Source of the DNA: Bryobacteraceae bacterium
Lineage (GTDB): Bacteria > Acidobacteriota > Terriglobia > Bryobacterales > Bryobacteraceae
Length of the DNA: 64,000 nt
Direction: 5' to 3'
Assembly (NCBI GenBank): GCA_023384675.1
Contig: JAHDVK010000027.1
Coordinates: 1-64,000, forward strand
A program made the position numbers and the translations under genes. The notes beneath the pieces were generated by a model, which saw only the letters and a program-made list of their open reading frames with translations, had not been told where the DNA came from and made no database searches. Below are positions 1 to 64,000 of the stretch, in pieces; position 1 is the first letter of the stretch; every line of letters starts with the position of its first letter.

Positions 1-2
1 GC

Positions 3-52
3 AGCCCCTTGCTGACGCGCGGGGCTTCGAAGCACCGACCGTAAGGGAGGTG
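3..52. repeat. REP-like pair of intergenic hairpins
   Basis: Two short hairpins lie side by side. The first pairs AGCCCC (3-8) with GGGGCT (21-26) around a 12-base loop. The second pairs CACC (33-36) with GGTG (49-52) around a core reading GACCGTAAGGGA. Paired stem-loops with a CCGACCGTAAGGGAG-type core resemble repetitive extragenic palindromes of acidobacterial and planctomycete genomes; this family assignment is from memory and inference. No second copy was recognised in this window. The rest of the leader up to 213 shows nothing beyond the ribosome binding site of the next gene. Confidence 0.45.
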
Positions 53-213
53 GAACGTACATCGTCCCCTCACGTGATGCCGGAGTGCGTCTGCCCCACG
101 TCGTCCCAATCATCCGCCCAGATTCCTCTCAATTCAATGGAAGCTTCACCCCAATCCCGTTTACCGGTCCCTCATTCCTGTGTTATCCCATCCATATGAG
201 GAGGAAAAGCGCC

Positions 214-1866
214 ATGCTGAAGCCACTGCCGGGCCTGATCCTCCTCATCCCTCTGGCGCTCGCTGCCCAGGACTCCACCGTAAGCCGTGCCTCCATTTCG
301 GGCCGGGTTCTGAACGCGCTCACGGGTGAACCGGTCCGCCGCGTCTCCCTCACTCTCCGCCCCGATCACACACCAGGTCAAGACCAGAAGGGTTACGCGG
401 CAGTCTCCGCCGAGGATGGCTCATTCCGTATCGGCCAATTGCCCGCCGGAGCCTACTGGCTTGCGGCCGAGAGCCCCGCCTATGCGCGCGCAACATACTC
501 CGCCACCGGGCGCACCCGCCGAGGCGAAATGATCCGGCTCGAACCGGGACAAACCCGCAACGGTCTGGTGTTCCTGCTCCAGCCGCTCGGCGTGATCGCC
601 GGCCGCGTGCTTGACGAAGCCGGCGAACCGGTGATGCTCGCCAATGTCGTGTTGGCCCAACGCCGCTACGAAAACGGCCGCTGGCGTTTGGCCGTTGCCG
701 GGAATCGAATGACTCAAGACACCGGCGAGTTCCGCTTTCCGTTCCTGCGGCCAGGCCGCTATCTCATCTCTGCCTCAGCGCCGAGCCATCCCACGGGCAC
801 GGCCGCGGGAGGCAAGGATGAAGTCTTCGCGCAGACCTACTACCCGAATGTGTCCAACCTCGATGGGGCCGCGGAGCTTCGCATCGGCCCAGGCACGCAG
901 TTGGAAGACATCGAAATCCGGCTGCTGAAGTCGCCCGTGTTCCAGGTACTGGGCGTGTTCGAGGGCTCAGCCGTCAGTTCTAACTCTGTCTGGCTCATGC
1001 GGCGCGACGGCGATGGCTCGGAACTGAGTCTTGCGTCGGCCGTCACGATGGATGCGGACGGCCGCTTTGTGTTTCCGCGAGTCAGTCCGGGCAATTACCG
1101 GATCGCCGTTCCGGCCTCCAGCGACCGAAAAATCTACCGCGGGGCGGCGGATATCGTGGTCGCTCAAGAGGACCTGGAACACGTTGTGGTCCCGGCCCTG
1201 GCACCCGCCTCGGTCCGCGGGCGGGTCCACGTGGAAAGTGCGCCCGCCGCCTATTCACGGCTTTCCAGCGAGGAGATTCACCCGTTCGAGGTCACCTTGC
1301 TGGCCATCGAGGAGCCTCTGTTGCCAAGACGGCCTACTTCGGTGCGTGTGGCCAGCCTCGGTGGCGAATTCGAGATCGGACCGGTGAACGGGGGCCGCTA
1401 CACATTCCGCTGCCGAGGGGGGGCCTTGGGGGCTTACTTGAAATCCGTCCGGGTGAATGGCGAGACCAGCGAAGGTGGCGCCTTCCATATTCAGGCCGGC
1501 GCCACCGCCGATCTCGAACTGACCTTCGCTTTCGATTCCGCGCGCGTCCGCGGCGTGGTCACCGGCGTGGATGGACAAGCGCTGCCGGGCGCGGTAGTGA
1601 CCGTGACTCAACTCCCGCTGATCGCCGAGCGCCCCAACGGGCCGCGTTCCGCCAACTCGAACCCCGAAGGGATCTTCCACTTGGATAGCCTCGCGCCGGG
1701 CGAATATCTCATTCAAGCTTGGGAGGACATCGAGGACGGCGCGCAGTTCGATCCGGAAACGCAGTCGCGCGCGGCGCAGTGGGCGCGCCGCGTCAACCTC
1801 AGACCTGGCCAGCAAGCCGAAATCGACCTGATTGCGGCGCCGGCCGTTGCGGCCTTCGGATACTAA
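214..1866 (+). CDS. Secreted carboxypeptidase-regulatory-like domain protein (first of a tandem pair)
   Basis: A 550-residue exported protein built from repeated Ig-like/transthyretin-like folds of the carboxypeptidase regulatory-like family. An N-terminal signal peptide (MLKPLPGLILLIPLALAAQ) is followed by repeats with the pattern GRVLN.LTGEPVRRV (about residues 28-41), GRVLDEAGEPV (about 126-138) and VRGVVTGVDGQALPGA near the C-terminus. The ATG at 214 is chosen because GAGGAGG (198-204) sits at ideal distance; an in-frame reading extends upstream but lacks any signal. The protein has no catalytic domain and no TonB-dependent barrel, so a structural or binding role at the cell surface is inferred. 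The next gene is a close paralogue in the same orientation, suggesting duplication. Confidence 0.8.
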   Translation: MLKPLPGLILLIPLALAAQDSTVSRASISGRVLNALTGEPVRRVSLTLRPDHTPGQDQKGYAAVSAEDGSFRIGQLPAGAYWLAAESPAYARATYSATGRTRRGEMIRLEPGQTRNGLVFLLQPLGVIAGRVLDEAGEPVMLANVVLAQRRYENGRWRLAVAGNRMTQDTGEFRFPFLRPGRYLISASAPSHPTGTAAGGKDEVFAQTYYPNVSNLDGAAELRIGPGTQLEDIEIRLLKSPVFQVLGVFEGSAVSSNSVWLMRRDGDGSELSLASAVTMDADGRFVFPRVSPGNYRIAVPASSDRKIYRGAADIVVAQEDLEHVVVPALAPASVRGRVHVESAPAAYSRLSSEEIHPFEVTLLAIEEPLLPRRPTSVRVASLGGEFEIGPVNGGRYTFRCRGGALGAYLKSVRVNGETSEGGAFHIQAGATADLELTFAFDSARVRGVVTGVDGQALPGAVVTVTQLPLIAERPNGPRSANSNPEGIFHLDSLAPGEYLIQAWEDIEDGAQFDPETQSRAAQWARRVNLRPGQQAEIDLIAAPAVAAFGY

Positions 1867-1965
1867 CCGCGGCACATTCCCTCGAAATGCAACCAAATTG
1901 GAACCATCCGCGTCGCTTTCTGTGCTAAATCAGAGTTTGAGCCCTCAACAGGGGGAAGTTTTTGT

Positions 1966-3633
1966 ATGAATCAGCGGCTGCTCGTCTTCATAATCGCCGC
2001 GGTGCTGGGGGCCGCCGCGCAGGAAACCTCCGAGCCCCAGGCTAAGCTGGGCGCCGTGGCGGGCAAGGTGGTGAACGCGGTCACCGGCGAACCGTTGCGC
2101 CGGGTGAACGTCACGCTGCGCAGTCTGCAGCCGGGAGGACCGGCCATCGCCCTGCAGCCACCGCCCTCCTACTCTGCCGCCTCGGACGACGAAGGCAAAT
2201 TCCGGATCGAAAACGTGCCGCCCGGCCAATTCCAGCTTTCCGGGGAGCGCGCCGGTTTCGTCCGGAGCACGTATGGTGCGCGCGGGCGCGGCGCCTTCGG
2301 GGCCACACTCCAGGTGAACGCGGGCCAAACCGTCGCGGGCCTCGAATTCAAACTCACACCGCAGGCGGTGGTCACCGGCCGCGTGCTCGACGAGGAGGGC
2401 GAACCCGTGATGCGCGCCCAGGTGATGTTGCGCCAGCGGCGTTACTTCAACGGGCGCTGGCAATTGGCGGTGATGGGCATGCAAATGACCCAGGATACGG
2501 GCGAATTCCGCTTCGCTTCCCTGATGCCCGGCCGCTACTACCTCTCCGCGCAGACAGCGATGATGCTGCCCGGCATGGCCCCCGAACCAAAAGGCGAAGA
2601 CTACACCACCACTTACTATCCCGATGCGCTCGACTTCGAAGGCGCGCGTCCGCTCGACCTCACCCCCGGCCTGGAGTTACAGGGCCTGGACGTGCGGCTG
2701 CGCAAAGCGCCCGTGGTCTGCGTGCGCGGGCGCGTCGAGGGCGCGGGCGGCGAACAGTTGCGCGTGATGCTCATGCCGCGGGATCAGGACGGAATGATCG
2801 GCTCGAACATGGGCGCGATCGTCAAGCCGGACAGCAGCTTCGAAGTCCTGCGCGTGCGCCCCGGCGCCTATTGGCTTATGCTGGCGCCGGTCATGGGCAG
2901 CATGTATTCACTCTCCCGCCTCGAACTCGAGGTTCGCAACGAAGATGTCGAAAATGTCGTCCTGCGACGCGGCGCAACGGGCGCACTCTCTGGGCGCCTC
3001 CGCATCGACGGTGATATCGAACAGTTCGAACGCGAAACCGGCCGCAAACCTTCCCTCGGCGGGATACTTGTCAGGCTGGTCGCCAGGGACGGACCCATAA
3101 TTGGCGGCGTGTTCGCCACCACGAAGGACGACGGCCTTTTCACCCTCGAAAACGTTGCGGCGGACCGCTACCGGGTCGTCGCCTCCGCCCCGCCGGGCAC
3201 GTACCTGAAGGCCATTCTCGCAGGCGGCCAGGATGTGCGCGAAAGCGGCCTGCTGGTGAGCGAAGGCGCATCCACGCAGGCCGAAATCGTCTTCGGCTCC
3301 GATCCCGCGCGCATCGCCGGCGTCGTGGTCAATAGTGATGGCGATGCCGTGCCCGGCGCGGTGGTGACGGCGCTGGCCGAACCCGCCGATGACGAATTCG
3401 CGGGCCTCTCCCGCACGGTCACCGCCGACCAGTACGGCCAGTTCCGCATTGACGCGCTGGCGCCCGGCGAATACATTCTCCACGCCTGGGAGGACTTGGA
3501 ACCCGGCTCGAACCGCGATCCGGAGATCCGCAAGCGCGCCGAACGCTACGCCCGCACCGTCAAACTGAAAGCAAAAGAGCAGGCCGAGGTCTCACTGACC
3601 ATGGCCCCGGCCAGCATCGTCGAATCGCCCTGA
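1966..3633 (+). CDS. Secreted carboxypeptidase-regulatory-like domain protein (second of a tandem pair)
   Basis: A 555-residue paralogue of the preceding gene, 99 bases downstream and in the same direction. It has a signal peptide (MNQRLLVFIIAAVLGAAAQ) and the same order of repeat motifs: GKVVNAVTGEPLRRV, then GRVLDEEGEPVMRAQV, then a shared block QRRY.NGRW.LAV.G..MTQDTGEFRF, and a C-terminal IAGVVVNSDGDAVPGAVV repeat. The start is supported by GGGGGAAG about ten bases upstream of the ATG. No enzymatic motif is visible. Function is unknown; a surface or periplasmic scaffold or ligand-binding role is inferred from the fold only. Confidence 0.8.
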   Translation: MNQRLLVFIIAAVLGAAAQETSEPQAKLGAVAGKVVNAVTGEPLRRVNVTLRSLQPGGPAIALQPPPSYSAASDDEGKFRIENVPPGQFQLSGERAGFVRSTYGARGRGAFGATLQVNAGQTVAGLEFKLTPQAVVTGRVLDEEGEPVMRAQVMLRQRRYFNGRWQLAVMGMQMTQDTGEFRFASLMPGRYYLSAQTAMMLPGMAPEPKGEDYTTTYYPDALDFEGARPLDLTPGLELQGLDVRLRKAPVVCVRGRVEGAGGEQLRVMLMPRDQDGMIGSNMGAIVKPDSSFEVLRVRPGAYWLMLAPVMGSMYSLSRLELEVRNEDVENVVLRRGATGALSGRLRIDGDIEQFERETGRKPSLGGILVRLVARDGPIIGGVFATTKDDGLFTLENVAADRYRVVASAPPGTYLKAILAGGQDVRESGLLVSEGASTQAEIVFGSDPARIAGVVVNSDGDAVPGAVVTALAEPADDEFAGLSRTVTADQYGQFRIDALAPGEYILHAWEDLEPGSNRDPEIRKRAERYARTVKLKAKEQAEVSLTMAPASIVESP

Positions 3634-3699
3634 TCGCCCCCAGCGCCATCTAAGCGTACCGGCGCAGCGGCCGGAAGGCGGCCCCGCGCGGAAACGAGG

Positions 3700-4542
3700 T
3701 CAGGTTGCAATCGCTTCACGCACCAGGCGGACGTTCTGGGCAACCTGCTCGGAGTGTTTGGGGAACATGCCGACAATGACGCAGTCCTCGGGCTTGGCGG
3801 CAGCAAAGGCCTCGCGCAAAGCGTCGCGCATATCCTGCTCGGAACGGCAGCGGCGCGTCGCGCCATAGACCTTAAAGATCAGGCACTGACGGCGGGTTTT
3901 GCGAACCCGCGCGAGCATCCGGGCGCGGTCCTCTTCGAGGAAATGCTCCTTGCCGGCCACGCGCGGGCGGCTGAGGTTATAGAGGCTGGTCATGTAGAAA
4001 TCCACCGGCCAGCCCCGGGATTCGAACTCGTCGATCACCTCGGGGATGTGAGTGCCGAGCCCGGTACGGACTCCGCTGTCGCGGATCCACTTGATGCGTT
4101 CGTGGACCTCATCGAACTGGCCGGCCTGGTAGAGGCGGTCGGTGAGGGAGCCGTGAAGGTAAATGCCGATGGGCTTTCCGGCAGCGATATTGCGGACATT
4201 CGCGCGGAAATCCGCGAATTCCGAGGCGGTTTGGGCGATCCAATGGAGGCGCCCGCCTTCGTTGCGGAACTCACGGAGCAGCCGGAGGATGTGGCGGTCC
4301 CCGCGGGATTGCCAGGTATTGACGCCGGCCAGTTCGCATTCCCGCAGCAGTTTCTTGACATTGGCGGCGCTGAAATAGTCGGACATTTCCTGGTCGAGCG
4401 CGGGGGAGACGTGCGAGTTGCCGCTCACCGGGTTGCCCCCAACGATCAGGCGGGAGATGCGGTGCGGTCCGAAGGTGGCGTCTGATGCGAGAAGCGGGGC
4501 AGCCGCGGCCGCGGCCATAAAGGACCTGCGTGTCGGCTTCAT
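3700..4542 (-). CDS. Tat-exported aldo/keto-reductase-like TIM-barrel protein
   Basis: A 280-residue protein beginning with a twin-arginine-type signal (MKPTRRSFMAAAAAAPLLAS). The body reads like a shortened aldo/keto reductase barrel: an early IVGGNPVSG strand, a helix with AGVNTWQSRGD, a strand GIYLHGSLTD where reductases carry their active-site His, and a C-terminal CVIVGMFPKHSEQVAQNV segment. The usual Asp-Tyr-Lys-His tetrad is not clearly complete, so activity is uncertain. Many acidobacterial and planctomycete relatives are Tat-exported and of unknown function. It is convergent with the upstream secreted proteins and transcribed alone. Confidence 0.65.
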   Translation of the reverse strand: MKPTRRSFMAAAAAAPLLASDATFGPHRISRLIVGGNPVSGNSHVSPALDQEMSDYFSAANVKKLLRECELAGVNTWQSRGDRHILRLLREFRNEGGRLHWIAQTASEFADFRANVRNIAAGKPIGIYLHGSLTDRLYQAGQFDEVHERIKWIRDSGVRTGLGTHIPEVIDEFESRGWPVDFYMTSLYNLSRPRVAGKEHFLEEDRARMLARVRKTRRQCLIFKVYGATRRCRSEQDMRDALREAFAAAKPEDCVIVGMFPKHSEQVAQNVRLVREAIAT

Positions 4543-4687
4543 GTTGACCGCAGTGTATCACCGGATTCGCGAAAATCCCAAGGGACTCGCTCCCGGGCTG
4601 CCTTCGTCAAGGCCAATCCGAGGTTAGCCGCTACCAGTCCATGAGGGGCTGTTTAAGGATCACCTGCGGTGTTAATCTGAGCGTGCG

Positions 4688-5410
4688 ATGCCTCTCTACA
4701 CGCTCGCAGACTACCGGAATCGCGCCATTGTGGTAGGAATTAACGGCGTCAAGGTGACTTTCTACGCGTTTAACGATGTCTCGATCGAGGACGCGCGGGC
4801 CAAGGTCGAGCTTTCCCGGACGCACCTCGCCGCCATGCCGCGCGAGCATCTCGCAGTCGTGTTCCCGATCCTGTTCATCCCTGGGCAACTCCCCTCCACT
4901 GGTGGCGGAGGCGGTACGCCCGACCGGCCGGACGTTCTCATCCAACGCCGGACCAGCGATATCGGCGCCACCACCGAGGCCTTGCAGGATCTGCTGCAGA
5001 AAAATAACTCAGGCCGCCGCCGCTCCACATTTCATTGGATTCCGCCGCATGTGTACACCGATGCGGGCAGGCTCCCTTTCACCGTGGCCCACGAGGCGAT
5101 TCACGGCGTGGATATCAACCTCCGGCTGCACATGCGGCGGCAGATCACCCTGGAACTTGCCACTCGATTCGGCATCCCGCGGAGCCCTGCGCGCGCTTTC
5201 ACCGATGAGGACTTGCCGGCGCGGCTACCCGGACAGGCATGTGGCGCCGGCACGACAGCCATCCGGATCAGCGTGAACGCCTACTTGAGTCTGCTATCCG
5301 GCATGCGAGGCGCTGGCCCGTCCGTCCGCCGCCAGATCGTGTCCAGCCTCCGCCTGTCCCAAGCTTTCGAGACTGTTGCGGATTCCTGGTGGGCTGCTTA
5401 CGAGAGGTGA
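4688..5410 (+). CDS. Hypothetical protein with an HExxH (HEAIH) motif
   Basis: A 240-residue protein with no signal peptide or membrane segment. Its one clear feature is a zincin-like HEAIH motif at about residues 135-139 inside VAHEAIHGVDINLRLHM, preceded by a glycine-rich stretch (about 76-82). Two histidines plus a glutamate in a helix are what metallopeptidases use to bind zinc, but a third ligand cannot be assigned with confidence. I do not recognise a named family. It stands alone between a divergent and a convergent neighbour. The ATG has no strong ribosome binding site. A metallopeptidase role is only a suggestion. Confidence 0.6.
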   Translation: MPLYTLADYRNRAIVVGINGVKVTFYAFNDVSIEDARAKVELSRTHLAAMPREHLAVVFPILFIPGQLPSTGGGGGTPDRPDVLIQRRTSDIGATTEALQDLLQKNNSGRRRSTFHWIPPHVYTDAGRLPFTVAHEAIHGVDINLRLHMRRQITLELATRFGIPRSPARAFTDEDLPARLPGQACGAGTTAIRISVNAYLSLLSGMRGAGPSVRRQIVSSLRLSQAFETVADSWWAAYER

Positions 5411-5457
5411 GGTCAATCCGAGAAAGGACGGATGCGGCGAGCGCCGTCCCCTCGAAA

Positions 5458-6456
5458 TCACCTTCGCAGTGATCTCCGCAGCTTCTCCAGGAAGGCCTCA
5501 TGGCCGCCACTGGACCAGGCCTCCTCCACTTCGCCATCGGGCAGTTCCGCCACTTTGCCCAGGAGCAGGAACGCGGGCAGGGCGTGCGGCAGGTGGCGGA
5601 AGCGGGCCATTTCGAACAGGGCCGGGAGCGCGCGGTCGCGCAGGTGTGCACGGGTCTGATCGCTCATGCTGTCGAACAGAGTCAGCAGGGCACGGGCCCC
5701 TTCCAGCCGGTCGGTGAGGGCGGGGGCGTTCAACATCTCCACGAACCAGGTCGTGCTGATTTGAATCCCCGATTCGGGCTTCGCCGCGAGTATGGCCAAA
5801 GCCTTCAGGGCCCGGGCAGCATTGGTCCGGACAAGCTGAGCCGGGTCGCGCAAGGCCCGTTGCAGATCCTGCGTGATGGCGGCCTTATCCTTTGCGTAAC
5901 CAAGGACATAGGCGGCGATGGCGCGGTGATCTTCGTCGGCGGAATCGCGCAACACCTCCCGCAAAACCGTGGGGTGCAACTCCGCCAGACCAAGGAAACG
6001 CTGTTGGATGGTCCGCAGGGCGACGCCGCGCATCAGCGAATGGCCGGCGGTCAGGTCCTCAACGAGATCCTCCTCGCTGGCCCTGCCGAGCGCCTGGGTG
6101 AAGTCGTCGTAAACCGACACGATCTCCGGCGGCAGAAGCACATCCCCACTGGGCGGGCTCAGCAGTTCCAGGCCGGGCTGTCCGCGCTCCTGAATCCCGA
6201 TGTAAAGGATCGACTTGCCCCCCTCGCAACAAAATGCCTCCAAGTGGGCGCGCGTCACACCATCGATGGATTCCAGGATCTCCTCGGCCTCGTTCCGCGA
6301 CTTCGGCAACGGGGCGCCGGGTTTCAGGCTTAACGCTTTCAGAATCCGCTCGCTGGAGACTCGGCGGTTTCCGAACACCTCGAAGAGTTCAAGGCGCGGC
6401 TGCGCCGCCGCGGGCAGCGCGACGATGAGCGGCAAGAGAACCCCAATTACGCGCAT
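5458..6456 (-). CDS. Secreted POTRA-like plus HEAT-repeat protein
   Basis: About 332 residues. A signal peptide (MRVIGVLLPLIVALPAAAQ) is followed by one POTRA-like domain (about residues 20-95): FGNRRVSSERILKALSLKPG, then ESIDGVTRAHLEAF and the strand ILYIGIQERG. This is the pattern of the periplasmic repeats of BamA/FtsQ-type proteins. The remainder (about 130-330) is helical with HEAT-type repeats such as DEDHRAIAAYVLGYAKD and LVRTNAARALKALA. There is no outer-membrane barrel. A periplasmic protein-interaction role is inferred. The start at 6456 is chosen for the signal peptide; an in-frame ATG at 6513 would add 19 residues and has no better ribosome binding site. Confidence 0.65.
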   Translation of the reverse strand: MRVIGVLLPLIVALPAAAQPRLELFEVFGNRRVSSERILKALSLKPGAPLPKSRNEAEEILESIDGVTRAHLEAFCCEGGKSILYIGIQERGQPGLELLSPPSGDVLLPPEIVSVYDDFTQALGRASEEDLVEDLTAGHSLMRGVALRTIQQRFLGLAELHPTVLREVLRDSADEDHRAIAAYVLGYAKDKAAITQDLQRALRDPAQLVRTNAARALKALAILAAKPESGIQISTTWFVEMLNAPALTDRLEGARALLTLFDSMSDQTRAHLRDRALPALFEMARFRHLPHALPAFLLLGKVAELPDGEVEEAWSSGGHEAFLEKLRRSLRR

Positions 6457-6714
6457 GAAGTTCAAAACCGCGCGGACCAACGTCGCCAGGGCTCCTGCTG
6501 CAATGGGGGTCATATTGGGGGTGGGTCATATTCAGCATAGCTGATGGCCACAGCAGACCGGACTCTGCGGCACTGGGGCATCTCGCCCAATACGGACAAA
6601 TTGATAGGGATTGCCAGGATCGCGAAAACCGGCGGATATAGGGCAGTTACAGATAACAGTATCCGATTAGGATAGAATGGCAGAAGACTTGCGAAAGGCA
6701 ATCATGAGACTCCT

Positions 6715-10323
<3,609 letters not shown>

Positions 10324-10326
10324 GCC

Positions 10327-11337
10327 ATGATCGACCTCACTACCGGATACCTGGGACTGAAGCTGCGCACGCCGCTGGTGGCTTCCTCGTCTCCTCTGAG
10401 CAAGGACCTGGGCAGCATTCTGCGCCTCGAGGACGGCGGCGCTTCCGCCATCGTGCTCCACTCGCTGTTCGAGGAGCAGATCCAGGTGGAGAGCGGCGAA
10501 CTCGACCGCTACCTCACCGAATCGGCTGAGAGCCATGGGGAGGCGCTCAATTACTTCCCCGAGATGAGCTCTTTCGCCTTCGGCCCCGAACCCTACCTGA
10601 ACCACATTCGCAAGGCGAAGGAGTCCGTGGACGTGCCCGTGATTGCGTCGCTGAACGGCGTCTCGACGGGCGGCTGGATCCGCTACGCGCAGATGATGGA
10701 GCAGGCGGGGGCCGACGCGCTCGAACTGAACATCTATTACATGCCCACCGATCTGGAAATGACGGGCGAAAAGGTCGAGGAGATCTATACCGACCTCGTC
10801 AGCCACATCAAGGCCAGCGTCCGCATCCCCGTGGGCGTGAAGATCGGCTCGCAATTCACGGCCATCGCCAACATGGCCCGCCGCCTCGACAACGCCGGCG
10901 CGGACGGTCTGGTGTTGTTCAACCGCTTTTACCAGCCCGATTTCGATCTGGAAGCGCTCGAGGTGGTGCCGAACCTGGTGCTCAGCGATTCGAACGAGTT
11001 GCGGCTCAGGCTCCACTGGGTGGCGCTGCTGCACAACCGGATCCGGCCGGATCTGGCGATCACGGGCGGCGTCCACACCGCCGAGGACGTACTCAAGAGC
11101 GTGATGGCGGGCGCGCGGGTCACCATGATGACTTCCGCGCTGCTGCGCCATGGCACCGACTACCTCGCCAAGGTCGAGGAGGACTTGGTGGACTGGATGG
11201 AGGAGCACGAGTACGAATCGATCCTCCAGATGCGCGGCAGCATGAGCTCGCAGAACGTGGCCGAACCGGCGGCGTTCGAGCGGGCCAACTACATGAAGGT
11301 GCTGTCGAGCTACTCGCTCAAATCCACCGCGGGGTAG
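10327..11337 (+). CDS. Dihydroorotate-dehydrogenase-like flavoprotein paired with nifJ
   Basis: A 336-residue FMN-dependent TIM-barrel protein of the dihydroorotate dehydrogenase superfamily. It opens with [25 protein letters not shown], has [10 protein letters not shown] where true PyrD enzymes carry NxSCPN, and ends with an FMN-phosphate region ([19 protein letters not shown]). The catalytic Cys/Ser is replaced, so pyrimidine synthesis is unlikely to be its main job. It follows nifJ by three bases and must be cotranscribed; such pairing is common in anaerobes and acidobacteria and suggests an electron-transfer or nifJ-linked redox role, which is inference. A strong intrinsic terminator follows. 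Confidence 0.85.
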
Positions 11338-11355
11338 CGCCTGCGAATGCGATTC

Positions 11356-11388
11356 AGCGCCGGGCTCCATGCGGGCCCGGCGCTTTTT
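11356..11388 (+). terminator. Intrinsic terminator of the nifJ operon
   Basis: A ten-base perfect stem, AGCGCCGGGC (11356-11365) with GCCCGGCGCT (11375-11384), encloses a nine-base loop and is followed at once by a run of T (11384-11388). It lies 18 bases after the stop of the PyrD-like gene and just before the convergent ogt gene. Confidence 0.85.
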
Positions 11389-11395
11389 CGTCAGA

Positions 11396-11857
11396 TCAGA
11401 GAAGCTTCTCGCCGCGCTCCAGCGCCAGCAGGCGGCGCTTCACATCAAGTCCGCCCGCGTAACCCGTGAGTTTGCCGCCCGCGCCCACCACCCGGTGGCA
11501 TGGGATCACGATCGCGATGGGGTTGGCCCCGTTCGCGAGACCCACCGCGCGCACCGCCGCCGGATGACCGATGCGCCGCGCAAGTTCTCCATAAGTGACC
11601 GTCGCTCCGTACGGAATACAACGCAATTCTGTCCACACCTGCTGCTGGAATTCCGTTCCTTCCGGCCGCAGAGCCAGATCGAACTCCTTGAGTTTCGCTT
11701 GAAAATACAGCTCCAATTGACGGGCCGCGTCCGGGAAGGCGCCCGGTTCCCACCCCTTGCCTGCCTCTGCCCCGAACCGCAGCGTCTCCACCCAGCCATC
11801 GCGCCCGGCCACGGTCAACGGCCCGGCCGGGGTGTCGAGGATGGCGTAGCGCGTCAT
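11396..11857 (-). CDS. ogt: Methylated-DNA--protein-cysteine methyltransferase
   Basis: A 153-residue suicide DNA-repair protein that removes alkyl groups from O6 of guanine. The acceptor motif is IPCHRVV with Cys120; the DNA-binding helix carries TYGELARRIGHPAAVRAVGLANGANP just before it. The start MTRYAILDTPAGP is chosen because the in-frame stretch upstream lies inside the preceding gene and has unrelated composition. It begins four bases after the stop of the DUF1080 gene, so the two are probably cotranscribed, although the functions look unrelated. Confidence 0.93.
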   Translation of the reverse strand: MTRYAILDTPAGPLTVAGRDGWVETLRFGAEAGKGWEPGAFPDAARQLELYFQAKLKEFDLALRPEGTEFQQQVWTELRCIPYGATVTYGELARRIGHPAAVRAVGLANGANPIAIVIPCHRVVGAGGKLTGYAGGLDVKRRLLALERGEKLL

Positions 11858-11861
11858 GCTC

Positions 11862-12767
11862 CTAACGCTGCGGCAGCGAGATCTGGATATTGCGGAACGC
11901 GATGCCGCCGGCGTGATCGCCTTGGATATAGAACGGGCCGGGCTGGTCTTCGTGCGCGTCGAGCGCCCCGCCGGTGATGCCTTCGATCTCCTGCCGGTCA
12001 ATGATGGTGACACCGTTGCGGATCAAGGTGAGGGTGCGGCCCACAAGCGTCACCTCAAACTCCTCCCATTCGCCCGGCGTGGGCGGCACGGCCGCGCTGG
12101 GCGCGATTCGGCCATAAATCGAGCCCATGCCGCGATCCGGCGGCGCGTTGTAGCCCGCATTGTACTCGATTTGAACCTCATAGCGGCCGCGTAAATAGAA
12201 TCCGGAATTGGCCGGATCGGGGCATTTTACCTCGAAATGCAGCTTGAAATCGTCGAATTTTCTGGTCGACTTCAGGTTTGCGCCCTTGGCTTTATTGAAA
12301 AGCAACCCATCCTGCACCACCCACTGGCTGTTGGCGGGGTTGCCCACCGGCTCCCATCCGGTCAGGTCCTTGCCGTTGAAGAGCGGCTCCGGCCGGGTCC
12401 AGGTTTTGGGCCAGGGGCGGTCGAGCTTCGGCGCGGGCACCCCGGTCACCGGCATCGAGTTCTCGCCGCGCTTGAAGAATCCCTTCAGGCCTCCGGCGTC
12501 CGGTTCCAGCTCGAGGGCCCCGCCGCCATTCAGCCCGAGCGAAAGGCGCGCGCCTTCGTGCTTCACGTTCTTCACCTGATAGACGTTGCCGCCCATGGGC
12601 TGGAACCACACTTCGGGCTGCCCGCCCGCGTTCTCAACTTTCAGCCACATCGCGCGCGTACCGCCGGGCGTCTCCACGGTGAAATTCCACGATCCCAGAA
12701 ACGGGTTCGCCGCCGGCTGAGCCAGCAGGGCGAAAGGGAGGGCAATCAGGGCGAGTCGCATGAACAT
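11862..12767 (-). CDS. Secreted DUF1080 (3-keto-disaccharide hydrolase family) protein
   Basis: A 301-residue exported protein with a short hydrophobic signal (MFMRLALIALPFALLAQ). The C-terminal half is a DUF1080 jelly-roll lectin/glucanase-like fold: LFNGKDLTGWEPVG, FKLHFEVKCPDPANSGFYLRGRYEVQI, YNAPPDRGMGSIYG, WEEFEVTLVGRTLTLIRNG. Members act on 3-keto-sugars or bind carbohydrate in planctomycetes, Bacteroidetes and acidobacteria. The N-terminal part (about 20-115) is an extra beta domain. The ATG at 12767 is chosen because of a CAGGT element upstream; a second ATG lies two codons in. A long palindrome sits just upstream. Specific substrate unknown. Confidence 0.85.
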   Translation of the reverse strand: MFMRLALIALPFALLAQPAANPFLGSWNFTVETPGGTRAMWLKVENAGGQPEVWFQPMGGNVYQVKNVKHEGARLSLGLNGGGALELEPDAGGLKGFFKRGENSMPVTGVPAPKLDRPWPKTWTRPEPLFNGKDLTGWEPVGNPANSQWVVQDGLLFNKAKGANLKSTRKFDDFKLHFEVKCPDPANSGFYLRGRYEVQIEYNAGYNAPPDRGMGSIYGRIAPSAAVPPTPGEWEEFEVTLVGRTLTLIRNGVTIIDRQEIEGITGGALDAHEDQPGPFYIQGDHAGGIAFRNIQISLPQR

Positions 12768-12791
12768 GAGTGTACCTGAACCCGGCAGAAA

Positions 12792-12819
12792 CCGTCGCCG
12801 GAGCCGGCTCCAGCGACGG
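12792..12819 (-). promoter_or_regulatory. 28-base palindrome upstream of the DUF1080 gene
   Basis: CCGTCGC (12792-12798) pairs with GCGACGG (12813-12819), and inside it GGAGCC pairs with GGCTCC, leaving only two opposed mismatched bases. On the minus strand it is followed by TTTCT. It could end transcription of the formate-THF ligase gene upstream or act as an operator for the DUF1080-ogt unit, whose start is about 25 bases away. Confidence 0.5.
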
Positions 12820-12912
12820 CTGATGACGAATCCCACTCGAGCCGGCCGATAATCCGTCCCGCCCCGCAGGGCCGCGGCTTCCAGGGCCGCTTTCACTTGC
12901 CGCGGCGCGCGG

Positions 12913-14505
12913 CTAGCGCAGCCCCGTGATTTCGCCTTCGGGCGTCACGTCCATGCGGAAGGCCTGGGGATCTTTGCCGAGTCCCGGCATGCGCATCATG
13001 TTGCCTGCGACGATCACCACGAAGCCCGCGCCGGCGCTGAGATGCGCATCGGTGACAGTGAGGGTCCAGCCGGTGGGCGCGCCCAGCACCTTGGGATTGT
13101 CGGTGAAGGAGCTCTGCGTCTTGGCCATGCAGACCGGCAGATGGGCATAGCCCGCGGCGGCATAGCGGCGCAGCTTGCGGCGCGCTTCGCCTTCAAAATG
13201 CACGCCCGAGGCGCCATACACCTGGGTGGCGACGATCTGGGTCTTCTCTTCGAGCGATAGCTCGGGCGGGTAGAGTTGCACGGGATTGGACGGCTCGGCC
13301 GCGGCTTCGACGACAGCGCGGGCCAGGTCCTCGCCGCCTGCGCCGCCTTCGTTGAAGACATCGGCGAGGGCGCTGAGCACGCCGAGTTCGCGGCAGTGGG
13401 CGGCGATCTCGTCGAGTTGTTCCCGGGGGTCGTCCGCGAAGCGGTTGATGGCCACCACCACGGGTACGCCAAAGCGGCGCAGGTTGGCGATGTGGCGGTC
13501 GAGGTTGGCGAAGCCGTCGCGCAGTACGCCCGCGCCCTGTTCGACCAGGGCGCGGGCGGAAGCGATCAGCACCGCCGCGGCCGGGGGTACGCCGCCCTGC
13601 GGGAGAACGAGGTGGAAGTACTTCTCCGCGCCCAAATCGGCGGCAAAACCGGTCTCATTGACGGCAAAATCGGCCAATCTGATGCCCATTTGCTGCGAAA
13701 TCACGCTGGAAGTGCCGTGGGCGATGTTGGCGAACGGCCCGGCATGGACCATCGCGGGCGCGCCCTCGGTGGTCTGCACCAGGTTCGGCATGAGGGCTTC
13801 GTTGAGCAGCACCATCATCGATCCGGTAGCCCGCAGATCGCCCGCGGTGACGACATTGCCGTCGAGGTCGAGTCCGATGGCGATGTTGGACAGGCGCCGG
13901 CGGAGGTCCTCGCGGTCTTTGGCCAGGGCGAGCAGCGCCATCACTTCGCTGGCCGCGGTGATGACGAAGCCGGTCTCGCGCGGAACGCCGTTCAGTTTGC
14001 CGCCGAGGCCGACGACGACGTGGCGCAGAGCGCGGTCGTTCATATCCATCGTGCGCGGCCACCACAAATGGTCAATGTCGATGCGGCGGGCGTTGGAATG
14101 GTGCAGATGCGCGTCGATCAGCGCCGCCAGCAGGTTGTGCGCGGCGGCGATGGCGTGGATATCGCCGTTGAAGTGCAGGTTGATGATGTCGGCGGGCAGC
14201 ACCTGGCTGCGGCCGCCGCCGGTGGCGCCGCCCTTCAGGCCAAAGACCGGTCCGAGCGAAGGCTCGCGCAGGGTGGCCACAGCCTTGTGGCCAATGCGCC
14301 GCAGCGCCTGCGTGAGACCGATCGAAACCACGGTCTTGCCTTCGCCGTGGCTGGTGGGCGTGATGGCGGTGACCAGGATCAATTTGCCGCGCGGCGGAAA
14401 CCGGTCCAGCAGTTCGAGCCGCAGCTTGGCCGTGTAGCGGCCGTAGTATTCCATGAACTCGTCGGGGATCGAAAGTTCATCCGCGACCTGGCGAATGAGC
14501 AGCAT
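12913..14505 (-). CDS. fhs: Formate--tetrahydrofolate ligase
   Basis: A 530-residue cytosolic enzyme that makes 10-formyltetrahydrofolate from formate, THF and ATP; slightly shorter than the usual 550 or so residues but with all core motifs. The P-loop is TPTSHGEGKTVVSIGL (Lys57), followed by LREPSLGPVFGLKGGATGGG and IINLHFNGDIHAIAAAHNLL. The C-terminal DAHLSAGAGFVVIVAGNMMRMPGLG matches the family. AGGAGG lies at good distance before the ATG. A URO-D-like gene lies 84 bases upstream in the same direction, which may point to a shared role in C1 metabolism. Confidence 0.96.
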   Translation of the reverse strand: MLLIRQVADELSIPDEFMEYYGRYTAKLRLELLDRFPPRGKLILVTAITPTSHGEGKTVVSIGLTQALRRIGHKAVATLREPSLGPVFGLKGGATGGGRSQVLPADIINLHFNGDIHAIAAAHNLLAALIDAHLHHSNARRIDIDHLWWPRTMDMNDRALRHVVVGLGGKLNGVPRETGFVITAASEVMALLALAKDREDLRRRLSNIAIGLDLDGNVVTAGDLRATGSMMVLLNEALMPNLVQTTEGAPAMVHAGPFANIAHGTSSVISQQMGIRLADFAVNETGFAADLGAEKYFHLVLPQGGVPPAAAVLIASARALVEQGAGVLRDGFANLDRHIANLRRFGVPVVVAINRFADDPREQLDEIAAHCRELGVLSALADVFNEGGAGGEDLARAVVEAAAEPSNPVQLYPPELSLEEKTQIVATQVYGASGVHFEGEARRKLRRYAAAGYAHLPVCMAKTQSSFTDNPKVLGAPTGWTLTVTDAHLSAGAGFVVIVAGNMMRMPGLGKDPQAFRMDVTPEGEITGLR

Positions 14506-14589
14506 GGCGGAATGCCTCCTGTCCTATCCATATCGCAGGATTACGGACGTTGTCATCTGAATGCGCCGCGGACGGCGCGACTTGAGGAA

Positions 14590-15906
14590 TCAGAAACTTA
14601 GCACAAGGTGCCAGATGTAGGCCGAAGCGCGGCCCTGCATCTCGCCGTCGATGCGGGCCAGCGGATCCTCCGGCGGCGGGGGCGCGGCGGGCGCGGGCGG
14701 CAATACCATCGTGGATTCGCGCGTCTCGCTATACCTGCCGTAACGCCGCGTGAAATCCGTCATTGCTTTCACATTCTCGGGGCGGGAATCGTTCTGCATG
14801 ATGGCGGAGGCGTCCATGATGTAGCCGCCGTCGCGGCCGAGCAGATCGATCAGTTCCTTGCATTTCGCTTCGACTTCCGCCGGCGATCCGAAGGCCAGCA
14901 GGGCATTGGGCACGCCGCCAGAGATGGCGAAACGGCCGCCGAGAGCTTCCTGCACCTTCGCCGGATCGGAGCGGTCGATGTGGAAGATGATGCCGCCCTT
15001 GGGCAGTTGCGCGAAGGCTTCGAGATGGGCGTCCCACTTGCCTTCGGCATAGAACAGCACCTGGTTGCCGCGCTCGACGATCGCCTCGACCATGGGCTTC
15101 AGCGTCGCCCAGTAGATCTTCTCGAAGTGCTCGTAGGAGATGAAGGGCACACAGCCGCGGTGCATCCAGATCGGGATCGGGATTTCGCGCGCGGGGTCGA
15201 GACCGCCGAGGGCGACGCCAGTCAGATAGGGCCGCAGCGCTTCGCAAGCGGCCATCACCTTTTCGGGGCATTCCTTCAGGTCGAAGGCCAGCCCGAGATA
15301 GCCGCGGAACTTGTCGGCCAGCACGTCGAGCGGCGCTTTCAGCATGCCGCAGATGGCCGAAACGGTGGCCGTTTCGCGGCGCATGCGCTCGATTTGCGGG
15401 CCGAAAGCGGTGAAATAATCGGCCATGGCCCAGGCGCTGGTGGCGAGCGCCTGCGAGGAGCGCCGTTCGTCGAAGGCGCGCGAAACGCGCGGCAGCCAGG
15501 TGTTCCAGAGAAACGCTTCCGGGTTTTCGATGAACTCGTCGTAGTCCTCGCGGCGCATCCAGGCGTTTTCGGGATCGGGCTCGCGGTACTGAAACGCCAC
15601 ATCGGCGGGAATGTCGAGGCCGGGCACGGCGTAGTATTTCAGCCCGGCGGCGTGCGTGAGACCGGTCCAGACATAGACCATGTTGGGCACGGCGGCGTCC
15701 CAATCGTAGTCCTGGCAGCAGCGGATCACGGCATCGAACGCGATGCGGTAATCGTGCGTCACCTGCTGGCAGGTGAAGCCCGTATGCGCGGCGGTGAATT
15801 CGGCGGCGAAGGGCCGAATGGGGACGCAATCCGGCACGCCCATCCGCATCGCGGCGATGTAGCGCTGGCGGCGCTGCTGATACAGAGCTTCGAGGTCGCG
15901 GGTCAT
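14590..15906 (-). CDS. Uroporphyrinogen-decarboxylase-like (URO-D superfamily) protein
   Basis: A 438-residue member of the URO-D/methyltransferase superfamily. The fold is seen in MTRDLEALYQQRRQRYIAAM, the strand ISYEHFEKIYWATLKPMVEAI, and FAISGGVPNALLAFGSPAEV near the C-terminus. It is longer than heme-pathway HemE and lacks its N-terminal signature, so it is not taken for HemE. The HxC zinc ligands of MtaA/MtbA corrinoid methyltransferases are not obvious either: IIFHIDRSD occupies that region. Proximity to formate-THF ligase suggests a methyl or C1 role, as inference. It is divergent from the PQQ-propeller gene. Confidence 0.75.
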   Translation of the reverse strand: MTRDLEALYQQRRQRYIAAMRMGVPDCVPIRPFAAEFTAAHTGFTCQQVTHDYRIAFDAVIRCCQDYDWDAAVPNMVYVWTGLTHAAGLKYYAVPGLDIPADVAFQYREPDPENAWMRREDYDEFIENPEAFLWNTWLPRVSRAFDERRSSQALATSAWAMADYFTAFGPQIERMRRETATVSAICGMLKAPLDVLADKFRGYLGLAFDLKECPEKVMAACEALRPYLTGVALGGLDPAREIPIPIWMHRGCVPFISYEHFEKIYWATLKPMVEAIVERGNQVLFYAEGKWDAHLEAFAQLPKGGIIFHIDRSDPAKVQEALGGRFAISGGVPNALLAFGSPAEVEAKCKELIDLLGRDGGYIMDASAIMQNDSRPENVKAMTDFTRRYGRYSETRESTMVLPPAPAAPPPPEDPLARIDGEMQGRASAYIWHLVLSF

Positions 15907-15966
15907 GGCGGTATTACTTTATCAGACGCGCGACTCCGGTTTCGCCCGCCGCCTAGAATGGGAAGT

Positions 15967-17394
15967 ATGAAATTCCTCAAGTACGGCTTCTATGCGATTC
16001 TGGCGCTGGCGGCGCTGATCGGCGTGCTGTTTGCGCTGGGGATGAAAGTGGAGATGGATGGAACCGGGTCGCGGCCCATCATCACGTTCCATAAGGCGGA
16101 CAAGCACCTCGAACAGCTCGAGAAGCTGGCCAAGGAAGAGCAGGCCGCCGCGCCCGCGCCCGCGGAACCGGAGGTGGCTGCTGCCGCGGAGGCGCCCGCC
16201 GCCGAAGCCGTTCCCGAAGCTGCGCCCGCGCCCCCGCGCGCTCCGTGGCCTTCGTTCTACGGTCCGAATCGCGACGGCCGCTACACCGACACGCCGATTC
16301 TGACGGCGTGGCCCGGCAAGGGCCTGCGCGAAGAGTGGCGGCGTCCTGTGGGCGGCGGCTACGCCTCGATGGTGGTGGCCGAAGGGCTGGTGTTCACCAT
16401 CGAGCAGCGCCGCGCCGAGGAAGTAGCGGCCGCGTACGACTTCGCCACCGGACGCCAGCGCTGGTCCTCCGCCTGGGCGGGCGATTTCCGCGAAGCGATG
16501 GGCGGGCCGGGTCCGCGCGCCACGCCCACTTATGACGAGGGCCGCGTGTATGTACTCGGCGCGGAAGGCGAACTCCGCTGCCTGGACGCGCGCAGCGGTA
16601 AGCTCCAGTGGCGGAAGAACATCCTCGAGGAAAACGGCGCGGCGAATCTGCAATGGGCGATGTCCGCCTCGCCGCTGGTGGTGGATGGCAAGGTGGTGGT
16701 GCTGCCCGGCGGCGGCGGCGGGCGCTCCGTGGTGGCGTATGACAAGCTCACCGGCGCGCGCGCGTGGAGCGTGCTCGACGACAAGGCGGGCTATGCCGCG
16801 CCCATCGTCGCCACACTGGCGGGCATGCGGCAGATCGTGGCGCTCACGGCCGACCGCGCCGTGGGGCTGGCGATCGAAGACGGCAAGCTGCTGTGGGAGA
16901 CGCCCTGGAAGACGTCCTACGACGTGAACAGCGCCATGCCCGTCATCACCGGACCTGCGCAGCTCGTGTTGACCTCGGGCTATGGGACCGGCGCGAAGCT
17001 GGTGGATATCGTGCGCGAGGGCGATACGCTCACCGCCCGCGACGGCTGGTCGAGCCAGTCGATGAAGGCCAAATTCAACAACGTGGTGCTGCACGAAGGC
17101 GTGATCTACGGCCTCGATGAGGGGATTCTCGCGGCGATGGACGTGGCCACCGGCAAGCGGCTGTGGAAAGGCGGCCGTTACGGCTACGGGCAGTTGCTGC
17201 TGGCGCAGGGCCACCTGGTGGTGTCCACCGAACAGGGCGATGTCGTCCTGGTGAAGGCGAACCCTTCCAAGCACGAGGAAATTGCCCGGTTTGGCGCCCT
17301 GGACGGCAAGACCTGGAACGTGCCCGCGCTGGCCGAAGGCCGGCTCCTGGTGCGGAATACGACCGAGATGGCGTGCTACCGGATTGCACCGTAA
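15967..17394 (+). CDS. Membrane-anchored PQQ-like beta-propeller protein
   Basis: A 475-residue protein with an N-terminal membrane anchor (about residues 6-26), a charged helix and then an Ala/Pro/Glu-rich linker (about 55-92). The rest is a PQQ-type propeller with repeats such as YDFATGRQRWSSAW, LRCLDARSGKLQWRKN and LAAMDVATGKRLWKGG. Cofactor ligands of quinoprotein dehydrogenases are not evident, so it more likely resembles the non-enzymatic BamB-like or outer-membrane biogenesis type. GGGAAG lies directly upstream of the chosen ATG; an ATG at 15958 would add three residues. The long in-frame extension upstream is the antisense of the URO-D-like gene. Confidence 0.82.
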   Translation: MKFLKYGFYAILALAALIGVLFALGMKVEMDGTGSRPIITFHKADKHLEQLEKLAKEEQAAAPAPAEPEVAAAAEAPAAEAVPEAAPAPPRAPWPSFYGPNRDGRYTDTPILTAWPGKGLREEWRRPVGGGYASMVVAEGLVFTIEQRRAEEVAAAYDFATGRQRWSSAWAGDFREAMGGPGPRATPTYDEGRVYVLGAEGELRCLDARSGKLQWRKNILEENGAANLQWAMSASPLVVDGKVVVLPGGGGGRSVVAYDKLTGARAWSVLDDKAGYAAPIVATLAGMRQIVALTADRAVGLAIEDGKLLWETPWKTSYDVNSAMPVITGPAQLVLTSGYGTGAKLVDIVREGDTLTARDGWSSQSMKAKFNNVVLHEGVIYGLDEGILAAMDVATGKRLWKGGRYGYGQLLLAQGHLVVSTEQGDVVLVKANPSKHEEIARFGALDGKTWNVPALAEGRLLVRNTTEMACYRIAP

Positions 17395-17471
17395 GTGGCG
17401 GCGCTGGTGGAGCCCGGCGTGCGAACGAAAACTGCCGGGTGGAATGTGCGCCGAACCTTTCCGGAGGCGAA

Positions 17472-17492
17472 CACCGGCTTGGGCCGCCGGTG
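17472..17492. terminator. Hairpin between convergent genes
   Basis: CACCGGC (17472-17478) pairs perfectly with GCCGGTG (17486-17492) around seven bases, in the 148-base gap between the propeller gene and the convergent small gene. No T-run follows on either strand, so termination is only possible. Confidence 0.35.
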
Positions 17493-17542
17493 CGAACCAG
17501 CGGGCGCTGGGCTCAATGCTGAACAGAACAACAGGACTTCCG

Positions 17543-17929
17543 TCAGGCGGCGGTGGAGGCCATAGCGCGCACGGGCGCGGGCTGGGCGAAAAGGTAAAAG
17601 CCGAACAACGGAGTGGCGTCGCCGCGCCCCCAGCGGCTGACCTTCCAATCGGTGCGGATGTAACGGACGCCCGGATGGCCGGACAGATCGAGCAGCAGCG
17701 TGTACACGCCGCAATAAAACTTCTGCGGGAACGCCAGCAGCGGCTTTTCAGTCCAGGTTTCGCCATCGGCGGAGCCAACCAGAGCGACGTCCAGGCTTTC
17801 CTGTTCGATGACGCGAGTAATTCCCAGGGTCAGGGAGACAAGTGAGGGATGACCCGACCCGAGGTCGGTGACAGGTCCTGAGCCATTGGCCCGGACTACC
17901 TGCTCTTCCAGTAAGAAAGTAGGCAGCAT
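17543..17929 (-). CDS. Conserved hypothetical protein, 128 residues
   Basis: A short protein with no signal peptide, membrane helix or recognised family. It is mostly beta-strand by composition: VVRANGSGPVTDLG, SLVSLTLGITRVIEQESLDVALVGSADGETW and GVRYIRTDWKVSRWG. The pattern of a strand-rich domain measuring a deviation from a mean resembles small virion- or discoidin-like domains but no family is claimed. AGGAGA lies ten bases before the ATG, supporting the start. It is 34 bases upstream of the aminotransferase stop region, reading in the same direction, so the aminotransferase may be cotranscribed ahead of it. Confidence 0.65.
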   Translation of the reverse strand: MLPTFLLEEQVVRANGSGPVTDLGSGHPSLVSLTLGITRVIEQESLDVALVGSADGETWTEKPLLAFPQKFYCGVYTLLLDLSGHPGVRYIRTDWKVSRWGRGDATPLFGFYLFAQPAPVRAMASTAA

Positions 17930-17963
17930 GCGAAGTCTCCTGTGGCCGGAATCTCCGGCCGCG

Positions 17964-19127
17964 TCAGCGTCGTGGCATGCGGCGCAACCGGGCTCCTGCT
18001 TGTTTCAGAGTCTCATATCTTTTGCAAAAACAAAAGCGAATAAACGGGGAGCCGTCCGCCGGGCGGGAGAAGAAGCTGGAGCCGGGAACGGCGGCGACGC
18101 CAATCTCTTCAATCAGATAACGGCAGACCTCGATGTCCGTACCAAGGCCCAGGCCGCGCGTCTCGCACATGATGTAGTAAGCGCCAGCCGGCGCCAGGGC
18201 CGGAATGTTGCATTCGTCAAGAATGGATAACAGCATTTCGCGCCGTTCATGGTAACCGGCGGCGAGTTGCACATAATATTCGTCCGGCAGGGCGAGCGCC
18301 AGGGCGCCGGCCTGCTGCAGCGGCGCGGCCGCCCCGACCGTGAGGAAATCGTGGACCTTGCGAATGGCGGGCGTGAGCGAGGGCGGCGCAATCACCCAAC
18401 CCACGCGCCAGCCGGTGACCGAGTAGGTCTTGCTCATCGAATTCACCAGGATGGTCCGCTCGCGCATGCCGGGCAGCGTGAGCATGGGGTGGTGGCGGTG
18501 ATCGTCGTAGGTGATGTGTTCGTAGATTTCGTCTGTCAGGCAGAGGGCGTCGTGTTCCTGGCAGAGCGCGGCGATGAGGGAGAGTTCGTCCAGGCTGAAG
18601 ACCTTGCCGGTGGGATTGTGCGGCGAGTTGACGATGATGGCGCGCGTGCTGGGCGTAAAAGCGCGGCGCAGTTCTTCGGGATCGAAGGACCAATCCGGGG
18701 GGTGCAGGCGGACATACCGCCGGACCGCGCCGGACAGATGCGCGTCGGGACCATAGTTCTCATACCAAGGCTCGAAGATGATGATCTCGGCGCCAGGGTC
18801 GGCGATGCCCAGCAGGGAAGCAATCATGCCCTCGGTGGAGCCGCAGACGACGGTGATCTCGGCGTCGGGGTCGAGTTCAACCTGGTAGTGCCTCAGGTAC
18901 TTGGCGGCAATGGCCTGACGGAGGGCGGGCGCGCCCCAGGTGATGGCGTATTGGTTGATGTCGTCTTGGATCGCCCTGCAGGCTGCTTCCTTGAGTTCGT
19001 CCGGGGCGGGGAAATCGGGAAATCCCTGGGCGAGGTTGACGGCGTTGTGGCGCAGGGCAAGGCGCGTCATCTCGCGGATGACGGATTCGGTGAAGGGCGC
19101 GACGCGGGCGGCGGGGTTGACGGGCAT
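17964..19127 (-). CDS. Class I/II pyridoxal-phosphate aminotransferase
   Basis: A 387-residue fold-type I aminotransferase. It has NLAQGFPDFPAPDELKEAA at the N-terminus, NSPHNPTGKVFSLDEL (Asn binding the PLP ring), LTDEIYEHITYD (Asp/Tyr), and the Schiff-base Lys233 in NSMSKTYSVTGWRVGW. The N-terminal GFPDF resembles kynurenine/glutamine/methionine aminotransferases, but substrate cannot be fixed from sequence. Full length for the family, which uses 2-oxoacids as partners in the cytosol. It is followed 34 bases later by the small conserved gene. Confidence 0.92.
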   Translation of the reverse strand: MPVNPAARVAPFTESVIREMTRLALRHNAVNLAQGFPDFPAPDELKEAACRAIQDDINQYAITWGAPALRQAIAAKYLRHYQVELDPDAEITVVCGSTEGMIASLLGIADPGAEIIIFEPWYENYGPDAHLSGAVRRYVRLHPPDWSFDPEELRRAFTPSTRAIIVNSPHNPTGKVFSLDELSLIAALCQEHDALCLTDEIYEHITYDDHRHHPMLTLPGMRERTILVNSMSKTYSVTGWRVGWVIAPPSLTPAIRKVHDFLTVGAAAPLQQAGALALALPDEYYVQLAAGYHERREMLLSILDECNIPALAPAGAYYIMCETRGLGLGTDIEVCRYLIEEIGVAAVPGSSFFSRPADGSPFIRFCFCKRYETLKQAGARLRRMPRR

Positions 19128-19260
19128 GGGCTATGTTTCAGGATAGGGGAAACAAGGTTGGGCCCGGCGGAGTGACGATTCGGCTTTTCGGGATCCTCAC
19201 GGCAGGGACCGCGGACACCCCGTTCGCGCTTCTCCGGTGTGGGGCCTGCGGGGCCGGCCG

Positions 19261-19572
19261 CTAGTGGCGTGCGAAGCGGTGGAGGCGAATGGCTTCCCAC
19301 AGACCGATGAAGAGATTGAGCACACCCAGCCCGCTCACCGCGCCGCGGAACTGCTCGGTGAGCAGATAGGGTGTCAGGCGGGGATTCATGGTCACCAGGT
19401 AGTTCCAGCCGTAGCTCTCGGTCCAGGGGAAGATCAGCAGGAAAAGCCCGACCTCCAGGCACAGCACCGCGAACAGGACCGCTGCTGCCCGTTCCACCCA
19501 GGTGGCGCGGCCGGCGGGCGGCGGATCGTAGGGGCGGTGGCCAGGCTCCGGAATCGTCATGGCGCAAGTCAT
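19261..19572 (-). CDS. Small membrane protein coupled to rnhB
   Basis: A 103-residue protein with two predicted membrane helices: VERAAAVLFAVLCLEVGLFLLIF (about 26-48) and FRGAVSGLGVLNLFIGLWEAI (about 73-94), and a short proline-rich N-terminus. Its ATG overlaps the rnhB stop by four bases (ATGA), implying translational coupling at the end of the ffh-rpsP-trmD-rplS-rnhB operon. The family is not recognised. A cytoplasmic-membrane location is inferred from hydrophobicity. Confidence 0.65.
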   Translation of the reverse strand: MTCAMTIPEPGHRPYDPPPAGRATWVERAAAVLFAVLCLEVGLFLLIFPWTESYGWNYLVTMNPRLTPYLLTEQFRGAVSGLGVLNLFIGLWEAIRLHRFARH

Positions 19573-20195
19573 GCCAGTCTATACTGGAGCCGTTCGCGGA
19601 CAGGGGCAAAACTGCGGCGGTGCTGCGTGGTGACGCCGAGGCGGTCCAGCGCCGCAAGATGTTCGCCCGTCCCATAGCCCTTGTGTTTCGCAAAACCGTA
19701 GCCGGGGAACTCGAGGTCCAGTTCCCGGAGGTGGGCGTCGCGCGCGGTCTTCGCGAGGATAGAAGCGGCGGCGATCGCCTCGACGCGGGCATCGCCCTTG
19801 ATGAGCGCCTGTTGGGGGAGAGGCAGATCCACGGTGAGGGCGTCGATTAGCAGGTAGTCCGGAGCGGGATCGAGGGCGGCGGCGGCGCGGGCCATGGCGA
19901 GGCGCGACGCCTCGCGGATGTTCACGCGGTCGATTTCCTCGGCGGTGGCCGAGGCGACAGCCCAGGCGACGGCCGCGGCGCGAATTTCGGTGGCGAGGGA
20001 TTCGCGCTGCTCCGCGGGAAGAGTTTTGGAGTCCGCGAGTCCGGCGATGCGGCGGTCCGCCGCCAGAATGACGGCGGCCGCGTAGACGGGTCCGAACAGG
20101 CAGCCCCGGCCTGCTTCATCGAGGCCCGCAACGCGCACGTATCCCTCCCGGTGCAGGGCGAGTTCCAGTTCGGCGCTGCAGAGGACGCCGGGCAT
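19569..20195 (-). CDS. rnhB: Ribonuclease HII
   Basis: A 208-residue endonuclease that cuts RNA in RNA-DNA hybrids and removes single ribonucleotides from DNA. The active-site motif AGLDEAGRGCLFGPVYAAAV (Asp26, Glu27) is complete, and further acidic residues lie in YLLIDALTVDLP. The C-terminal block ASILAKTARDAHLRELD and GYGFAKHKGYGTGEHLAAL is typical. It starts 17 bases after rplS, the classical neighbour order in many bacteria. Confidence 0.96.
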   Translation of the reverse strand: MPGVLCSAELELALHREGYVRVAGLDEAGRGCLFGPVYAAAVILAADRRIAGLADSKTLPAEQRESLATEIRAAAVAWAVASATAEEIDRVNIREASRLAMARAAAALDPAPDYLLIDALTVDLPLPQQALIKGDARVEAIAAASILAKTARDAHLRELDLEFPGYGFAKHKGYGTGEHLAALDRLGVTTQHRRSFAPVRERLQYRLA

Positions 20196-20212
20196 GCCGG
20201 GCGGTCGGAGCG

Positions 20213-20566
20213 TTAGCTGCGCTCCTTGAGGCGGGCGGCCTTGCCGCGCAGGTTGCGGAGGTAGTAGAGCTTGGCGCGGCGGACGCGGCCCGAGCGCACG
20301 ATGTCGATGTGATCGATCACGGGCGCATGGACGGGGAAGATCCTCTCCACGCCGTTGCCGCCGAAGCTGATCTTGCGCACGGTGATGGTCTCGCCCATCG
20401 CGCCGCGGTGGTTGCGGGCGATCAGCGTGCCTTCAAAGGCCTGCAGCCGCTCTTTTTCACCTTCGCGGATCCTGACGTGGACACGGAGCGTGTCGCCGAT
20501 GCGGAATTCCGGGATGTCGGTCCGCTTGTTCTTGTTCAACACTTTCTGCAGGTAGGGGCTAATCAT
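20213..20566 (-). CDS. rplS: 50S ribosomal protein L19
   Basis: A 117-residue ribosomal protein located at the 30S-50S interface. The family signatures [57 protein letters not shown] and [17 protein letters not shown] are intact. The start MISPYLQKV is chosen because it overlaps the trmD stop (ATGA); the in-frame extension upstream is the trmD C-terminus in another frame. Confidence 0.97.
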
Positions 20567-21324
20567 ACTTCGGTACCATCTTTCTTTATCGCAGATTCCT
20601 GGTCTGTGCCGCCACTGCCAGCCGCCGCGCGGGCGAGCAGGTCCGGCCGCAGCCGGCGGGTTTTTTCGCGCGCGGCCTCGCGGCGCCACTTCTCGATGGC
20701 GGCATGATTGCCGCCCAGCAGCGCCTCGGGCACGCGCCAGCCGCGGAAATCGGCCGGCCGCGTGTAGTGGGGGCAATCGAGCAGGCCCGGCGCGCTGCCG
20801 GCTTCGCTGAACGACTCCCGGCGCGCCGAATCCTCGTTGCCCAGCACGCCCGGCATCAGCCGGCCGGTGCTGTCCACCACCACGGCGGCAGCCAATTCGC
20901 CGCCGCTCAACACATAGTCGCCGATCGAGATCTCCTCGTCGGCCAAATACTCGCCAACCCGCTCATCGACGCCCTCATAGCGCCCGCAGATCAGCAAAAC
21001 CTCTTCATAGCCGCTCAGCCGGTGGGCCGTGCGCTGGTCAAACAGCGGCCCCTGGGCCGACATGAGCACGATCCGCTGCCGGGCCGGGTCGCGCCGGGGC
21101 CAGATCGCTTCCACCGCCTCGAAAAGCGGTTCGGGCTTCATCACCATACCTTCGCCGCCGCCGAAGGGGCGGTCGTCGACGGTCTTATGAAAATCCTTGG
21201 TCCACGCCCGCAGGTCGTGAACCTTGATTTCGAGCAGGCCGGACTTGACGGCGCGGGCTACCACGCCGTGGTTGAACGGACCCTGAAAGAAGTCCGGAAA
21301 GATCGTGAGCAGATGGAACGTCAT
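20563..21324 (-). CDS. trmD: tRNA (guanine37-N1)-methyltransferase
   Basis: A 253-residue SPOUT methyltransferase that makes m1G37 in tRNAs reading CNN codons, preventing frameshifts. Present are [36 protein letters not shown], the knot region [13 protein letters not shown] and [15 protein letters not shown]. The ATG at 21324 is chosen; a GTG one codon upstream (21327) is an alternative. It begins seven bases after the rimM stop and overlaps rplS. The C-terminal tail is slightly extended beyond the usual end. Confidence 0.97.
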
Positions 21325-21330
21325 CACTCA

Positions 21331-21882
21331 TCACTCATTCAAGTCCAGCAACCCTTCGGGGGGATCGACGACGATCCTGCGCCCGGCCGGGTCAATCTCC
21401 ACGCAAATGCTCCGCACGAGCGGAATCCAGATCACCGCCTCGGGCCCGCGGCCCTCGGGAATCACCTCGAGCAGTTCGGGCCCGCCATACTCCTGCCAAC
21501 TTGCCACCGTGCCGATCACGCGGCCCGAATCGCGGTGGATCACGGCGCAGCCCACCAGGTCGGCCAGGTAATACTCACCTTCGCCGAGCGCGGGCCGGCT
21601 CTCGGCAGGCGCCAGAATCTCACAATGCTCGAACGCTTCAGCGGCTTCGATGGACTCAACGCCTTCGAGCCTAAGCACCAGGCCATCCTTGTACGGCCTG
21701 GCTTCGAGGATCCGCACGAGGCGGCCCTGGTCCACAAGGCTGCCATCGCGACGGCGGAAAGCCACAAGCCCATAACCCAGCAGCCGTTCCGGGACGTTCC
21801 AGCTTCGGGCATAGAGTTCGCCGCGCAGGCCCCTGGCCTTGCCGGTATGGGCGATCACCACCCATGGGGGGGCCGCGGCCAC
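21331..21882 (-). CDS. rimM: 16S rRNA-processing protein RimM
   Basis: A 183-residue ribosome-maturation factor that binds S19 and assists 30S head assembly. The N-terminal RimM domain has VVIAHTGKARGLRGELYARSW, and the C-terminal PRC-barrel has GEYYLADLVGCAVIHRDSGRVIGTVASW and WIPLVRSICVEIDPAGRRIVV. The start is a GTG that shares its G with the TAG stop of the KH gene (TAGTG), so the two are translationally coupled. Confidence 0.95.
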   Translation of the reverse strand: MAAAPPWVVIAHTGKARGLRGELYARSWNVPERLLGYGLVAFRRRDGSLVDQGRLVRILEARPYKDGLVLRLEGVESIEAAEAFEHCEILAPAESRPALGEGEYYLADLVGCAVIHRDSGRVIGTVASWQEYGGPELLEVIPEGRGPEAVIWIPLVRSICVEIDPAGRRIVVDPPEGLLDLNE

Positions 21883-22121
21883 TATTCCAGGATTTCGAGC
21901 GAGAAGCGGCGGTTCAGCTTCATGCCGGCCGCGCCGAGCAGCGTGCGGATCGACCGCGCCGTGCGGCCTTGCTTGCCGATCACTTTGCCGAGGTCGCCGG
22001 GCGCCACGCGCAATTCAAGAACCGTCGTCTGCTCGCCTTCCACTTCGCGCACTTGAACTTCTTCGGGAACATCCACGAGCGATTTCGCGATCTCCTCGAC
22101 GAGTTCTTTCATGCTTGCCAT
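21882..22121 (-). CDS. khpA: KH-domain RNA-binding protein (KhpA/YlqC type)
   Basis: A 79-residue single KH domain with the RNA-binding loop in [22 protein letters not shown]. In other bacteria it forms a dimer with KhpB and affects cell division and small-RNA biology. It sits between rpsP and rimM, its usual place. ATG at 22121 ([13 protein letters not shown]) is chosen because GGAGG lies at proper distance; a GTG at 22136 would place the ribosome binding site inside the gene. Confidence 0.9.
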
Positions 22122-22184
22122 CGGGAGAACCTCCACGTCTGCCCTGATCCTAACATCCGCCGCTGCCGGCGGGAACCGGGACCG

Positions 22185-22451
22185 TTAGGCCGCGGGCTGC
22201 TCCGTTTGCTGGGGGGCCGCCGGGAAAGTCCTCACCAGCCGCTTCACGGTATCGGACATCTGCGCGCCGGAACGGGTCCAGTGCTCGATGCGGTCGTGCT
22301 TCAAGTCGCAGACGACCGGCGTGGCCACAGGGTTGTAATGGCCCACGATTTCGACCGCGCGGCTGTCGCGCGCGCGCTCCTTTTCGATGACCACCACGCG
22401 GTAGGTGGGTTTTTTCTTGGCGCCAAACCGCGCCAGGCGAATCATCAACAT
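22185..22451 (-). CDS. rpsP: 30S ribosomal protein S16
   Basis: An 88-residue ribosomal protein. MIRLARFGAKKKPTYRVVVIEKERARDSR and VEIVGHYNP are diagnostic. The first ATG (22451) gives MLMIRL; the canonical protein may begin at the third residue (22445). The C-terminus, rich in Ala/Pro/Gln, is a little longer than in E. coli. Lies 46 bases after ffh. Confidence 0.97.
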   Translation of the reverse strand: MLMIRLARFGAKKKPTYRVVVIEKERARDSRAVEIVGHYNPVATPVVCDLKHDRIEHWTRSGAQMSDTVKRLVRTFPAAPQQTEQPAA

Positions 22452-22497
22452 AGCTTTTCCAAAATCTCCTGCACTCGAATCTCTTGCCTGCGCCGTT

Positions 22498-23850
22498 CTA
22501 TTGAAACGGATTCGCGAACGGCAGCTTGAATTTACCCATTTTTTTGCCGAGCAGGCCGCCCGACATCGATTTCATCATCTTCCGGGCTTGCCCGTATTGC
22601 TTCAGCAGATTGTTGACATCGGTCACCGTGGTGCCGCTGCCCTTGGCGATGCGGCGGCGGCGGGCGCCATTGATCAGCATGTGGTTGGCCCGTTCCTTGG
22701 GAGTCATCGAATCGATGATCGCCACAACGCGGGTCAACTCCTTCTCGTCCACCTTCACGTCCTTCAACTGCTTCATCGGCCCCATCTGCGGCATCATGCC
22801 GAGCAGCGATTCCAGCGGACCGAGCTTGCGCAACTGCTTGAGCTGGTCGCGGAAATCCTCGAGGGTGAAGTCGTCGGTGATGAGCTTGCGCTGCATCTCC
22901 TCGGCTTTTTTCTGGTCGATGTTCTGCTCCATCTTTTCGATGAAGCTCATGACGTCGCCCATGCCGAGGATGCGCGAGGCGACGCGGTCGGGGTGGAAGG
23001 CTTCGATGGCATCGAGCTTTTCGCCCGTGCCCACGAACTTGAGCGGCTGACCGGTGATGTGGCGGATGGAAAGCGCGGCGCCGCCGCGGGCATCGCCGTC
23101 CATCTTGGTCAGCACCACGCCGGTGATGCCGAGGCGCTTGTGGAACTCGTCGGCGGACTTGACGGCGTCCTGGCCGGTCATGGCATCGGCGACGAACAGA
23201 ATCTCGGTGGGATTCAGGTGCTCTTTCAGCTCCTGCAGTTCCACCATGAGTTCGTCGTCGATATGCAGGCGGCCGGCGGTATCGACCAGGATCAGGTCGC
23301 GGCCGGAAATCTCGGCCTGGCGCCTGGCGGACTTCGCGAGCGCGAGCGGCTTGGTCTCATCCGGCGTGCCTTCGTACGCCGGGACATTCACCTGCCCGGC
23401 GACGATGGACAATTGCTTGCGCGCGGCGGGACGGTACACGTCCACCGAGACCACCAGGGGGCGATGGCCGTTCTTCGCGAGATGCTTCGCCAGTTTGCCG
23501 GTGGAAGTGGTCTTGCCCGACCCTTGCAGGCCGACAATCATGATCACCGTGGGCGGCTGCGAGGCGGTGCGCAGGCGCGAGGGGTGCGTGCCGAGCACGG
23601 CGATGAGTTCGTCCTTGACGATCTTTGTGACCTGCTGCGCGGGGGTGAAGGAATTGAGCACTTCCTGGCCCATGGCCTTTTCGCGCACGGCGGCCATGAA
23701 GGCTTTGACGACCTTGAAGTGGACGTCGGCCTCGAGGAGAGCCACGCGGATCTCCTTGAGGGCGGCCTCCATGTTCTCGGCCGTTAGTTTGCCTTCGCCG
23801 CGCAGGTTCTTAAAAACGCGCTGCAGCTTATCGCTGAGGGAATCAAACAT
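22498..23850 (-). CDS. ffh: Signal recognition particle protein
   Basis: A 450-residue SRP54-type GTPase that targets nascent membrane and secreted proteins. The NG domain has MIVGLQGSGKTTSTGKLAKHL (G1), VDVYRPAA, DTAGRLHIDDELM and LTKMDGDARGGAALS. The methionine-rich M domain includes GMGDVMSFIEKMEQNID, DFRDQLKQLRKLGPL and a GSGTTVTDVNNLLKQY motif that binds 4.5S RNA. First gene of the minus-strand translation operon; no RNA gene for 4.5S was recognised nearby. Confidence 0.97.
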   Translation of the reverse strand: MFDSLSDKLQRVFKNLRGEGKLTAENMEAALKEIRVALLEADVHFKVVKAFMAAVREKAMGQEVLNSFTPAQQVTKIVKDELIAVLGTHPSRLRTASQPPTVIMIVGLQGSGKTTSTGKLAKHLAKNGHRPLVVSVDVYRPAARKQLSIVAGQVNVPAYEGTPDETKPLALAKSARRQAEISGRDLILVDTAGRLHIDDELMVELQELKEHLNPTEILFVADAMTGQDAVKSADEFHKRLGITGVVLTKMDGDARGGAALSIRHITGQPLKFVGTGEKLDAIEAFHPDRVASRILGMGDVMSFIEKMEQNIDQKKAEEMQRKLITDDFTLEDFRDQLKQLRKLGPLESLLGMMPQMGPMKQLKDVKVDEKELTRVVAIIDSMTPKERANHMLINGARRRRIAKGSGTTVTDVNNLLKQYGQARKMMKSMSGGLLGKKMGKFKLPFANPFQ

Positions 23851-24024
23851 GGGACGGATTCAACGCCGCGCACACGGGCACACTCCCGCCTGAGCAGCAT
23901 CTATCAGTATAACAGGACGGAGAATCGCCACCAAGCGATATCAGGTTTGTTCACATTCGCCCCCCGAACGCGTTGTAGCGATTGAAACCGGACGACAGCG
24001 TCCCCCCCAGAAAAGGAGACACCC

Positions 24025-24495
24025 ATGCAGCATTCTGGCGAATACATCGCCATCCCCGTCGTGGTCGCGACCCTTGCCCTCAGCGTCGTGACCATCATCC
24101 GCTCCCTGCTCGACAACATCCGCCGGACCAAGTCCGACCGGCTGCAGGCCGACATCTACACGAAGATGATCGACAAGTTCGGCTCCAGCCCGGAACTGGT
24201 CGCCTACCTTCAATCCGAATCAGGAATGAATCTGCTCCGGACCGAGGCGCCCGAACAGCCAGCGGCATACTCGCGCATCCTGAACGCTGTTCAGTTCGGC
24301 ATCATCGGCTCCGTGGTCGGCGGCGCGCTGTTGTGGCTGGGCCGGATGTTCCATGGCGAAGCTCAGGAGGTGTTGATGGTCGCCGGCACCCTCGTTCTCG
24401 CCGCCGGCGGGGGCCTGCTGCTGGCCGGCGCCGCCGCCTACGGCCTGTCCCGGCACCTCGGTCTGGTCGACGGCGCCAAGCCTGATGCCGTCTAG
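24025..24495 (+). CDS. Membrane protein upstream of an ECF sigma factor
   Basis: A 156-residue protein with three predicted membrane helices: about residues 7-26 (IAIPVVVATLALSVVTII), 89-108 and 117-141, with a cytoplasmic-looking segment between the first two (TKSDRLQADIYTKMIDKFG, then a region ending QPAAYSRILNAV). AAAAGGAGA gives a good ribosome binding site for the ATG. The sigma-factor gene begins 28 bases later, so the three genes 24025-25472 probably form one unit. The family is not named here; small proteins of this kind often accompany ECF sigma factors in acidobacteria, possibly as sensors. Confidence 0.68.
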   Translation: MQHSGEYIAIPVVVATLALSVVTIIRSLLDNIRRTKSDRLQADIYTKMIDKFGSSPELVAYLQSESGMNLLRTEAPEQPAAYSRILNAVQFGIIGSVVGGALLWLGRMFHGEAQEVLMVAGTLVLAAGGGLLLAGAAAYGLSRHLGLVDGAKPDAV

Positions 24496-24523
24496 AGGCG
24501 GCCGCTTTGTGCTAGAACTGCCC

Positions 24524-25051
24524 ATGACGAATGCCTTTGAACTCGCGATGGCGCGGCCCGAAAGGCTCTCGATGAGCGAGAGCGAATTCCGCGAGTTCTA
24601 CGCCTTCACCGCCGGACCCGTCAAGTCCTTCCTCGTCCGGACTACCGGCAACGCCGCCACCGCCGACGACCTCCTCCAGGAAAGCTATTACCGCTTCCTT
24701 CGCGCCGAACTGCCCGCAATGGACCGCGCCGGACAGAAGAACTACCTCTTCCGGATCGCCACCAACCTGGTTCGCGACCACTTCCGCCGTAACAGGCACA
24801 CGGATGTCCAGCTGGAAGACCACGGCGGCGCCTCCCACTCATTCGGGATCGATGCCGCCGCCGATGTCCGGAAGGCTCTCGACGGCATCGAACCCCGCGA
24901 GCGCGAACTGGTCTGGCTCGCTTACGTCGAGGGCGCCAGCCACCGCGAGATCGCTTCCATCACCGGATTGAAGGAAGCCAGCATCCGGCCCCTGCTGTAC
25001 CGCGTCCGCCAGAAACTGGCGGCCTTCCTCCGGAGGGAAAAACATGATTAG
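24524..25051 (+). CDS. ECF-type RNA polymerase sigma factor
   Basis: A 175-residue sigma-70-family factor. Region 2 is ESEFREFYAFTAGPVKSFL and TADDLLQESYYRFLRAEL with NYLFRIATNLVRDHFRRNR; region 4 is EPRERELVWLAYVEGASHREIASITG and SIRPLLYRVRQKLAAFLRR. There is no region 1 or 3, which fits ECF class. It directs RNA polymerase to a small regulon in response to a signal held by its anti-sigma partner. The ATG at 24524 is preferred to an in-frame ATG at 24485 that overlaps the preceding gene; neither has a strong ribosome binding site. Confidence 0.88.
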   Translation: MTNAFELAMARPERLSMSESEFREFYAFTAGPVKSFLVRTTGNAATADDLLQESYYRFLRAELPAMDRAGQKNYLFRIATNLVRDHFRRNRHTDVQLEDHGGASHSFGIDAAADVRKALDGIEPRERELVWLAYVEGASHREIASITGLKEASIRPLLYRVRQKLAAFLRREKHD

Positions 25052-25472
25052 GATGAAGAAGATGAACCCGGCTGGCTGCGAAAGAGAGCAGGACATCGCC
25101 CGCGCCGTCCGTTCCGGCCTGTGGAGCGCGGAACTGCGCGAACACGCCGCTGGTTGCGAAGCCTGCGCCGAGGCGATGGCCGTCGCCGCTTTCCTCCAGA
25201 GCGGCGAGGATCCGGCCGCCACCGTGCCCGAACCCGGTCTGATGTGGTGGCGTCTCGAACTCCGGGCCCGCCGCGAGAAACGGGCCCGGGCGCTGCGCCC
25301 CCTCGTCATCGCCGAACGCGCCGCAGCCGTCCTGTTCGGCTCCGCCTGCGTCGCCGTGCTCGTCTGGCTCTCCTCGGTCTCCCCCTCCCTGAGCCTGACC
25401 GCCGGCATCGCCGGCGCCGTTCTCGCCGTCTCCGCCGGGTCCGCGATCCTGCTTGCTTCCTCGCGGAAGTAA
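25044..25472 (+). CDS. Putative anti-sigma factor with zinc-binding motif and membrane helices
   Basis: A 142-residue protein overlapping the sigma-factor gene by eight bases, with GGAGG at ideal distance before its ATG. The N-terminal half has HAAGCEACAEAMAVAAFLQ, the H-x3-C-x2-C pattern of zinc-binding anti-sigma domains, and two membrane helices follow (about 93-112 and 117-138). Gene order and layout are those of a membrane-bound regulator that sequesters the sigma factor. Stimulus unknown. Confidence 0.75.
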   Translation: MIRMKKMNPAGCEREQDIARAVRSGLWSAELREHAAGCEACAEAMAVAAFLQSGEDPAATVPEPGLMWWRLELRARREKRARALRPLVIAERAAAVLFGSACVAVLVWLSSVSPSLSLTAGIAGAVLAVSAGSAILLASSRK

Positions 25473-25489
25473 AGTAGGAAGTGGACCCT

Positions 25490-26653
25490 ATGCAGAACTT
25501 CGACTTCTACAATCCCACGCACATCCTGTTTGGCAAAGGACAGATTGCCGCGATCTCCGCGCACATTCCGGCGGGCGCGCGTGTTCTGCTGACCGCCGGC
25601 GGCGGCAGCATCAAGGCCAACGGTGTTTATGAGCAGACCATGAAGGCGCTGGAAGGCCGCCAAGTGACTGAATTCTGGGGCATTGAGCCGAATCCTGAGT
25701 ACGCCACGCTGATGAAGGCGGTCGAGATCGTGCGGCGCGAGAAGATCGGCCTGATTCTGGCCGTGGGTGGCGGTTCGGTGCTCGACGGCACGAAGTTCAT
25801 CGCGGCGGCGGCGGAGTTCGATGGCGAGCCGTGGGACATTTTGACCAAGGGGGCCGAAGTGAAGCGCGCCACGCCGCTCGCTTCGATCCTGACATTGCCC
25901 GCGACCGGGTCCGAATCGAACACTTTCGCCGTCGTCAGCAGGCGCGAAACGGGTGAAAAACTGGCCTTCGGAAGCCCCAAAGTGTATCCAAAATTCGCGG
26001 TTTTGGACCCGGAAACGACGTTTTCGCTGCCTTTGAAGCAGGTGGCGAACGGCGTTGCGGACGCTTTCACCCACGTCTGCGAGCAATATCTGACGTATCC
26101 GGCGGGCGCGGCGCTGCAGGACCGGTTCGCGGAGTCGATCCTCCGCACGTTGATCGAGGTTGGGCCAAAAACCCTGTCCAATCCAACGGATTACGAGTCT
26201 CGGGCCGTGTTCGTATGGTCGGCCACCATGGCGCTGAACGGACTGATCGGCGCGGGCGTGCCGCAGGATTGGGCCACGCACATGATCGGCCACGAACTGA
26301 CCGCCCTCTACGGCATCGACCACGCGCGCACGCTGGCCGTGGTGCTGCCTCATTTGCTGCGGGTGCAGAAGGCGCAAAAGCTGGAGAAACTCGCGCAGTT
26401 CGCGGAGCGCGTGTGGGACATCCGCGAGGGTTCGGTGGAGGAGAGGGCTGAAGCGGCCATCCGGCGGACCGAGGAGTTTTACGAGTCGCTCGGGATCCCC
26501 ACGAAACTTGCGAAGTACGAGGGCATCGCGGCGGAGACTCCGCAGGCAGTCGCCGGCAAGCTGGAAAAGCGCGGCATGGCGAGGATCGGCGAGCGGAGCG
26601 ACATCACGCCGGCGAAAGTGCGCGAAATTCTTGCGCTGAGCCTGGCTGCCTAA
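25490..26653 (+). CDS. Iron-containing NADPH-dependent alcohol dehydrogenase (YqhD/BDH type)
   Basis: A 387-residue cytosolic dehydrogenase that reduces aldehydes and ketones. MQNFDFYNPTHILFGKGQI is the family start; cofactor binding is LILAVGGGSVLDGTKFIA and LTLPATGSESNTFAVV. Metal ligands are Asp and His in GVADAFTHVCEQYL (about D191, H195) and two His in ATHMIGHELTALYGIDHARTLAVVLPHLL. The closest match by eye is YqhD/butanol dehydrogenase. ATG 25490 is preferred over GTG 25481 because AGGAAG lies at correct spacing only for the former. Follows the anti-sigma gene by 17 bases. Confidence 0.9.
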   Translation: MQNFDFYNPTHILFGKGQIAAISAHIPAGARVLLTAGGGSIKANGVYEQTMKALEGRQVTEFWGIEPNPEYATLMKAVEIVRREKIGLILAVGGGSVLDGTKFIAAAAEFDGEPWDILTKGAEVKRATPLASILTLPATGSESNTFAVVSRRETGEKLAFGSPKVYPKFAVLDPETTFSLPLKQVANGVADAFTHVCEQYLTYPAGAALQDRFAESILRTLIEVGPKTLSNPTDYESRAVFVWSATMALNGLIGAGVPQDWATHMIGHELTALYGIDHARTLAVVLPHLLRVQKAQKLEKLAQFAERVWDIREGSVEERAEAAIRRTEEFYESLGIPTKLAKYEGIAAETPQAVAGKLEKRGMARIGERSDITPAKVREILALSLAA

Positions 26654-26751
26654 TCTGGTTTTCAAGCCAGTAATTGAATTGCCTCTATTTATTCACTGAA
26701 CTGAAACACTGTCTTATTTGACACCCGTAGCCGGGCTTGAGATGCTGAGAA

Positions 26752-26767
26752 TTACGGTCGTCCGTAA
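26752..26767 (+). promoter_or_regulatory. Perfect inverted repeat at the start of the PiT-like gene
   Basis: TTACGG (26752-26757) and CCGTAA (26762-26767) with a four-base centre TCGT, in an AT-richer leader just before the first possible start at 26776. The arrangement looks like a repressor operator or a small mRNA hairpin hiding the start. No regulator can be assigned. Confidence 0.4.
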
Positions 26768-26775
26768 CTCGCCGT

Positions 26776-27738
26776 ATGCCCGGTATGGCCGCCGATTGGA
26801 GTACTGTATTTATGTTGTCAGGATTCGTCCTGGCGGCATATTCCATTATTGCCAATGACGTAATTCAAACGCTGGGCACGTTCCTGAGTTCCAATCACAA
26901 GACTCCATGGTGGGTGCTTTGGATCTTCGCGGCGGTGATTCTCGCGGGGGTGCTGCTGACGGGGTGGATATGGAACGGCGGGGACGCGGCGTATGGCCGG
27001 TTAACCGCGATTCCGCTGCCGGAGAAGTTTGAGTGGTGGCACGTCGCGCCGCCGCTGCTGCTGCTGTTCCTGACCCGCCTGGGGTTGCCGGTCAGCACGA
27101 CTTTTCTGATTCTGAGCGTTTTCTCGACGAGCGAGGTGATGCTCCTGATCGTGAGGAAGTCGCTGCTGGGTTATTTGGTGGCGTTTGGCTCCGCGCTGCT
27201 GGCCTACGGTCTGCTGGCATCCGGGATCGAACGGCGGTTCCTGAGCGAGGAGAACCGCAGCCCGCGGATGTGGACGGTGCTGCAATGGATCTCGACGGGT
27301 TTTCTGTGGAGTCAGTGGCTGATTCAGGATCTCGCGAATATATTCGTCTATGTACCGCGCCAGCAAAAGGCGTGGGAGCTGGCTGGGGCGATTTTATTAT
27401 TGATCAGCCTGCTGGCGATATTATTTTGGCAGCGCGGCGGAAAAATTCAAAAAATCGTCCTGACGAAAACGAACACAACCGATATACGATCTGCGACAAT
27501 TATTGATTTTATTTACGGACTGGTTCTTCTGTTCTTCAAGGAACTGAGTCATTTGCCCATGAGTACGACGTGGGTGTTCGTCGGGCTGCTGGCGGGGCGA
27601 GAGATCGCGCTGACGGTTCGCAACCGGGTGCGGCCGGGGCGCGAAGTGGTTCCGCTCATACTCAGCGACCTGGCGAAGGTCACGGTGGGGCTTGTTTCGA
27701 GCGTCCTGCTGGTCTATTTCATCCATGCGTTACAGTAG
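26776..27738 (+). CDS. Divergent inorganic phosphate/sulfate (PiT-like) permease
   Basis: A 320-residue protein with about eight to nine hydrophobic helices and the internal duplication of PiT transporters. The first half has IIANDVIQTLGTFLSS and LGLPVSTTFLILSVF; the second has DFIYGLVLLFFKELSHLPMSTTWVFVGLLAG. The paired VSTT and MSTT turns and the ANDV motif match phosphate transporters, though total length is short. The start is uncertain: ATG 26776, 26785 or 26812 are possible. The centre of the gene is unusually AT-rich (27421-27540 has 47 G+C in 120 bases) for this GC-rich window. Anion specificity cannot be fixed; phosphate or sulfate is inferred. Confidence 0.65.
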   Translation: MPGMAADWSTVFMLSGFVLAAYSIIANDVIQTLGTFLSSNHKTPWWVLWIFAAVILAGVLLTGWIWNGGDAAYGRLTAIPLPEKFEWWHVAPPLLLLFLTRLGLPVSTTFLILSVFSTSEVMLLIVRKSLLGYLVAFGSALLAYGLLASGIERRFLSEENRSPRMWTVLQWISTGFLWSQWLIQDLANIFVYVPRQQKAWELAGAILLLISLLAILFWQRGGKIQKIVLTKTNTTDIRSATIIDFIYGLVLLFFKELSHLPMSTTWVFVGLLAGREIALTVRNRVRPGREVVPLILSDLAKVTVGLVSSVLLVYFIHALQ

Positions 27739-27784
27739 GGTTGCCTGCCGCCCACGGGGCGGCGGCTTACGCTAGGATGATGGT

Positions 27785-28057
27785 TTGGCGAGGGTGTTCC
27801 AGCGCGTTCTGCTTATAGCCGCGGTTCTTTGCGGCCTCGCGGCAGGCGTATGCGCACAACAGGGCAGCAATCTCGATCCGCCGCCCGTGTACGAACCCCA
27901 GAGCGTGGACGCGCCGCCGCCGGAGCCAGCGCCGCCCGAGCGTCCCTTCTGGTCCCAGATCGATTATACGGACCCGTCGAATCTAGTGAAAATCGCGCTG
28001 CTTGTTGGCTCAATTGTGATTGCCCGGCGGATTTTCAAGGAGATGAGCGATTACTGA
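27785..28057 (+). CDS. Small secreted or membrane-anchored hypothetical protein
   Basis: A 90-residue protein with a signal peptide (VLLIAAVLCGLAAGVCAQQ), a proline-rich middle (PPPVYEPQSVDAPPPEPAPPERP) and a C-terminal membrane helix (NLVKIALLVGSIVIARRIF). The start is a TTG with AGGA seven bases upstream; a GTG three codons later is an alternative. It lies 46 bases after the PiT-like gene in the same direction and may share its transcript. Function unknown; layout fits a periplasmic tether. Confidence 0.5.
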   Translation: MARVFQRVLLIAAVLCGLAAGVCAQQGSNLDPPPVYEPQSVDAPPPEPAPPERPFWSQIDYTDPSNLVKIALLVGSIVIARRIFKEMSDY

Positions 28058-28065
28058 CAGCGGGA

Positions 28066-28095
28066 AAGGCCGGCGCCCACAAGGCAGCCGGCCTT
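28066..28095. terminator. Hairpin between convergent genes, possible bidirectional terminator
   Basis: AAGGCCGGC (28066-28074) pairs over nine bases with GCCGGCCTT (28087-28095) around a twelve-base loop. It sits between the small secreted gene and the end of clpC. Only two or three T follow on each strand, so it is a weak intrinsic terminator. Confidence 0.55.
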
Positions 28096-28117
28096 CGGCT
28101 TGCTGGCTGGTCCGCGA

Positions 28118-30592
<2,475 letters not shown>

Positions 30593-30681
30593 TCGGTTTG
30601 CGCCTCTCGCAAGGTTCCATGCGCCGGCGTGGCGCTCGCACCTTGTAGCCGGCCTGACCGGGGCCGGAGGTTGATCCCTCA

Positions 30682-30723
30682 CGCACCATCCCACGGTGCG
30701 CATCCTTCCTTATTGTAGGATGC
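30682..30723 (-). promoter_or_regulatory. clpC: Two adjacent inverted repeats in the clpC leader/promoter region
   Basis: CGCACC (30682-30687) faces GGTGCG (30695-30700), and GCATCCT (30700-30706) faces AGGATGC (30717-30723) with a ten-base centre. The second encloses a TACAAT -10-like hexamer on the minus strand (30712-30717), about 120 bases before the clpC ATG. It matches neither the CIRCE (HrcA) nor the CtsR heptad consensus. A regulatory role is inferred only from symmetry and position. Confidence 0.4.
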
Positions 30724-30793
30724 AGCGCGGCTGCCGCGAGAGCGAAGGTTTCACGGCGCGTCAGGAATTCTCTGCCCGCCAGTACCGGGACTT

Positions 30794-31486
30794 TTACGCT
30801 TCCAAGGGGTGCAAGGCGCCGTGGCGGAGTTCCAAAACCCGTTCGGCGCGGCGAGCAAAGGCCTGATTATGAGTGACATAGAGGGAAGTGAGGCCGTGCG
30901 CGGTGTGGAGCCGTTCGAGCAATTCCATGATGCGCGCGCCGGTGTCCTCGTCCAGGTTCCCGGTGGGTTCGTCAGCCAGAAGGAGTCGCGGCCGGCCGGC
31001 CAGCGCGCGCGCCAGCACGACGCGCTGCTGCTCGCCGCCCGAAAGTTCGCCTGCGCGGTGGTGGGCGCGGTCCGCCAGACCGACCTCTGCCAGCCGCTCG
31101 CGCGCGGCGGCGATTGCCTTGGGCGCGGCTTCGCCGCGAATGAGCAGCGGCATGGCGGCGTTTTCCTCGGCGGTGAATTCGGGCAGCAGCGTATTGATCT
31201 GCCAGACGAAGCCGATCTCGAAGTTACGGACGCGCGCGAGGTCGGGTTCGGGCAGGCCGGTGAGTTCGCGGCCGTCCAGAAAGATACGTCCGGCGGAGGG
31301 GGCATCGAGCAAGCCGAGCAGATGAAGCAGGCTGGATTTGCCCGCGCCACTGGGGCCCATCAGGGCAAGGCGTTCGCCGCGGCGGACGTCGAGATCGAGA
31401 TTTGCGAAGATTTCAAGTTCGCTCTCGCCGGAGCGATAGCGTTTGGCGAGTTTTTCGGCGCGCAGCAGGAAGGTTCGCGGCTCCAT
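30794..31486 (-). CDS. ABC transporter ATP-binding protein, LolD-like
   Basis: A 230-residue ATPase with Walker A LMGPSGAGKSSLLHLLGLL, a Q-loop in GFVWQINTLLPEFTAEENAAMPLLI, signature ELSGGEQQRVVLARAL and Walker B LLLADEPTGNLD. The LLPEF...ENAAMPLLI segment is typical of the LolD/MacB group, which drives lipoprotein release or envelope transport. No permease lies beside it: neighbours are clpC and sulP. It may pair with a LolC/E-type permease encoded elsewhere. It lies 19 bases after sulP in the same direction, so it may be transcribed with arsR-sulP. Confidence 0.85.
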   Translation of the reverse strand: MEPRTFLLRAEKLAKRYRSGESELEIFANLDLDVRRGERLALMGPSGAGKSSLLHLLGLLDAPSAGRIFLDGRELTGLPEPDLARVRNFEIGFVWQINTLLPEFTAEENAAMPLLIRGEAAPKAIAAARERLAEVGLADRAHHRAGELSGGEQQRVVLARALAGRPRLLLADEPTGNLDEDTGARIMELLERLHTAHGLTSLYVTHNQAFARRAERVLELRHGALHPLEA

Positions 31487-31505
31487 CAGCCTCCACTATG
31501 CCCCA

Positions 31506-33233
31506 CTACAGGTGGCTTCTGCTGAAATCGCGCGCCATTTCCTCGCCCACGCCCGAAAAGCCTTCATAGATCTCGCGGGCGCGCGCCAGTGCGGCCTGGA
31601 CGTGGGGCAGTATGTTCGCTTCGCCGATATGCTCCACAAACTCGGCCTGCTTCAGGAATTGGGCGGGCTGCGAAAGCGCACCGCACAACAGCAGCGTGCG
31701 GCCCGACTTGCGGAGCCGTTCATTCAGTTTTTCGAGCGCGTGGAGGCCCGTCGCGTCAATCGCCGTCATGTTGCGGAGCCGCAGGATCACAATGGGCGCG
31801 AACCTGGAAAGATCGCGCGTCTCGTCCGCCAGCAGGTCCGTGGTCCCGAACAGGAAGGGGCCGTGAATACGGAGAATTGTCACGTAGGGCGGAACGTCCT
31901 TGTCCTGGAGGATGTGCGGGCGGCCGTCCTCGATGTACTCGACTGTGACCGCCGAAACCGTGGTGGTCTGGGAGATGCGGTAGATGTACAGAAGCGCCGC
32001 GAGCGCCATCCCCACCTCCACGGCGAGAGTGAGGTCGGCGACCACCGTCAACACGAACGTGATCAGCCACACGGATTTGTCCGCGAGATCGAGGCGCCAG
32101 ATGGCTGCGGTTTCGCGCCACTCGCCCATGTTGTAGGCCACAACGAACAGGACCGCGGCCAGCGTCGCCAACGGGATGAAGCGGGCCAGCGGGGCGGCAA
32201 CAAGGATGACCACGAGGAGGGTGAGCGCATGGACAATGCCCGACACCGGCGTACGCGCGCCCGAGCGGAAGTTCGTGGCTGTGCGCGCGATGGCGCCGGT
32301 GACGGGAATGCCGCCCACGATGGGAGCGGCGATGTTGGCCAGACCCTGCGCCGCCAGCTCGACGTTTGAATTGTGCCGGTCGCCGATCATCGTGTCGCCG
32401 ACCACCGCCGACAGGAGGCTTTCCACCGAGGCGAGCAGGGCCACGGTCAGCGCCGAAGGCAGGAGCGGGAGAATCAGGTCCGGACGGAACTCGGGGATGT
32501 CGAACACGGGTAAGCCTTGTGGAATGCCGCCGAACTTCGTCCCGATCGTCTCCACGTGGAGATCGAACAGGGCGACCGCCGCCGTGCCGGCCACCAGTGC
32601 CACGATGGAGCCGGGCACCTTGGGCGCCCAGCGGGGGAAGAGCAGGATCAGCGCCAGCGAGGCGCTCGCCAGGGCTAAGGTGACGGGGTCGGTGGCGCCG
32701 AAGTTCTCCGCCAGCGCGCGCAAGCGCGCGAAAAACTCGCTGGGGTCGCCGGGCAGGTTCAAACCGAGGAAGTCCTTGATCTGCGTGGAGGCGATCAGCA
32801 GCGCGATGCCGTTCGTGAAGCCGATCACGACGGGACGCGGGATATAGCGCACCGCCGCGCCAAGGCCGCTCAGCCCCAGCACGAGCATGATCACGCCGGC
32901 CATCATGGTCACGACCAACAGCCCCGACAGCCCATGCTGAGCGATGATGCCCGCGACGATGACGACAAACGCGCCCGTCGGCCCTGAAACCTGGATCTTC
33001 GACCCGCCGAGCAAAGAAACGATCAACCCGCCCACGATTGCGGTGTAGATACCGGCTTGCGGCGTCACGCCGCTGGCGATACCGAAGGCCATGGCCAAGG
33101 GGAGCGCCACCAGCCCCACGGTGACGCCCGCGATGGTATCGCGGGTCAAGTCCTGCCGCCGGTAGTGGCGCAGGCACTCGAACAGTTTTGGCCGCCAGAG
33201 GCGGAAAGGTAATTCTCCCGGAAGGCTGGTCAT
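31506..33233 (-). CDS. SulP-family inorganic anion transporter with STAS domain
   Basis: A 575-residue transporter. The membrane part begins RQDLTRDTIAGVTVGLVALPLAMAFGIASG, a SulP signature, and has about twelve helices including GGLIVSLLGGSKIQVSGPTGAFVVIV. A cytoplasmic STAS domain (about residues 445-560) carries VILRLRNMTAIDATGLHALEKL. It moves sulfate, bicarbonate or related anions; the substrate is not predictable here. The start codon overlaps the arsR stop (ATGA), so an ArsR-type repressor and the transporter form an operon. Confidence 0.93.
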   Translation of the reverse strand: MTSLPGELPFRLWRPKLFECLRHYRRQDLTRDTIAGVTVGLVALPLAMAFGIASGVTPQAGIYTAIVGGLIVSLLGGSKIQVSGPTGAFVVIVAGIIAQHGLSGLLVVTMMAGVIMLVLGLSGLGAAVRYIPRPVVIGFTNGIALLIASTQIKDFLGLNLPGDPSEFFARLRALAENFGATDPVTLALASASLALILLFPRWAPKVPGSIVALVAGTAAVALFDLHVETIGTKFGGIPQGLPVFDIPEFRPDLILPLLPSALTVALLASVESLLSAVVGDTMIGDRHNSNVELAAQGLANIAAPIVGGIPVTGAIARTATNFRSGARTPVSGIVHALTLLVVILVAAPLARFIPLATLAAVLFVVAYNMGEWRETAAIWRLDLADKSVWLITFVLTVVADLTLAVEVGMALAALLYIYRISQTTTVSAVTVEYIEDGRPHILQDKDVPPYVTILRIHGPFLFGTTDLLADETRDLSRFAPIVILRLRNMTAIDATGLHALEKLNERLRKSGRTLLLCGALSQPAQFLKQAEFVEHIGEANILPHVQAALARAREIYEGFSGVGEEMARDFSRSHL

Positions 33234-33586
33234 CGCCCCGCCCTCCGCGCCCGCGGCGATTCGCCTTCGGCCTCGATCTCCTCAATCATAATTTGGGTTC
33301 CCTTCAGTTGCTCCAGAAAGTAGCGCTTCAGAATGTCCAGCACTTTCACCAGCACCGGGTCTCGCAGCGAGTAAAACACCTGGTTGCCCTCACGGCGGTT
33401 GACCACCACCTGTTTCGAGCGCAGCACGGCCAGGTGCTGGGACCCATTGGCCTGTTCGAGGCCCAGGCGGTCAATGATCTGTCCGGCCGAAAGTTCGCCC
33501 TCGCGCAGAAGTTCGACCATGGCGATGCGCGTCGGGTGCGCGAGCGCCTGGAAGATCTCGGCTTTGAACTGGCGGAGTTCGTGCAT
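33230..33586 (-). CDS. ArsR-family winged-helix regulator of the SulP operon
   Basis: A 118-residue repressor with the ArsR/SmtB helix-turn-helix: FQALAHPTRIAMVELLREGELSAGQIIDRLG and GSQHLAVLRSKQVVVNRREGNQVFYSL. The metal-sensing ELCVCDL of ArsR is replaced by ELSAGQI, so the classic arsenic site is missing. The ligand is unknown, perhaps redox or anion related. The C-terminus is charged and Arg-rich. It overlaps sulP by four bases and an inverted repeat lies just before its start, suggesting autoregulation. Confidence 0.88.
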   Translation of the reverse strand: MHELRQFKAEIFQALAHPTRIAMVELLREGELSAGQIIDRLGLEQANGSQHLAVLRSKQVVVNRREGNQVFYSLRDPVLVKVLDILKRYFLEQLKGTQIMIEEIEAEGESPRARRAGR

Positions 33587-33593
33587 TGAAGTA

Positions 33594-33615
33594 TCAGTAT
33601 ATAAGAAATTACTAA
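33594..33615. promoter_or_regulatory. Candidate operator between arsR and the GH127 gene
   Basis: TCAGTA (33594-33599) and TACTAA (33610-33615) form an imperfect inverted repeat (five of six pairs) across ten AT-rich bases, eight bases from the arsR start. Position and AT content suit an ArsR-family site. Confidence 0.35.
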
Positions 33616-33675
33616 TGGACGCCAGGCAATTGCGTCTGGCCCTGGATCGACGGTACGATCACCCCGGAGTCCCCT

Positions 33676-35841
33676 ATGCGCCTTATCGCCTTGTTGATTG
33701 CCCTTGCCTGCCTCGCCCCGGGGCAGAAGCCGCAGACGATCGACCTGATCCGCGACCGCTTCGAGCCGGCGCGGTTCGAGGACCAGCGGATCGAGGGATT
33801 TCTCGGCGAACGTATGCGGGTGAACCTCGAGCGGCGGCTGTTGAACATCGAGGAGCAGATTCTGCTGGAAGGCTTTCAATCGCGCCCTGGCAAGCACCCT
33901 TGGATCGGCGAGCACATCGGCAAGTACCTGCATGCGGCCGCGAACACATGGCGGCTGACGAGGAATGAGGCGCTGCGCGCGCAGATGACGCGCATGGCGC
34001 TGGCGCTGATCGCCACGCAAAAAGAGGATGGCTACCTCGGCACGTACACGGATGAAGAGCGCTGGACCAGTTGGGATGTGTGGGTCCACAAGTACAACCT
34101 GATCGGGCTGTTGTCGTACTACGAAATTTCAGGGGATGAGCGCGCGCTGGATGCGGCGTCGAGAATCGGGCTGCTGCTGCACCGCGAGTTCGTCACGAAA
34201 CAGCGCGACGTGGTGAAGAGTTCGACCCACGTGGGGATGGCCGCTTCGAGCGTGCTGGAACCGCTTTGCCAGCTTTACCGCCATTCGGGCGATTACCGGC
34301 ATCTGGACGCCGCGCTGGCGATGGTCAAAAGTTGGGAGACCCCGCACGGGCCGAAGCTGTTGTCGTCACTGCTTTCCCACGGCGAGGTGCATCGCACGGG
34401 GAACGCGAAGGCCTACGAGATGATGTCGGATCTGGTGGGTCTGCTCGAGTTGTATCGCATCACGGGCACACCGGATTACCTGGAGGCGCCGCGGCGCGCC
34501 GCGCACGATATCGCCGCGAAGCGGCGCTTTCTCACCGGCTCCACCAGCAACCATGAGCATTTTCAGGAGGACCACCTCTTCCCCGGCGAACCCATCAACG
34601 ATGTGGGCGAAGGCTGCGCCACGGTCACCTGGATGCAGCTCAACTGGCACCTGCTGCGGCTGACCGGCGAGGCGCGTTACGCCGATGAACTCGAGCGCAC
34701 CATCTTCAATCAGCTTCTGGCGGCGCAGGAACCGGAGACGGGCGACATCTGCTACTTCACGCCGATGAATGGCCGGAAATCGCCGCGACGCGACGTGAAC
34801 TGCTGCCGTTCTTCGGAGCCGCGCGGCATTTCTCTGATCCCTCAGGCAGTGTGGGGCGCCGAGGGCGAAGCCGTGAAAATCCTCACCTACACTCCCGGCC
34901 GCGCGACGATCAACGGATTGCTGATCGAATCGGAGACCGATTTCCCGAACACGGGCCGTGTGCGGCTGGCAGTGACCGGGTTGGGCCGCGGACAGCGCGT
35001 GCCGATTTTGCTGCGTGTGCCGTCATGGACCCGGGCGTATTCTGTCCGAATCGATGGAGAGACCTTGAAGGGCGAGCCGGGCGCCTTCCTGCGGGTGGAC
35101 CGCGCGTGGGGGGTGAAGGAGATGATCGACATCGAGATGGAGATGAGCGTGCAGGTCCACGATGGCGGCGCCGCCTATCCGAACCACCTCGCCATCCAGC
35201 GCGGTCCGATGATGATGGCGCTGGAGACGCAGGCGAACGCCGGCGTGCCGCATCTGTTCCGCGCCGGGCTGCGGAGCGCCGCACAGGCTGGCGACGGCTA
35301 CACCGTGCCGGGAATCGCTTGGCGCGATGGGAAGTTGGTGGAGACAGATCTCAAGTTGATCCCGTTTGCCGATGCGAAGGACTACCGCATCTGGTTGGCG
35401 AAGGCAGGCCGGGTGCCGGCCGGGCCGGTATCTCGAGCCGCTTTTGGGCGCGAACTCGCGCTGCGCCGCACTCATACCGCACAGGGGTCGATGGTGGACG
35501 AGCGCGTGGAGACCTTCCGGTTGCAGACGCCGCGCGAGGCCGAAGGTGGCCCGGTTTCGTTGGGCGTCGAACTCCGCGCGCCCGGATCGTTCCGGCGCGT
35601 GGTGATTGTGGCCGGGCCCGCGGGTGCGGGCTTTCGCGCGCCGGGTCCGGTGCTGGAGGTCCAGCGGCGGGCCGGCGGCGGATGGGAACCGGCGGGGCGG
35701 CTGGAGGGGTTTCTCGCGAAGCCCGGCGAGCGTTTCGAGCTGAAACTGCCCGCGCCGGTGGAGGCGCACGCGGTCCGCATCACGGGCGACGCCCCGCCCG
35801 AGGGAGTGAGCTGTGCCGAAATCGAAGTCTGGGAAAACTAG
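33676..35841 (+). CDS. Secreted GH127-type (beta-L-arabinofuranosidase/DUF1680) glycoside hydrolase
   Basis: A 721-residue enzyme with signal peptide MRLIALLIALACLAPGQ. The (alpha/alpha)6 core has YLGTYTDEERWTSWDVWVHKYNLIGLLSYYE and a zinc-dependent centre like that of HypBA1: Glu312 and Cys314 in DVGEGCATVTWMQLNW and the pair Cys376-Cys377 in VNCCRSSEPRG. In characterised members a cysteine is the nucleophile. The C-terminal half is beta-rich, ending in a carbohydrate-binding-like domain. It acts on L-arabinofuranoside or related plant glycans; substrate is inferred. The next gene starts inside its 3' end. Confidence 0.88.
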   Translation: MRLIALLIALACLAPGQKPQTIDLIRDRFEPARFEDQRIEGFLGERMRVNLERRLLNIEEQILLEGFQSRPGKHPWIGEHIGKYLHAAANTWRLTRNEALRAQMTRMALALIATQKEDGYLGTYTDEERWTSWDVWVHKYNLIGLLSYYEISGDERALDAASRIGLLLHREFVTKQRDVVKSSTHVGMAASSVLEPLCQLYRHSGDYRHLDAALAMVKSWETPHGPKLLSSLLSHGEVHRTGNAKAYEMMSDLVGLLELYRITGTPDYLEAPRRAAHDIAAKRRFLTGSTSNHEHFQEDHLFPGEPINDVGEGCATVTWMQLNWHLLRLTGEARYADELERTIFNQLLAAQEPETGDICYFTPMNGRKSPRRDVNCCRSSEPRGISLIPQAVWGAEGEAVKILTYTPGRATINGLLIESETDFPNTGRVRLAVTGLGRGQRVPILLRVPSWTRAYSVRIDGETLKGEPGAFLRVDRAWGVKEMIDIEMEMSVQVHDGGAAYPNHLAIQRGPMMMALETQANAGVPHLFRAGLRSAAQAGDGYTVPGIAWRDGKLVETDLKLIPFADAKDYRIWLAKAGRVPAGPVSRAAFGRELALRRTHTAQGSMVDERVETFRLQTPREAEGGPVSLGVELRAPGSFRRVVIVAGPAGAGFRAPGPVLEVQRRAGGGWEPAGRLEGFLAKPGERFELKLPAPVEAHAVRITGDAPPEGVSCAEIEVWEN

Positions 35842-36184
35842 CCGCGATCCCGCCAAGGCGGCTGCCGATGCCGCCTACATCGCGCGCGCGGCGCGCGTGA
35901 TGCGCTGGGTGATGCTGCTGGCGATCCTCGCCACCGTGACGGTGCTGTACTTCATGATCGAACCGGTGGTGCGGATGGCCTGGAATGGAGAAATCCAGAA
36001 CTATCTCCTGTATCGCCAGGAATTGATCAAGGAGGGCGAAACGCCGCCGCCGTTGTTTGACCCGCGTTGGACCCGGTGGCTGCTGACGGTGGGCGGGGGC
36101 CTGTTTATGCTGATTCTGTTTTCGGCGCTGTACCGGGCGCTGAAGCGACTCGAGCGCCCAGGCGACGAGCGCGGCGCGCGCTGA
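35813..36184 (+). CDS. Small two-helix membrane protein
   Basis: A 123-residue protein overlapping the GH127 gene by 29 bases. Its start is GTG with AGGGAG six bases upstream. An N-terminal basic segment (PKSKSGKTSRDPAKAAAD) precedes helices at about residues 30-49 (MRWVMLLAILATVTVLYFMI) and 88-107 (WLLTVGGGLFMLILFSALY). Between them is a loop ending PPPLFDPRWTRW. No family is recognised; it may be cotranscribed with the hydrolase. Confidence 0.6.
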   Translation: MPKSKSGKTSRDPAKAAADAAYIARAARVMRWVMLLAILATVTVLYFMIEPVVRMAWNGEIQNYLLYRQELIKEGETPPPLFDPRWTRWLLTVGGGLFMLILFSALYRALKRLERPGDERGAR

Positions 36185-36204
36185 TCCGGGCGTCCGCGGG
36201 AACC

Positions 36205-37257
36205 TCATGCCGCCGCGGAACCGCGGCGTGGCCGCAGCGTCAGTTCATCGCGGCCGCGCGCCTTTTCGACGCGTACGATGCCGCCCGGATGCGTCAAGCC
36301 ATCTACTACCAGCCCCGCGACCTTTTGGATCACGTGCCGGTGCAACGCGCGCTTCAATTCGCGGGCGCCATAGCGCGTGCTGGTGCCTTCTTTCAGGAGA
36401 AATTCGCGGGCTTCGGCGGACAGTTCGACTTGAAAGGCGCGGGCGCCGAGGCGCTGGGCGAGATGTTCGCGCAGCGCGTGAAGCTGCAAGTCGAGAATCG
36501 CTTCGAAGGCGCGGCGGCCGAGCGGCGCGTAGGTGATGACCTGGTCCACGCGGTTGACGAATTCCGGCGAGAAGCGCCGGCGTACGGCGCGCGTCGCGAT
36601 GGCCTGCATTTTCGCAGCGGCGCCGTGCGCCGCGACGGCAGCCAAAGAGGCAAAGCCGAAGCCATCTTCCAGGCGATCCATCATCTCTCTCGCGCCGAGA
36701 TTGCTGGTCAGGAAAATCAGGCTGCGCTCGAAGTTCACCGCCGTGTTGTCGCCGAGCTTGAGGGTGGCTTTGTCCAGCACGCCGAGCAGCAGGCGGGTGA
36801 GGGACCCGGCGGCCTTTTCGATTTCGTCGAACAGGACCAGCGAAAGCGGACATTTCTCACTGGCGGCGGCGTTCAGCTTCTGCTGGCTGATCATGGGCTG
36901 TGTTTCGCGGTGGCCGAGGTAGCCGGGGGGAGCGCCGATCAGTTTCGCTACCTCGTGATCGAGCTGGAATTCCCCGCAATCGACGCGCAGCACATGGCGC
37001 TCGTGACCATGGAGCGCCTCGGCAAGCGCTTCCACCGTGCGGGTTTTGCCGGTGCCGGTGGGGCCCAGCAGGAGAAACACGCCCACGGGGCGGCCGGTGG
37101 GGGCGAGTCCCGATTCGAAGAGCTGGACATAGGGTGCGATGATATCGATCGCATCGTCCTGGCCGGCGATGCGGCGCCGCAGCGCCTCCGCCAGCCGGCC
37201 GGCACGCGACGGCCCGTCTGCGCGCGCTCCGCGCAGGGAAATGACATTGCTCTTCAT
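36205..37257 (-). CDS. Stand-alone AAA+ ATPase of the ClpA/B/C D2 type
   Basis: A 350-residue protein equivalent to only the second ATPase ring of Clp chaperones, without N-domain, D1 or middle domain. Walker A is LLGPTGTGKTRTVEALAEAL, Walker B is LVLFDEIEKAAGSL, sensor 1 is IFLTSNLGAREMMD, the Arg finger region is RFSPEFVNRVDQVI and sensor 2 is TRYGARELKRALHRHV. At the place where ClpC has its ClpP-docking MGF, this protein has DGFGFAS. It may therefore be an independent unfoldase or chaperone. The first 30 residues are basic. It is convergent with the small membrane gene and downstream of wecB. Confidence 0.85.
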   Translation of the reverse strand: MKSNVISLRGARADGPSRAGRLAEALRRRIAGQDDAIDIIAPYVQLFESGLAPTGRPVGVFLLLGPTGTGKTRTVEALAEALHGHERHVLRVDCGEFQLDHEVAKLIGAPPGYLGHRETQPMISQQKLNAAASEKCPLSLVLFDEIEKAAGSLTRLLLGVLDKATLKLGDNTAVNFERSLIFLTSNLGAREMMDRLEDGFGFASLAAVAAHGAAAKMQAIATRAVRRRFSPEFVNRVDQVITYAPLGRRAFEAILDLQLHALREHLAQRLGARAFQVELSAEAREFLLKEGTSTRYGARELKRALHRHVIQKVAGLVVDGLTHPGGIVRVEKARGRDELTLRPRRGSAAA

Positions 37258-37359
37258 GGACGAGGACTCCTCCCTCGCAAGAAATTATAGACGGCGGAAG
37301 CGAAAAAACGGCCTCCGGCGGGGGCAAAAGCAGGCTGTCCGGCGATTTCTTTCGAATTT

Positions 37360-38472
37360 TTATTTGCTTTGGAATGTGATGATTGCGTCCAAAATGCGGG
37401 CGCAGGCGCGGCCGTCGCCGAAAGGGCTGTCAACAGGTGCGCCGGCGGGGGCGGTTTTGCGCTTTTCCAGAGCCGCGAACACGGCCGAACAGATCCGTTC
37501 CGGATCGGTGCCGGCGAGTTCGGCGCAGCCTGCCTCGACGGCCTCCTGGCGTTCCGTGACGGCTCGCATGACGATCACCGGCTTGCCCAGGGCGGGGCCT
37601 TCTTCCTGCACGCCGCCCGAGTCCGTGAGCAGCACGTCGGCGCGGCGCATCAGGTCGATGAACGGGACGTAATCCAGGGGTTCGAGCAGGGTGACGCCGG
37701 GCGCGCCGCGCAGCCGCCTTTGGACCACCTCGCGGACATTCGGGTTCGGATGGACCGGATAGACGATTTGGATGTCCCCGCGCGCCGCGATGCGCAACGC
37801 CGCCTCGCAGATCTGTTCAAACCCCGGACCGAAGCTTTCGCGGCGGTGCGCGGTCATCGCGACGAGGCTCTTGCCGGACGGGGGCAGGGGCCCGCCGTAG
37901 CCGGCGATTACGCCGCGTTCGAGCTGGTCCACCACCAGCAGCAGCGCGTCGATGCCGGTGTTGCCGGTGACGTGGATGCGGTCCCCGGGAACGCGCTCCT
38001 GGCGCAGTTGGGCGGCGGCGCGGGCGGTGGGGGCGAAGTGGAGCGCGGAAAGGCGGGTGGTGAGGACGCGGTTCAATTCTTCGGGGAACGGTTCGGCGAG
38101 GCTGCCGGTGCGCAGGCCGGCCTCGACGTGGCCCACGGGGATTCCGCGATAGAAGGAGGCGAGCGCGGCGGCGAAGGTTGTCGTGGTATCTCCCTGCACA
38201 AGGACGAAGCCAGGCTTTTCCTCGGCCAGCACGGGATCGAGGGCTTCGATCACGCGCGCGGTCAGCCCGGCCAGCGTTTGGCCGGGGCGCATCACGCCCA
38301 GGTCGTGATGGGGCCGCACCTTGAAGACCTCCAGGATGGTGTCGAGCAGCTCGCGGTGCTGGGCGGTGACGCAGACGCGGGGCTCGAAGGCGGGGTGCGT
38401 CTGCATCGCCAACACGAGCGGGCACAGCTTCACAGCTTCCGGCCGGGTGCCGAAGACGAAAAGGACGCGCAT
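37360..38472 (-). CDS. wecB: UDP-N-acetylglucosamine 2-epimerase (non-hydrolysing)
   Basis: A 370-residue enzyme interconverting UDP-GlcNAc and UDP-ManNAc for surface polysaccharide synthesis. VLFVFGTRPEAVKLCPLV at the N-terminus, HVEAGLRTGSLAEPFPEELNR, VAMTAHRRESFG and LLTDSGGVQEEGPALGKPVIVMR are the family motifs. Length is typical. Twenty-nine bases after infA on the same strand. No other O-antigen genes are nearby. Confidence 0.95.
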   Translation of the reverse strand: MRVLFVFGTRPEAVKLCPLVLAMQTHPAFEPRVCVTAQHRELLDTILEVFKVRPHHDLGVMRPGQTLAGLTARVIEALDPVLAEEKPGFVLVQGDTTTTFAAALASFYRGIPVGHVEAGLRTGSLAEPFPEELNRVLTTRLSALHFAPTARAAAQLRQERVPGDRIHVTGNTGIDALLLVVDQLERGVIAGYGGPLPPSGKSLVAMTAHRRESFGPGFEQICEAALRIAARGDIQIVYPVHPNPNVREVVQRRLRGAPGVTLLEPLDYVPFIDLMRRADVLLTDSGGVQEEGPALGKPVIVMRAVTERQEAVEAGCAELAGTDPERICSAVFAALEKRKTAPAGAPVDSPFGDGRACARILDAIITFQSK

Positions 38473-38501
38473 GGGGGGAGGCGGCGAACGGCGGCGGGCG
38501 C

Positions 38502-38720
38502 CTACTTGTGGCGGTAGGTGATGCGTCCCTTGGTGAGGTCGTACGGCGACATCTCGAGAGTGACGCGGTCGCCAGCCAGCACGCGGATGCGGTTGCGCCG
38601 CAGTTTGCCGGCCAGGTGAGCGAGGACGATCCGGTCCTGCTCCAATTGCACGCTGAACAGGCCGCTGGGGAACTTTTCCACCACCACGCCTGTCATTTCG
38701 ATACAGTCTTCTTTACTCAT
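38502..38720 (-). CDS. infA: Translation initiation factor IF-1
   Basis: A 72-residue OB-fold protein that binds the ribosomal A site during initiation. [19 protein letters not shown], then [21 protein letters not shown] and [15 protein letters not shown] are diagnostic. AGGAGG lies directly upstream of the ATG at 38720; a longer reading frame upstream is not coding. Here it is away from the usual ribosomal-protein operon. A TATACT -10-like hexamer on the minus strand (38782-38787) is the likely promoter. Confidence 0.96.
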
Positions 38721-38781
38721 CAGCCTCCTGGGACGAAGATTCGCACGCGCACAGATCCCCTGCGCAGTTCCGTCATTAGAA

Positions 38782-38787
38782 AGTATA
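38782..38787 (-). promoter_or_regulatory. infA: Putative -10 element of infA
   Basis: On the minus strand this reads TATACT, five of six matches to TATAAT, about 60 bases upstream of the infA start. No convincing -35 hexamer was found at 16-18 bases. Confidence 0.35.
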
Positions 38788-38839
38788 TCCCAAAGACCGG
38801 CCGCTCCCGGACGATAAGCCACCTCAGAGAGTGACCATC

Positions 38840-39859
38840 ATGCAGCAGAGCAATTTGATTTCGATCCGCGATTCCATCGAGGAACTGGGCCAGTTGGAGG
38901 ACCGTCTGAAGGTTCTGCTGGAAGCCTACGGGGCGGCCTTTGCCGATGTGGATACGGAGTTGTTCAGGCTGTACGCGTCGAAGCTGGGAATCCCGAAGCC
39001 TGATTTCATTGCGCCGCGCGAGGCGCTGCGGGAGCGCACGGGAGTGGCCGGCATCAGGGTCGCCCGGGAGGCCTTCCGGGAGGGCATTGTGAAGGCGGGC
39101 AACGATTTCGCGAGCCGGATGACCGGGCTGGTGGAGATGAGCGATGTGCTGGAGCGGATCGGGCGCCTCAACGACAGGCTGCGGGGCAGTGCGGGCCGGC
39201 AGACCGAACGGCTGGAGGACGTCAGGAACGGCCTGCAGCAGACTATGACGATTAACAGTCTGGACGAAATGAGGCGCTCGCTGACCGGGCAGATTTCGCT
39301 GCTCGAAAAAACAATTGATGACGTGCGCCAGGACAATGCCGCGATGCTGGCGGAGATGGAAGAGGAGATGGCCACTTACCGGCGGCAACTGGACGAGGCC
39401 ACCTGCCTGGCGGGCCAAGATCCGGTCACCCGGCTGCCGAACTGCCGCGCGCTCGAAAGCGAGGTTCGCTCGCATCTGGAGTCGGGCGTGCACTTCAGTC
39501 TGATTCTGATCACGCCGCAGCAGTTGGCGCTGGTGAACCGCCAGTTGGGTCACGAAGGGGGCGACGAACTGCTGAAGCAGGTGGGCGAGCGGCTGCGGGA
39601 GGTCTGCGGCCGCGAGGAGAAGGTGGCGCGCTGGCGGGGAGCAGAGTTCGCCTTTCTGATGGTGGGCGGGCTGAATAAGGCGATCGCGCGTTCGCGGGAA
39701 CTCGTTCGGGAATTGACCGGCGAATACACGCTGCCGGGGCCATCCGGGCCCAGACGATTCCAAATCACGGTGCGCTATGGCATCGCCGAAAGCCGGAACG
39801 GCGACTCGAAAGCCGAACTGTTGGCCAGGGCGGAATCCTTGCTGATGGGCGCCGTCTGA
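38840..39859 (+). CDS. GGDEF-domain protein with degenerate active site
   Basis: About 339 residues. The N-terminal half is helical, ending in a coiled-coil-like stretch (RSLTGQISLLEKTIDDVRQD, EEEMATYRRQLDE). It feeds into a GGDEF domain starting DPVTRLPNCRAL, with HEGGDELLKQVGERL. The active loop that should read GG(D/E)EF is RGAEF (about 266-270), losing the first Gly and the catalytic Asp, so diguanylate cyclase activity is unlikely and c-di-GMP binding or a structural role is inferred. The ATG at 38840 is chosen; an in-frame GTG at 38831 is possible. Divergent from infA. Confidence 0.8.
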   Translation: MQQSNLISIRDSIEELGQLEDRLKVLLEAYGAAFADVDTELFRLYASKLGIPKPDFIAPREALRERTGVAGIRVAREAFREGIVKAGNDFASRMTGLVEMSDVLERIGRLNDRLRGSAGRQTERLEDVRNGLQQTMTINSLDEMRRSLTGQISLLEKTIDDVRQDNAAMLAEMEEEMATYRRQLDEATCLAGQDPVTRLPNCRALESEVRSHLESGVHFSLILITPQQLALVNRQLGHEGGDELLKQVGERLREVCGREEKVARWRGAEFAFLMVGGLNKAIARSRELVRELTGEYTLPGPSGPRRFQITVRYGIAESRNGDSKAELLARAESLLMGAV

Positions 39860-39905
39860 GGGAGTCCGCGCCCTGCTACGATCGGGGTGAGGTTCGAGAG
39901 CGATC

Positions 39906-40727
39906 GTGCAAGCGTTTAAGGACAAAGGCGTGCTTATCACCGGCGCGGGCCGCGGCATCGGTAAACGGCTGGCCATTGGATTCGCCCATGCGGGCGCGCG
40001 CGTCGGGCTGCTGGCCCGAAGTAAGGCGGAGCTGGAACTGGCCGATCTCGAGATCGAACACGGAGGCGGCACGTCGCTGCGTCTGCGAGCCGATGTCCGC
40101 GAATATGACCAGGTGGCGGCGGCCGCCGAGCGGATGCGGAACCTCTATGGCGGCGTGCATGTGCTGGTCTGCGCGGCGGGCGAACTCGGCCCCATCGGCC
40201 CCTTTGCCGAAGTCAATCCCCGCGAGTGGGCCGAAGTGCTCAACGTGAACCTCATCGGCGCGATGCACGCCGTCCGTGCGGTGCTGCCGCAGATGATCGA
40301 GCGGCGCTCCGGCAAGATTATTCTCCTGACCGGCGGCGGGGCCGAAGAGGCCCGGCCCTGGTTCAGCGCTTACGCCGCCTCGAAGACCGCGCTGACGCGC
40401 TTCGCCGAATCGCTCGCGGAAGAAGTCCGCGAGGACAACGTACAGATCAACTGCATGTATCCCGGCCCTACCTACACGAACACGACCGACGAACTATTGC
40501 GCGCGGGCGAGCGCGCCGGCTGGAAGGAAGTGCAGGAGGCCTCGCAGGTGCGAACACACGGCGGCACCCCGCCCGAAAAGCAAATCAATCTGGCGATGTT
40601 TCTGGCGTCGGATCGCTCAAACCACATCTCCGGCAAGCTTCTGCACGTCGACGACGACTGGCGGCGGTTGGAACATGCCACAGTACACGCGGGCATTTAC
40701 ACCCTGCGCCGGCTGAACCGGGGCTGA
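39906..40727 (+). CDS. Short-chain dehydrogenase/reductase
   Basis: A 273-residue Rossmann-fold oxidoreductase. TGAGRGIGKRLAIGFA binds NAD(P); VLVCAAGE is the conserved NxxG-like strand; the active-site Tyr156 and Lys160 are in FSAYAASKTAL. The catalytic Ser that usually lies 13 residues before the Tyr is a glycine within LLTGGGAEEA. Such TGGGA members are common among SDRs of unknown substrate. Start is GTG. It lies 46 bases after the GGDEF gene. Confidence 0.88.
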   Translation: MQAFKDKGVLITGAGRGIGKRLAIGFAHAGARVGLLARSKAELELADLEIEHGGGTSLRLRADVREYDQVAAAAERMRNLYGGVHVLVCAAGELGPIGPFAEVNPREWAEVLNVNLIGAMHAVRAVLPQMIERRSGKIILLTGGGAEEARPWFSAYAASKTALTRFAESLAEEVREDNVQINCMYPGPTYTNTTDELLRAGERAGWKEVQEASQVRTHGGTPPEKQINLAMFLASDRSNHISGKLLHVDDDWRRLEHATVHAGIYTLRRLNRG

Positions 40728-40737
40728 GCGGCGGCGG

Positions 40738-43107
40738 TCAGCCTTCCGCGATCCACACGACGGACTTGGGCGGCGGCGGGGGCGGACGCGAACCGTCCGG
40801 CCGGGGCGGCGGCGCGGCTGGAGGCAGGGCGGTGCCCGGTTCCCGGTTCATCCGAACGGCGTTCGGGACGGCCAGCAAAGGGCTTCCATCCGCGAATTGT
40901 CCCCTCAGCACGATGACGCCGCCCAGCAGGTCCTGCCGCCATTCGGCGCGCAGCGCCCCCGGCGCGATCGGCTTGGAGATGTCCTGGTCCTGCCGCTCGA
41001 TGTTGTAGATGAGCGGGCCGAAGCGCAGGGCGGTTTGGCCGCGCAAGGAGGCGATGCGGCTATCGGGGCGAATCCGCTGCGGCTCGATCGCCACGTCGAA
41101 TTCGACGCGGTCGCCCTTGCGCCATTGGCGGTTCAGGACCGCGTACCCGTCGCGCATCTCCGCTTTCGCCCGCGTACCATTCACGAGGATCACAGGGGCA
41201 TCCGCTTTGGATGGTTCCGCCCGGTAGAGCTCGCTCGCGTTCCGGTTGGGGATGCGCAGGTGGAGCCGGAAGTTTCCGGGGCGCACCGGATTCACCGTCA
41301 GCTTCACCTGTCCGCTCCAGGGGTAATCGGTCTGTTGGATGATCTCCAGATCGCCGATGACGGTCCGGCTCCCGGCGTACAGGTTCACGAAGACGCCGCC
41401 GCGGTTGCGGACGTACATCCATGTTGGAAGCATCAGGAGCGTGCGCGGCAGGTTGCCGACGCAGCAGGGGCAGACGTGCCACTGATACCGAGCCACTCGC
41501 GCTTCCAGCGGATTGTCGTAATAGAAGTGCCGGGCGTCCAGATCCATGGCTCCGGCAAGGGCATTGTAGAACGTCTCTTCGTACAGGTCCGCGTACCGGG
41601 CATCGTGCCAGATCCGGTTCATCTTCCACTGGAAGAACAGCTCTCCGCAGCTTGAGCACGACTCGCAATACGCGCGGTTGCGCAAGGAGTAGTTTGCCCC
41701 GAACCCCTCCGAGGTTTCGCCGCTGCCGGTGCCGCCGGTGAGGTAGCGCTTGCGGTGCGTGATATTGGACCAGAGCGACTTCGCGGCGCTGCGGTAATCG
41801 GGATCTCCCGACTCGATCACCACGTCCGCCATCGCCGAGTAGGTGTAGGCCGCGCGCACGGCGTGGCCGACGGCCTCGTACTGTTCGACCACCGGCAGGT
41901 GGGACTGGCTGTATTCGTTCTGGTCGCGCGGACCGGTGCCCGCATGGTGCCGGCAATCGAGGAGGAACCGGGCAAGTTGAAGGTACCGGCGGCCCGCGCC
42001 CGCGCCCTCGACTTCATCCACGTAGCGGCCGAAGCGCATCAGGGCCTGTTCCATGCCCTGGTGCTCGTCGTACCAGGCCTGTTTGGGACGCGGGCCGAGG
42101 TTGCGGTCCCAGCAATCGGCCAGCTTCTTCGCGGCGTCGTACAGGCGCCGGTCCTTGCCGCCGGTCATCCGGTGATGGCTGAGGGCGGCCTCCAGGAGGT
42201 ATCCGGCGACGTAGCCTTCATGGTCGGGGCGGCGGGCCGGGTCCCAGTGGCGGAAGCCGCTCGTGTCGATCAGGGCGCCATCGCGGCCTTGGCGGGGCAG
42301 GGTGAAGGCGGTTTGGAGATAGCCGTCCGGCTCCTGCGCGCCGAGGACCAGCGGGATCCACTGCTCGAGAATCTGCCGCATCAGCTTGTGGGCGGCTTCC
42401 ATTTCCGGATCGCCTTCAGCGGGATAGCCGAGCGCCAGGCTCATGGCTTCGATGGTCTGGTACACCCAGGCGTTCGAAAAGACGTAGCCTTTGTGATGGC
42501 CGTGCGGCTCCCCGCGCAGTTTCTTGCCGGCCTCGACGAAATTGTCGATGCCGCCCGGCCCCACTTCGATTTCGTCCCGGTTGATCTGGCGGATGCAGTG
42601 GGGAATCCAGTTGACGATCAGGCCCCGCAGACGGGGCTTCCAGAAGGGGCTGGTGACTTCGAAAGCCGCGGGCTCAAACGCGGCGAGGGGCTGTGCCGGG
42701 GCGGGCGGCTCCACGTCCACCGTCAGTGTGGACTCGCGCTTGCCGGCCTCGGATTCGGCTTCCAATCGAAGCACGTAGCGCCCCGGGGCGCTGAACGTGG
42801 CTGTGGTTTGCAGGGCGGCCGGTTCGGCGAACTTCACCGTGCCGGGACCGGAAGCTTTGCTCCAGGCGGCTCGGACTCCGGACGCGGGCTGACTTTCAAC
42901 GGCCGGCCGCACGCCATTGCGTGGGCGGGTGGCGGAGGGCGCAAGCCCGGTGCCCGCCCAGCCTCGGAGCCAGGTCTTGCCCGGCAGAACCACAACGCGG
43001 TCCACGCCGGCATCCAGTTCGAACGGGGTTTGGGCGGCGGCCAGCGGTGACAGCGCGGCTGAAGCGACCAGAGAACGGCGGGTGATTCCCTCACGGCGGC
43101 AATTCAT
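40738..43107 (-). CDS. Tat-exported GH127-like (DUF1680) glycoside hydrolase
   Basis: A 789-residue protein with a twin-arginine signal (REGITRRSLVASAALSPL). A beta domain (about 27-130) precedes an (alpha/alpha)6 barrel with FVEAGKKLRGEPHGHHKGYV and WYDEHQGMEQALMRFG. The likely zinc site includes cysteines in NRAYCESCSSCGELFF and the CPCC motif in WHVCPCCVGNLPR. This is a second GH127-type enzyme, about 5 kb from the first, and clearly divergent. It ends ten bases from the convergent SDR. Action on arabinose- or fucose-type glycans is inferred. Confidence 0.85.
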   Translation of the reverse strand: MNCRREGITRRSLVASAALSPLAAAQTPFELDAGVDRVVVLPGKTWLRGWAGTGLAPSATRPRNGVRPAVESQPASGVRAAWSKASGPGTVKFAEPAALQTTATFSAPGRYVLRLEAESEAGKRESTLTVDVEPPAPAQPLAAFEPAAFEVTSPFWKPRLRGLIVNWIPHCIRQINRDEIEVGPGGIDNFVEAGKKLRGEPHGHHKGYVFSNAWVYQTIEAMSLALGYPAEGDPEMEAAHKLMRQILEQWIPLVLGAQEPDGYLQTAFTLPRQGRDGALIDTSGFRHWDPARRPDHEGYVAGYLLEAALSHHRMTGGKDRRLYDAAKKLADCWDRNLGPRPKQAWYDEHQGMEQALMRFGRYVDEVEGAGAGRRYLQLARFLLDCRHHAGTGPRDQNEYSQSHLPVVEQYEAVGHAVRAAYTYSAMADVVIESGDPDYRSAAKSLWSNITHRKRYLTGGTGSGETSEGFGANYSLRNRAYCESCSSCGELFFQWKMNRIWHDARYADLYEETFYNALAGAMDLDARHFYYDNPLEARVARYQWHVCPCCVGNLPRTLLMLPTWMYVRNRGGVFVNLYAGSRTVIGDLEIIQQTDYPWSGQVKLTVNPVRPGNFRLHLRIPNRNASELYRAEPSKADAPVILVNGTRAKAEMRDGYAVLNRQWRKGDRVEFDVAIEPQRIRPDSRIASLRGQTALRFGPLIYNIERQDQDISKPIAPGALRAEWRQDLLGGVIVLRGQFADGSPLLAVPNAVRMNREPGTALPPAAPPPRPDGSRPPPPPPKSVVWIAEG

Positions 43108-43150
43108 GGGATCGAGTATATTACCGCCACGCCCTGACAAGTGTGCCCGA

Positions 43151-43184
43151 TAAACGAAAGGCCACCCCAGGAGGGCGGCCCTTC
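43151..43184 (-). terminator. Intrinsic terminator after the Gfo/Idh/MocA gene
   Basis: On the minus strand an AAGGGCCGCCC / GGGGTGGCCTT hairpin (with one G-T pair and a bulge) is followed by TTTCGTTTA. It lies 26 bases beyond the stop of the Gfo/Idh/MocA gene. Confidence 0.6.
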
Positions 43185-43209
43185 GCAATCACTCGCGCGG
43201 AAGTTTCGA

Positions 43210-44493
43210 TTAGGCGCGGCGGTAGGTGTCGGTCTTCGAATCCCAGAGGATTTTCTTACCCTCGCGGTAACTGACCACCGAAAGCAGCCCGGCCACCACG
43301 GCGTCAAAGCCCGCGCGGACCGGGGCGACGGCCTGCTCCTTGCCCTTGATGGCGTTGATGAAGTTGCGGATGTGGGCCTCGACGGCGAGGTTGTCGTTGC
43401 GTGGGATCGTGATCGACAACTCCTTGCGCTCCTTCACGTTCTCGCTCATGCCCGGGGCGAACACCTCGGGGTAGTAATTCAGCGTCGAGCGGTTGATCAC
43501 CTCGATGGTGCCTTCATTGCCGCAGAACTGCTCGCCGTAGCCGAATTTGGCGTTGCCGAGGTAGCAGGAGTAGTTCACGTGGAACTTCTCGGCTTCGTAG
43601 TCGAGCAGGACGCTCCAGGTGTCGGGCACGTCGCGGTCGTCGTCCTTCGTCCACCGGTACACCCCGCCAGAGGCGATGATCGAGGAGGGCGTGCCTTTGC
43701 CCATGACGAAGGCGGTGACGTCGGTCTGGTGGACCATCAGGTCGGTGGCGATGCCGCTCGAGTAGTCCCAGTAGAGCCGCCACTGGGAATAGCGGGCGCG
43801 GTTGAATTCGCGTTTGGGCGCGGGGCCGAGGAAGCCCTGCCAATCGGCCGTCTTTTCGCTCAGATCTTCGGGGATGGTGTAGCGCCAGGCAGCCGCGCCG
43901 GTAGGCAGGGCGTTGCGATACCAGAAAGCGCGGGTATAGTGGCAATCGCCGATAACACCCTGCTCGATCATGGTCTTAGCCATCTGGTAGAGGCTGTTCG
44001 AGCGGTTCTGCGTGCCGACCTGCACAATGGACTTCGAGGTCTTCGAGACTTTCAGGATCTCCTGCGCCTCCTCGATGGTGTGGGAGAGGGGTTTTTCGAC
44101 GTACACGTGCTTGCCGGCGGCGAGGGCGTCGAGCAACTGGCGGTGGTGCAGGTGTTCGGGGGTGGCGATGACGACTGCGTCGATGGACTTGTCGTTGAGG
44201 ATTTCCTTATAGTCCGCGACGGCCTTGGGGGCGCGGCCCTGCCGGGTGGCGACGAGGTCCTTGCCGCGGTTCAGGTTGGTCGCGAAGGTGTCGCAGACGG
44301 CTGTGACGTTGACAGCGGAGGCGACGCCATCGTAGGCGCGCTGCAGCAGGTAGTAGCCGCGGCCGCCGGTACCGATCCAGCCCATGTTGATCTTTTCGTT
44401 CTGTCCGAGTGCCGGCAGGACGGCGGGGCCGGCCATCGCGGCGGCAACGGCGGTGTTGCGGACGAAATTGCGTCTTGAGAGTTCCTGGCTCAT
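43210..44493 (-). CDS. Tat-exported Gfo/Idh/MocA-family oxidoreductase
   Basis: A 427-residue NAD(P)-binding oxidoreductase with a twin-arginine signal (LSRRNFVRNTAVAAAMAG). The Rossmann part is KINMGWIGTGGRGYYLLQ, followed by VVIATPEHLHHRQLLDALAAGKHVYVEKPLSHTIEEA, which contains the EKP motif, and a C-terminal domain. Exported members usually act on periplasmic sugars or glycan fragments. The start is fixed by AAGGAG upstream and the signal sequence. Same direction as the GH127 gene, 102 bases upstream of it and separated by a terminator. Confidence 0.9.
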   Translation of the reverse strand: MSQELSRRNFVRNTAVAAAMAGPAVLPALGQNEKINMGWIGTGGRGYYLLQRAYDGVASAVNVTAVCDTFATNLNRGKDLVATRQGRAPKAVADYKEILNDKSIDAVVIATPEHLHHRQLLDALAAGKHVYVEKPLSHTIEEAQEILKVSKTSKSIVQVGTQNRSNSLYQMAKTMIEQGVIGDCHYTRAFWYRNALPTGAAAWRYTIPEDLSEKTADWQGFLGPAPKREFNRARYSQWRLYWDYSSGIATDLMVHQTDVTAFVMGKGTPSSIIASGGVYRWTKDDDRDVPDTWSVLLDYEAEKFHVNYSCYLGNAKFGYGEQFCGNEGTIEVINRSTLNYYPEVFAPGMSENVKERKELSITIPRNDNLAVEAHIRNFINAIKGKEQAVAPVRAGFDAVVAGLLSVVSYREGKKILWDSKTDTYRRA

Positions 44494-44668
44494 ATCGCGT
44501 TGTCTCCTTAGCATTTGCAGGCGCGCCGGGGCGGCCGAACCCGTTATCATATCGAATCGTAACGCCGGTGTCGCCCGTTGCATCTAAGGGGGTGGGTAGA
44601 TGGTCCCGGCAAGCCGGGTGGCGTGTGGGACAATCGAATCAGATCGGAAATTTGGTGAAAATCGAGCC

Positions 44669-45520
44669 ATGAATGGATTGAAGACTGCGTTATTACTGGG
44701 TACCTTGAGCGGAATGCTGGTGGTGGGCGGCAACCTGTTGAGTCCTGGCGGCAACGGGATGACGATCGGCCTGGTGATGGCGATCGGCCTGAACTTTTTC
44801 AGCTACTTTTTCAGCGAAAAGATGGCGCTGAAGGCGAGCGGAGCCATTCGGGTGAGCGAGACAGAGAATCCTCAGATCTACCGCAGGCTGGAGCCGATGA
44901 CCCGGCAGTTGTGCCAGCGGATGGACCTGCCGATGCCGAAGCTGTGGGTGATTCCCGAGCAGGCGCCGAACGCGTTCGCTACCGGGCGCAACCCGAAGAA
45001 CTCGTCCGTGGCGGTTACGGCGGGGCTGCTCGAACTGATGAACCAGGACGAGATTGAAGGCGTGATCGCGCACGAACTGGCGCACATCAAGAACCGCGAC
45101 ATTTTGATCAGTTCGATCGCCGCCACGGTGGCGGCGGCGCTGACCTACATGGCGCAGATGGCGCTCTGGTTCGGCGGCGGACGGCGCGACGACGACGAAG
45201 GCCCGAACCCCATGGTGGCGTTGCTGATGCTGTTCCTGGCCCCGGTGGCCGCGGGCATCATTCAGATGGCCATCTCGCGTACTCGCGAATACGCGGCGGA
45301 TGAAACGGCGGCGCGGGCGATCGGTACGGGGGGCGGGCTGGCGAGCGCGTTGGGCCGCCTCGAGGGCTGGTCGAAGCGCATCCCGATGCATTCCAACGAG
45401 GCGATGTCGCACATGTACATCGTGAAGCCGCTTACCGGGCAGAGCCTGGCGAAGCTTTTCTCCACGCACCCGCCGACGCAGGAACGCGTCGCCCGGCTGC
45501 GCGCACTACAGATCGGCTAA
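44669..45520 (+). CDS. htpX: Membrane-bound zinc metalloprotease HtpX
   Basis: A 283-residue M48 protease for quality control of inner-membrane proteins. Two N-terminal helices (about 5-22 and 31-49), the active site HELAH (135-139) and the third ligand in TREYAADETAA are present, with two more helices between. NAFATGRNPKNSSVAVTAGLLE is typical. Divergent from the Gfo/Idh gene across 175 bases containing a CCCGGC-AA-GCCGGG palindrome (44605-44618). Confidence 0.96.
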   Translation: MNGLKTALLLGTLSGMLVVGGNLLSPGGNGMTIGLVMAIGLNFFSYFFSEKMALKASGAIRVSETENPQIYRRLEPMTRQLCQRMDLPMPKLWVIPEQAPNAFATGRNPKNSSVAVTAGLLELMNQDEIEGVIAHELAHIKNRDILISSIAATVAAALTYMAQMALWFGGGRRDDDEGPNPMVALLMLFLAPVAAGIIQMAISRTREYAADETAARAIGTGGGLASALGRLEGWSKRIPMHSNEAMSHMYIVKPLTGQSLAKLFSTHPPTQERVARLRALQIG

Positions 45521-45529
45521 GCTGGCGAT

Positions 45530-46699
45530 TTGACGCAGGAATCCCAGGTCACCATCACGAGGCGGGGCGAGGATCGCCTCGCCTCGGGCCATTTCTGGGT
45601 CTACCGGACGGACATCACCGGTGATGGCGGAGCGCCGCCGGGCGCGGTGGTCCGGGTGGTGAACCAGCGCGGACGCGCGCTGGGAATGGCGCATTACAGC
45701 ACTTCGTCGCAAATCGCCCTGCGCAGGCTCACTCCGAAAGTGGAAGCCGTGGACAGGGCGTTCTGGTTGGCGCGATTGCGCGCGGCGCTCGATCATCGGG
45801 TCAGAGTCGCGCCGGCCGAGGAAGCCTGCCGCATCGTACACACGGAAGGCGATCTGCTCCCCGGATTGATCGTGGACCGCTACGGGTCCGTACTGTGCGC
45901 GCAGTTTCTGACGCAAGGAATGGACGCGGCGCGCGAGGAGATCGCCGATTGTCTTCAGGAACTGCTCTCGCCGGCGGGCATTCTGGCGCGCAACGACGCT
46001 CCGGCAAGGCGGCACGAAGGGCTGACGGAGGTCTCCCAGGCGCTGCGCGGCGAGGTTCCGCAGCAGGTGGAGATTGGCTTTAACCGCTTGCGCTGGCGTG
46101 TGGAGCCGTGGGCGGGCCAGAAGACGGGCGTGTACCTCGATCAACGCGAAAATTACGTAGCGGCGGCGCGGCAGGCGCGCGGCCGGGCGCTCGATTGTTT
46201 CACGTCCACCGGCGGCTTCGCGCTCCACCTGGCGGCGCGCTGCGAAACCGTCGAGGGCGTGGACTCCAGCGCGGCGGCTCTGGCCACCGCCGTGCACAAC
46301 CGCGAGTTGAACGGAATCGCCAACGTCACATTCCGAGAGGCGGACGTCTTCGAACTGCTCGGCGGCTATATGCGCCAGAGGCGGCAGTACGACACGGTGG
46401 TGCTCGATCCGCCCGCGTTCGCGAAGAACCGCGCTTCGGTGGATGCGGCCTTGCGCGGCTACAAGGATCTGCACGTGAAGGCGCTGCGGATTCTCTCGCC
46501 GGGCGGCGTGCTGGTGACGTGCTCGTGCTCTTACCACGTGAGTGAAGCGGACCTGCTGCAGGTGGCGGCCGAAGCGGCGCTCGATGCCGGGCGCACGCTG
46601 CGCGTGATCGAACGGCGCATGCAGGCTTCCGACCATCCAGTGCTGTTGACGGTGCCCGAAACCCTATACCTGAAATGTCTGATCCTGGAGGCGCTGTGA
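45530..46699 (+). CDS. Class I SAM-dependent 23S rRNA methyltransferase (RlmI-like)
   Basis: A 389-residue methyltransferase with an N-terminal PUA-like domain (SGHFWVYRTDITG), an insert, and a SAM fold: GVYLDQRENYVAAA, ALDCFTSTGGFALHLAARC and the catalytic VLDPPAFAKNRASVDAALRGYKDL. Best related to RlmI, which makes m5C1962 in 23S rRNA. The start is TTG, nine bases after htpX, with only a weak ribosome binding site. The last codons overlap the M23 peptidase start. Confidence 0.9.
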   Translation: MTQESQVTITRRGEDRLASGHFWVYRTDITGDGGAPPGAVVRVVNQRGRALGMAHYSTSSQIALRRLTPKVEAVDRAFWLARLRAALDHRVRVAPAEEACRIVHTEGDLLPGLIVDRYGSVLCAQFLTQGMDAAREEIADCLQELLSPAGILARNDAPARRHEGLTEVSQALRGEVPQQVEIGFNRLRWRVEPWAGQKTGVYLDQRENYVAAARQARGRALDCFTSTGGFALHLAARCETVEGVDSSAAALATAVHNRELNGIANVTFREADVFELLGGYMRQRRQYDTVVLDPPAFAKNRASVDAALRGYKDLHVKALRILSPGGVLVTCSCSYHVSEADLLQVAAEAALDAGRTLRVIERRMQASDHPVLLTVPETLYLKCLILEAL

Positions 46700-47499
46700 C
46701 GCTGGCGCTGCTGCTCCTGGCTTCGGTCTTTACGATCGGTCCGGAGAAGGTGAAGCAGGGCGGCGTGATCCGGATCGAAACGAAGGAAGCGGGCGCGTTC
46801 ACGGCGCGGATGGGCGAGCGGCGCGTGCGGCTGTTTCCAGATCCTGACGGAGGCCAGTTGGGCCTGCTGCCGGTGGCCGCCGACGACGCCGCCGGGTTCA
46901 CGCAGGTCGTCGTGGAAGACGCGGAGGGTGGAGTCGTGACGGAAGCGCGGGTCGAGGTGATGGATGCCCGTTTCCCGGTGCAGAACATCCGCGTGACCCC
47001 GGGCGTGCAGGCCTTGCGGGCCGCGCCCGGCGAAATGGAGGCCATCCGGGAGTTTCAGGGCATCGTGAGCGAAAGCCGCTACTGGCGCACGCCCTTCCGG
47101 CGGCCCGTGCCCGGGTGCCTGATTTCACCCTTCGGCGTGCAACGCCACCACAACGGCAAGCCGACGGGCAACTACCACCGGGGCATCGATCAGCGCGCGG
47201 CGGTGGGCGTCCCGGTGCGCGCGCCCGCCGCCGGGCTGGTGCGGCTTGCGGAAATGTACCGGCTGCATGGGGGCAGCGTTGGTCTCGATCACGGGCACGG
47301 GGTGGCGACGATCCACATCCACCTGTCGAAGCTGAGTGTGAAGCCGGGCGACCGGGTCGCGGCGGGCGACTTGATTGGCGTGGCCGGGGCCACCGGTTTT
47401 GCGACCGGGCCGCACCTGCACTGGGGATTGTACGTGCATGGGGTGCCGGTGAACCCGCTGGACTGGATTCCTGCAATCCCGCGCTGCGCCGCAAAGTAG
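46696..47499 (+). CDS. Secreted M23-family metallopeptidase (LytM domain)
   Basis: A 267-residue exported peptidase. The GTG start overlaps the previous stop (GTGA) and has GGAGG just upstream; a hydrophobic signal TLALLLLASVFT follows. The C-terminal domain has the M23 zinc ligands His161 and Asp165 in NYHRGIDQ and the pair in GPHLHWGLY (His240, His242). It is expected to cut peptidoglycan cross-links or to activate amidases. An in-frame ATG at 46675 would add seven residues without improving the signal. Confidence 0.88.
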   Translation: MTLALLLLASVFTIGPEKVKQGGVIRIETKEAGAFTARMGERRVRLFPDPDGGQLGLLPVAADDAAGFTQVVVEDAEGGVVTEARVEVMDARFPVQNIRVTPGVQALRAAPGEMEAIREFQGIVSESRYWRTPFRRPVPGCLISPFGVQRHHNGKPTGNYHRGIDQRAAVGVPVRAPAAGLVRLAEMYRLHGGSVGLDHGHGVATIHIHLSKLSVKPGDRVAAGDLIGVAGATGFATGPHLHWGLYVHGVPVNPLDWIPAIPRCAAK

Positions 47500-47534
47500 T
47501 GGCGTCGGCCCGTGCAAACTCTTCCCGAGATGGT

Positions 47535-47562
47535 CTGGCATCCAAAGGCCCGCTGATATAAT
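47535..47562 (+). promoter_or_regulatory. Putative sigma-70 promoter of the ispH-hpn operon
   Basis: A perfect TATAAT (47557-47562) lies 16 bases downstream of CTGGCA (47535-47540), four of six matches to TTGACA. Initiation about seven bases past the -10 would leave an unusually short leader before the ispH ATG at 47576, possibly without the AAAGG ribosome binding site. Confidence 0.42.
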
Positions 47563-47575
47563 CAAAGGTATCGTT

Positions 47576-48556
47576 ATGAGTACAAACGGAAACGGGGTGA
47601 AGAAGGCTATCCTTCTGCGCCCGCGAGGTTTTTGCGCGGGCGTGGTGCGCGCGATCGACGTGGTGAAGATCGCCCTCGAGCTTTACGGCGCTCCGATTTA
47701 CGTTCGCAAGGAGATTGTCCACAACCGGCACGTGGTGGACGATCTTCGCGCCCACGGCGCGATTTTTGTCAATGAGCTGAACGAGGTGCCGGATGGCGCG
47801 CGCGCGATCTTTTCGGCCCACGGAGTATCCCCGGCCGTCCGGGAGGAGGCCACGCGCCGGAATCTGCAGGTGGTGGACGCCACGTGCCCGCTCGTGACCA
47901 AGGTTCACTTCGAGGCAGTCCGATTTGCGCGAGAAGGCTACACGATTCTGCTGATCGGCCACCGCGACCACGAAGAGATGGAAGGCACCTTCGGCGAGGC
48001 CCCTCAAAACACCATCATTGTGGAGACGGAGACCGAGGCCGAGCAGGTGCAAGTGCCAAACCCCGATAAGGTCTGCTACCTGACGCAGACCACGCTCTCT
48101 CTGGACGAAACGCGCAGCATCGTGGAGATTCTGGAGAGGCGTTTCCCGAAGATCGCCGGGCCGAAATCGCAGGACATCTGCTACGCGACCGAGAACCGGC
48201 AGATGGCCGTAAAAGCCGTGGCGCCGCTGTGCCAGTTGCTGCTGGTGGTGGGTTCGCAGAACTCGTCGAATTCGAAGCGGCTGGTGGAAGTGTGCCAGAG
48301 GTCCGGGGTGCCGGCGTATTTGATCGACGACTGCAGTTTTTTCCAGGACGTCTGGTTTGAGGGCGTGGACACGGTGTCGGTGACGGCCGGCGCATCCGCT
48401 CCGGAAAACCTGGTGCTCGACGTCATCGAAGCGCTGCGCGAACGGGGTTACGCCACGGTCGAGGAGATGGACATCGTCGATGAGGATGTCCGGTTCAACC
48501 TGCCGCCCGAATTGCAGGGCGGGGCGGCGAAGCTCACTACCATCGCAATCCGATGA
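47576..48556 (+). CDS. ispH: 4-hydroxy-3-methylbut-2-enyl diphosphate reductase
   Basis: A 326-residue iron-sulfur enzyme, the last step of the MEP pathway, giving IPP and DMAPP. The three cluster cysteines are Cys20 (RPRGFCAGVVRAI), Cys104 (VVDATCPLVTKVH) and Cys202 (ICYATENRQ). Also visible are GHRDHEEMEGTFGEAP and SQNSSNSKRL. AAAGG supports the start. Its stop overlaps the ATG of the cyclase homologue by four bases, linking precursor supply to the terpenoid genes downstream. Confidence 0.97.
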   Translation: MSTNGNGVKKAILLRPRGFCAGVVRAIDVVKIALELYGAPIYVRKEIVHNRHVVDDLRAHGAIFVNELNEVPDGARAIFSAHGVSPAVREEATRRNLQVVDATCPLVTKVHFEAVRFAREGYTILLIGHRDHEEMEGTFGEAPQNTIIVETETEAEQVQVPNPDKVCYLTQTTLSLDETRSIVEILERRFPKIAGPKSQDICYATENRQMAVKAVAPLCQLLLVVGSQNSSNSKRLVEVCQRSGVPAYLIDDCSFFQDVWFEGVDTVSVTAGASAPENLVLDVIEALRERGYATVEEMDIVDEDVRFNLPPELQGGAAKLTTIAIR

Positions 48557-50232
48557 GCGAAGCCGGCGCCGGCGGCGATTCCCCTTCCACCGCGATTTAT
48601 CTTGCCGCCGCGGCCCTCGTGCGTTTTGAATCACCGGGAGGTGGCTGGGCCGGATCCATTGGTGCGCATGCGCCGATCGAGGCCCTGGCGGCTCTGTGCA
48701 GGTTGCCTCGGATCGACTCTGGGGCCCTGGATCAGGCTGCGCAGGCCGTGCTGGGGCGGCTGGAACCGCGGGGGTTTTTTGCGCTCTTTCCCGGCGGACC
48801 CGTGGATACGGGCGCTTCGGTGCTGGGCTATGCGCTGCTCAAGCTTGCCGGTCTTTCCGCAACGGCGGAGCCGATGGAGCGCCTCCGAGGCCACATCCTC
48901 GAAGCAGGCGGAATCCAAGCCGCCGATCCCTACACCCGGCTGATTCTGGCTCTGTTCCAGCTCTATCCTGGGGAACACCTCCCCGCATTGCCGGCGCAGC
49001 GCGAGTGGCGGCGTCTGCCGGCCTGGGCGCGTGCGCAACTTGCTCCGCTGAGCCATCTGCACGCCCGGCACATTGCCGCGGCACAGCCGCGCCGGACGCC
49101 GCCGGATTTCACGCTCGCCGAACTGGTGCGCGCCGACCGGCCCTTCTCTGATCCTCGCCCCGGCGTCGAGGGCGGCCTGCGGAATACCTTCTCGAAGCTG
49201 GCCGGCTGGCTGGCGGCGCCAGGTAAGCAGGATACGCCACCGACCCTGCCCTCGGACACGGCAGCGCTGGCGCCCACACCCGGCCTCTTGCTGACGCGGT
49301 TGGCGATGGGGCAGCCCGTCCCGGACACATGTCTGCCGTCGGTTCTGCCCAATCGGGATACGGCGCTGGCCCTGCTCGCCCACCCTTCGCCGCCACCGAA
49401 GGCCGCGGCCTGGCTTCGAACCCGAACGCTGCCCGGCGCCGGCTGGCCCCGGCAGTTCGCCGCCGAGTTGCACTCGCACACGGAGGAAACCGCGCTCGCC
49501 TTGCAGGCGCTGCGCCGCGCGCAGCCGGATGAGGATCCGCCTGCCGGGGCCCTTGCCTGGCTTCGCCAACTGCAGGGCCGCGATGGCGGTTGGGCCGCGT
49601 GCGACACGGGTCTGGGCATCCCCCTGCGGCCCGACCTGCCTTTTCCTGGGCCTTTCGCGGCGGCCGATCCGGCGTGTCCGGCGCTGACGGGGATGGCCCT
49701 CGAGGCGTTGACGGCCTGCGGCGTTCCACAAGACGATGCGGCGGTGCAGCGCGGAGTGGAGTTCCTCGTTCGGACACAACTGATGCGCGATGGTTCCTGG
49801 ACGTCGCGCTGGGGCGTCTATTCCATTCACGGAACTTGCTTCGCTCTGCGCGGGCTGCGCGCGGCGGGCTTCGACGATCACGACGCCGTCGTCTTGCGCG
49901 CCGGGGAGTGGCTGCGCTCGTGCCAGAACGCCGATGGCGGATGGGGCGAATCGCCCGCTTCGGTCGAGGCGGGCGAGTTTATCGAGGCCCCCTCGCATCC
50001 GGCCCAGACCGCGTGGGCCTTGCTCGGCCTGGTCGCGGGCGGAGATGCGGCGAGCGAGAGCGTCCGCCGGGGGCTCGATTTCCTGTTGGGTTCGCAGGGA
50101 CCGGATGGGGCCTGGGAGTCGCCCTCGACGTCGCTGATGCACGTGCCGCCTGCGCTGTTTCTGAACAACCCGCTGGACGCCGTCGTCTTTCCGATGCTGG
50201 CGATCCGGGCGGTGCGCGAGGCGCGGTCATGA
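48553..50232 (+). CDS. Squalene-hopene-cyclase-family protein lacking the DXDD motif
   Basis: A 559-residue (alpha/alpha)6 double-barrel protein of the prenyltransferase/squalene-cyclase family, about 70-120 residues shorter than typical cyclases. QW-type repeats are seen: QGRDGGWAACD (Q341), QNADGGWGES (Q458), QGPDGAWESP (Q515) and FESPGGGWAGS near the N-terminus. The acid motif DxDDTA, which protonates squalene, has H-T-E-E-T-A (309-314) in its place within SHTEETALALQAL. It may be a non-catalytic paralogue, a cyclase using Glu, or act on another polyprenoid. It is coupled to ispH upstream and hpnA downstream by four-base overlaps. Confidence 0.8.
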   Translation: MSEAGAGGDSPSTAIYLAAAALVRFESPGGGWAGSIGAHAPIEALAALCRLPRIDSGALDQAAQAVLGRLEPRGFFALFPGGPVDTGASVLGYALLKLAGLSATAEPMERLRGHILEAGGIQAADPYTRLILALFQLYPGEHLPALPAQREWRRLPAWARAQLAPLSHLHARHIAAAQPRRTPPDFTLAELVRADRPFSDPRPGVEGGLRNTFSKLAGWLAAPGKQDTPPTLPSDTAALAPTPGLLLTRLAMGQPVPDTCLPSVLPNRDTALALLAHPSPPPKAAAWLRTRTLPGAGWPRQFAAELHSHTEETALALQALRRAQPDEDPPAGALAWLRQLQGRDGGWAACDTGLGIPLRPDLPFPGPFAAADPACPALTGMALEALTACGVPQDDAAVQRGVEFLVRTQLMRDGSWTSRWGVYSIHGTCFALRGLRAAGFDDHDAVVLRAGEWLRSCQNADGGWGESPASVEAGEFIEAPSHPAQTAWALLGLVAGGDAASESVRRGLDFLLGSQGPDGAWESPSTSLMHVPPALFLNNPLDAVVFPMLAIRAVREARS

Positions 50233-51203
50233 AACCGGTTCTGGTGACGGGCGCATCGGGTTTTCTGGGATGGCATGTGGCGCGCGTGGTGCTGGGGCAC
50301 GGTCTGCCGGTGCGGGCGCTGGCGCGCAGGCCGGGGTCGGTGGGCGATCCGGATCTCGAGGAGGTCGCCGGCGACCTGCGCGACCCGGAATCGCTCGATC
50401 GCGCCGTGGCCGGCTGCCAGGCCGTGTTTCATGTGGCGGCGGATTACCGGCTCTGGGCGCGCGAGCCCCAGGAGTTGTATCGTTCAAATGTGGATGGCAC
50501 GCGCCACCTGCTGGAGGCTGCCCGACGTGCCGGCGTCGAGCGTGTGGTGTACACATCCACGGTCGGTTGCATCGGCTTCGTCCCCGGCGGCGTGGGCGAT
50601 GAGGAGACGCCGGTGTCTCTGAAGGACATGACGGGCGCCTACAAGCGCTCGAAATTCCTGGCTGAGCGGGAAGCGCTGCGCTTCGCGCGCGAGGGTTTTC
50701 CGGTGGTGGCGGTGAATCCCACTGCGCCGGTGGGCAGCCGCGATATCAAACCGACGCCGACGGGCCAGACCATCGTCGACTTTCTTTCCGGGCGGATGCC
50801 CGCGTACGTGGATACGGGCCTGAACGTGGTGGACGCGCGGGAATGCGCCGAGGGCCACTGGCTCGCGTATTTGCACGGCCGGTCCGGCGAGCGGTACATC
50901 CTCGGCAGTGAGAATCTGACGTTGCGCGAAATTTTGGAGCAATTGTCGGAGATCAGCGGAAAGCCCGCGCCGCGAGTGCGTCTGCCCTGGGTCGCCGCGC
51001 TGGTCGCGGGACTGTTTTCGACGGCCGGTGCGCGGCTGACGGGACGCCCGCCGCGCGTGCCGCTGGATGCGGTCCGGATGGCGCGCAAGAAGATGTGGGT
51101 GTCGCACGCAAAGGCCGCGCGCGAGTTGCAGTACCGGCCTTCGCCGGCCCGGACGGGCCTGCGCAACGCAGTGGAATGGTTCCAAGAACATGGCTACTGT
51201 TGA
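50229..51203 (+). CDS. hpnA: Hopanoid-associated sugar epimerase HpnA
   Basis: A 324-residue extended-SDR protein. VLVTGASGFLGWHVARVVL binds NAD(P); YTSTVGCIGF and GAYKRSKFLAEREAL hold the catalytic Ser/Thr, Tyr and Lys; VAVNPTAPVGSRDIKPTPTG is characteristic of HpnA rather than generic dihydroflavonol reductases. Its exact reaction is not established in the literature known to me. ATGA overlap with the cyclase homologue fixes the start; a longer frame upstream is antisense-like noise within the cyclase gene. Confidence 0.9.
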   Translation: MKPVLVTGASGFLGWHVARVVLGHGLPVRALARRPGSVGDPDLEEVAGDLRDPESLDRAVAGCQAVFHVAADYRLWAREPQELYRSNVDGTRHLLEAARRAGVERVVYTSTVGCIGFVPGGVGDEETPVSLKDMTGAYKRSKFLAEREALRFAREGFPVVAVNPTAPVGSRDIKPTPTGQTIVDFLSGRMPAYVDTGLNVVDARECAEGHWLAYLHGRSGERYILGSENLTLREILEQLSEISGKPAPRVRLPWVAALVAGLFSTAGARLTGRPPRVPLDAVRMARKKMWVSHAKAARELQYRPSPARTGLRNAVEWFQEHGYC

Positions 51204-51909
51204 ACCCGCCATCGCCGCTGTCGCCGCCGAACCCCGTGAGCTCGCGGGGCTGGTGGCGCACGCCACTTCGGTGACCGCGCTGCGGTGGCCGGTGCGCTAT
51301 GCGCTGGAGGCGATGATCGGCGGGCAGCACTGGCTTTTGCTGGCGCACGGGGCGGGAGCATCGCTGGCGGCGCAGGCTGCGCAGACCGCCGTGGATCGCG
51401 GTCCGCTCCGGGCGCTGATCAGCGTGGGATTGTGTGGGGGTCTGGACCCGGAACTGAAGACGGGAGACATTGTCGCTGCCACCGAAGTCCGGCTGCCGGC
51501 GCCGAACGTGACACGGTACGCGGTCTCAGCACCGGCGGGCGGGCCGCGCCCCCGGGTGTCGGGGCCAGTGGTGTGTTCACCCCGTGTCGTTTGCTCGGCC
51601 GAGGAAAAGCGGGCCCTGCACTCGACTGGGGCGGTTGCTGTGGAGATGGAATCGGCGGGCGTCGCCGAAGTGGCGGTCCACGCCGGAGTGCCGTTTTATT
51701 GCATCAAGGGCGTCAGCGATCCAGCTCAGGAGACGCTTCCGCTCGATTTCAACCGGTACCGGGATGTGAAAGGCAATTTTCTGTCAGGCCGGATTGCCCT
51801 TGCGGCCCTCTTGCGTCCTCATCGCCTGCCCGCGCTCGCGCGACTGTTGCGCGCGAGCCGTCAAACATCCATAAAATTGGGAGAGTTCCTTGCCAACTGC
51901 AAGTTCTGA
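51190..51909 (+). CDS. hpnG: Hopanoid nucleosidase/phosphorylase HpnG
   Basis: A 239-residue nucleoside-phosphorylase-fold protein. ISVGLCGGLDPELKTGDIVAATEV and VAVEMESAGVAEVAVHAGVPFYCIKGVSDPA match the MTA/SAH nucleosidase group. In hopanoid producers HpnG releases adenine from adenosylhopane to give ribosylhopane or its phosphate. The ATG at 51190 overlaps hpnA by 14 bases. HpnH, which makes adenosylhopane, is not in this run of genes. Confidence 0.88.
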   Translation: MATVEPAIAAVAAEPRELAGLVAHATSVTALRWPVRYALEAMIGGQHWLLLAHGAGASLAAQAAQTAVDRGPLRALISVGLCGGLDPELKTGDIVAATEVRLPAPNVTRYAVSAPAGGPRPRVSGPVVCSPRVVCSAEEKRALHSTGAVAVEMESAGVAEVAVHAGVPFYCIKGVSDPAQETLPLDFNRYRDVKGNFLSGRIALAALLRPHRLPALARLLRASRQTSIKLGEFLANCKF

Positions 51910-52987
51910 TTTCGCTTCCGCGAACGGCACCATGCGCGCCGCGGTTTACACCGGCCATGGCCTGGTGGATATTCAGGAGATCCCTATTCCCGTCATTGGG
52001 CCGGGCGAATTGTTGATCCGGGTGGAAGCGTGCGGAATCTGTCACACCGACCTTAAGAAGATTGAGTACGACCTGCTGCCCGCGCCGCGCGTGTACGGCC
52101 ACGAAACAGCCGGCGTGGTCGCTGCTGTGGGTGAGGGAGTCACGGCATTTCAGCCGGGCGACCGCGTGGTGGCCTTTCACCATATCCCGTGCAGGGACTG
52201 CTTCTACTGCGAACGAAAACTCTACGCGCAGTGCAAAATTTACAAAAAAGTGGGCATCACGGCTGGTTTTGAGCCTGCCGGAGGCGGTTTTTCGCAGTAT
52301 GTGCGCGTGATGGACTGGATCGTGCGCGATGGCGTGCTCAAGATCCCGGACGGGGTGAGCTTCGAAGCGGCGAGCTTCGTGGAGCCGGTCAACACCTGTC
52401 ACAAGGCGGCGGTGGCGATGGATCCGCGGCCGGGCGACGTGGTGCTGATCCAGGGTCAAGGGCCAATCGGCTTGATTTTCACGATGCTGGTTCATCGTGC
52501 CGGGGCCACGGTCATCGCGACCGACACGATCCCGGAACGGCTGGCGCTCGCGCGCCGCTTCGGGGCCGCGGAGGTGTTGGACCCGCGCGTCTCGGATGTA
52601 GCGGCAGCCTGTAAGTCTTACACGCTGGGCCGGGGAGCGGATCAGATATTCGTGGCGGCTTCCGCGCCCGGCATTGTCGCCGAGGCCGTGGCGGCCTCCC
52701 GGCCCGGAGCGAAACTGCTCTTATTTGCACAAACATCGAACACGGAAAGAATCGAGCTGTCGGGCGCGGACATCTGCAAGGATGAACGCTCGCTGATCGG
52801 CGTGTATAGCGCCTCGGTGGACCTGCAGGCCGAGTCTGCCAGATTGGTGTTTAGCGGGGATTTGCCGGTGGGAGAGCTGGTCTCTCACCTCTTACCGCTC
52901 AATGAGATCCGGGTGGGCATCGATCTGGCGTTGCATCCGGACGGCAAATCGTTGAAAATAATGGTTCAGCCACAGAGGTTCTCTTAA
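51890..52987 (+). CDS. Zinc-dependent MDR alcohol dehydrogenase (first of two in the hpn cluster)
   Basis: A 365-residue medium-chain dehydrogenase. Catalytic-zinc ligands are Cys48 (EACGICHTD) and His71-Glu72 (VYGHETAG); the structural zinc lobe is CRDCFYCERKLYAQC. The NAD(P) site is VVLIQGQGPIGLIFTMLVHRAG. The start is taken as TTG at 51890, with GGGAG seven bases upstream; ATG 51932 would drop 14 residues. It overlaps hpnG by 20 bases and is followed at once by a second, different MDR gene. An oxidoreductase step in hopanoid side-chain making is inferred from context. Confidence 0.88.
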   Translation: MPTASSDFASANGTMRAAVYTGHGLVDIQEIPIPVIGPGELLIRVEACGICHTDLKKIEYDLLPAPRVYGHETAGVVAAVGEGVTAFQPGDRVVAFHHIPCRDCFYCERKLYAQCKIYKKVGITAGFEPAGGGFSQYVRVMDWIVRDGVLKIPDGVSFEAASFVEPVNTCHKAAVAMDPRPGDVVLIQGQGPIGLIFTMLVHRAGATVIATDTIPERLALARRFGAAEVLDPRVSDVAAACKSYTLGRGADQIFVAASAPGIVAEAVAASRPGAKLLLFAQTSNTERIELSGADICKDERSLIGVYSASVDLQAESARLVFSGDLPVGELVSHLLPLNEIRVGIDLALHPDGKSLKIMVQPQRFS

Positions 52988-54028
52988 GTGAATACCGAAA
53001 TGCTGGCCGCGGTGCTTTACGGCAAGGAACATGTGCGCGTGGAGCGGGTGGCCGTCCCTGAAATCGACAAGGGCGACGTGCTGGTGCGTGTTCGAGTCGC
53101 GCTTACTTGCGGCACGGACGTGAAGGTGTTCCGGCGCGGCTACCACGCCCGCATGATCGTTCCCCCGGCTTTGTTCGGCCACGAACTGGCCGGCGACATC
53201 GTGGCGGTTGGCAAGTACGTCGAAGATTTCCACCCCGGGATGCGGATCGTCGCCGCCAACTCCGCGCCCTGCGGCCACTGCTTCTACTGCCGCAAAGGCC
53301 AGGAGAACCTCTGCGAAGATCTGCTGTTCAACAACGGCGCGTACGCCGAGTACATCCGTATCCCCTCGCGCATCGTTCAGCGCAATATGTACGAGATCCC
53401 GGCGCATCTGTCCTACCAGGACGCGGCGCTCTCGGAACCCCTGGCTTGCGTGCTGAAGGGGTTGGAGGATACGAACGTGCGGCCCGGCGACAACGTGGTG
53501 GTCATCGGGCAGGGCCCCATCGGGTTGATGTTCGTGAAACTGGCCAAGGTGTACGGAGCCCGCGTGATCGCGCTGGGCCGGCGCACGTCCCAACTGGACC
53601 GCGCCTTGTCCATGGGCGCCGACGATGCATTGTTGAACACGGGCGGCGAGGATGTCCAGCGCCAGGTGCGCGCCCTGACCAACGGGTACGGCGCCGATAT
53701 CGTCATCGAGGCGGTGGGCCAGCCCGAAACGTGGGAACTTTCCGTGAAACTGGTCCGCCGGGGCGGCACCGTGAATTTCTTCGGCGGCTGCCCGAACGAC
53801 ACGCGCGTCAACCTGGAAACCTCGCTGCTCCACTATTCCGAGATCTCCTGCGTGGCGAGCTTCCACCACACGCCTGCTTACATTCAAAAAGCTCTCGATA
53901 TCGTCACCAAAGGCCACATCACCGCGCGCGACTTTGTCAATAAACAGGAGCCTCTGGACAATCTGCTCGACGTCATGAAGCATCTCATGAGCCACAACGG
54001 GCACATGAAGACGGCTATCATTCCGTAA
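52988..54028 (+). CDS. Zinc-dependent MDR dehydrogenase (second of two in the hpn cluster)
   Basis: A 346-residue dehydrogenase related to sorbitol/threonine dehydrogenases. Zinc ligands are Cys41 (ALTCGTDVKVFRRG) and His65-Glu66 (LFGHELAGD), with the structural lobe CGHCFYCRKGQENLC. The nucleotide site is VVVIGQGPIGLMFVKLAKVYG. GTG start directly abuts the stop of the first MDR gene, and AGAGG lies upstream. The two proteins share fold but little close identity by eye, so they may act on different groups or as partners. hpnC follows after two bases. Confidence 0.88.
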   Translation: MNTEMLAAVLYGKEHVRVERVAVPEIDKGDVLVRVRVALTCGTDVKVFRRGYHARMIVPPALFGHELAGDIVAVGKYVEDFHPGMRIVAANSAPCGHCFYCRKGQENLCEDLLFNNGAYAEYIRIPSRIVQRNMYEIPAHLSYQDAALSEPLACVLKGLEDTNVRPGDNVVVIGQGPIGLMFVKLAKVYGARVIALGRRTSQLDRALSMGADDALLNTGGEDVQRQVRALTNGYGADIVIEAVGQPETWELSVKLVRRGGTVNFFGGCPNDTRVNLETSLLHYSEISCVASFHHTPAYIQKALDIVTKGHITARDFVNKQEPLDNLLDVMKHLMSHNGHMKTAIIP

Positions 54029-54030
54029 AG

Positions 54031-54942
54031 GTGCCGCTCGAACCCGTCCAGTTTCTCGCCAATACCGAAGCCATGAAGAGGGCCTGGCCGGAAGACCAGG
54101 CCCTTTCTTACACCCGCTGGCTGGCTACCCACCATTACGAAAATTTTCACGTTGTCAGCTTCCTGCTGCCGAAACATCTGCATCAGGATTTCTACAATGT
54201 CTACGCGTTTTGCCGCTGGTCGGACGATTTGGGCGACGAGATCGGCGATCCGGCGGAGAGCCTGCGCCTGCTGGCCTGGTGGCGCGGGTTGCTGCACCAG
54301 TTGTTCGACGGTCAATCCGCCGCGCATCCCGTGTTTGTCGCCCTGCGCGGCACGATCGAGCGGCACGGACTGCCGCGGGAGCCGTTCGACAACCTGATCA
54401 CCGCCTTCGAGCAGGACCAGCGCGTTACCCGCTACCCGGGCTGGGACGAGGTGCTCGACTATTGCGCCTATTCCGCGAATCCGGTCGGCCGGCTGGTGCT
54501 CTACCTCGGCGGCTATCGCGACGAGGAGCGCCAGCGGCTCTCCGACGCCACCTGCACCGCGCTGCAGCTCGCCAATTTCTGGCAGGATGTGACTGTGGAT
54601 CTGGGAAAGGACAGGATTTACCTGCCGCAGCATCTGTTCGCGCGCCATGGCTACACCGAACAGGATCTCCTCGCGCGGCGCTTCACGCCCGCGTTCAGGC
54701 AGGTCATGGTGGAAGCCGTGGACAAGGCGCAGCAGTTGTTCGAGCAGGGCCTCCCGCTTGCCCGCATGCTCGACCGGCGGCTGGCGCTCGACATCGATCT
54801 CTTCAGCCGGGGCGGCATGAAGGTACTCGAGAAAATCCGCGCTCAGGATTACAACGTGCTGCGGTCGCGGCCCGCCATTTCGAAGCTGGAACGCGCCACG
54901 CTGCTGCTGCGCAGCCTGGTGCGGGTGGCGCTTGCGGCATGA
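54031..54942 (+). CDS. hpnC: Squalene-pathway synthase HpnC (hydroxysqualene synthase)
   Basis: A 303-residue head-to-head prenyl synthase. HYENFHVVSFLLPKHLHQDFYNVYAFCRWSDDLGDE contains the first Asp-rich motif, and LANFWQDVTVDLGKDRIYLP the second. HpnC converts presqualene diphosphate, made by HpnD, to hydroxysqualene. Start is GTG two bases after the second MDR gene; an ATG 14 codons inside (54073) is an alternative. The stop overlaps hpnD (ATGA). Confidence 0.93.
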   Translation: MPLEPVQFLANTEAMKRAWPEDQALSYTRWLATHHYENFHVVSFLLPKHLHQDFYNVYAFCRWSDDLGDEIGDPAESLRLLAWWRGLLHQLFDGQSAAHPVFVALRGTIERHGLPREPFDNLITAFEQDQRVTRYPGWDEVLDYCAYSANPVGRLVLYLGGYRDEERQRLSDATCTALQLANFWQDVTVDLGKDRIYLPQHLFARHGYTEQDLLARRFTPAFRQVMVEAVDKAQQLFEQGLPLARMLDRRLALDIDLFSRGGMKVLEKIRAQDYNVLRSRPAISKLERATLLLRSLVRVALAA

Positions 54943-55766
54943 TGGACACCGCCGCGAGCTACGCGCACTGTGAGGCCATCGCCCGCGCCCGCGCCCGCAA
55001 TTTTTACTACTCGTTCCTGCTGCTGCCGCGCCACAAGCGGCTGGCGATGTGCGCCGTGTACGCGTTCATGCGGCGCTGTGACGACCTCAGCGATGGCGCG
55101 GACGCCTCGCCGCAAGCCCTCGAGCAATGGCGCGGCCACCTCGACCGCGCGCTCGCCGGGGACACCCCGCCGGACCCGCTCTGGCCCGCTTTCACCGACA
55201 CCGCCCGCCGCTTCCGCATTCCGCACAGGCTCTTCCACGAGATGATCGACGGCGTGGCCAGCGATTTCGGCCGGTCGCAGATCGAAACCTTCGACGACCT
55301 TTACCGCTACTGTTATCTCGTGGCCAGTGTCGTCGGCCTCACGATTATTCACATCTTCGAGTTCAGCGACCCCCGCGCGGGCATGCTTGCGGAGAAATGC
55401 GGCATCGCCTTTCAACTGACCAACATCCTGCGCGATGTCCGCGAAGACCACGAGCAAAACCGCGTCTATCTGCCGCGCGAGGAGCGTGCGCACTTCGGCG
55501 TCGAGCGGCTCGATCGAATGACGCCCGAATTGCAGGAATTGCTGCGCTTCCAGGGACGCCGCGCCCGCCAGTACTACGACGCTTCGCGTGCCCTGCTTCC
55601 GCTGGTTCACCGCGACTCCCGGCCTGCCCTCTGGGCGTTGATGGAGATCTACCGCCGCCTGCTGGAACGGATCGAGCAGGCGGACTACGACGTCCTCTCG
55701 CGCCGCGTGCGGCTTTCCACCGCGGAAAAAATCTGGGTCCTGGCGCAGGCGCGTTTTCGGGCGTAG
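54939..55766 (+). CDS. hpnD: Presqualene diphosphate synthase HpnD
   Basis: A 275-residue prenyl synthase joining two farnesyl diphosphates. RARNFYYSFLLLPRHKRLAMCAVYAFMRRCDDLSDG and FQLTNILRDVREDHEQNRVYLP carry the two catalytic Asp-rich motifs. ATGA overlap with hpnC fixes the start; ATG 54942 is one codon later. HpnE, the third enzyme giving squalene, is not adjacent; the next gene is a STAS protein. Confidence 0.94.
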   Translation: MMDTAASYAHCEAIARARARNFYYSFLLLPRHKRLAMCAVYAFMRRCDDLSDGADASPQALEQWRGHLDRALAGDTPPDPLWPAFTDTARRFRIPHRLFHEMIDGVASDFGRSQIETFDDLYRYCYLVASVVGLTIIHIFEFSDPRAGMLAEKCGIAFQLTNILRDVREDHEQNRVYLPREERAHFGVERLDRMTPELQELLRFQGRRARQYYDASRALLPLVHRDSRPALWALMEIYRRLLERIEQADYDVLSRRVRLSTAEKIWVLAQARFRA

Positions 55767-55796
55767 AATCGTCTTATCCGGAAAGGAGTTCCAGAC

Positions 55797-56159
55797 GTGA
55801 AGGTCCATGCTGAAACCCACGACGTTGACGGAGTCACGATCCTTCAGATGCGCGGCCGCATCACGCTCGGCGAAGGCGCCAGCCTGCTGCGCGAAGCCAT
55901 CCGCCACAGTCTCAACCACAACTCCCGGGTGATTATCGATCTGGCCGAGGTCACCTACATCGATTCCACGGGCCTGGGCGAACTGGTTGGCGGCTGGGTA
56001 TCAGCCCGCAATCGTGGCGCCGACATCAAGCTGTTGCATTTGAAGTCGCAGATCAAAGACCTGCTGCAGGTCACGAAACTCCTCACCGTCTTCGAGTGCT
56101 TCGAGGACCAGGCTGTCGCGATCGCCAGCTTTCCGTCGGCTGCGGCTGCCGGTTCATGA
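55797..56159 (+). CDS. STAS-domain anti-sigma factor antagonist-like protein
   Basis: A 120-residue single STAS domain with DGVTILQMRGRITLGEGASL and VIIDLAEVTYIDSTGLGELV; Ser57 is in the place phosphorylated in SpoIIAA/RsbV. GGAAAGGAG gives a strong ribosome binding site for the GTG start. No anti-sigma kinase or phosphatase is next to it. It is 30 bases after hpnD, so it may be cotranscribed with the hpn genes, and it overlaps the following gene. Confidence 0.88.
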   Translation: MKVHAETHDVDGVTILQMRGRITLGEGASLLREAIRHSLNHNSRVIIDLAEVTYIDSTGLGELVGGWVSARNRGADIKLLHLKSQIKDLLQVTKLLTVFECFEDQAVAIASFPSAAAAGS

Positions 56160-56446
56160 TCGAAGCGGAAGACCGCGTCCTGGTGATCGGCTTGGCCCGG
56201 CGCGAACACCTGGCCGCGTGGGCCGGCGCCGCAAGTCTGCTCGTGGGGATCGGAGCCGATGACGACGTCTTCGAGGCGCGCCGCGATTGTGCGCCTCTCG
56301 ACAACGCCATGTTCGCGCCGGGCGCGCGCGACGACATTCCCTGGCGGGACCACTACTTCACATTGATCCTCGACGCCGAGGGTGGCGAACCCACGCCCGC
56401 CATGCAGCGCGTGCTTGCGCCCGGCGGGCGCATTTTTACGGTTTAG
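56156..56446 (+). CDS. Small protein resembling a remnant methyltransferase fold
   Basis: A 96-residue protein whose ATG overlaps the STAS stop (ATGA). Its start (DRVLVIGLARREHLAAW) and end (MQRVLAPGGRIFTV) look like the first strand and the late APGG strand of class I methyltransferases, with most of the middle missing. No complete SAM-binding Asp/Glu loop is evident, so catalysis is doubtful. The last 11 bases overlap the convergent YvlD-like gene. Identity beyond this is unknown. Confidence 0.55.
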   Translation: MIEAEDRVLVIGLARREHLAAWAGAASLLVGIGADDDVFEARRDCAPLDNAMFAPGARDDIPWRDHYFTLILDAEGGEPTPAMQRVLAPGGRIFTV

Positions 56447-56792
56447 CCGCCGGTTTCTTGCCGAACAACGACGTGAACGCCGCGTTCACCAGCGACAGCA
56501 GCACCCCACCCCAGAACGCAGGCCCGAATCCTTCGATCGAAAACCCCGGGGCGATCGCCGCCGCCAACAGCAGCATCAGAGCATTGACAATCAGCCAGAA
56601 CAGCCCCAGCGTGATCACGGTCAGCGGAAGCGTAATTACTTTCAAAACCAGCCCCAGCGTAGCGTTCACGAAGCCCACCAGCAGCGCCGCGAACAGCGCC
56701 GCCATGATGCCTGACACATGAAAGCCGGGCACAACATATGCCACGATCATCAGCGCCACAGCGCTAAGCAGCCAATGCGCGAGCATGCTCAT
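56436..56792 (-). CDS. YvlD/phage-holin-4-like small membrane protein
   Basis: A 118-residue protein with four helices: MLAHWLLSAVALMIVAYVV, IMAALFAALLVGFVNATLG, TLPLTVITLGLFWLIVNALM and FWGGVLLSLVNAAFTSLFG. The GFVNA...LPLTVITLGLF segment is the hallmark of the YvlD family (often named phage holin family, although no phage is present). It may affect envelope stress resistance. Lies alone between convergent and tandem neighbours. Confidence 0.85.
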   Translation of the reverse strand: MSMLAHWLLSAVALMIVAYVVPGFHVSGIMAALFAALLVGFVNATLGLVLKVITLPLTVITLGLFWLIVNALMLLLAAAIAPGFSIEGFGPAFWGGVLLSLVNAAFTSLFGKKPAAKP

Positions 56793-56844
56793 GCAATCCT
56801 CCCGACCCGCGCCGCGGGCTCACTCTGCGGCCGGATTCCAGGAA

Positions 56845-58152
56845 TTATGACATAGCCTTCACCCGCGGATACACCTTGCGGATGGCCGCGACGATGTCGC
56901 GCGTGTCGCTCTCGCTGTATTTGGGATCCAGCGGCACGCCGCCGAAGCGCTCCAGCACGGCGACCGTCTTCGGGAACAGCTCCGCCCCGTAGCGGACTGC
57001 CTTGCCCTCGGGGCTGTTCCACGTGGGCCACTTCGGATGCGGCGCGCGCTTGGCGATGATGTGCTCCTGCGCAGGCAGAATCACGGAGCCGGAGGGACCG
57101 CCGCCCGGCACGTTTTCGGCGCGCATCAGTTCGAGGAAGCGGTCGCGCTGCGGCTTGCCGGAGAACCCGATGTACACACCCGAGCCGAGTTCGCCCGCCG
57201 GATCGGGCAATCCGCGAAATTCGATGCCGGGAAGGTCGCGGATGCCATCGTAAACACGCCTGGATGCGGCACGAATATCCGACGCCACGCGCGGCAGTTT
57301 GCGGATCTGCCCCAGCAGTACCGCACCGGTGAATTCGTTCATCCGGTAATTGACGCCGATAAACGACGGCCCTTGAGCCTTGCCCATCGCCTTCTCGTGC
57401 ACGGCGCGGATCGTGCCCACATCGTGGAAGCGCACCGCGCGCTCGTACATCACCGGATCGTTGGTGTACACGGCGCCGCCCTCGCCGGCCGAGATCGTCT
57501 TGTTCACCTGCAGGGATGCGATGGCGATGTCGCCCATCGAGCCGAGCGGCCTGCCTTTATAGCTCGCGCCGACAGCTTGCGACACATCCTCCAGCACCTT
57601 TAACTTGTGTTTGCGCGCGATCGCCAGCAGTTCGTCCATGCGCGCCGGGTTGCCTTGCAGATGGACGGCCATGATCACCTTCGTGCGCGGCGTGATGCGC
57701 TTCTCCACGTCGGCGGGATCGAGGTTGAAGCTCGTGTCGATCTCCGCCAGCACCGGGAGCGCCCCGGCCATCACCACCGCGTTGAAACACGAGTGCCACG
57801 TCCAGGCGGGCACGATCACCTCGTCGCCGGGGCCGATCTCGAGCGCGGCCATAGCCACCTGCAGGGCGGCCGTGCCCGAGGTGACGGCCAGCGCGCACTT
57901 GGTGTGCATGAACGCGGCGAATTCCTGCTCGAAGGTGCTGACTTTGTCGGGCGCGGTGCGGCCGTCCAACCCCCAGAAGCGAAACGGCGCCCGGGCGTCA
58001 AACACCTCCTTGAGGAAACCCCATTCGGTTTGGTCGTAGTAGAGCGGGCCGAAATGCCGCGGCCTCAGCGGCGTTGACCGTACGGGCGTTTCCGCGGCCG
58101 AAACGGCGGCCGCCGATGTGGCGGCCATGAACAGACGGCGGGTCCAGGACAT
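56845..58152 (-). CDS. DegT/DnrJ/EryC1/StrS-family aminotransferase with Tat-type leader
   Basis: A 435-residue PLP enzyme. The N-terminus (SWTRRLFMAATSAAAVSAAE) is a Tat-like signal, unusual because most DegT proteins act on nucleotide sugars in the cytosol. Core motifs: TSGTAALQVAMAALEIGPGDEVIVP, LEDVSQAVGASYKGRPLGSMGD and the PLP Lys218 in SLQVNKTISAGEGG. A near-perfect GGAGGTGATTCC ribosome binding site supports ATG 58152. An exported sugar aminotransferase is suggested but a cofactor-loaded Tat substrate cannot be proven from sequence. Confidence 0.88.
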   Translation of the reverse strand: MSWTRRLFMAATSAAAVSAAETPVRSTPLRPRHFGPLYYDQTEWGFLKEVFDARAPFRFWGLDGRTAPDKVSTFEQEFAAFMHTKCALAVTSGTAALQVAMAALEIGPGDEVIVPAWTWHSCFNAVVMAGALPVLAEIDTSFNLDPADVEKRITPRTKVIMAVHLQGNPARMDELLAIARKHKLKVLEDVSQAVGASYKGRPLGSMGDIAIASLQVNKTISAGEGGAVYTNDPVMYERAVRFHDVGTIRAVHEKAMGKAQGPSFIGVNYRMNEFTGAVLLGQIRKLPRVASDIRAASRRVYDGIRDLPGIEFRGLPDPAGELGSGVYIGFSGKPQRDRFLELMRAENVPGGGPSGSVILPAQEHIIAKRAPHPKWPTWNSPEGKAVRYGAELFPKTVAVLERFGGVPLDPKYSESDTRDIVAAIRKVYPRVKAMS

Positions 58153-58255
58153 AGGAATCACCTCCAACAGCTTCTCACGCGGATCGTATCATCCCCGGCC
58201 GTGAGCGTCGAGCGGCCGCCCAAACTCCCGCCTGCGCACCAAGTACACTGGCCAC

Positions 58256-59767
58256 ATGGATCGACGAGTCTTCCTGGCTTTGGCGGCGGCGGTGGCATGC
58301 GGGCGGCGGGCGCCTGTGCAGTTGGAGGAAGCGGACATCGCTTCGCTCGGAGAAGCTTTGCGCGCGGGCCGCGCGACGGTCCGCGAGATCACCCAGGCCT
58401 ATCTCGACCGCATTCAATCGGTGGACCGCCGCGGCCCCGCGCTCAACTCCGTGATCGAACTCAACCCGGACGCCCTGGCTATCGCCGATGCCCTCGATGC
58501 CGAACTGCGCGACAAAGGCCCGCGCGGCCCGCTCCACGGCCTGCCCATTCTGATCAAGGACAACATCGACACCGCCGATGCGATGAAGACCACCGCCGGC
58601 TCGCTCGCCTTGCTCGACGCCCCCGCGCCGCGGCGGGACGCGGCCGTCGCCGCGCGCCTGCGCGAGGCCGGAGCCCTCATCCTTGGCAAGACCAATTTGA
58701 GCGAGTGGGCTAACATCCGCTCCACACGTTCCACCTCGGGCTGGAGCGGCCGCGGCGGCCTGACGCGCAACCCTTACGCCCTGGACCGCAACACTTCAGG
58801 ATCGAGCGCGGGCTCCGGAGCCGCCGCCGCCGCGAGCCTCTGCGCCGCCGCCATCGGCACCGAGACGGACGGCTCCATCGTCTCGCCCTCCTCGGTCTGC
58901 GGGCTGGTGGGCATCAAGCCGACCGTGGGTCTGGTGGGCGGCGCCGGCATCATCCCGATCTCCCACAGCCAGGACACCGCCGGCCCGATGGCGCGCACGG
59001 TCCGCGACGCCGCGCTGCTTCTGAGCGCCATCAACGAACAGGGCAAGGACTATGCCGCCGCGCTCGATAAGGACGCCCTCAAAGGCGTCCGCCTGGGCGT
59101 GGCCCGCCGCTTCATGGGCCGCAACCAACATGTCTCGCGCGTGGCCGATGAATGTCTCGCGGCTCTCGAAAAGGCCGGCGCCACCCTGGTGGACCCCTTC
59201 GACATGAGCGCCGTGGATTTCTCCGGCGAACGCGACACGCTGCTCTATGAACTCAAAGCGGACATGGCGGCTTATCTCGGCCAGCGCGGCGGGTCCATGC
59301 GTTCGCTCGATGATCTGATCGAGTTCAACAAGGCTCACGCCGAAGCCGAACTCCGCTGGTTCGGCCAGGAGTACTTCGAGATGTCCGCCAAAGTGGGCGG
59401 GCTCGACGACAAGCCCTACCTCGAAGCCCGCGCCAAGGTCGAAAAGGCCCGCAAGGAATTCACCGCGCTGATGGACCGGGAGCGGCTCGACGCCATAGTG
59501 GCTACCACAAACACCCCAGCCTGGCTCACCGACCTGGTGAACGGCGATCACTTCGGCCAGGGCTGCTCGACGCCGGCCGCCGTCACCGGTTTTCCCCACA
59601 TCACCGTGCCGGGCGGCCTGGCCGAGGGGCTGCCCGTCGGCTTCTCCTTCTTTGGCCGGGCCCACGACGACGAACGCCTCATCGCCTTCGCTTATGCCTT
59701 CGAACAACTCACCCAGGCCCGCCGGCCTCCCCGTTACCGCCCCCGCAGCGCGCCAAATGGGGCGTGA
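58256..59767 (+). CDS. Amidase-signature hydrolase, probably exported
   Basis: A 503-residue amidase. The Ser-cisSer-Lys triad is Lys101 (ILIKDNIDT), Ser183 ([14 protein letters not shown]) and Ser207 ([13 protein letters not shown]). A hydrophobic N-terminus with a possible lipobox (ALAAAVAC, Cys15) suggests export or lipid anchoring. Substrate range of the family is wide (amides, Glu-tRNA). It lacks gatB/C neighbours, so GatA is unlikely. The next gene, a GH2 enzyme, starts 15 bases later. Confidence 0.9.
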
Positions 59768-59782
59768 TAGCATACGGGGCAA

Positions 59783-61939
59783 ATGAGATCCGCATGGCTG
59801 AAATTAGTCCTTAGCGCCTTGGCTCTTGCCAGTCTCGCCGCCGCCGCCGGCCGTACCACCATCCCGCTCGATGGCGAATGGCAGTTGGCCGATAGCGTTC
59901 ACCCGGCGCCCGCTCCGGCCGTCTTCGGCCATCGCGTGGCCGTGCCGGGCCTTGCCAATCAGGCGCAGCCGCCGCTCCAGGATATCGACAGGTTCGACTC
60001 CCGCGAGTTCATCGCCGCCTCGATCCGCGAGAAACGCCTTCCCGCCGATGCCGCCGTCCGCCATGCCGGCGTGCCGCGGCAGGAACGCAACTACCTCTGG
60101 TACCGCCGCACGTTCACGATCCCCGCGCTGCGCGCCACAGCCACGCTCCAGGTCAACAAGGCCCAGTGGGGCACAGGCGTTTGGGTGAACGGCCAGCCCG
60201 CCGGCGATTCTCTCGGTTGTTTCAGCGCGGGCTATTTCGATGTCTCAAAGTTCGTGCGCGCGGGCGAAAACGAGATCGTCATCCGCATCGGCGCGCACCC
60301 CGCCGTGCTGCCCGAATGGGCGCCCGCCGGAACGGACTTCGAAAAGTACAAATGGACGCCCGGCATCTATGACAGCGTCAGCCTGCATCTGGCCGATAAC
60401 CCGCGGATCGAATCTCTTCAGGTGGCGCCGCGCATCGGCGCCGGCGAAGCCCTGATCGAGGCCATCGTGGTGAACCAATCCGATCGCGCGCTCAATACCT
60501 GGCTACGCTTCAACGTATCCGAATGGAAGGGCGCGCGCGTCGCGGCGCAGAGAGTGCGCGTTTCCTTGCTGCCCGGCGAACGGAAGCCCGTTCGCGCCAC
60601 GCTCAAAATCCCCGCCGCCCGGCTCTGGACCCCGGAGACGCCCCATCTTTACGTGGCCGAAGCGGAGTCGCCCGGCGACTCGCTCTCCGCCCGCTTCGGC
60701 ATGCGCGAATTCCGCTTCGACACGGCCACCAAACGCGCCTATCTCAACGGCAAGCTCTACTTCCTGCGCGGGTCCAACATCACGCTCCACCGCTTTTTCG
60801 AGGACCCCGAATGCAAGGACCGCCCCTGGAATGAAGCCTGGGTCCGCCGCCTGCTCGGCGAACTGCCCAAGCAAATGAACTGGAATACGTTCCGGCTCTG
60901 CATCGGCCCCGCGCCAAAGATGTGGTTCGACATCGCCGACGAGATGGGTCTGCTGCTGCAGAACGAATTCTTCATCTGGAACGGAAGGGGCAATTTCCCC
61001 CCGTATTCCGAACAGGAACTCGTGCGGCAGTACTCCGATTGGATGCGCGACCATTGGAACCATCCGAGCGTGGCCATCTGGGACGCCACCAACGAAACCG
61101 ATTCGGCCCTGCTGCGCGATGCCGTAATCCCCAAGGTCCGGCAACTCGATCTCTCGGGCCGCCCGTGGGACAACGGCTACTCGACGCCCACCGCGGTGGA
61201 CGACCCCGTTGAGGACCACCCCTACCTCTTTAGCCGTCTTTACAGCGGACGCGATTTCTCCATGACCGAACTGGAGACCATGACCGGCGCGAAAACCACC
61301 AACGCCGGCCACCCCTCCGCCCATGCCGTGCTGATCAATGAATACGGCTGGTTGTGGCTGAACCGCGACGGCTCACCCACCCTGTTGACCGAAAAGGTCT
61401 GGGACAGGCTCCTCCCCGGCGCCGATGGCCCGGCGCGCCTGCGCGAATACGCCTACCTGCTTGCGGGCCTCACCGAGTTCTGGCGCGCCCACCGCAACTT
61501 CGCCGGTGTGCTGCATTTCACCTGGCTTACGTGCAGCTATCCTGGCGTGAAAACCTCGGACCACTGGCAGGATGTGGGCACACTGACCCTCGAACCTCAT
61601 TTCGCCGATTGGATGGGCGAGGCCTTCAAGCCGCTGGGCGTGTACATCAACTTCTGGCAGCCCCGGCTGAAGCAGGGTCAGCGCCGCGCCTACTCCGTGA
61701 TGATGGTGAACGACGCGGCGCAACCCGTGCGAGGAACCCTGAATCTCACTTTCGAACGCGACGGGCAGGCTCGCGCCGCCACTCAGATCCAATTCGACCT
61801 GCCCGCCTATGGAGCGCACACCTACGAAGTGGCTCTGGAAGCTCCGCGCGAACCGGGCGAGTACTTGCTGAAGGCGGCGGCGCGCAACGGCGGCGCGGAG
61901 GAGGCGACGCTGAGCCGCCGCCGCGTGATGATCGAATAG
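59783..61939 (+). CDS. Secreted glycoside hydrolase family 2 protein
   Basis: A 718-residue beta-galactosidase/mannosidase/glucuronidase-type enzyme with signal peptide LVLSALALASLAAAAG. A jelly-roll N-domain (about 25-210) and an Ig-like domain precede a TIM barrel. The acid/base is Glu438 in WDATNETD and the nucleophile is likely Glu520 in LINEYGWLW. A C-terminal beta domain closes the chain. The barrel has AKMWFDIADEMGLLLQNEFF-type motifs. Precise sugar unknown. Likely in one unit with the amidase; convergent with the PilZ gene at three bases. Confidence 0.86.
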   Translation: MRSAWLKLVLSALALASLAAAAGRTTIPLDGEWQLADSVHPAPAPAVFGHRVAVPGLANQAQPPLQDIDRFDSREFIAASIREKRLPADAAVRHAGVPRQERNYLWYRRTFTIPALRATATLQVNKAQWGTGVWVNGQPAGDSLGCFSAGYFDVSKFVRAGENEIVIRIGAHPAVLPEWAPAGTDFEKYKWTPGIYDSVSLHLADNPRIESLQVAPRIGAGEALIEAIVVNQSDRALNTWLRFNVSEWKGARVAAQRVRVSLLPGERKPVRATLKIPAARLWTPETPHLYVAEAESPGDSLSARFGMREFRFDTATKRAYLNGKLYFLRGSNITLHRFFEDPECKDRPWNEAWVRRLLGELPKQMNWNTFRLCIGPAPKMWFDIADEMGLLLQNEFFIWNGRGNFPPYSEQELVRQYSDWMRDHWNHPSVAIWDATNETDSALLRDAVIPKVRQLDLSGRPWDNGYSTPTAVDDPVEDHPYLFSRLYSGRDFSMTELETMTGAKTTNAGHPSAHAVLINEYGWLWLNRDGSPTLLTEKVWDRLLPGADGPARLREYAYLLAGLTEFWRAHRNFAGVLHFTWLTCSYPGVKTSDHWQDVGTLTLEPHFADWMGEAFKPLGVYINFWQPRLKQGQRRAYSVMMVNDAAQPVRGTLNLTFERDGQARAATQIQFDLPAYGAHTYEVALEAPREPGEYLLKAAARNGGAEEATLSRRRVMIE

Positions 61940-61942
61940 CCG

Positions 61943-62314
61943 CTAGTGCAGCGGTGCGCCGTCCTCGCCAGTTTCGCGTTCAGAGGAGGAAATGAGCGCT
62001 CGCGGATCCAGCAGGTGCAGGGGCTTGAATGCGCGCTGTGACCACCGGTTGCCGGGCTCGAATTGCACCCCGGCGAAGTAACCGATCTGCCGGAACGCAC
62101 AATACCGTACCACGCCCGTGTACTCGCCCTTGGGATGCGTGATGGTGACCCGCACGCCGAGCGGAAGCTGCTCGTCCAACTGGATGCAGGCCCCCGAGAT
62201 GGAGATATCCTCAAGGTTGGCTATCGCCCTGTAGTTCCGGCCTTTTTTGTCTTGCCACCGGACATCTACCAGGTCGGCGCAGAGCATTCGGGGTTCTGTG
62301 CGTCGCTCGATCAT
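61943..62314 (-). CDS. PilZ-domain protein
   Basis: A 123-residue protein with the c-di-GMP-binding marks ERRTEPR (RxxxR-like) at the N-terminus and EDISISGACI (D/NxSxxG) further on, and a beta-barrel body ending GVQFEPGNRWS. It may respond to c-di-GMP, although the local GGDEF protein is degenerate. Alone on its transcript upstream of a 132-base gap. Confidence 0.83.
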   Translation of the reverse strand: MIERRTEPRMLCADLVDVRWQDKKGRNYRAIANLEDISISGACIQLDEQLPLGVRVTITHPKGEYTGVVRYCAFRQIGYFAGVQFEPGNRWSQRAFKPLHLLDPRALISSSERETGEDGAPLH

Positions 62315-62446
62315 TGTTACTCGTCTATCGGCGGTACCAATCGCTTTGTGCAGGGAGGACCCCGCTGCAGAAATACCTCAATTTGGTGTACACAGAAACC
62401 CGAGCAGCTAACCGGGTCCGCTGCCAGTACCCTAGCTTTCAACTTA

Positions 62447-62941
62447 CTACTTTCGCAATACCTGTGCGCGCATGGCCAGATCATGCGAAGTCCTTGCGTG
62501 GTCCACGGCAAGCACCCCGTCCAGGTGGTCCATCTCGTGCTGAATCAACTCGGCCAGCGAATCCTCCGCCTCCAGCACCCGCCATTCTCCGGTAGCTCTT
62601 TGATAACGAAGCACAATTCGCCTGTGGCGCTCCAGCCGCACCATCAGTTCGGGAAACGAAAAGCAGTCGTCCCACAGCTCGAACTTCTCCTCGGACCGCC
62701 ATGTAAATTCCGGATTGATGAGTTCGTATTCGCGCCCCTCGATCTCCATATAGATCACGCGGCGGGTTTCGCCGATCTGCACCGCGCTGATTCCGCGGCC
62801 AAATCCCTGCCGGCGGCGGAAATCCAGCAGAGTCGCCCGCAAGTCACGTAGCAGTAGCCGCGCGGTGGAAGGATCCTCAACGGGCGTCGAGGTCTCACGC
62901 AGCATCGGGTGGCCAAGCAGCAGGATGGGCCGTACGGGCAT
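62447..62941 (-). CDS. def: Peptide deformylase homologue (divergent)
   Basis: A 164-residue deformylase-family protein, iron or zinc dependent, that removes N-formyl groups from new proteins. The metal ligands are intact: Cys93 (WDDCFSFPEL) and His135, His139 with Glu136 (QHEMDHLDG). The first motif is GRGISAVQIG instead of GxGLAAPQ, and the second lacks the usual EGCLS, so it looks like a divergent paralogue (type III-like). Whether it deformylates peptides is uncertain. Divergent from the CPBP protease gene. Confidence 0.82.
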   Translation of the reverse strand: MPVRPILLLGHPMLRETSTPVEDPSTARLLLRDLRATLLDFRRRQGFGRGISAVQIGETRRVIYMEIEGREYELINPEFTWRSEEKFELWDDCFSFPELMVRLERHRRIVLRYQRATGEWRVLEAEDSLAELIQHEMDHLDGVLAVDHARTSHDLAMRAQVLRK

Positions 62942-62981
62942 GGCGATCCCATTGTACGTGGAGTACGTTACCCTTGTTCTG

Positions 62982-63812
62982 ATGACATCCGCGCCCGAGC
63001 TGAACCGGACCGGAGTTCTGTTGCGCGCGGGATTGTTCCTCGTCGCGGTGCGCCTGCTAGGAGGCCTGTTTTACAGCGTCCTGGGCGACGTGGCTTACTT
63101 CGCGGGCGCTGCGATAAGCGGGTTCGTGGCGGCGATTCTCGCTTCTTTGTTCGCGGTTCGGGTGTTTGAGCGCGGGCGGCTGACGGATCTGGGGCTGGCG
63201 TGGAACTCGCTGGCGGTGCGGGACTTGCGCATCGGGGTGGCGGCTGGAATGCTCGCCGCAGTGGCCGTGATCCTGCCCGCGCTGCTCTCCGGGTGGGCAT
63301 TTTATGCGCAAAACCCCGCTCCGGAAGCCGTTTTTGGCCCCGGGAAGCTGGTTTTTGTGCTCATTTTGCTGCTTTTTGGAGCCACCGGCGAAGAGCTGAT
63401 GTTCCGCGGCTACGCCTTCCAGGCGGTGATGCAGATCTTCGGCGTCTGGGGCACAATCCTCCCGTTTTCAGTGCTTTTCGCGGTCGCCCACATGGGCAAT
63501 CTGGGCTCGACGCCGCTCTCGCTCAGCAATACGTTTCTGTGGGGTGTGGTATTCGGTGTGGCGTTCGCCCGGACGCGCAGTTTATGGCTGCCGATCGGGT
63601 TGCACGTGGGCTGGAACTGGGCTTTGCCGCTACTGGGAATCAACTTGTCGGGCTTCGAAGTTCGGCTGCATCCCTGGGTGCTGGAATGGCGTGCGCCGGA
63701 ACTGGTTTCGGGCGGGATTTACGGAATCGAGGCGTCGGTCTTCACGACGCTGGCGGCTTCGGCGCTGATCTTTTGGCTGCTCCGTGCGAAATGGGCTCGC
63801 AACGGGGACTGA
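62982..63812 (+). CDS. CPBP-family intramembrane glutamic protease
   Basis: A 276-residue membrane protein with about seven helices. The catalytic motifs are EELMFRGYAFQAV (EExxxR), FAVAHMGN (His) and GLHVGWNWALP (HxxxN/D). These place it in the CAAX protease/bacteriocin-processing group. Starts at ATG 62982; an in-frame GTG 24 bases upstream is an alternative. It is divergent from the deformylase homologue. Confidence 0.88.
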   Translation: MTSAPELNRTGVLLRAGLFLVAVRLLGGLFYSVLGDVAYFAGAAISGFVAAILASLFAVRVFERGRLTDLGLAWNSLAVRDLRIGVAAGMLAAVAVILPALLSGWAFYAQNPAPEAVFGPGKLVFVLILLLFGATGEELMFRGYAFQAVMQIFGVWGTILPFSVLFAVAHMGNLGSTPLSLSNTFLWGVVFGVAFARTRSLWLPIGLHVGWNWALPLLGINLSGFEVRLHPWVLEWRAPELVSGGIYGIEASVFTTLAASALIFWLLRAKWARNGD

Positions 63813-63846
63813 GTTTCGGGCATCATACAGGTAGAGGCACTGGGCC

Positions 63847-64000
63847 ATGCGCGGAATTGTTCTGTCCATGCTGTTGGCGGGCTTCCCTGTCGTGCCGATT
63901 GCGGCGCAAAAGGGCGAGGAGGACCCCGCTCCGCACCTCTCCCGCGAAGAGAAGGTGGAGTTGATCCGCGGACTCACCGCGGAAACCGGCGTGGTGAAGA
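63847..64000 (+). CDS. N-terminus of a secreted protein cut by the window edge
   Basis: Only 51 codons are visible. A signal peptide (MRGIVLSMLLAGFPVVPIAAQ) is followed by a charged segment ending HLSREEKVELIRGLTAETG. No family can be named from this. It is 34 bases after the CPBP gene and in the same direction. Confidence 0.55.
   Translation, partial: MRGIVLSMLLAGFPVVPIAAQKGEEDPAPHLSREEKVELIRGLTAETGVVK

Follow-up and report, generated by a model that had tools for sequence, protein, structure and literature searches.

An altered squalene-hopene-cyclase homologue, probably a retained pseudoenzyme, in the hopanoid operon of a Bryobacteraceae bacterium

In a 64,000-nucleotide stretch of a Bryobacteraceae contig (the window), a gene designated shcA* lies between ispH and hpnA and encodes a homologue of squalene-hopene cyclase (SHC) in which the DXDD acid motif is replaced by HTEE. 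Judging from sequence comparisons and a predicted structure, the protein is probably a pseudoenzyme, no longer a hopene synthase, that has been retained as a non-catalytic part of hopanoid synthesis, perhaps with a partner or lipid-binding role. Its catalytic residues have been lost, a paralogue with an intact motif is present (its activity being judged by the motif only), and purifying selection acts among the relatives. The protein is a variant of the known SHC family and no new kind of system.

The altered gene and the second cyclase

The gene order in the window is ispH-shcA*-hpnA-hpnG-ADH-ADH-hpnC-hpnD (Table 1). The reading frame of shcA* runs over 559 codons without an internal stop codon; it shares 4 nt with each neighbour, its ATG start with the ispH stop (ATGA) and its TGA with the ATG of hpnA. 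Both the C (PF13243) and N (PF13249) SQHop_cyclase domains are present, and the TIGR01507 equivalog score is 223.5 bits, under the cut-off of 431.1. The GC3 value of 0.78 is that of a normal gene (0.80-0.83 in four neighbour genes), and the G+C at codon positions 1 and 2 is 0.75 and 0.58 versus 0.65-0.72 and 0.39-0.51 in these neighbours. The start of the hpnG-like gene was set from its reading frame.

Table 1. Features of the shcA* locus in the window
Feature	Position	Strand	Evidence
ispH (4-hydroxy-3-methylbut-2-enyl diphosphate reductase)	47576..48556	+	NF002189 457.4 bits, cut-off 444
shcA*, altered SHC homologue, 559 aa	48553..50232	+	PF13243 2.5e-56, PF13249 8.3e-30; TIGR01507; SHC fold (predicted)
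Codons of H309-T310-E311-E312 at the DXDD place (D374-D377, A. acidocaldarius SHC)	49477..49488	+	alignments
QW-type motif QLQGRDGGW	49567..49593	+	motif scan
QW-type motif QLMRDGSW	49777..49800	+	motif scan
QW-type motif QNADGGW, within the stretch common to all eight altered proteins	49924..49944	+	motif scan, alignment
QW-type motif QGPDGAW	50095..50115	+	motif scan
hpnA, hopanoid-associated sugar epimerase	50229..51203	+	TIGR03466 452.7 bits, cut-off 367.65
hpnG-like phosphorylase	51190..51909	+	TIGR03468 139.2 bits, below cut-off 187.1; scanned as ORF 51067-51909
Zinc-type alcohol dehydrogenase 1 of the cluster	51890..52987	+	reading frame, profile scan
Zinc-type alcohol dehydrogenase 2 of the cluster	52988..54028	+	reading frame, profile scan
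hpnC, squalene synthase HpnC	54031..54942	+	TIGR03464 342.9 bits, cut-off 250.45
hpnD-like presqualene diphosphate synthase	54939..55766	+	TIGR03465 255.8 bits, below cut-off 278.6

The initial annotation had described an SHC homologue between ispH and hpnA that reads HTEE in place of DXDD, keeps several QW repeats, and is shorter than normal cyclases, and all of this was borne out. By phmmer (1gsz, E 6.3e-61), H309-T310-E311-E312 aligns on D374-V375-D376-D377 of the Alicyclobacillus acidocaldarius SHC, and an alignment with 39 canonical family proteins confirmed the placement. Four QW motifs (Q-x2-5-G-x-W, at residues 339, 409, 458, and 515) remain, where three canonical controls have 4, 5, and 6. 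The length of 559 residues compares with 629-675 in 37 of the 39 canonical relatives (whose start codons were picked by rule), and anchor columns showed that the difference results from internal deletions. The same annotation had named an intact DXDD elsewhere in the chain as a point against it; a search of the whole 559 residues found no D-x-DD.

The normal DXDD cyclase that it had proposed to look for in the rest of the genome does exist. A search of the window genome (5.7 Mb, 97.4% complete) gave a single further SHC-like gene, which lies on contig C48 and encodes a protein of 660 residues with DIDDTA and a TIGR01507 score of 626.1 bits. Hereafter, SHC-A denotes the SHC gene adjoining ispH, and SHC-B denotes the canonical SHC elsewhere in a genome. 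The SHC-B gene on C48 lies outside the hopanoid operon, near cytochrome bd subunit-like genes (neighbours named by eye). In the window genome, hpnE lies on contig C21, and contig C11 has the best hpnH-like match; an hpnE above the cut-off and an hpnH-like match were found in 11 of 11 genomes. A canonical SHC-B with DIDDTA is present in all eight genomes that have an altered SHC-A, where, as its motif suggests, it presumably does the hopene chemistry. SHC-B was also found in genomes of genus g47 and in G015 (the altered copies belong to g1, the genus of the window, and to g44), and a single SHC copy was found in G012.

Active site and predicted structure

The aromatic cavity residues of SHC steer the cation. 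For the cavity, I used a list of 39 positions taken to line that of the A. acidocaldarius SHC; 33 of these are invariant, that is, at least 95% identical across the 39 canonical family proteins. The window protein keeps 9 of these 33 residues versus 94 of 170 other invariant residues (9/33 vs 94/146 on ungapped columns, Fisher p 1.5e-4). For the altered proteins of the relatives described below, the contrast is less marked (Fisher p 0.0089-0.067): those of g44 keep 7-9 of the 33 (p 0.0089-0.067), and those of G011 and G082 keep 4 (p 0.022-0.025). All 33 are present in four canonical controls, but these are among the 39 proteins that define the columns. The window protein has lost the equivalents of F365, W312, Y420, D436, D447, H451, Y495, F601, F605, Y609, and Y612 (that of H451 is an arginine in this family), it retains those of W169 and W489, and the stretch ahead of its motif is partly deleted. 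In all six full-length altered proteins, the equivalents of F365, W312, Y420, Y609, and Y612 are replaced and the D436/H437 pair is gone; the g44 proteins retain D374 and D447 and have lost W489.

The middle aspartate of the SHC DXDD motif is described as protonating the terminal double bond (PMC9290348). In shcA*, this aspartate is replaced by glutamate, its flanks are His and Glu, and the cation-steering aromatics are gone, so that hopene is very unlikely still to be made. E311 and E312 could still serve as acids, a point counted against the pseudoenzyme reading.

An AF2 model of shcA* based on 43 sequences has a mean pLDDT of 74.7 and a pTM of 0.77, and its best structural match is 2sqc_A (526 residues, 2.8 A, Z 39.2); the SHC fold is thus kept in the model. 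The cavity is not confidently formed. The segments with pLDDT below 50 are 1-7, 200-245, 258-262, 294-306, 352-371, and 531-535; by the alignments, 294-306 ends at the motif position, 352-371 is the D436/H437 loop, and 531-535 is the F601-F605 segment. The canonical control L170, modelled with the same 43 sequences, reached a pLDDT of 89.4 and a pTM of 0.90, with only 1-6 and 266-268 below 50. Part of the low confidence may come from the window protein being the only altered row in its alignment.

Altered copies in relatives, their selection, and their history

Is the change common in the family? Of 140 family genomes, 138 gave an ispH match, and in 52 genomes ispH and an SHC-like gene could be read in one locus on one strand. 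The motif was read in these 52 copies only, which were picked as top matches to two proteins of the window and are no random sample: 44 have D-x-DD (D-I/V/M-DD) and eight are altered. Genus g1 was represented by four genomes, all matching the query; three of these have an altered copy (the window, G011, and G082), and the fourth (G116) was left out of the SHC-A judgement because its ispH match ends early on its contig. The other five altered copies belong to g44 (G044, G099, G126, G143, and G154). All eight are open, with 559 codons in the window, 590-600 in g44, and 350 in G011 and G082, and each starts with an ATG overlapping the ispH stop. In g44, hpnA begins 34-40 nt past the shcA* stop, with no overlap. 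In G011 and G082, the 350-residue protein, which has lost about 200 residues together with the motif region, follows ispH and is followed by hpnH.

The motif reads D-A-E-T in four g44 copies and D-V-E-T in one; for G011 and G082, where the alignment is doubtful, it is given as S-V/A-Q-D. HTEE was seen only in the window among the 52 copies read. The D376 to E replacement is common to all six full-length altered proteins and is the sole motif change that they share; a single HTEE signature for all altered copies was rejected on this ground. The initial annotation had held that a conserved change across relatives would mark a new subfamily. Altered relatives do exist, but they have no one conserved motif. 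It had also expected that orthologues with DXDD at this site would point to an artefact; such orthologues are the rule (44 of 52 syntenic copies), and they indicate an evolutionary loss instead.

When 257 genomes of the order were searched with a profile of the eight altered proteins, the g44 proteins scored 980-1000 bits, the window protein 631, and the next match 423, with all others lower. G011 (best E 5.9e-97) and G082 (4.4e-93) score inside the range of canonical genes, and therefore the profile could miss further shortened copies. D-x-DD is present in 80 of 80 named SHC loci from GTDB contigs, which by label cover several acidobacterial groups and a few others. All eight altered proteins retain the C-terminal QW half, namely VLR[AG]GEW[LI]RS-x-QNADGGWG and the following stretch. 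The 350-residue congeners suggest that this half may carry what is retained. With the motif region and about 200 residues missing from G011 and G082, a function common to all eight can rest neither on the full fold nor on a lipid cavity, which counts against the pseudoenzyme reading.

The altered SHC-A genes of the relatives are clearly under relaxed but purifying selection. In within-genus pairs (NG86), omega is 0.238 for G011/G082 and 0.188-0.313 for six g44 pairs; the SHC-B genes of the same species pairs gave 0.112 and 0.035-0.065. Altered SHC-A thus exceeds SHC-B in omega by a factor of 2 to 6.5, as does a protein under weaker constraint, which counts against the pseudoenzyme reading. The bootstrap 95% limits of the five altered pairs tested span 0.15 to 0.38, with upper limits of 0.24-0.38, and in these five pairs differences are more frequent at third than at first codon positions, by a factor of 2 to 2.5. 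Over the five g44 species, 257 of 598 positions are invariant, and at 118 of these the residue is not that of most canonical SHC-A; within one stretch of 25 residues, 88% of the positions are invariant and 16% are like canonical SHC-A. These new conserved motifs do not look like passive decay. The pairs that include the window are saturated (omega 0.42-0.46, dS >1.5) and say little on its own branch; I infer that its copy is selected as those of its relatives are.

In a tree of six operon proteins (the row of G188 had two of the six), g44 grouped with g47 (99/99) and g1 with G015 (81/83), and an AU test against a g1 plus g44 grouping gave p 0.011. SHC-B forms one clade (100), in which g1 is sister to (G015,(g44,g47)) (99, 99). 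In an SHC-A tree without the g1 rows, g44 joins the canonical SHC-A of g47 (99). In protein trees with both altered groups, the altered g1 and g44 proteins join each other (97, 99), and a meeting of long branches was flagged for the tree with 97. The window row on its own was left without a supported position (end branch 8.17), and a tree of ispH only, with 21 of 30 chosen rows after a motif filter had removed nine, did not resolve the genera. B_G116 and X_G017 (fragments) and two duplicate G015 rows were left out, as was X_G051 from the tree without g1, from that of the window row on its own, and from that joining both altered groups at 99.

The replacements W312R, D376E, F601V, D45L, and S168A are identical in the altered g1 and g44 proteins. 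Among invariant columns changed in both, 9 of 26 share the same residue, and 169 of 2000 shuffles were as high; among all columns changed in both, the share is 36 of 120, within the control range of 8/65 to 21/61. The shared replacements are therefore not clearly beyond chance. Since the g47 copies read and G015 retain a canonical SHC-A, two losses are the simplest account; two separate losses in g1 and g44, after SHC-B was present, are likely, and a single origin is possible.

Possible roles, alternatives, and known systems

It is proposed that shcA* descends in place from the operon-borne SHC-A of the family, and that a second canonical SHC, SHC-B, was already present in the lineage when the operon copy changed. 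The operon copy has lost its proton-donating aspartate and most of its cavity, so that it would no longer make hopene, and its protein sequence would have been preserved by selection after the loss. Most likely, the protein has retained the SHC fold and acts non-catalytically in hopanoid synthesis. It might be a subunit that partners SHC-B or the HpnC/D/E-HpnA/G/H line, or it might bind squalene or hopene at the membrane. The partner or lipid-binding role is a conjecture. A more specific version can be offered only tentatively: shcA* may be a dedicated non-catalytic SHC subunit, evolved perhaps twice, that controls, chaperones, or feeds SHC-B, or passes squalene or diploptene between HpnC/D/E, SHC-B, and HpnH. 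I know of no precedent for a non-catalytic cyclase subunit in triterpene cyclisation. NgBR is a pseudoenzyme subunit that works with a cis-prenyltransferase, and shcA* may be compared with it as a paralogue without catalytic residues kept beside a presumably active one. To my knowledge, squalene transfer and cyclase regulation in hopanoid synthesis are poorly known, and shcA*, if it has a role, would be an accessory component of that synthesis. Because eight altered copies occur naturally, at stages of 590-600, 559, and 350 residues, beside intact paralogues in the same genomes, the role can be tested directly.

The main rival explanation is a dull one and is rather unlikely: SHC-B made SHC-A redundant, and shcA* is a decaying, functionless relic whose frame is kept by translational coupling to the downstream hpnA or hpnH. 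In the window, the overlap of 4 nt with ispH and again with hpnA is consistent with this, as are the raised omega relative to SHC-B, the roughly 200 residues gone in G011 and G082, and the G+C at codon positions 1 and 2 above that of four neighbours, which relaxed constraint predicts; the saturation of the window's pairs also puts selection there beyond measurement. However, coupling would preserve a frame and leave the amino acids free to change, and yet omega is 0.19-0.31 in the relatives with bootstrap limits far below 1. The excess of third-position differences and the new motifs conserved across five g44 species also argue against a relic, and in g44 the gap before hpnA leaves no overlap to be preserved. 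That errors in sequencing or assembly have turned a normal SHC into the window gene is hardly conceivable. The rarity of the motif speaks for it and nothing else does; the gene is open with a normal GC3, and altered copies with open frames occupy this locus in seven further genomes of two genera, for which reason this reading was rejected.

Could the protein still be a class II cyclase? The glutamate (E311 or its g44 equivalent) might protonate another polyprenoid, or a mono- or bicyclic product might be formed, and this is improbable. Since D376 is replaced by E in all six full-length altered proteins, the proton-donor site still has an acid, and D374 and D447 are retained in g44. D377C variants of the A. 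acidocaldarius SHC are described as still cyclising squalene, with monocyclic 3-deoxyachilleol as product and strongly decreased activity (PMC6127371); since they keep some chemistry, shcA* may have some residual chemistry. Against this stand the replaced aromatics and the missing D436/H437 pair of all six proteins, the loss of W489 in g44 and of Y495 in the window, the partial deletion ahead of the window motif, and the congeners without a recognisable motif region. Moreover, PDB titles list a D303E drimenyl diphosphate synthase bound to its substrate FPP, which hints that glutamate is a poor acid in that class. Glutamate chemistry on another polyprenoid is thus disfavoured. Among the three readings that the initial annotation had offered, the non-catalytic one fits best, and the glutamate-based one loses weight because the window protein also lacks the equivalents of F365, W312, Y420, D447, Y609, and Y612 and two congeners have no motif region.

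Compared with SHC (HpnF/Shc; TIGR01507; A. acidocaldarius SHC, PDB 1sqc/2sqc), shcA* has the two-domain alpha-alpha toroid fold in its model, four QW motifs, a hopanoid gene neighbourhood, and clear homology; it differs in the absence of DXDD, the replacement of most cavity residues, the score under the equivalog cut-off, and the internal deletions. The related SHC-A of G144, G015, and G012 lie at the same ispH-hpnA locus and are 640-653 residues long; outside the eight altered copies, the ispH-linked copies of all 44 genomes read keep D-I/V/M-DD. Hopanoid genes of acidobacteria have already been described, and so have genomes that carry two shc genes, with a second copy in Ca. Solibacter usitatus and Granulicella pectinivorans, as here; the passages of that paper on these shc genes make no mention of a lost acid motif (PMC5462960). 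In an open-access library, as far as titles and abstract beginnings go and with most subscription journals outside, no bacterial SHC homologue without DXDD was found. Hopanoid producers are recognised genetically by their shc gene (PMC5462960). Annotation at the Pfam level would count shcA* as a hopene cyclase, and an SHC homologue inside a hopanoid operon need not be the enzyme. The 350-residue proteins of G011 and G082 are similar in length to the single-domain class II cyclases (MstE, and also PDB 8paj and 8pak; ~340-350 residues), unlike the window protein, whose model spans both SHC domains (526 residues aligned).

Neighbouring genes in the hopanoid clusters

Two tandem zinc-type alcohol dehydrogenases lie in the window cluster, and the second ranks among the most conserved proteins compared. 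Both are present in every related cluster read as far as the alcohol dehydrogenase region, 15 of the 16 other loci; the exception (L235) is a locus that ends early.

Each of the nine other genomes searched has one hpnH-like match, with which the operon hpnH of the congeners G011 and G082 shares just 43-46% identity. The usual hpnH seems to have been replaced by a divergent hpnH in these two species.

Cyclase genes

The G+C content of the window's shcA*, the altered cyclase homologue lacking DXDD, is 0.75 at codon position 1 and 0.58 at position 2. These values exceed those of the four neighbouring genes measured, while GC3 is similar. In the relative G050, the SHC match spans two overlapping frames, a frameshift that is either real or assembly-derived. 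The neighbours of SHC-B, the canonical DIDDTA cyclase of the window genome, resemble cytochrome bd oxidase subunits by eye, not hopanoid genes.

Coordinates of the features
Feature	Location	Context
Alcohol dehydrogenases	window 51890-54028	between hpnG and hpnC
hpnH, G011	L036:1954-3063	between shcA* and hpnA
hpnH, G082	L037:337-1446	between shcA* and hpnA
shcA*	window 48553-50232	
SHC, G050	C104:4576-6458	
SHC-B locus, G000	L040:3331-5829	contig C48
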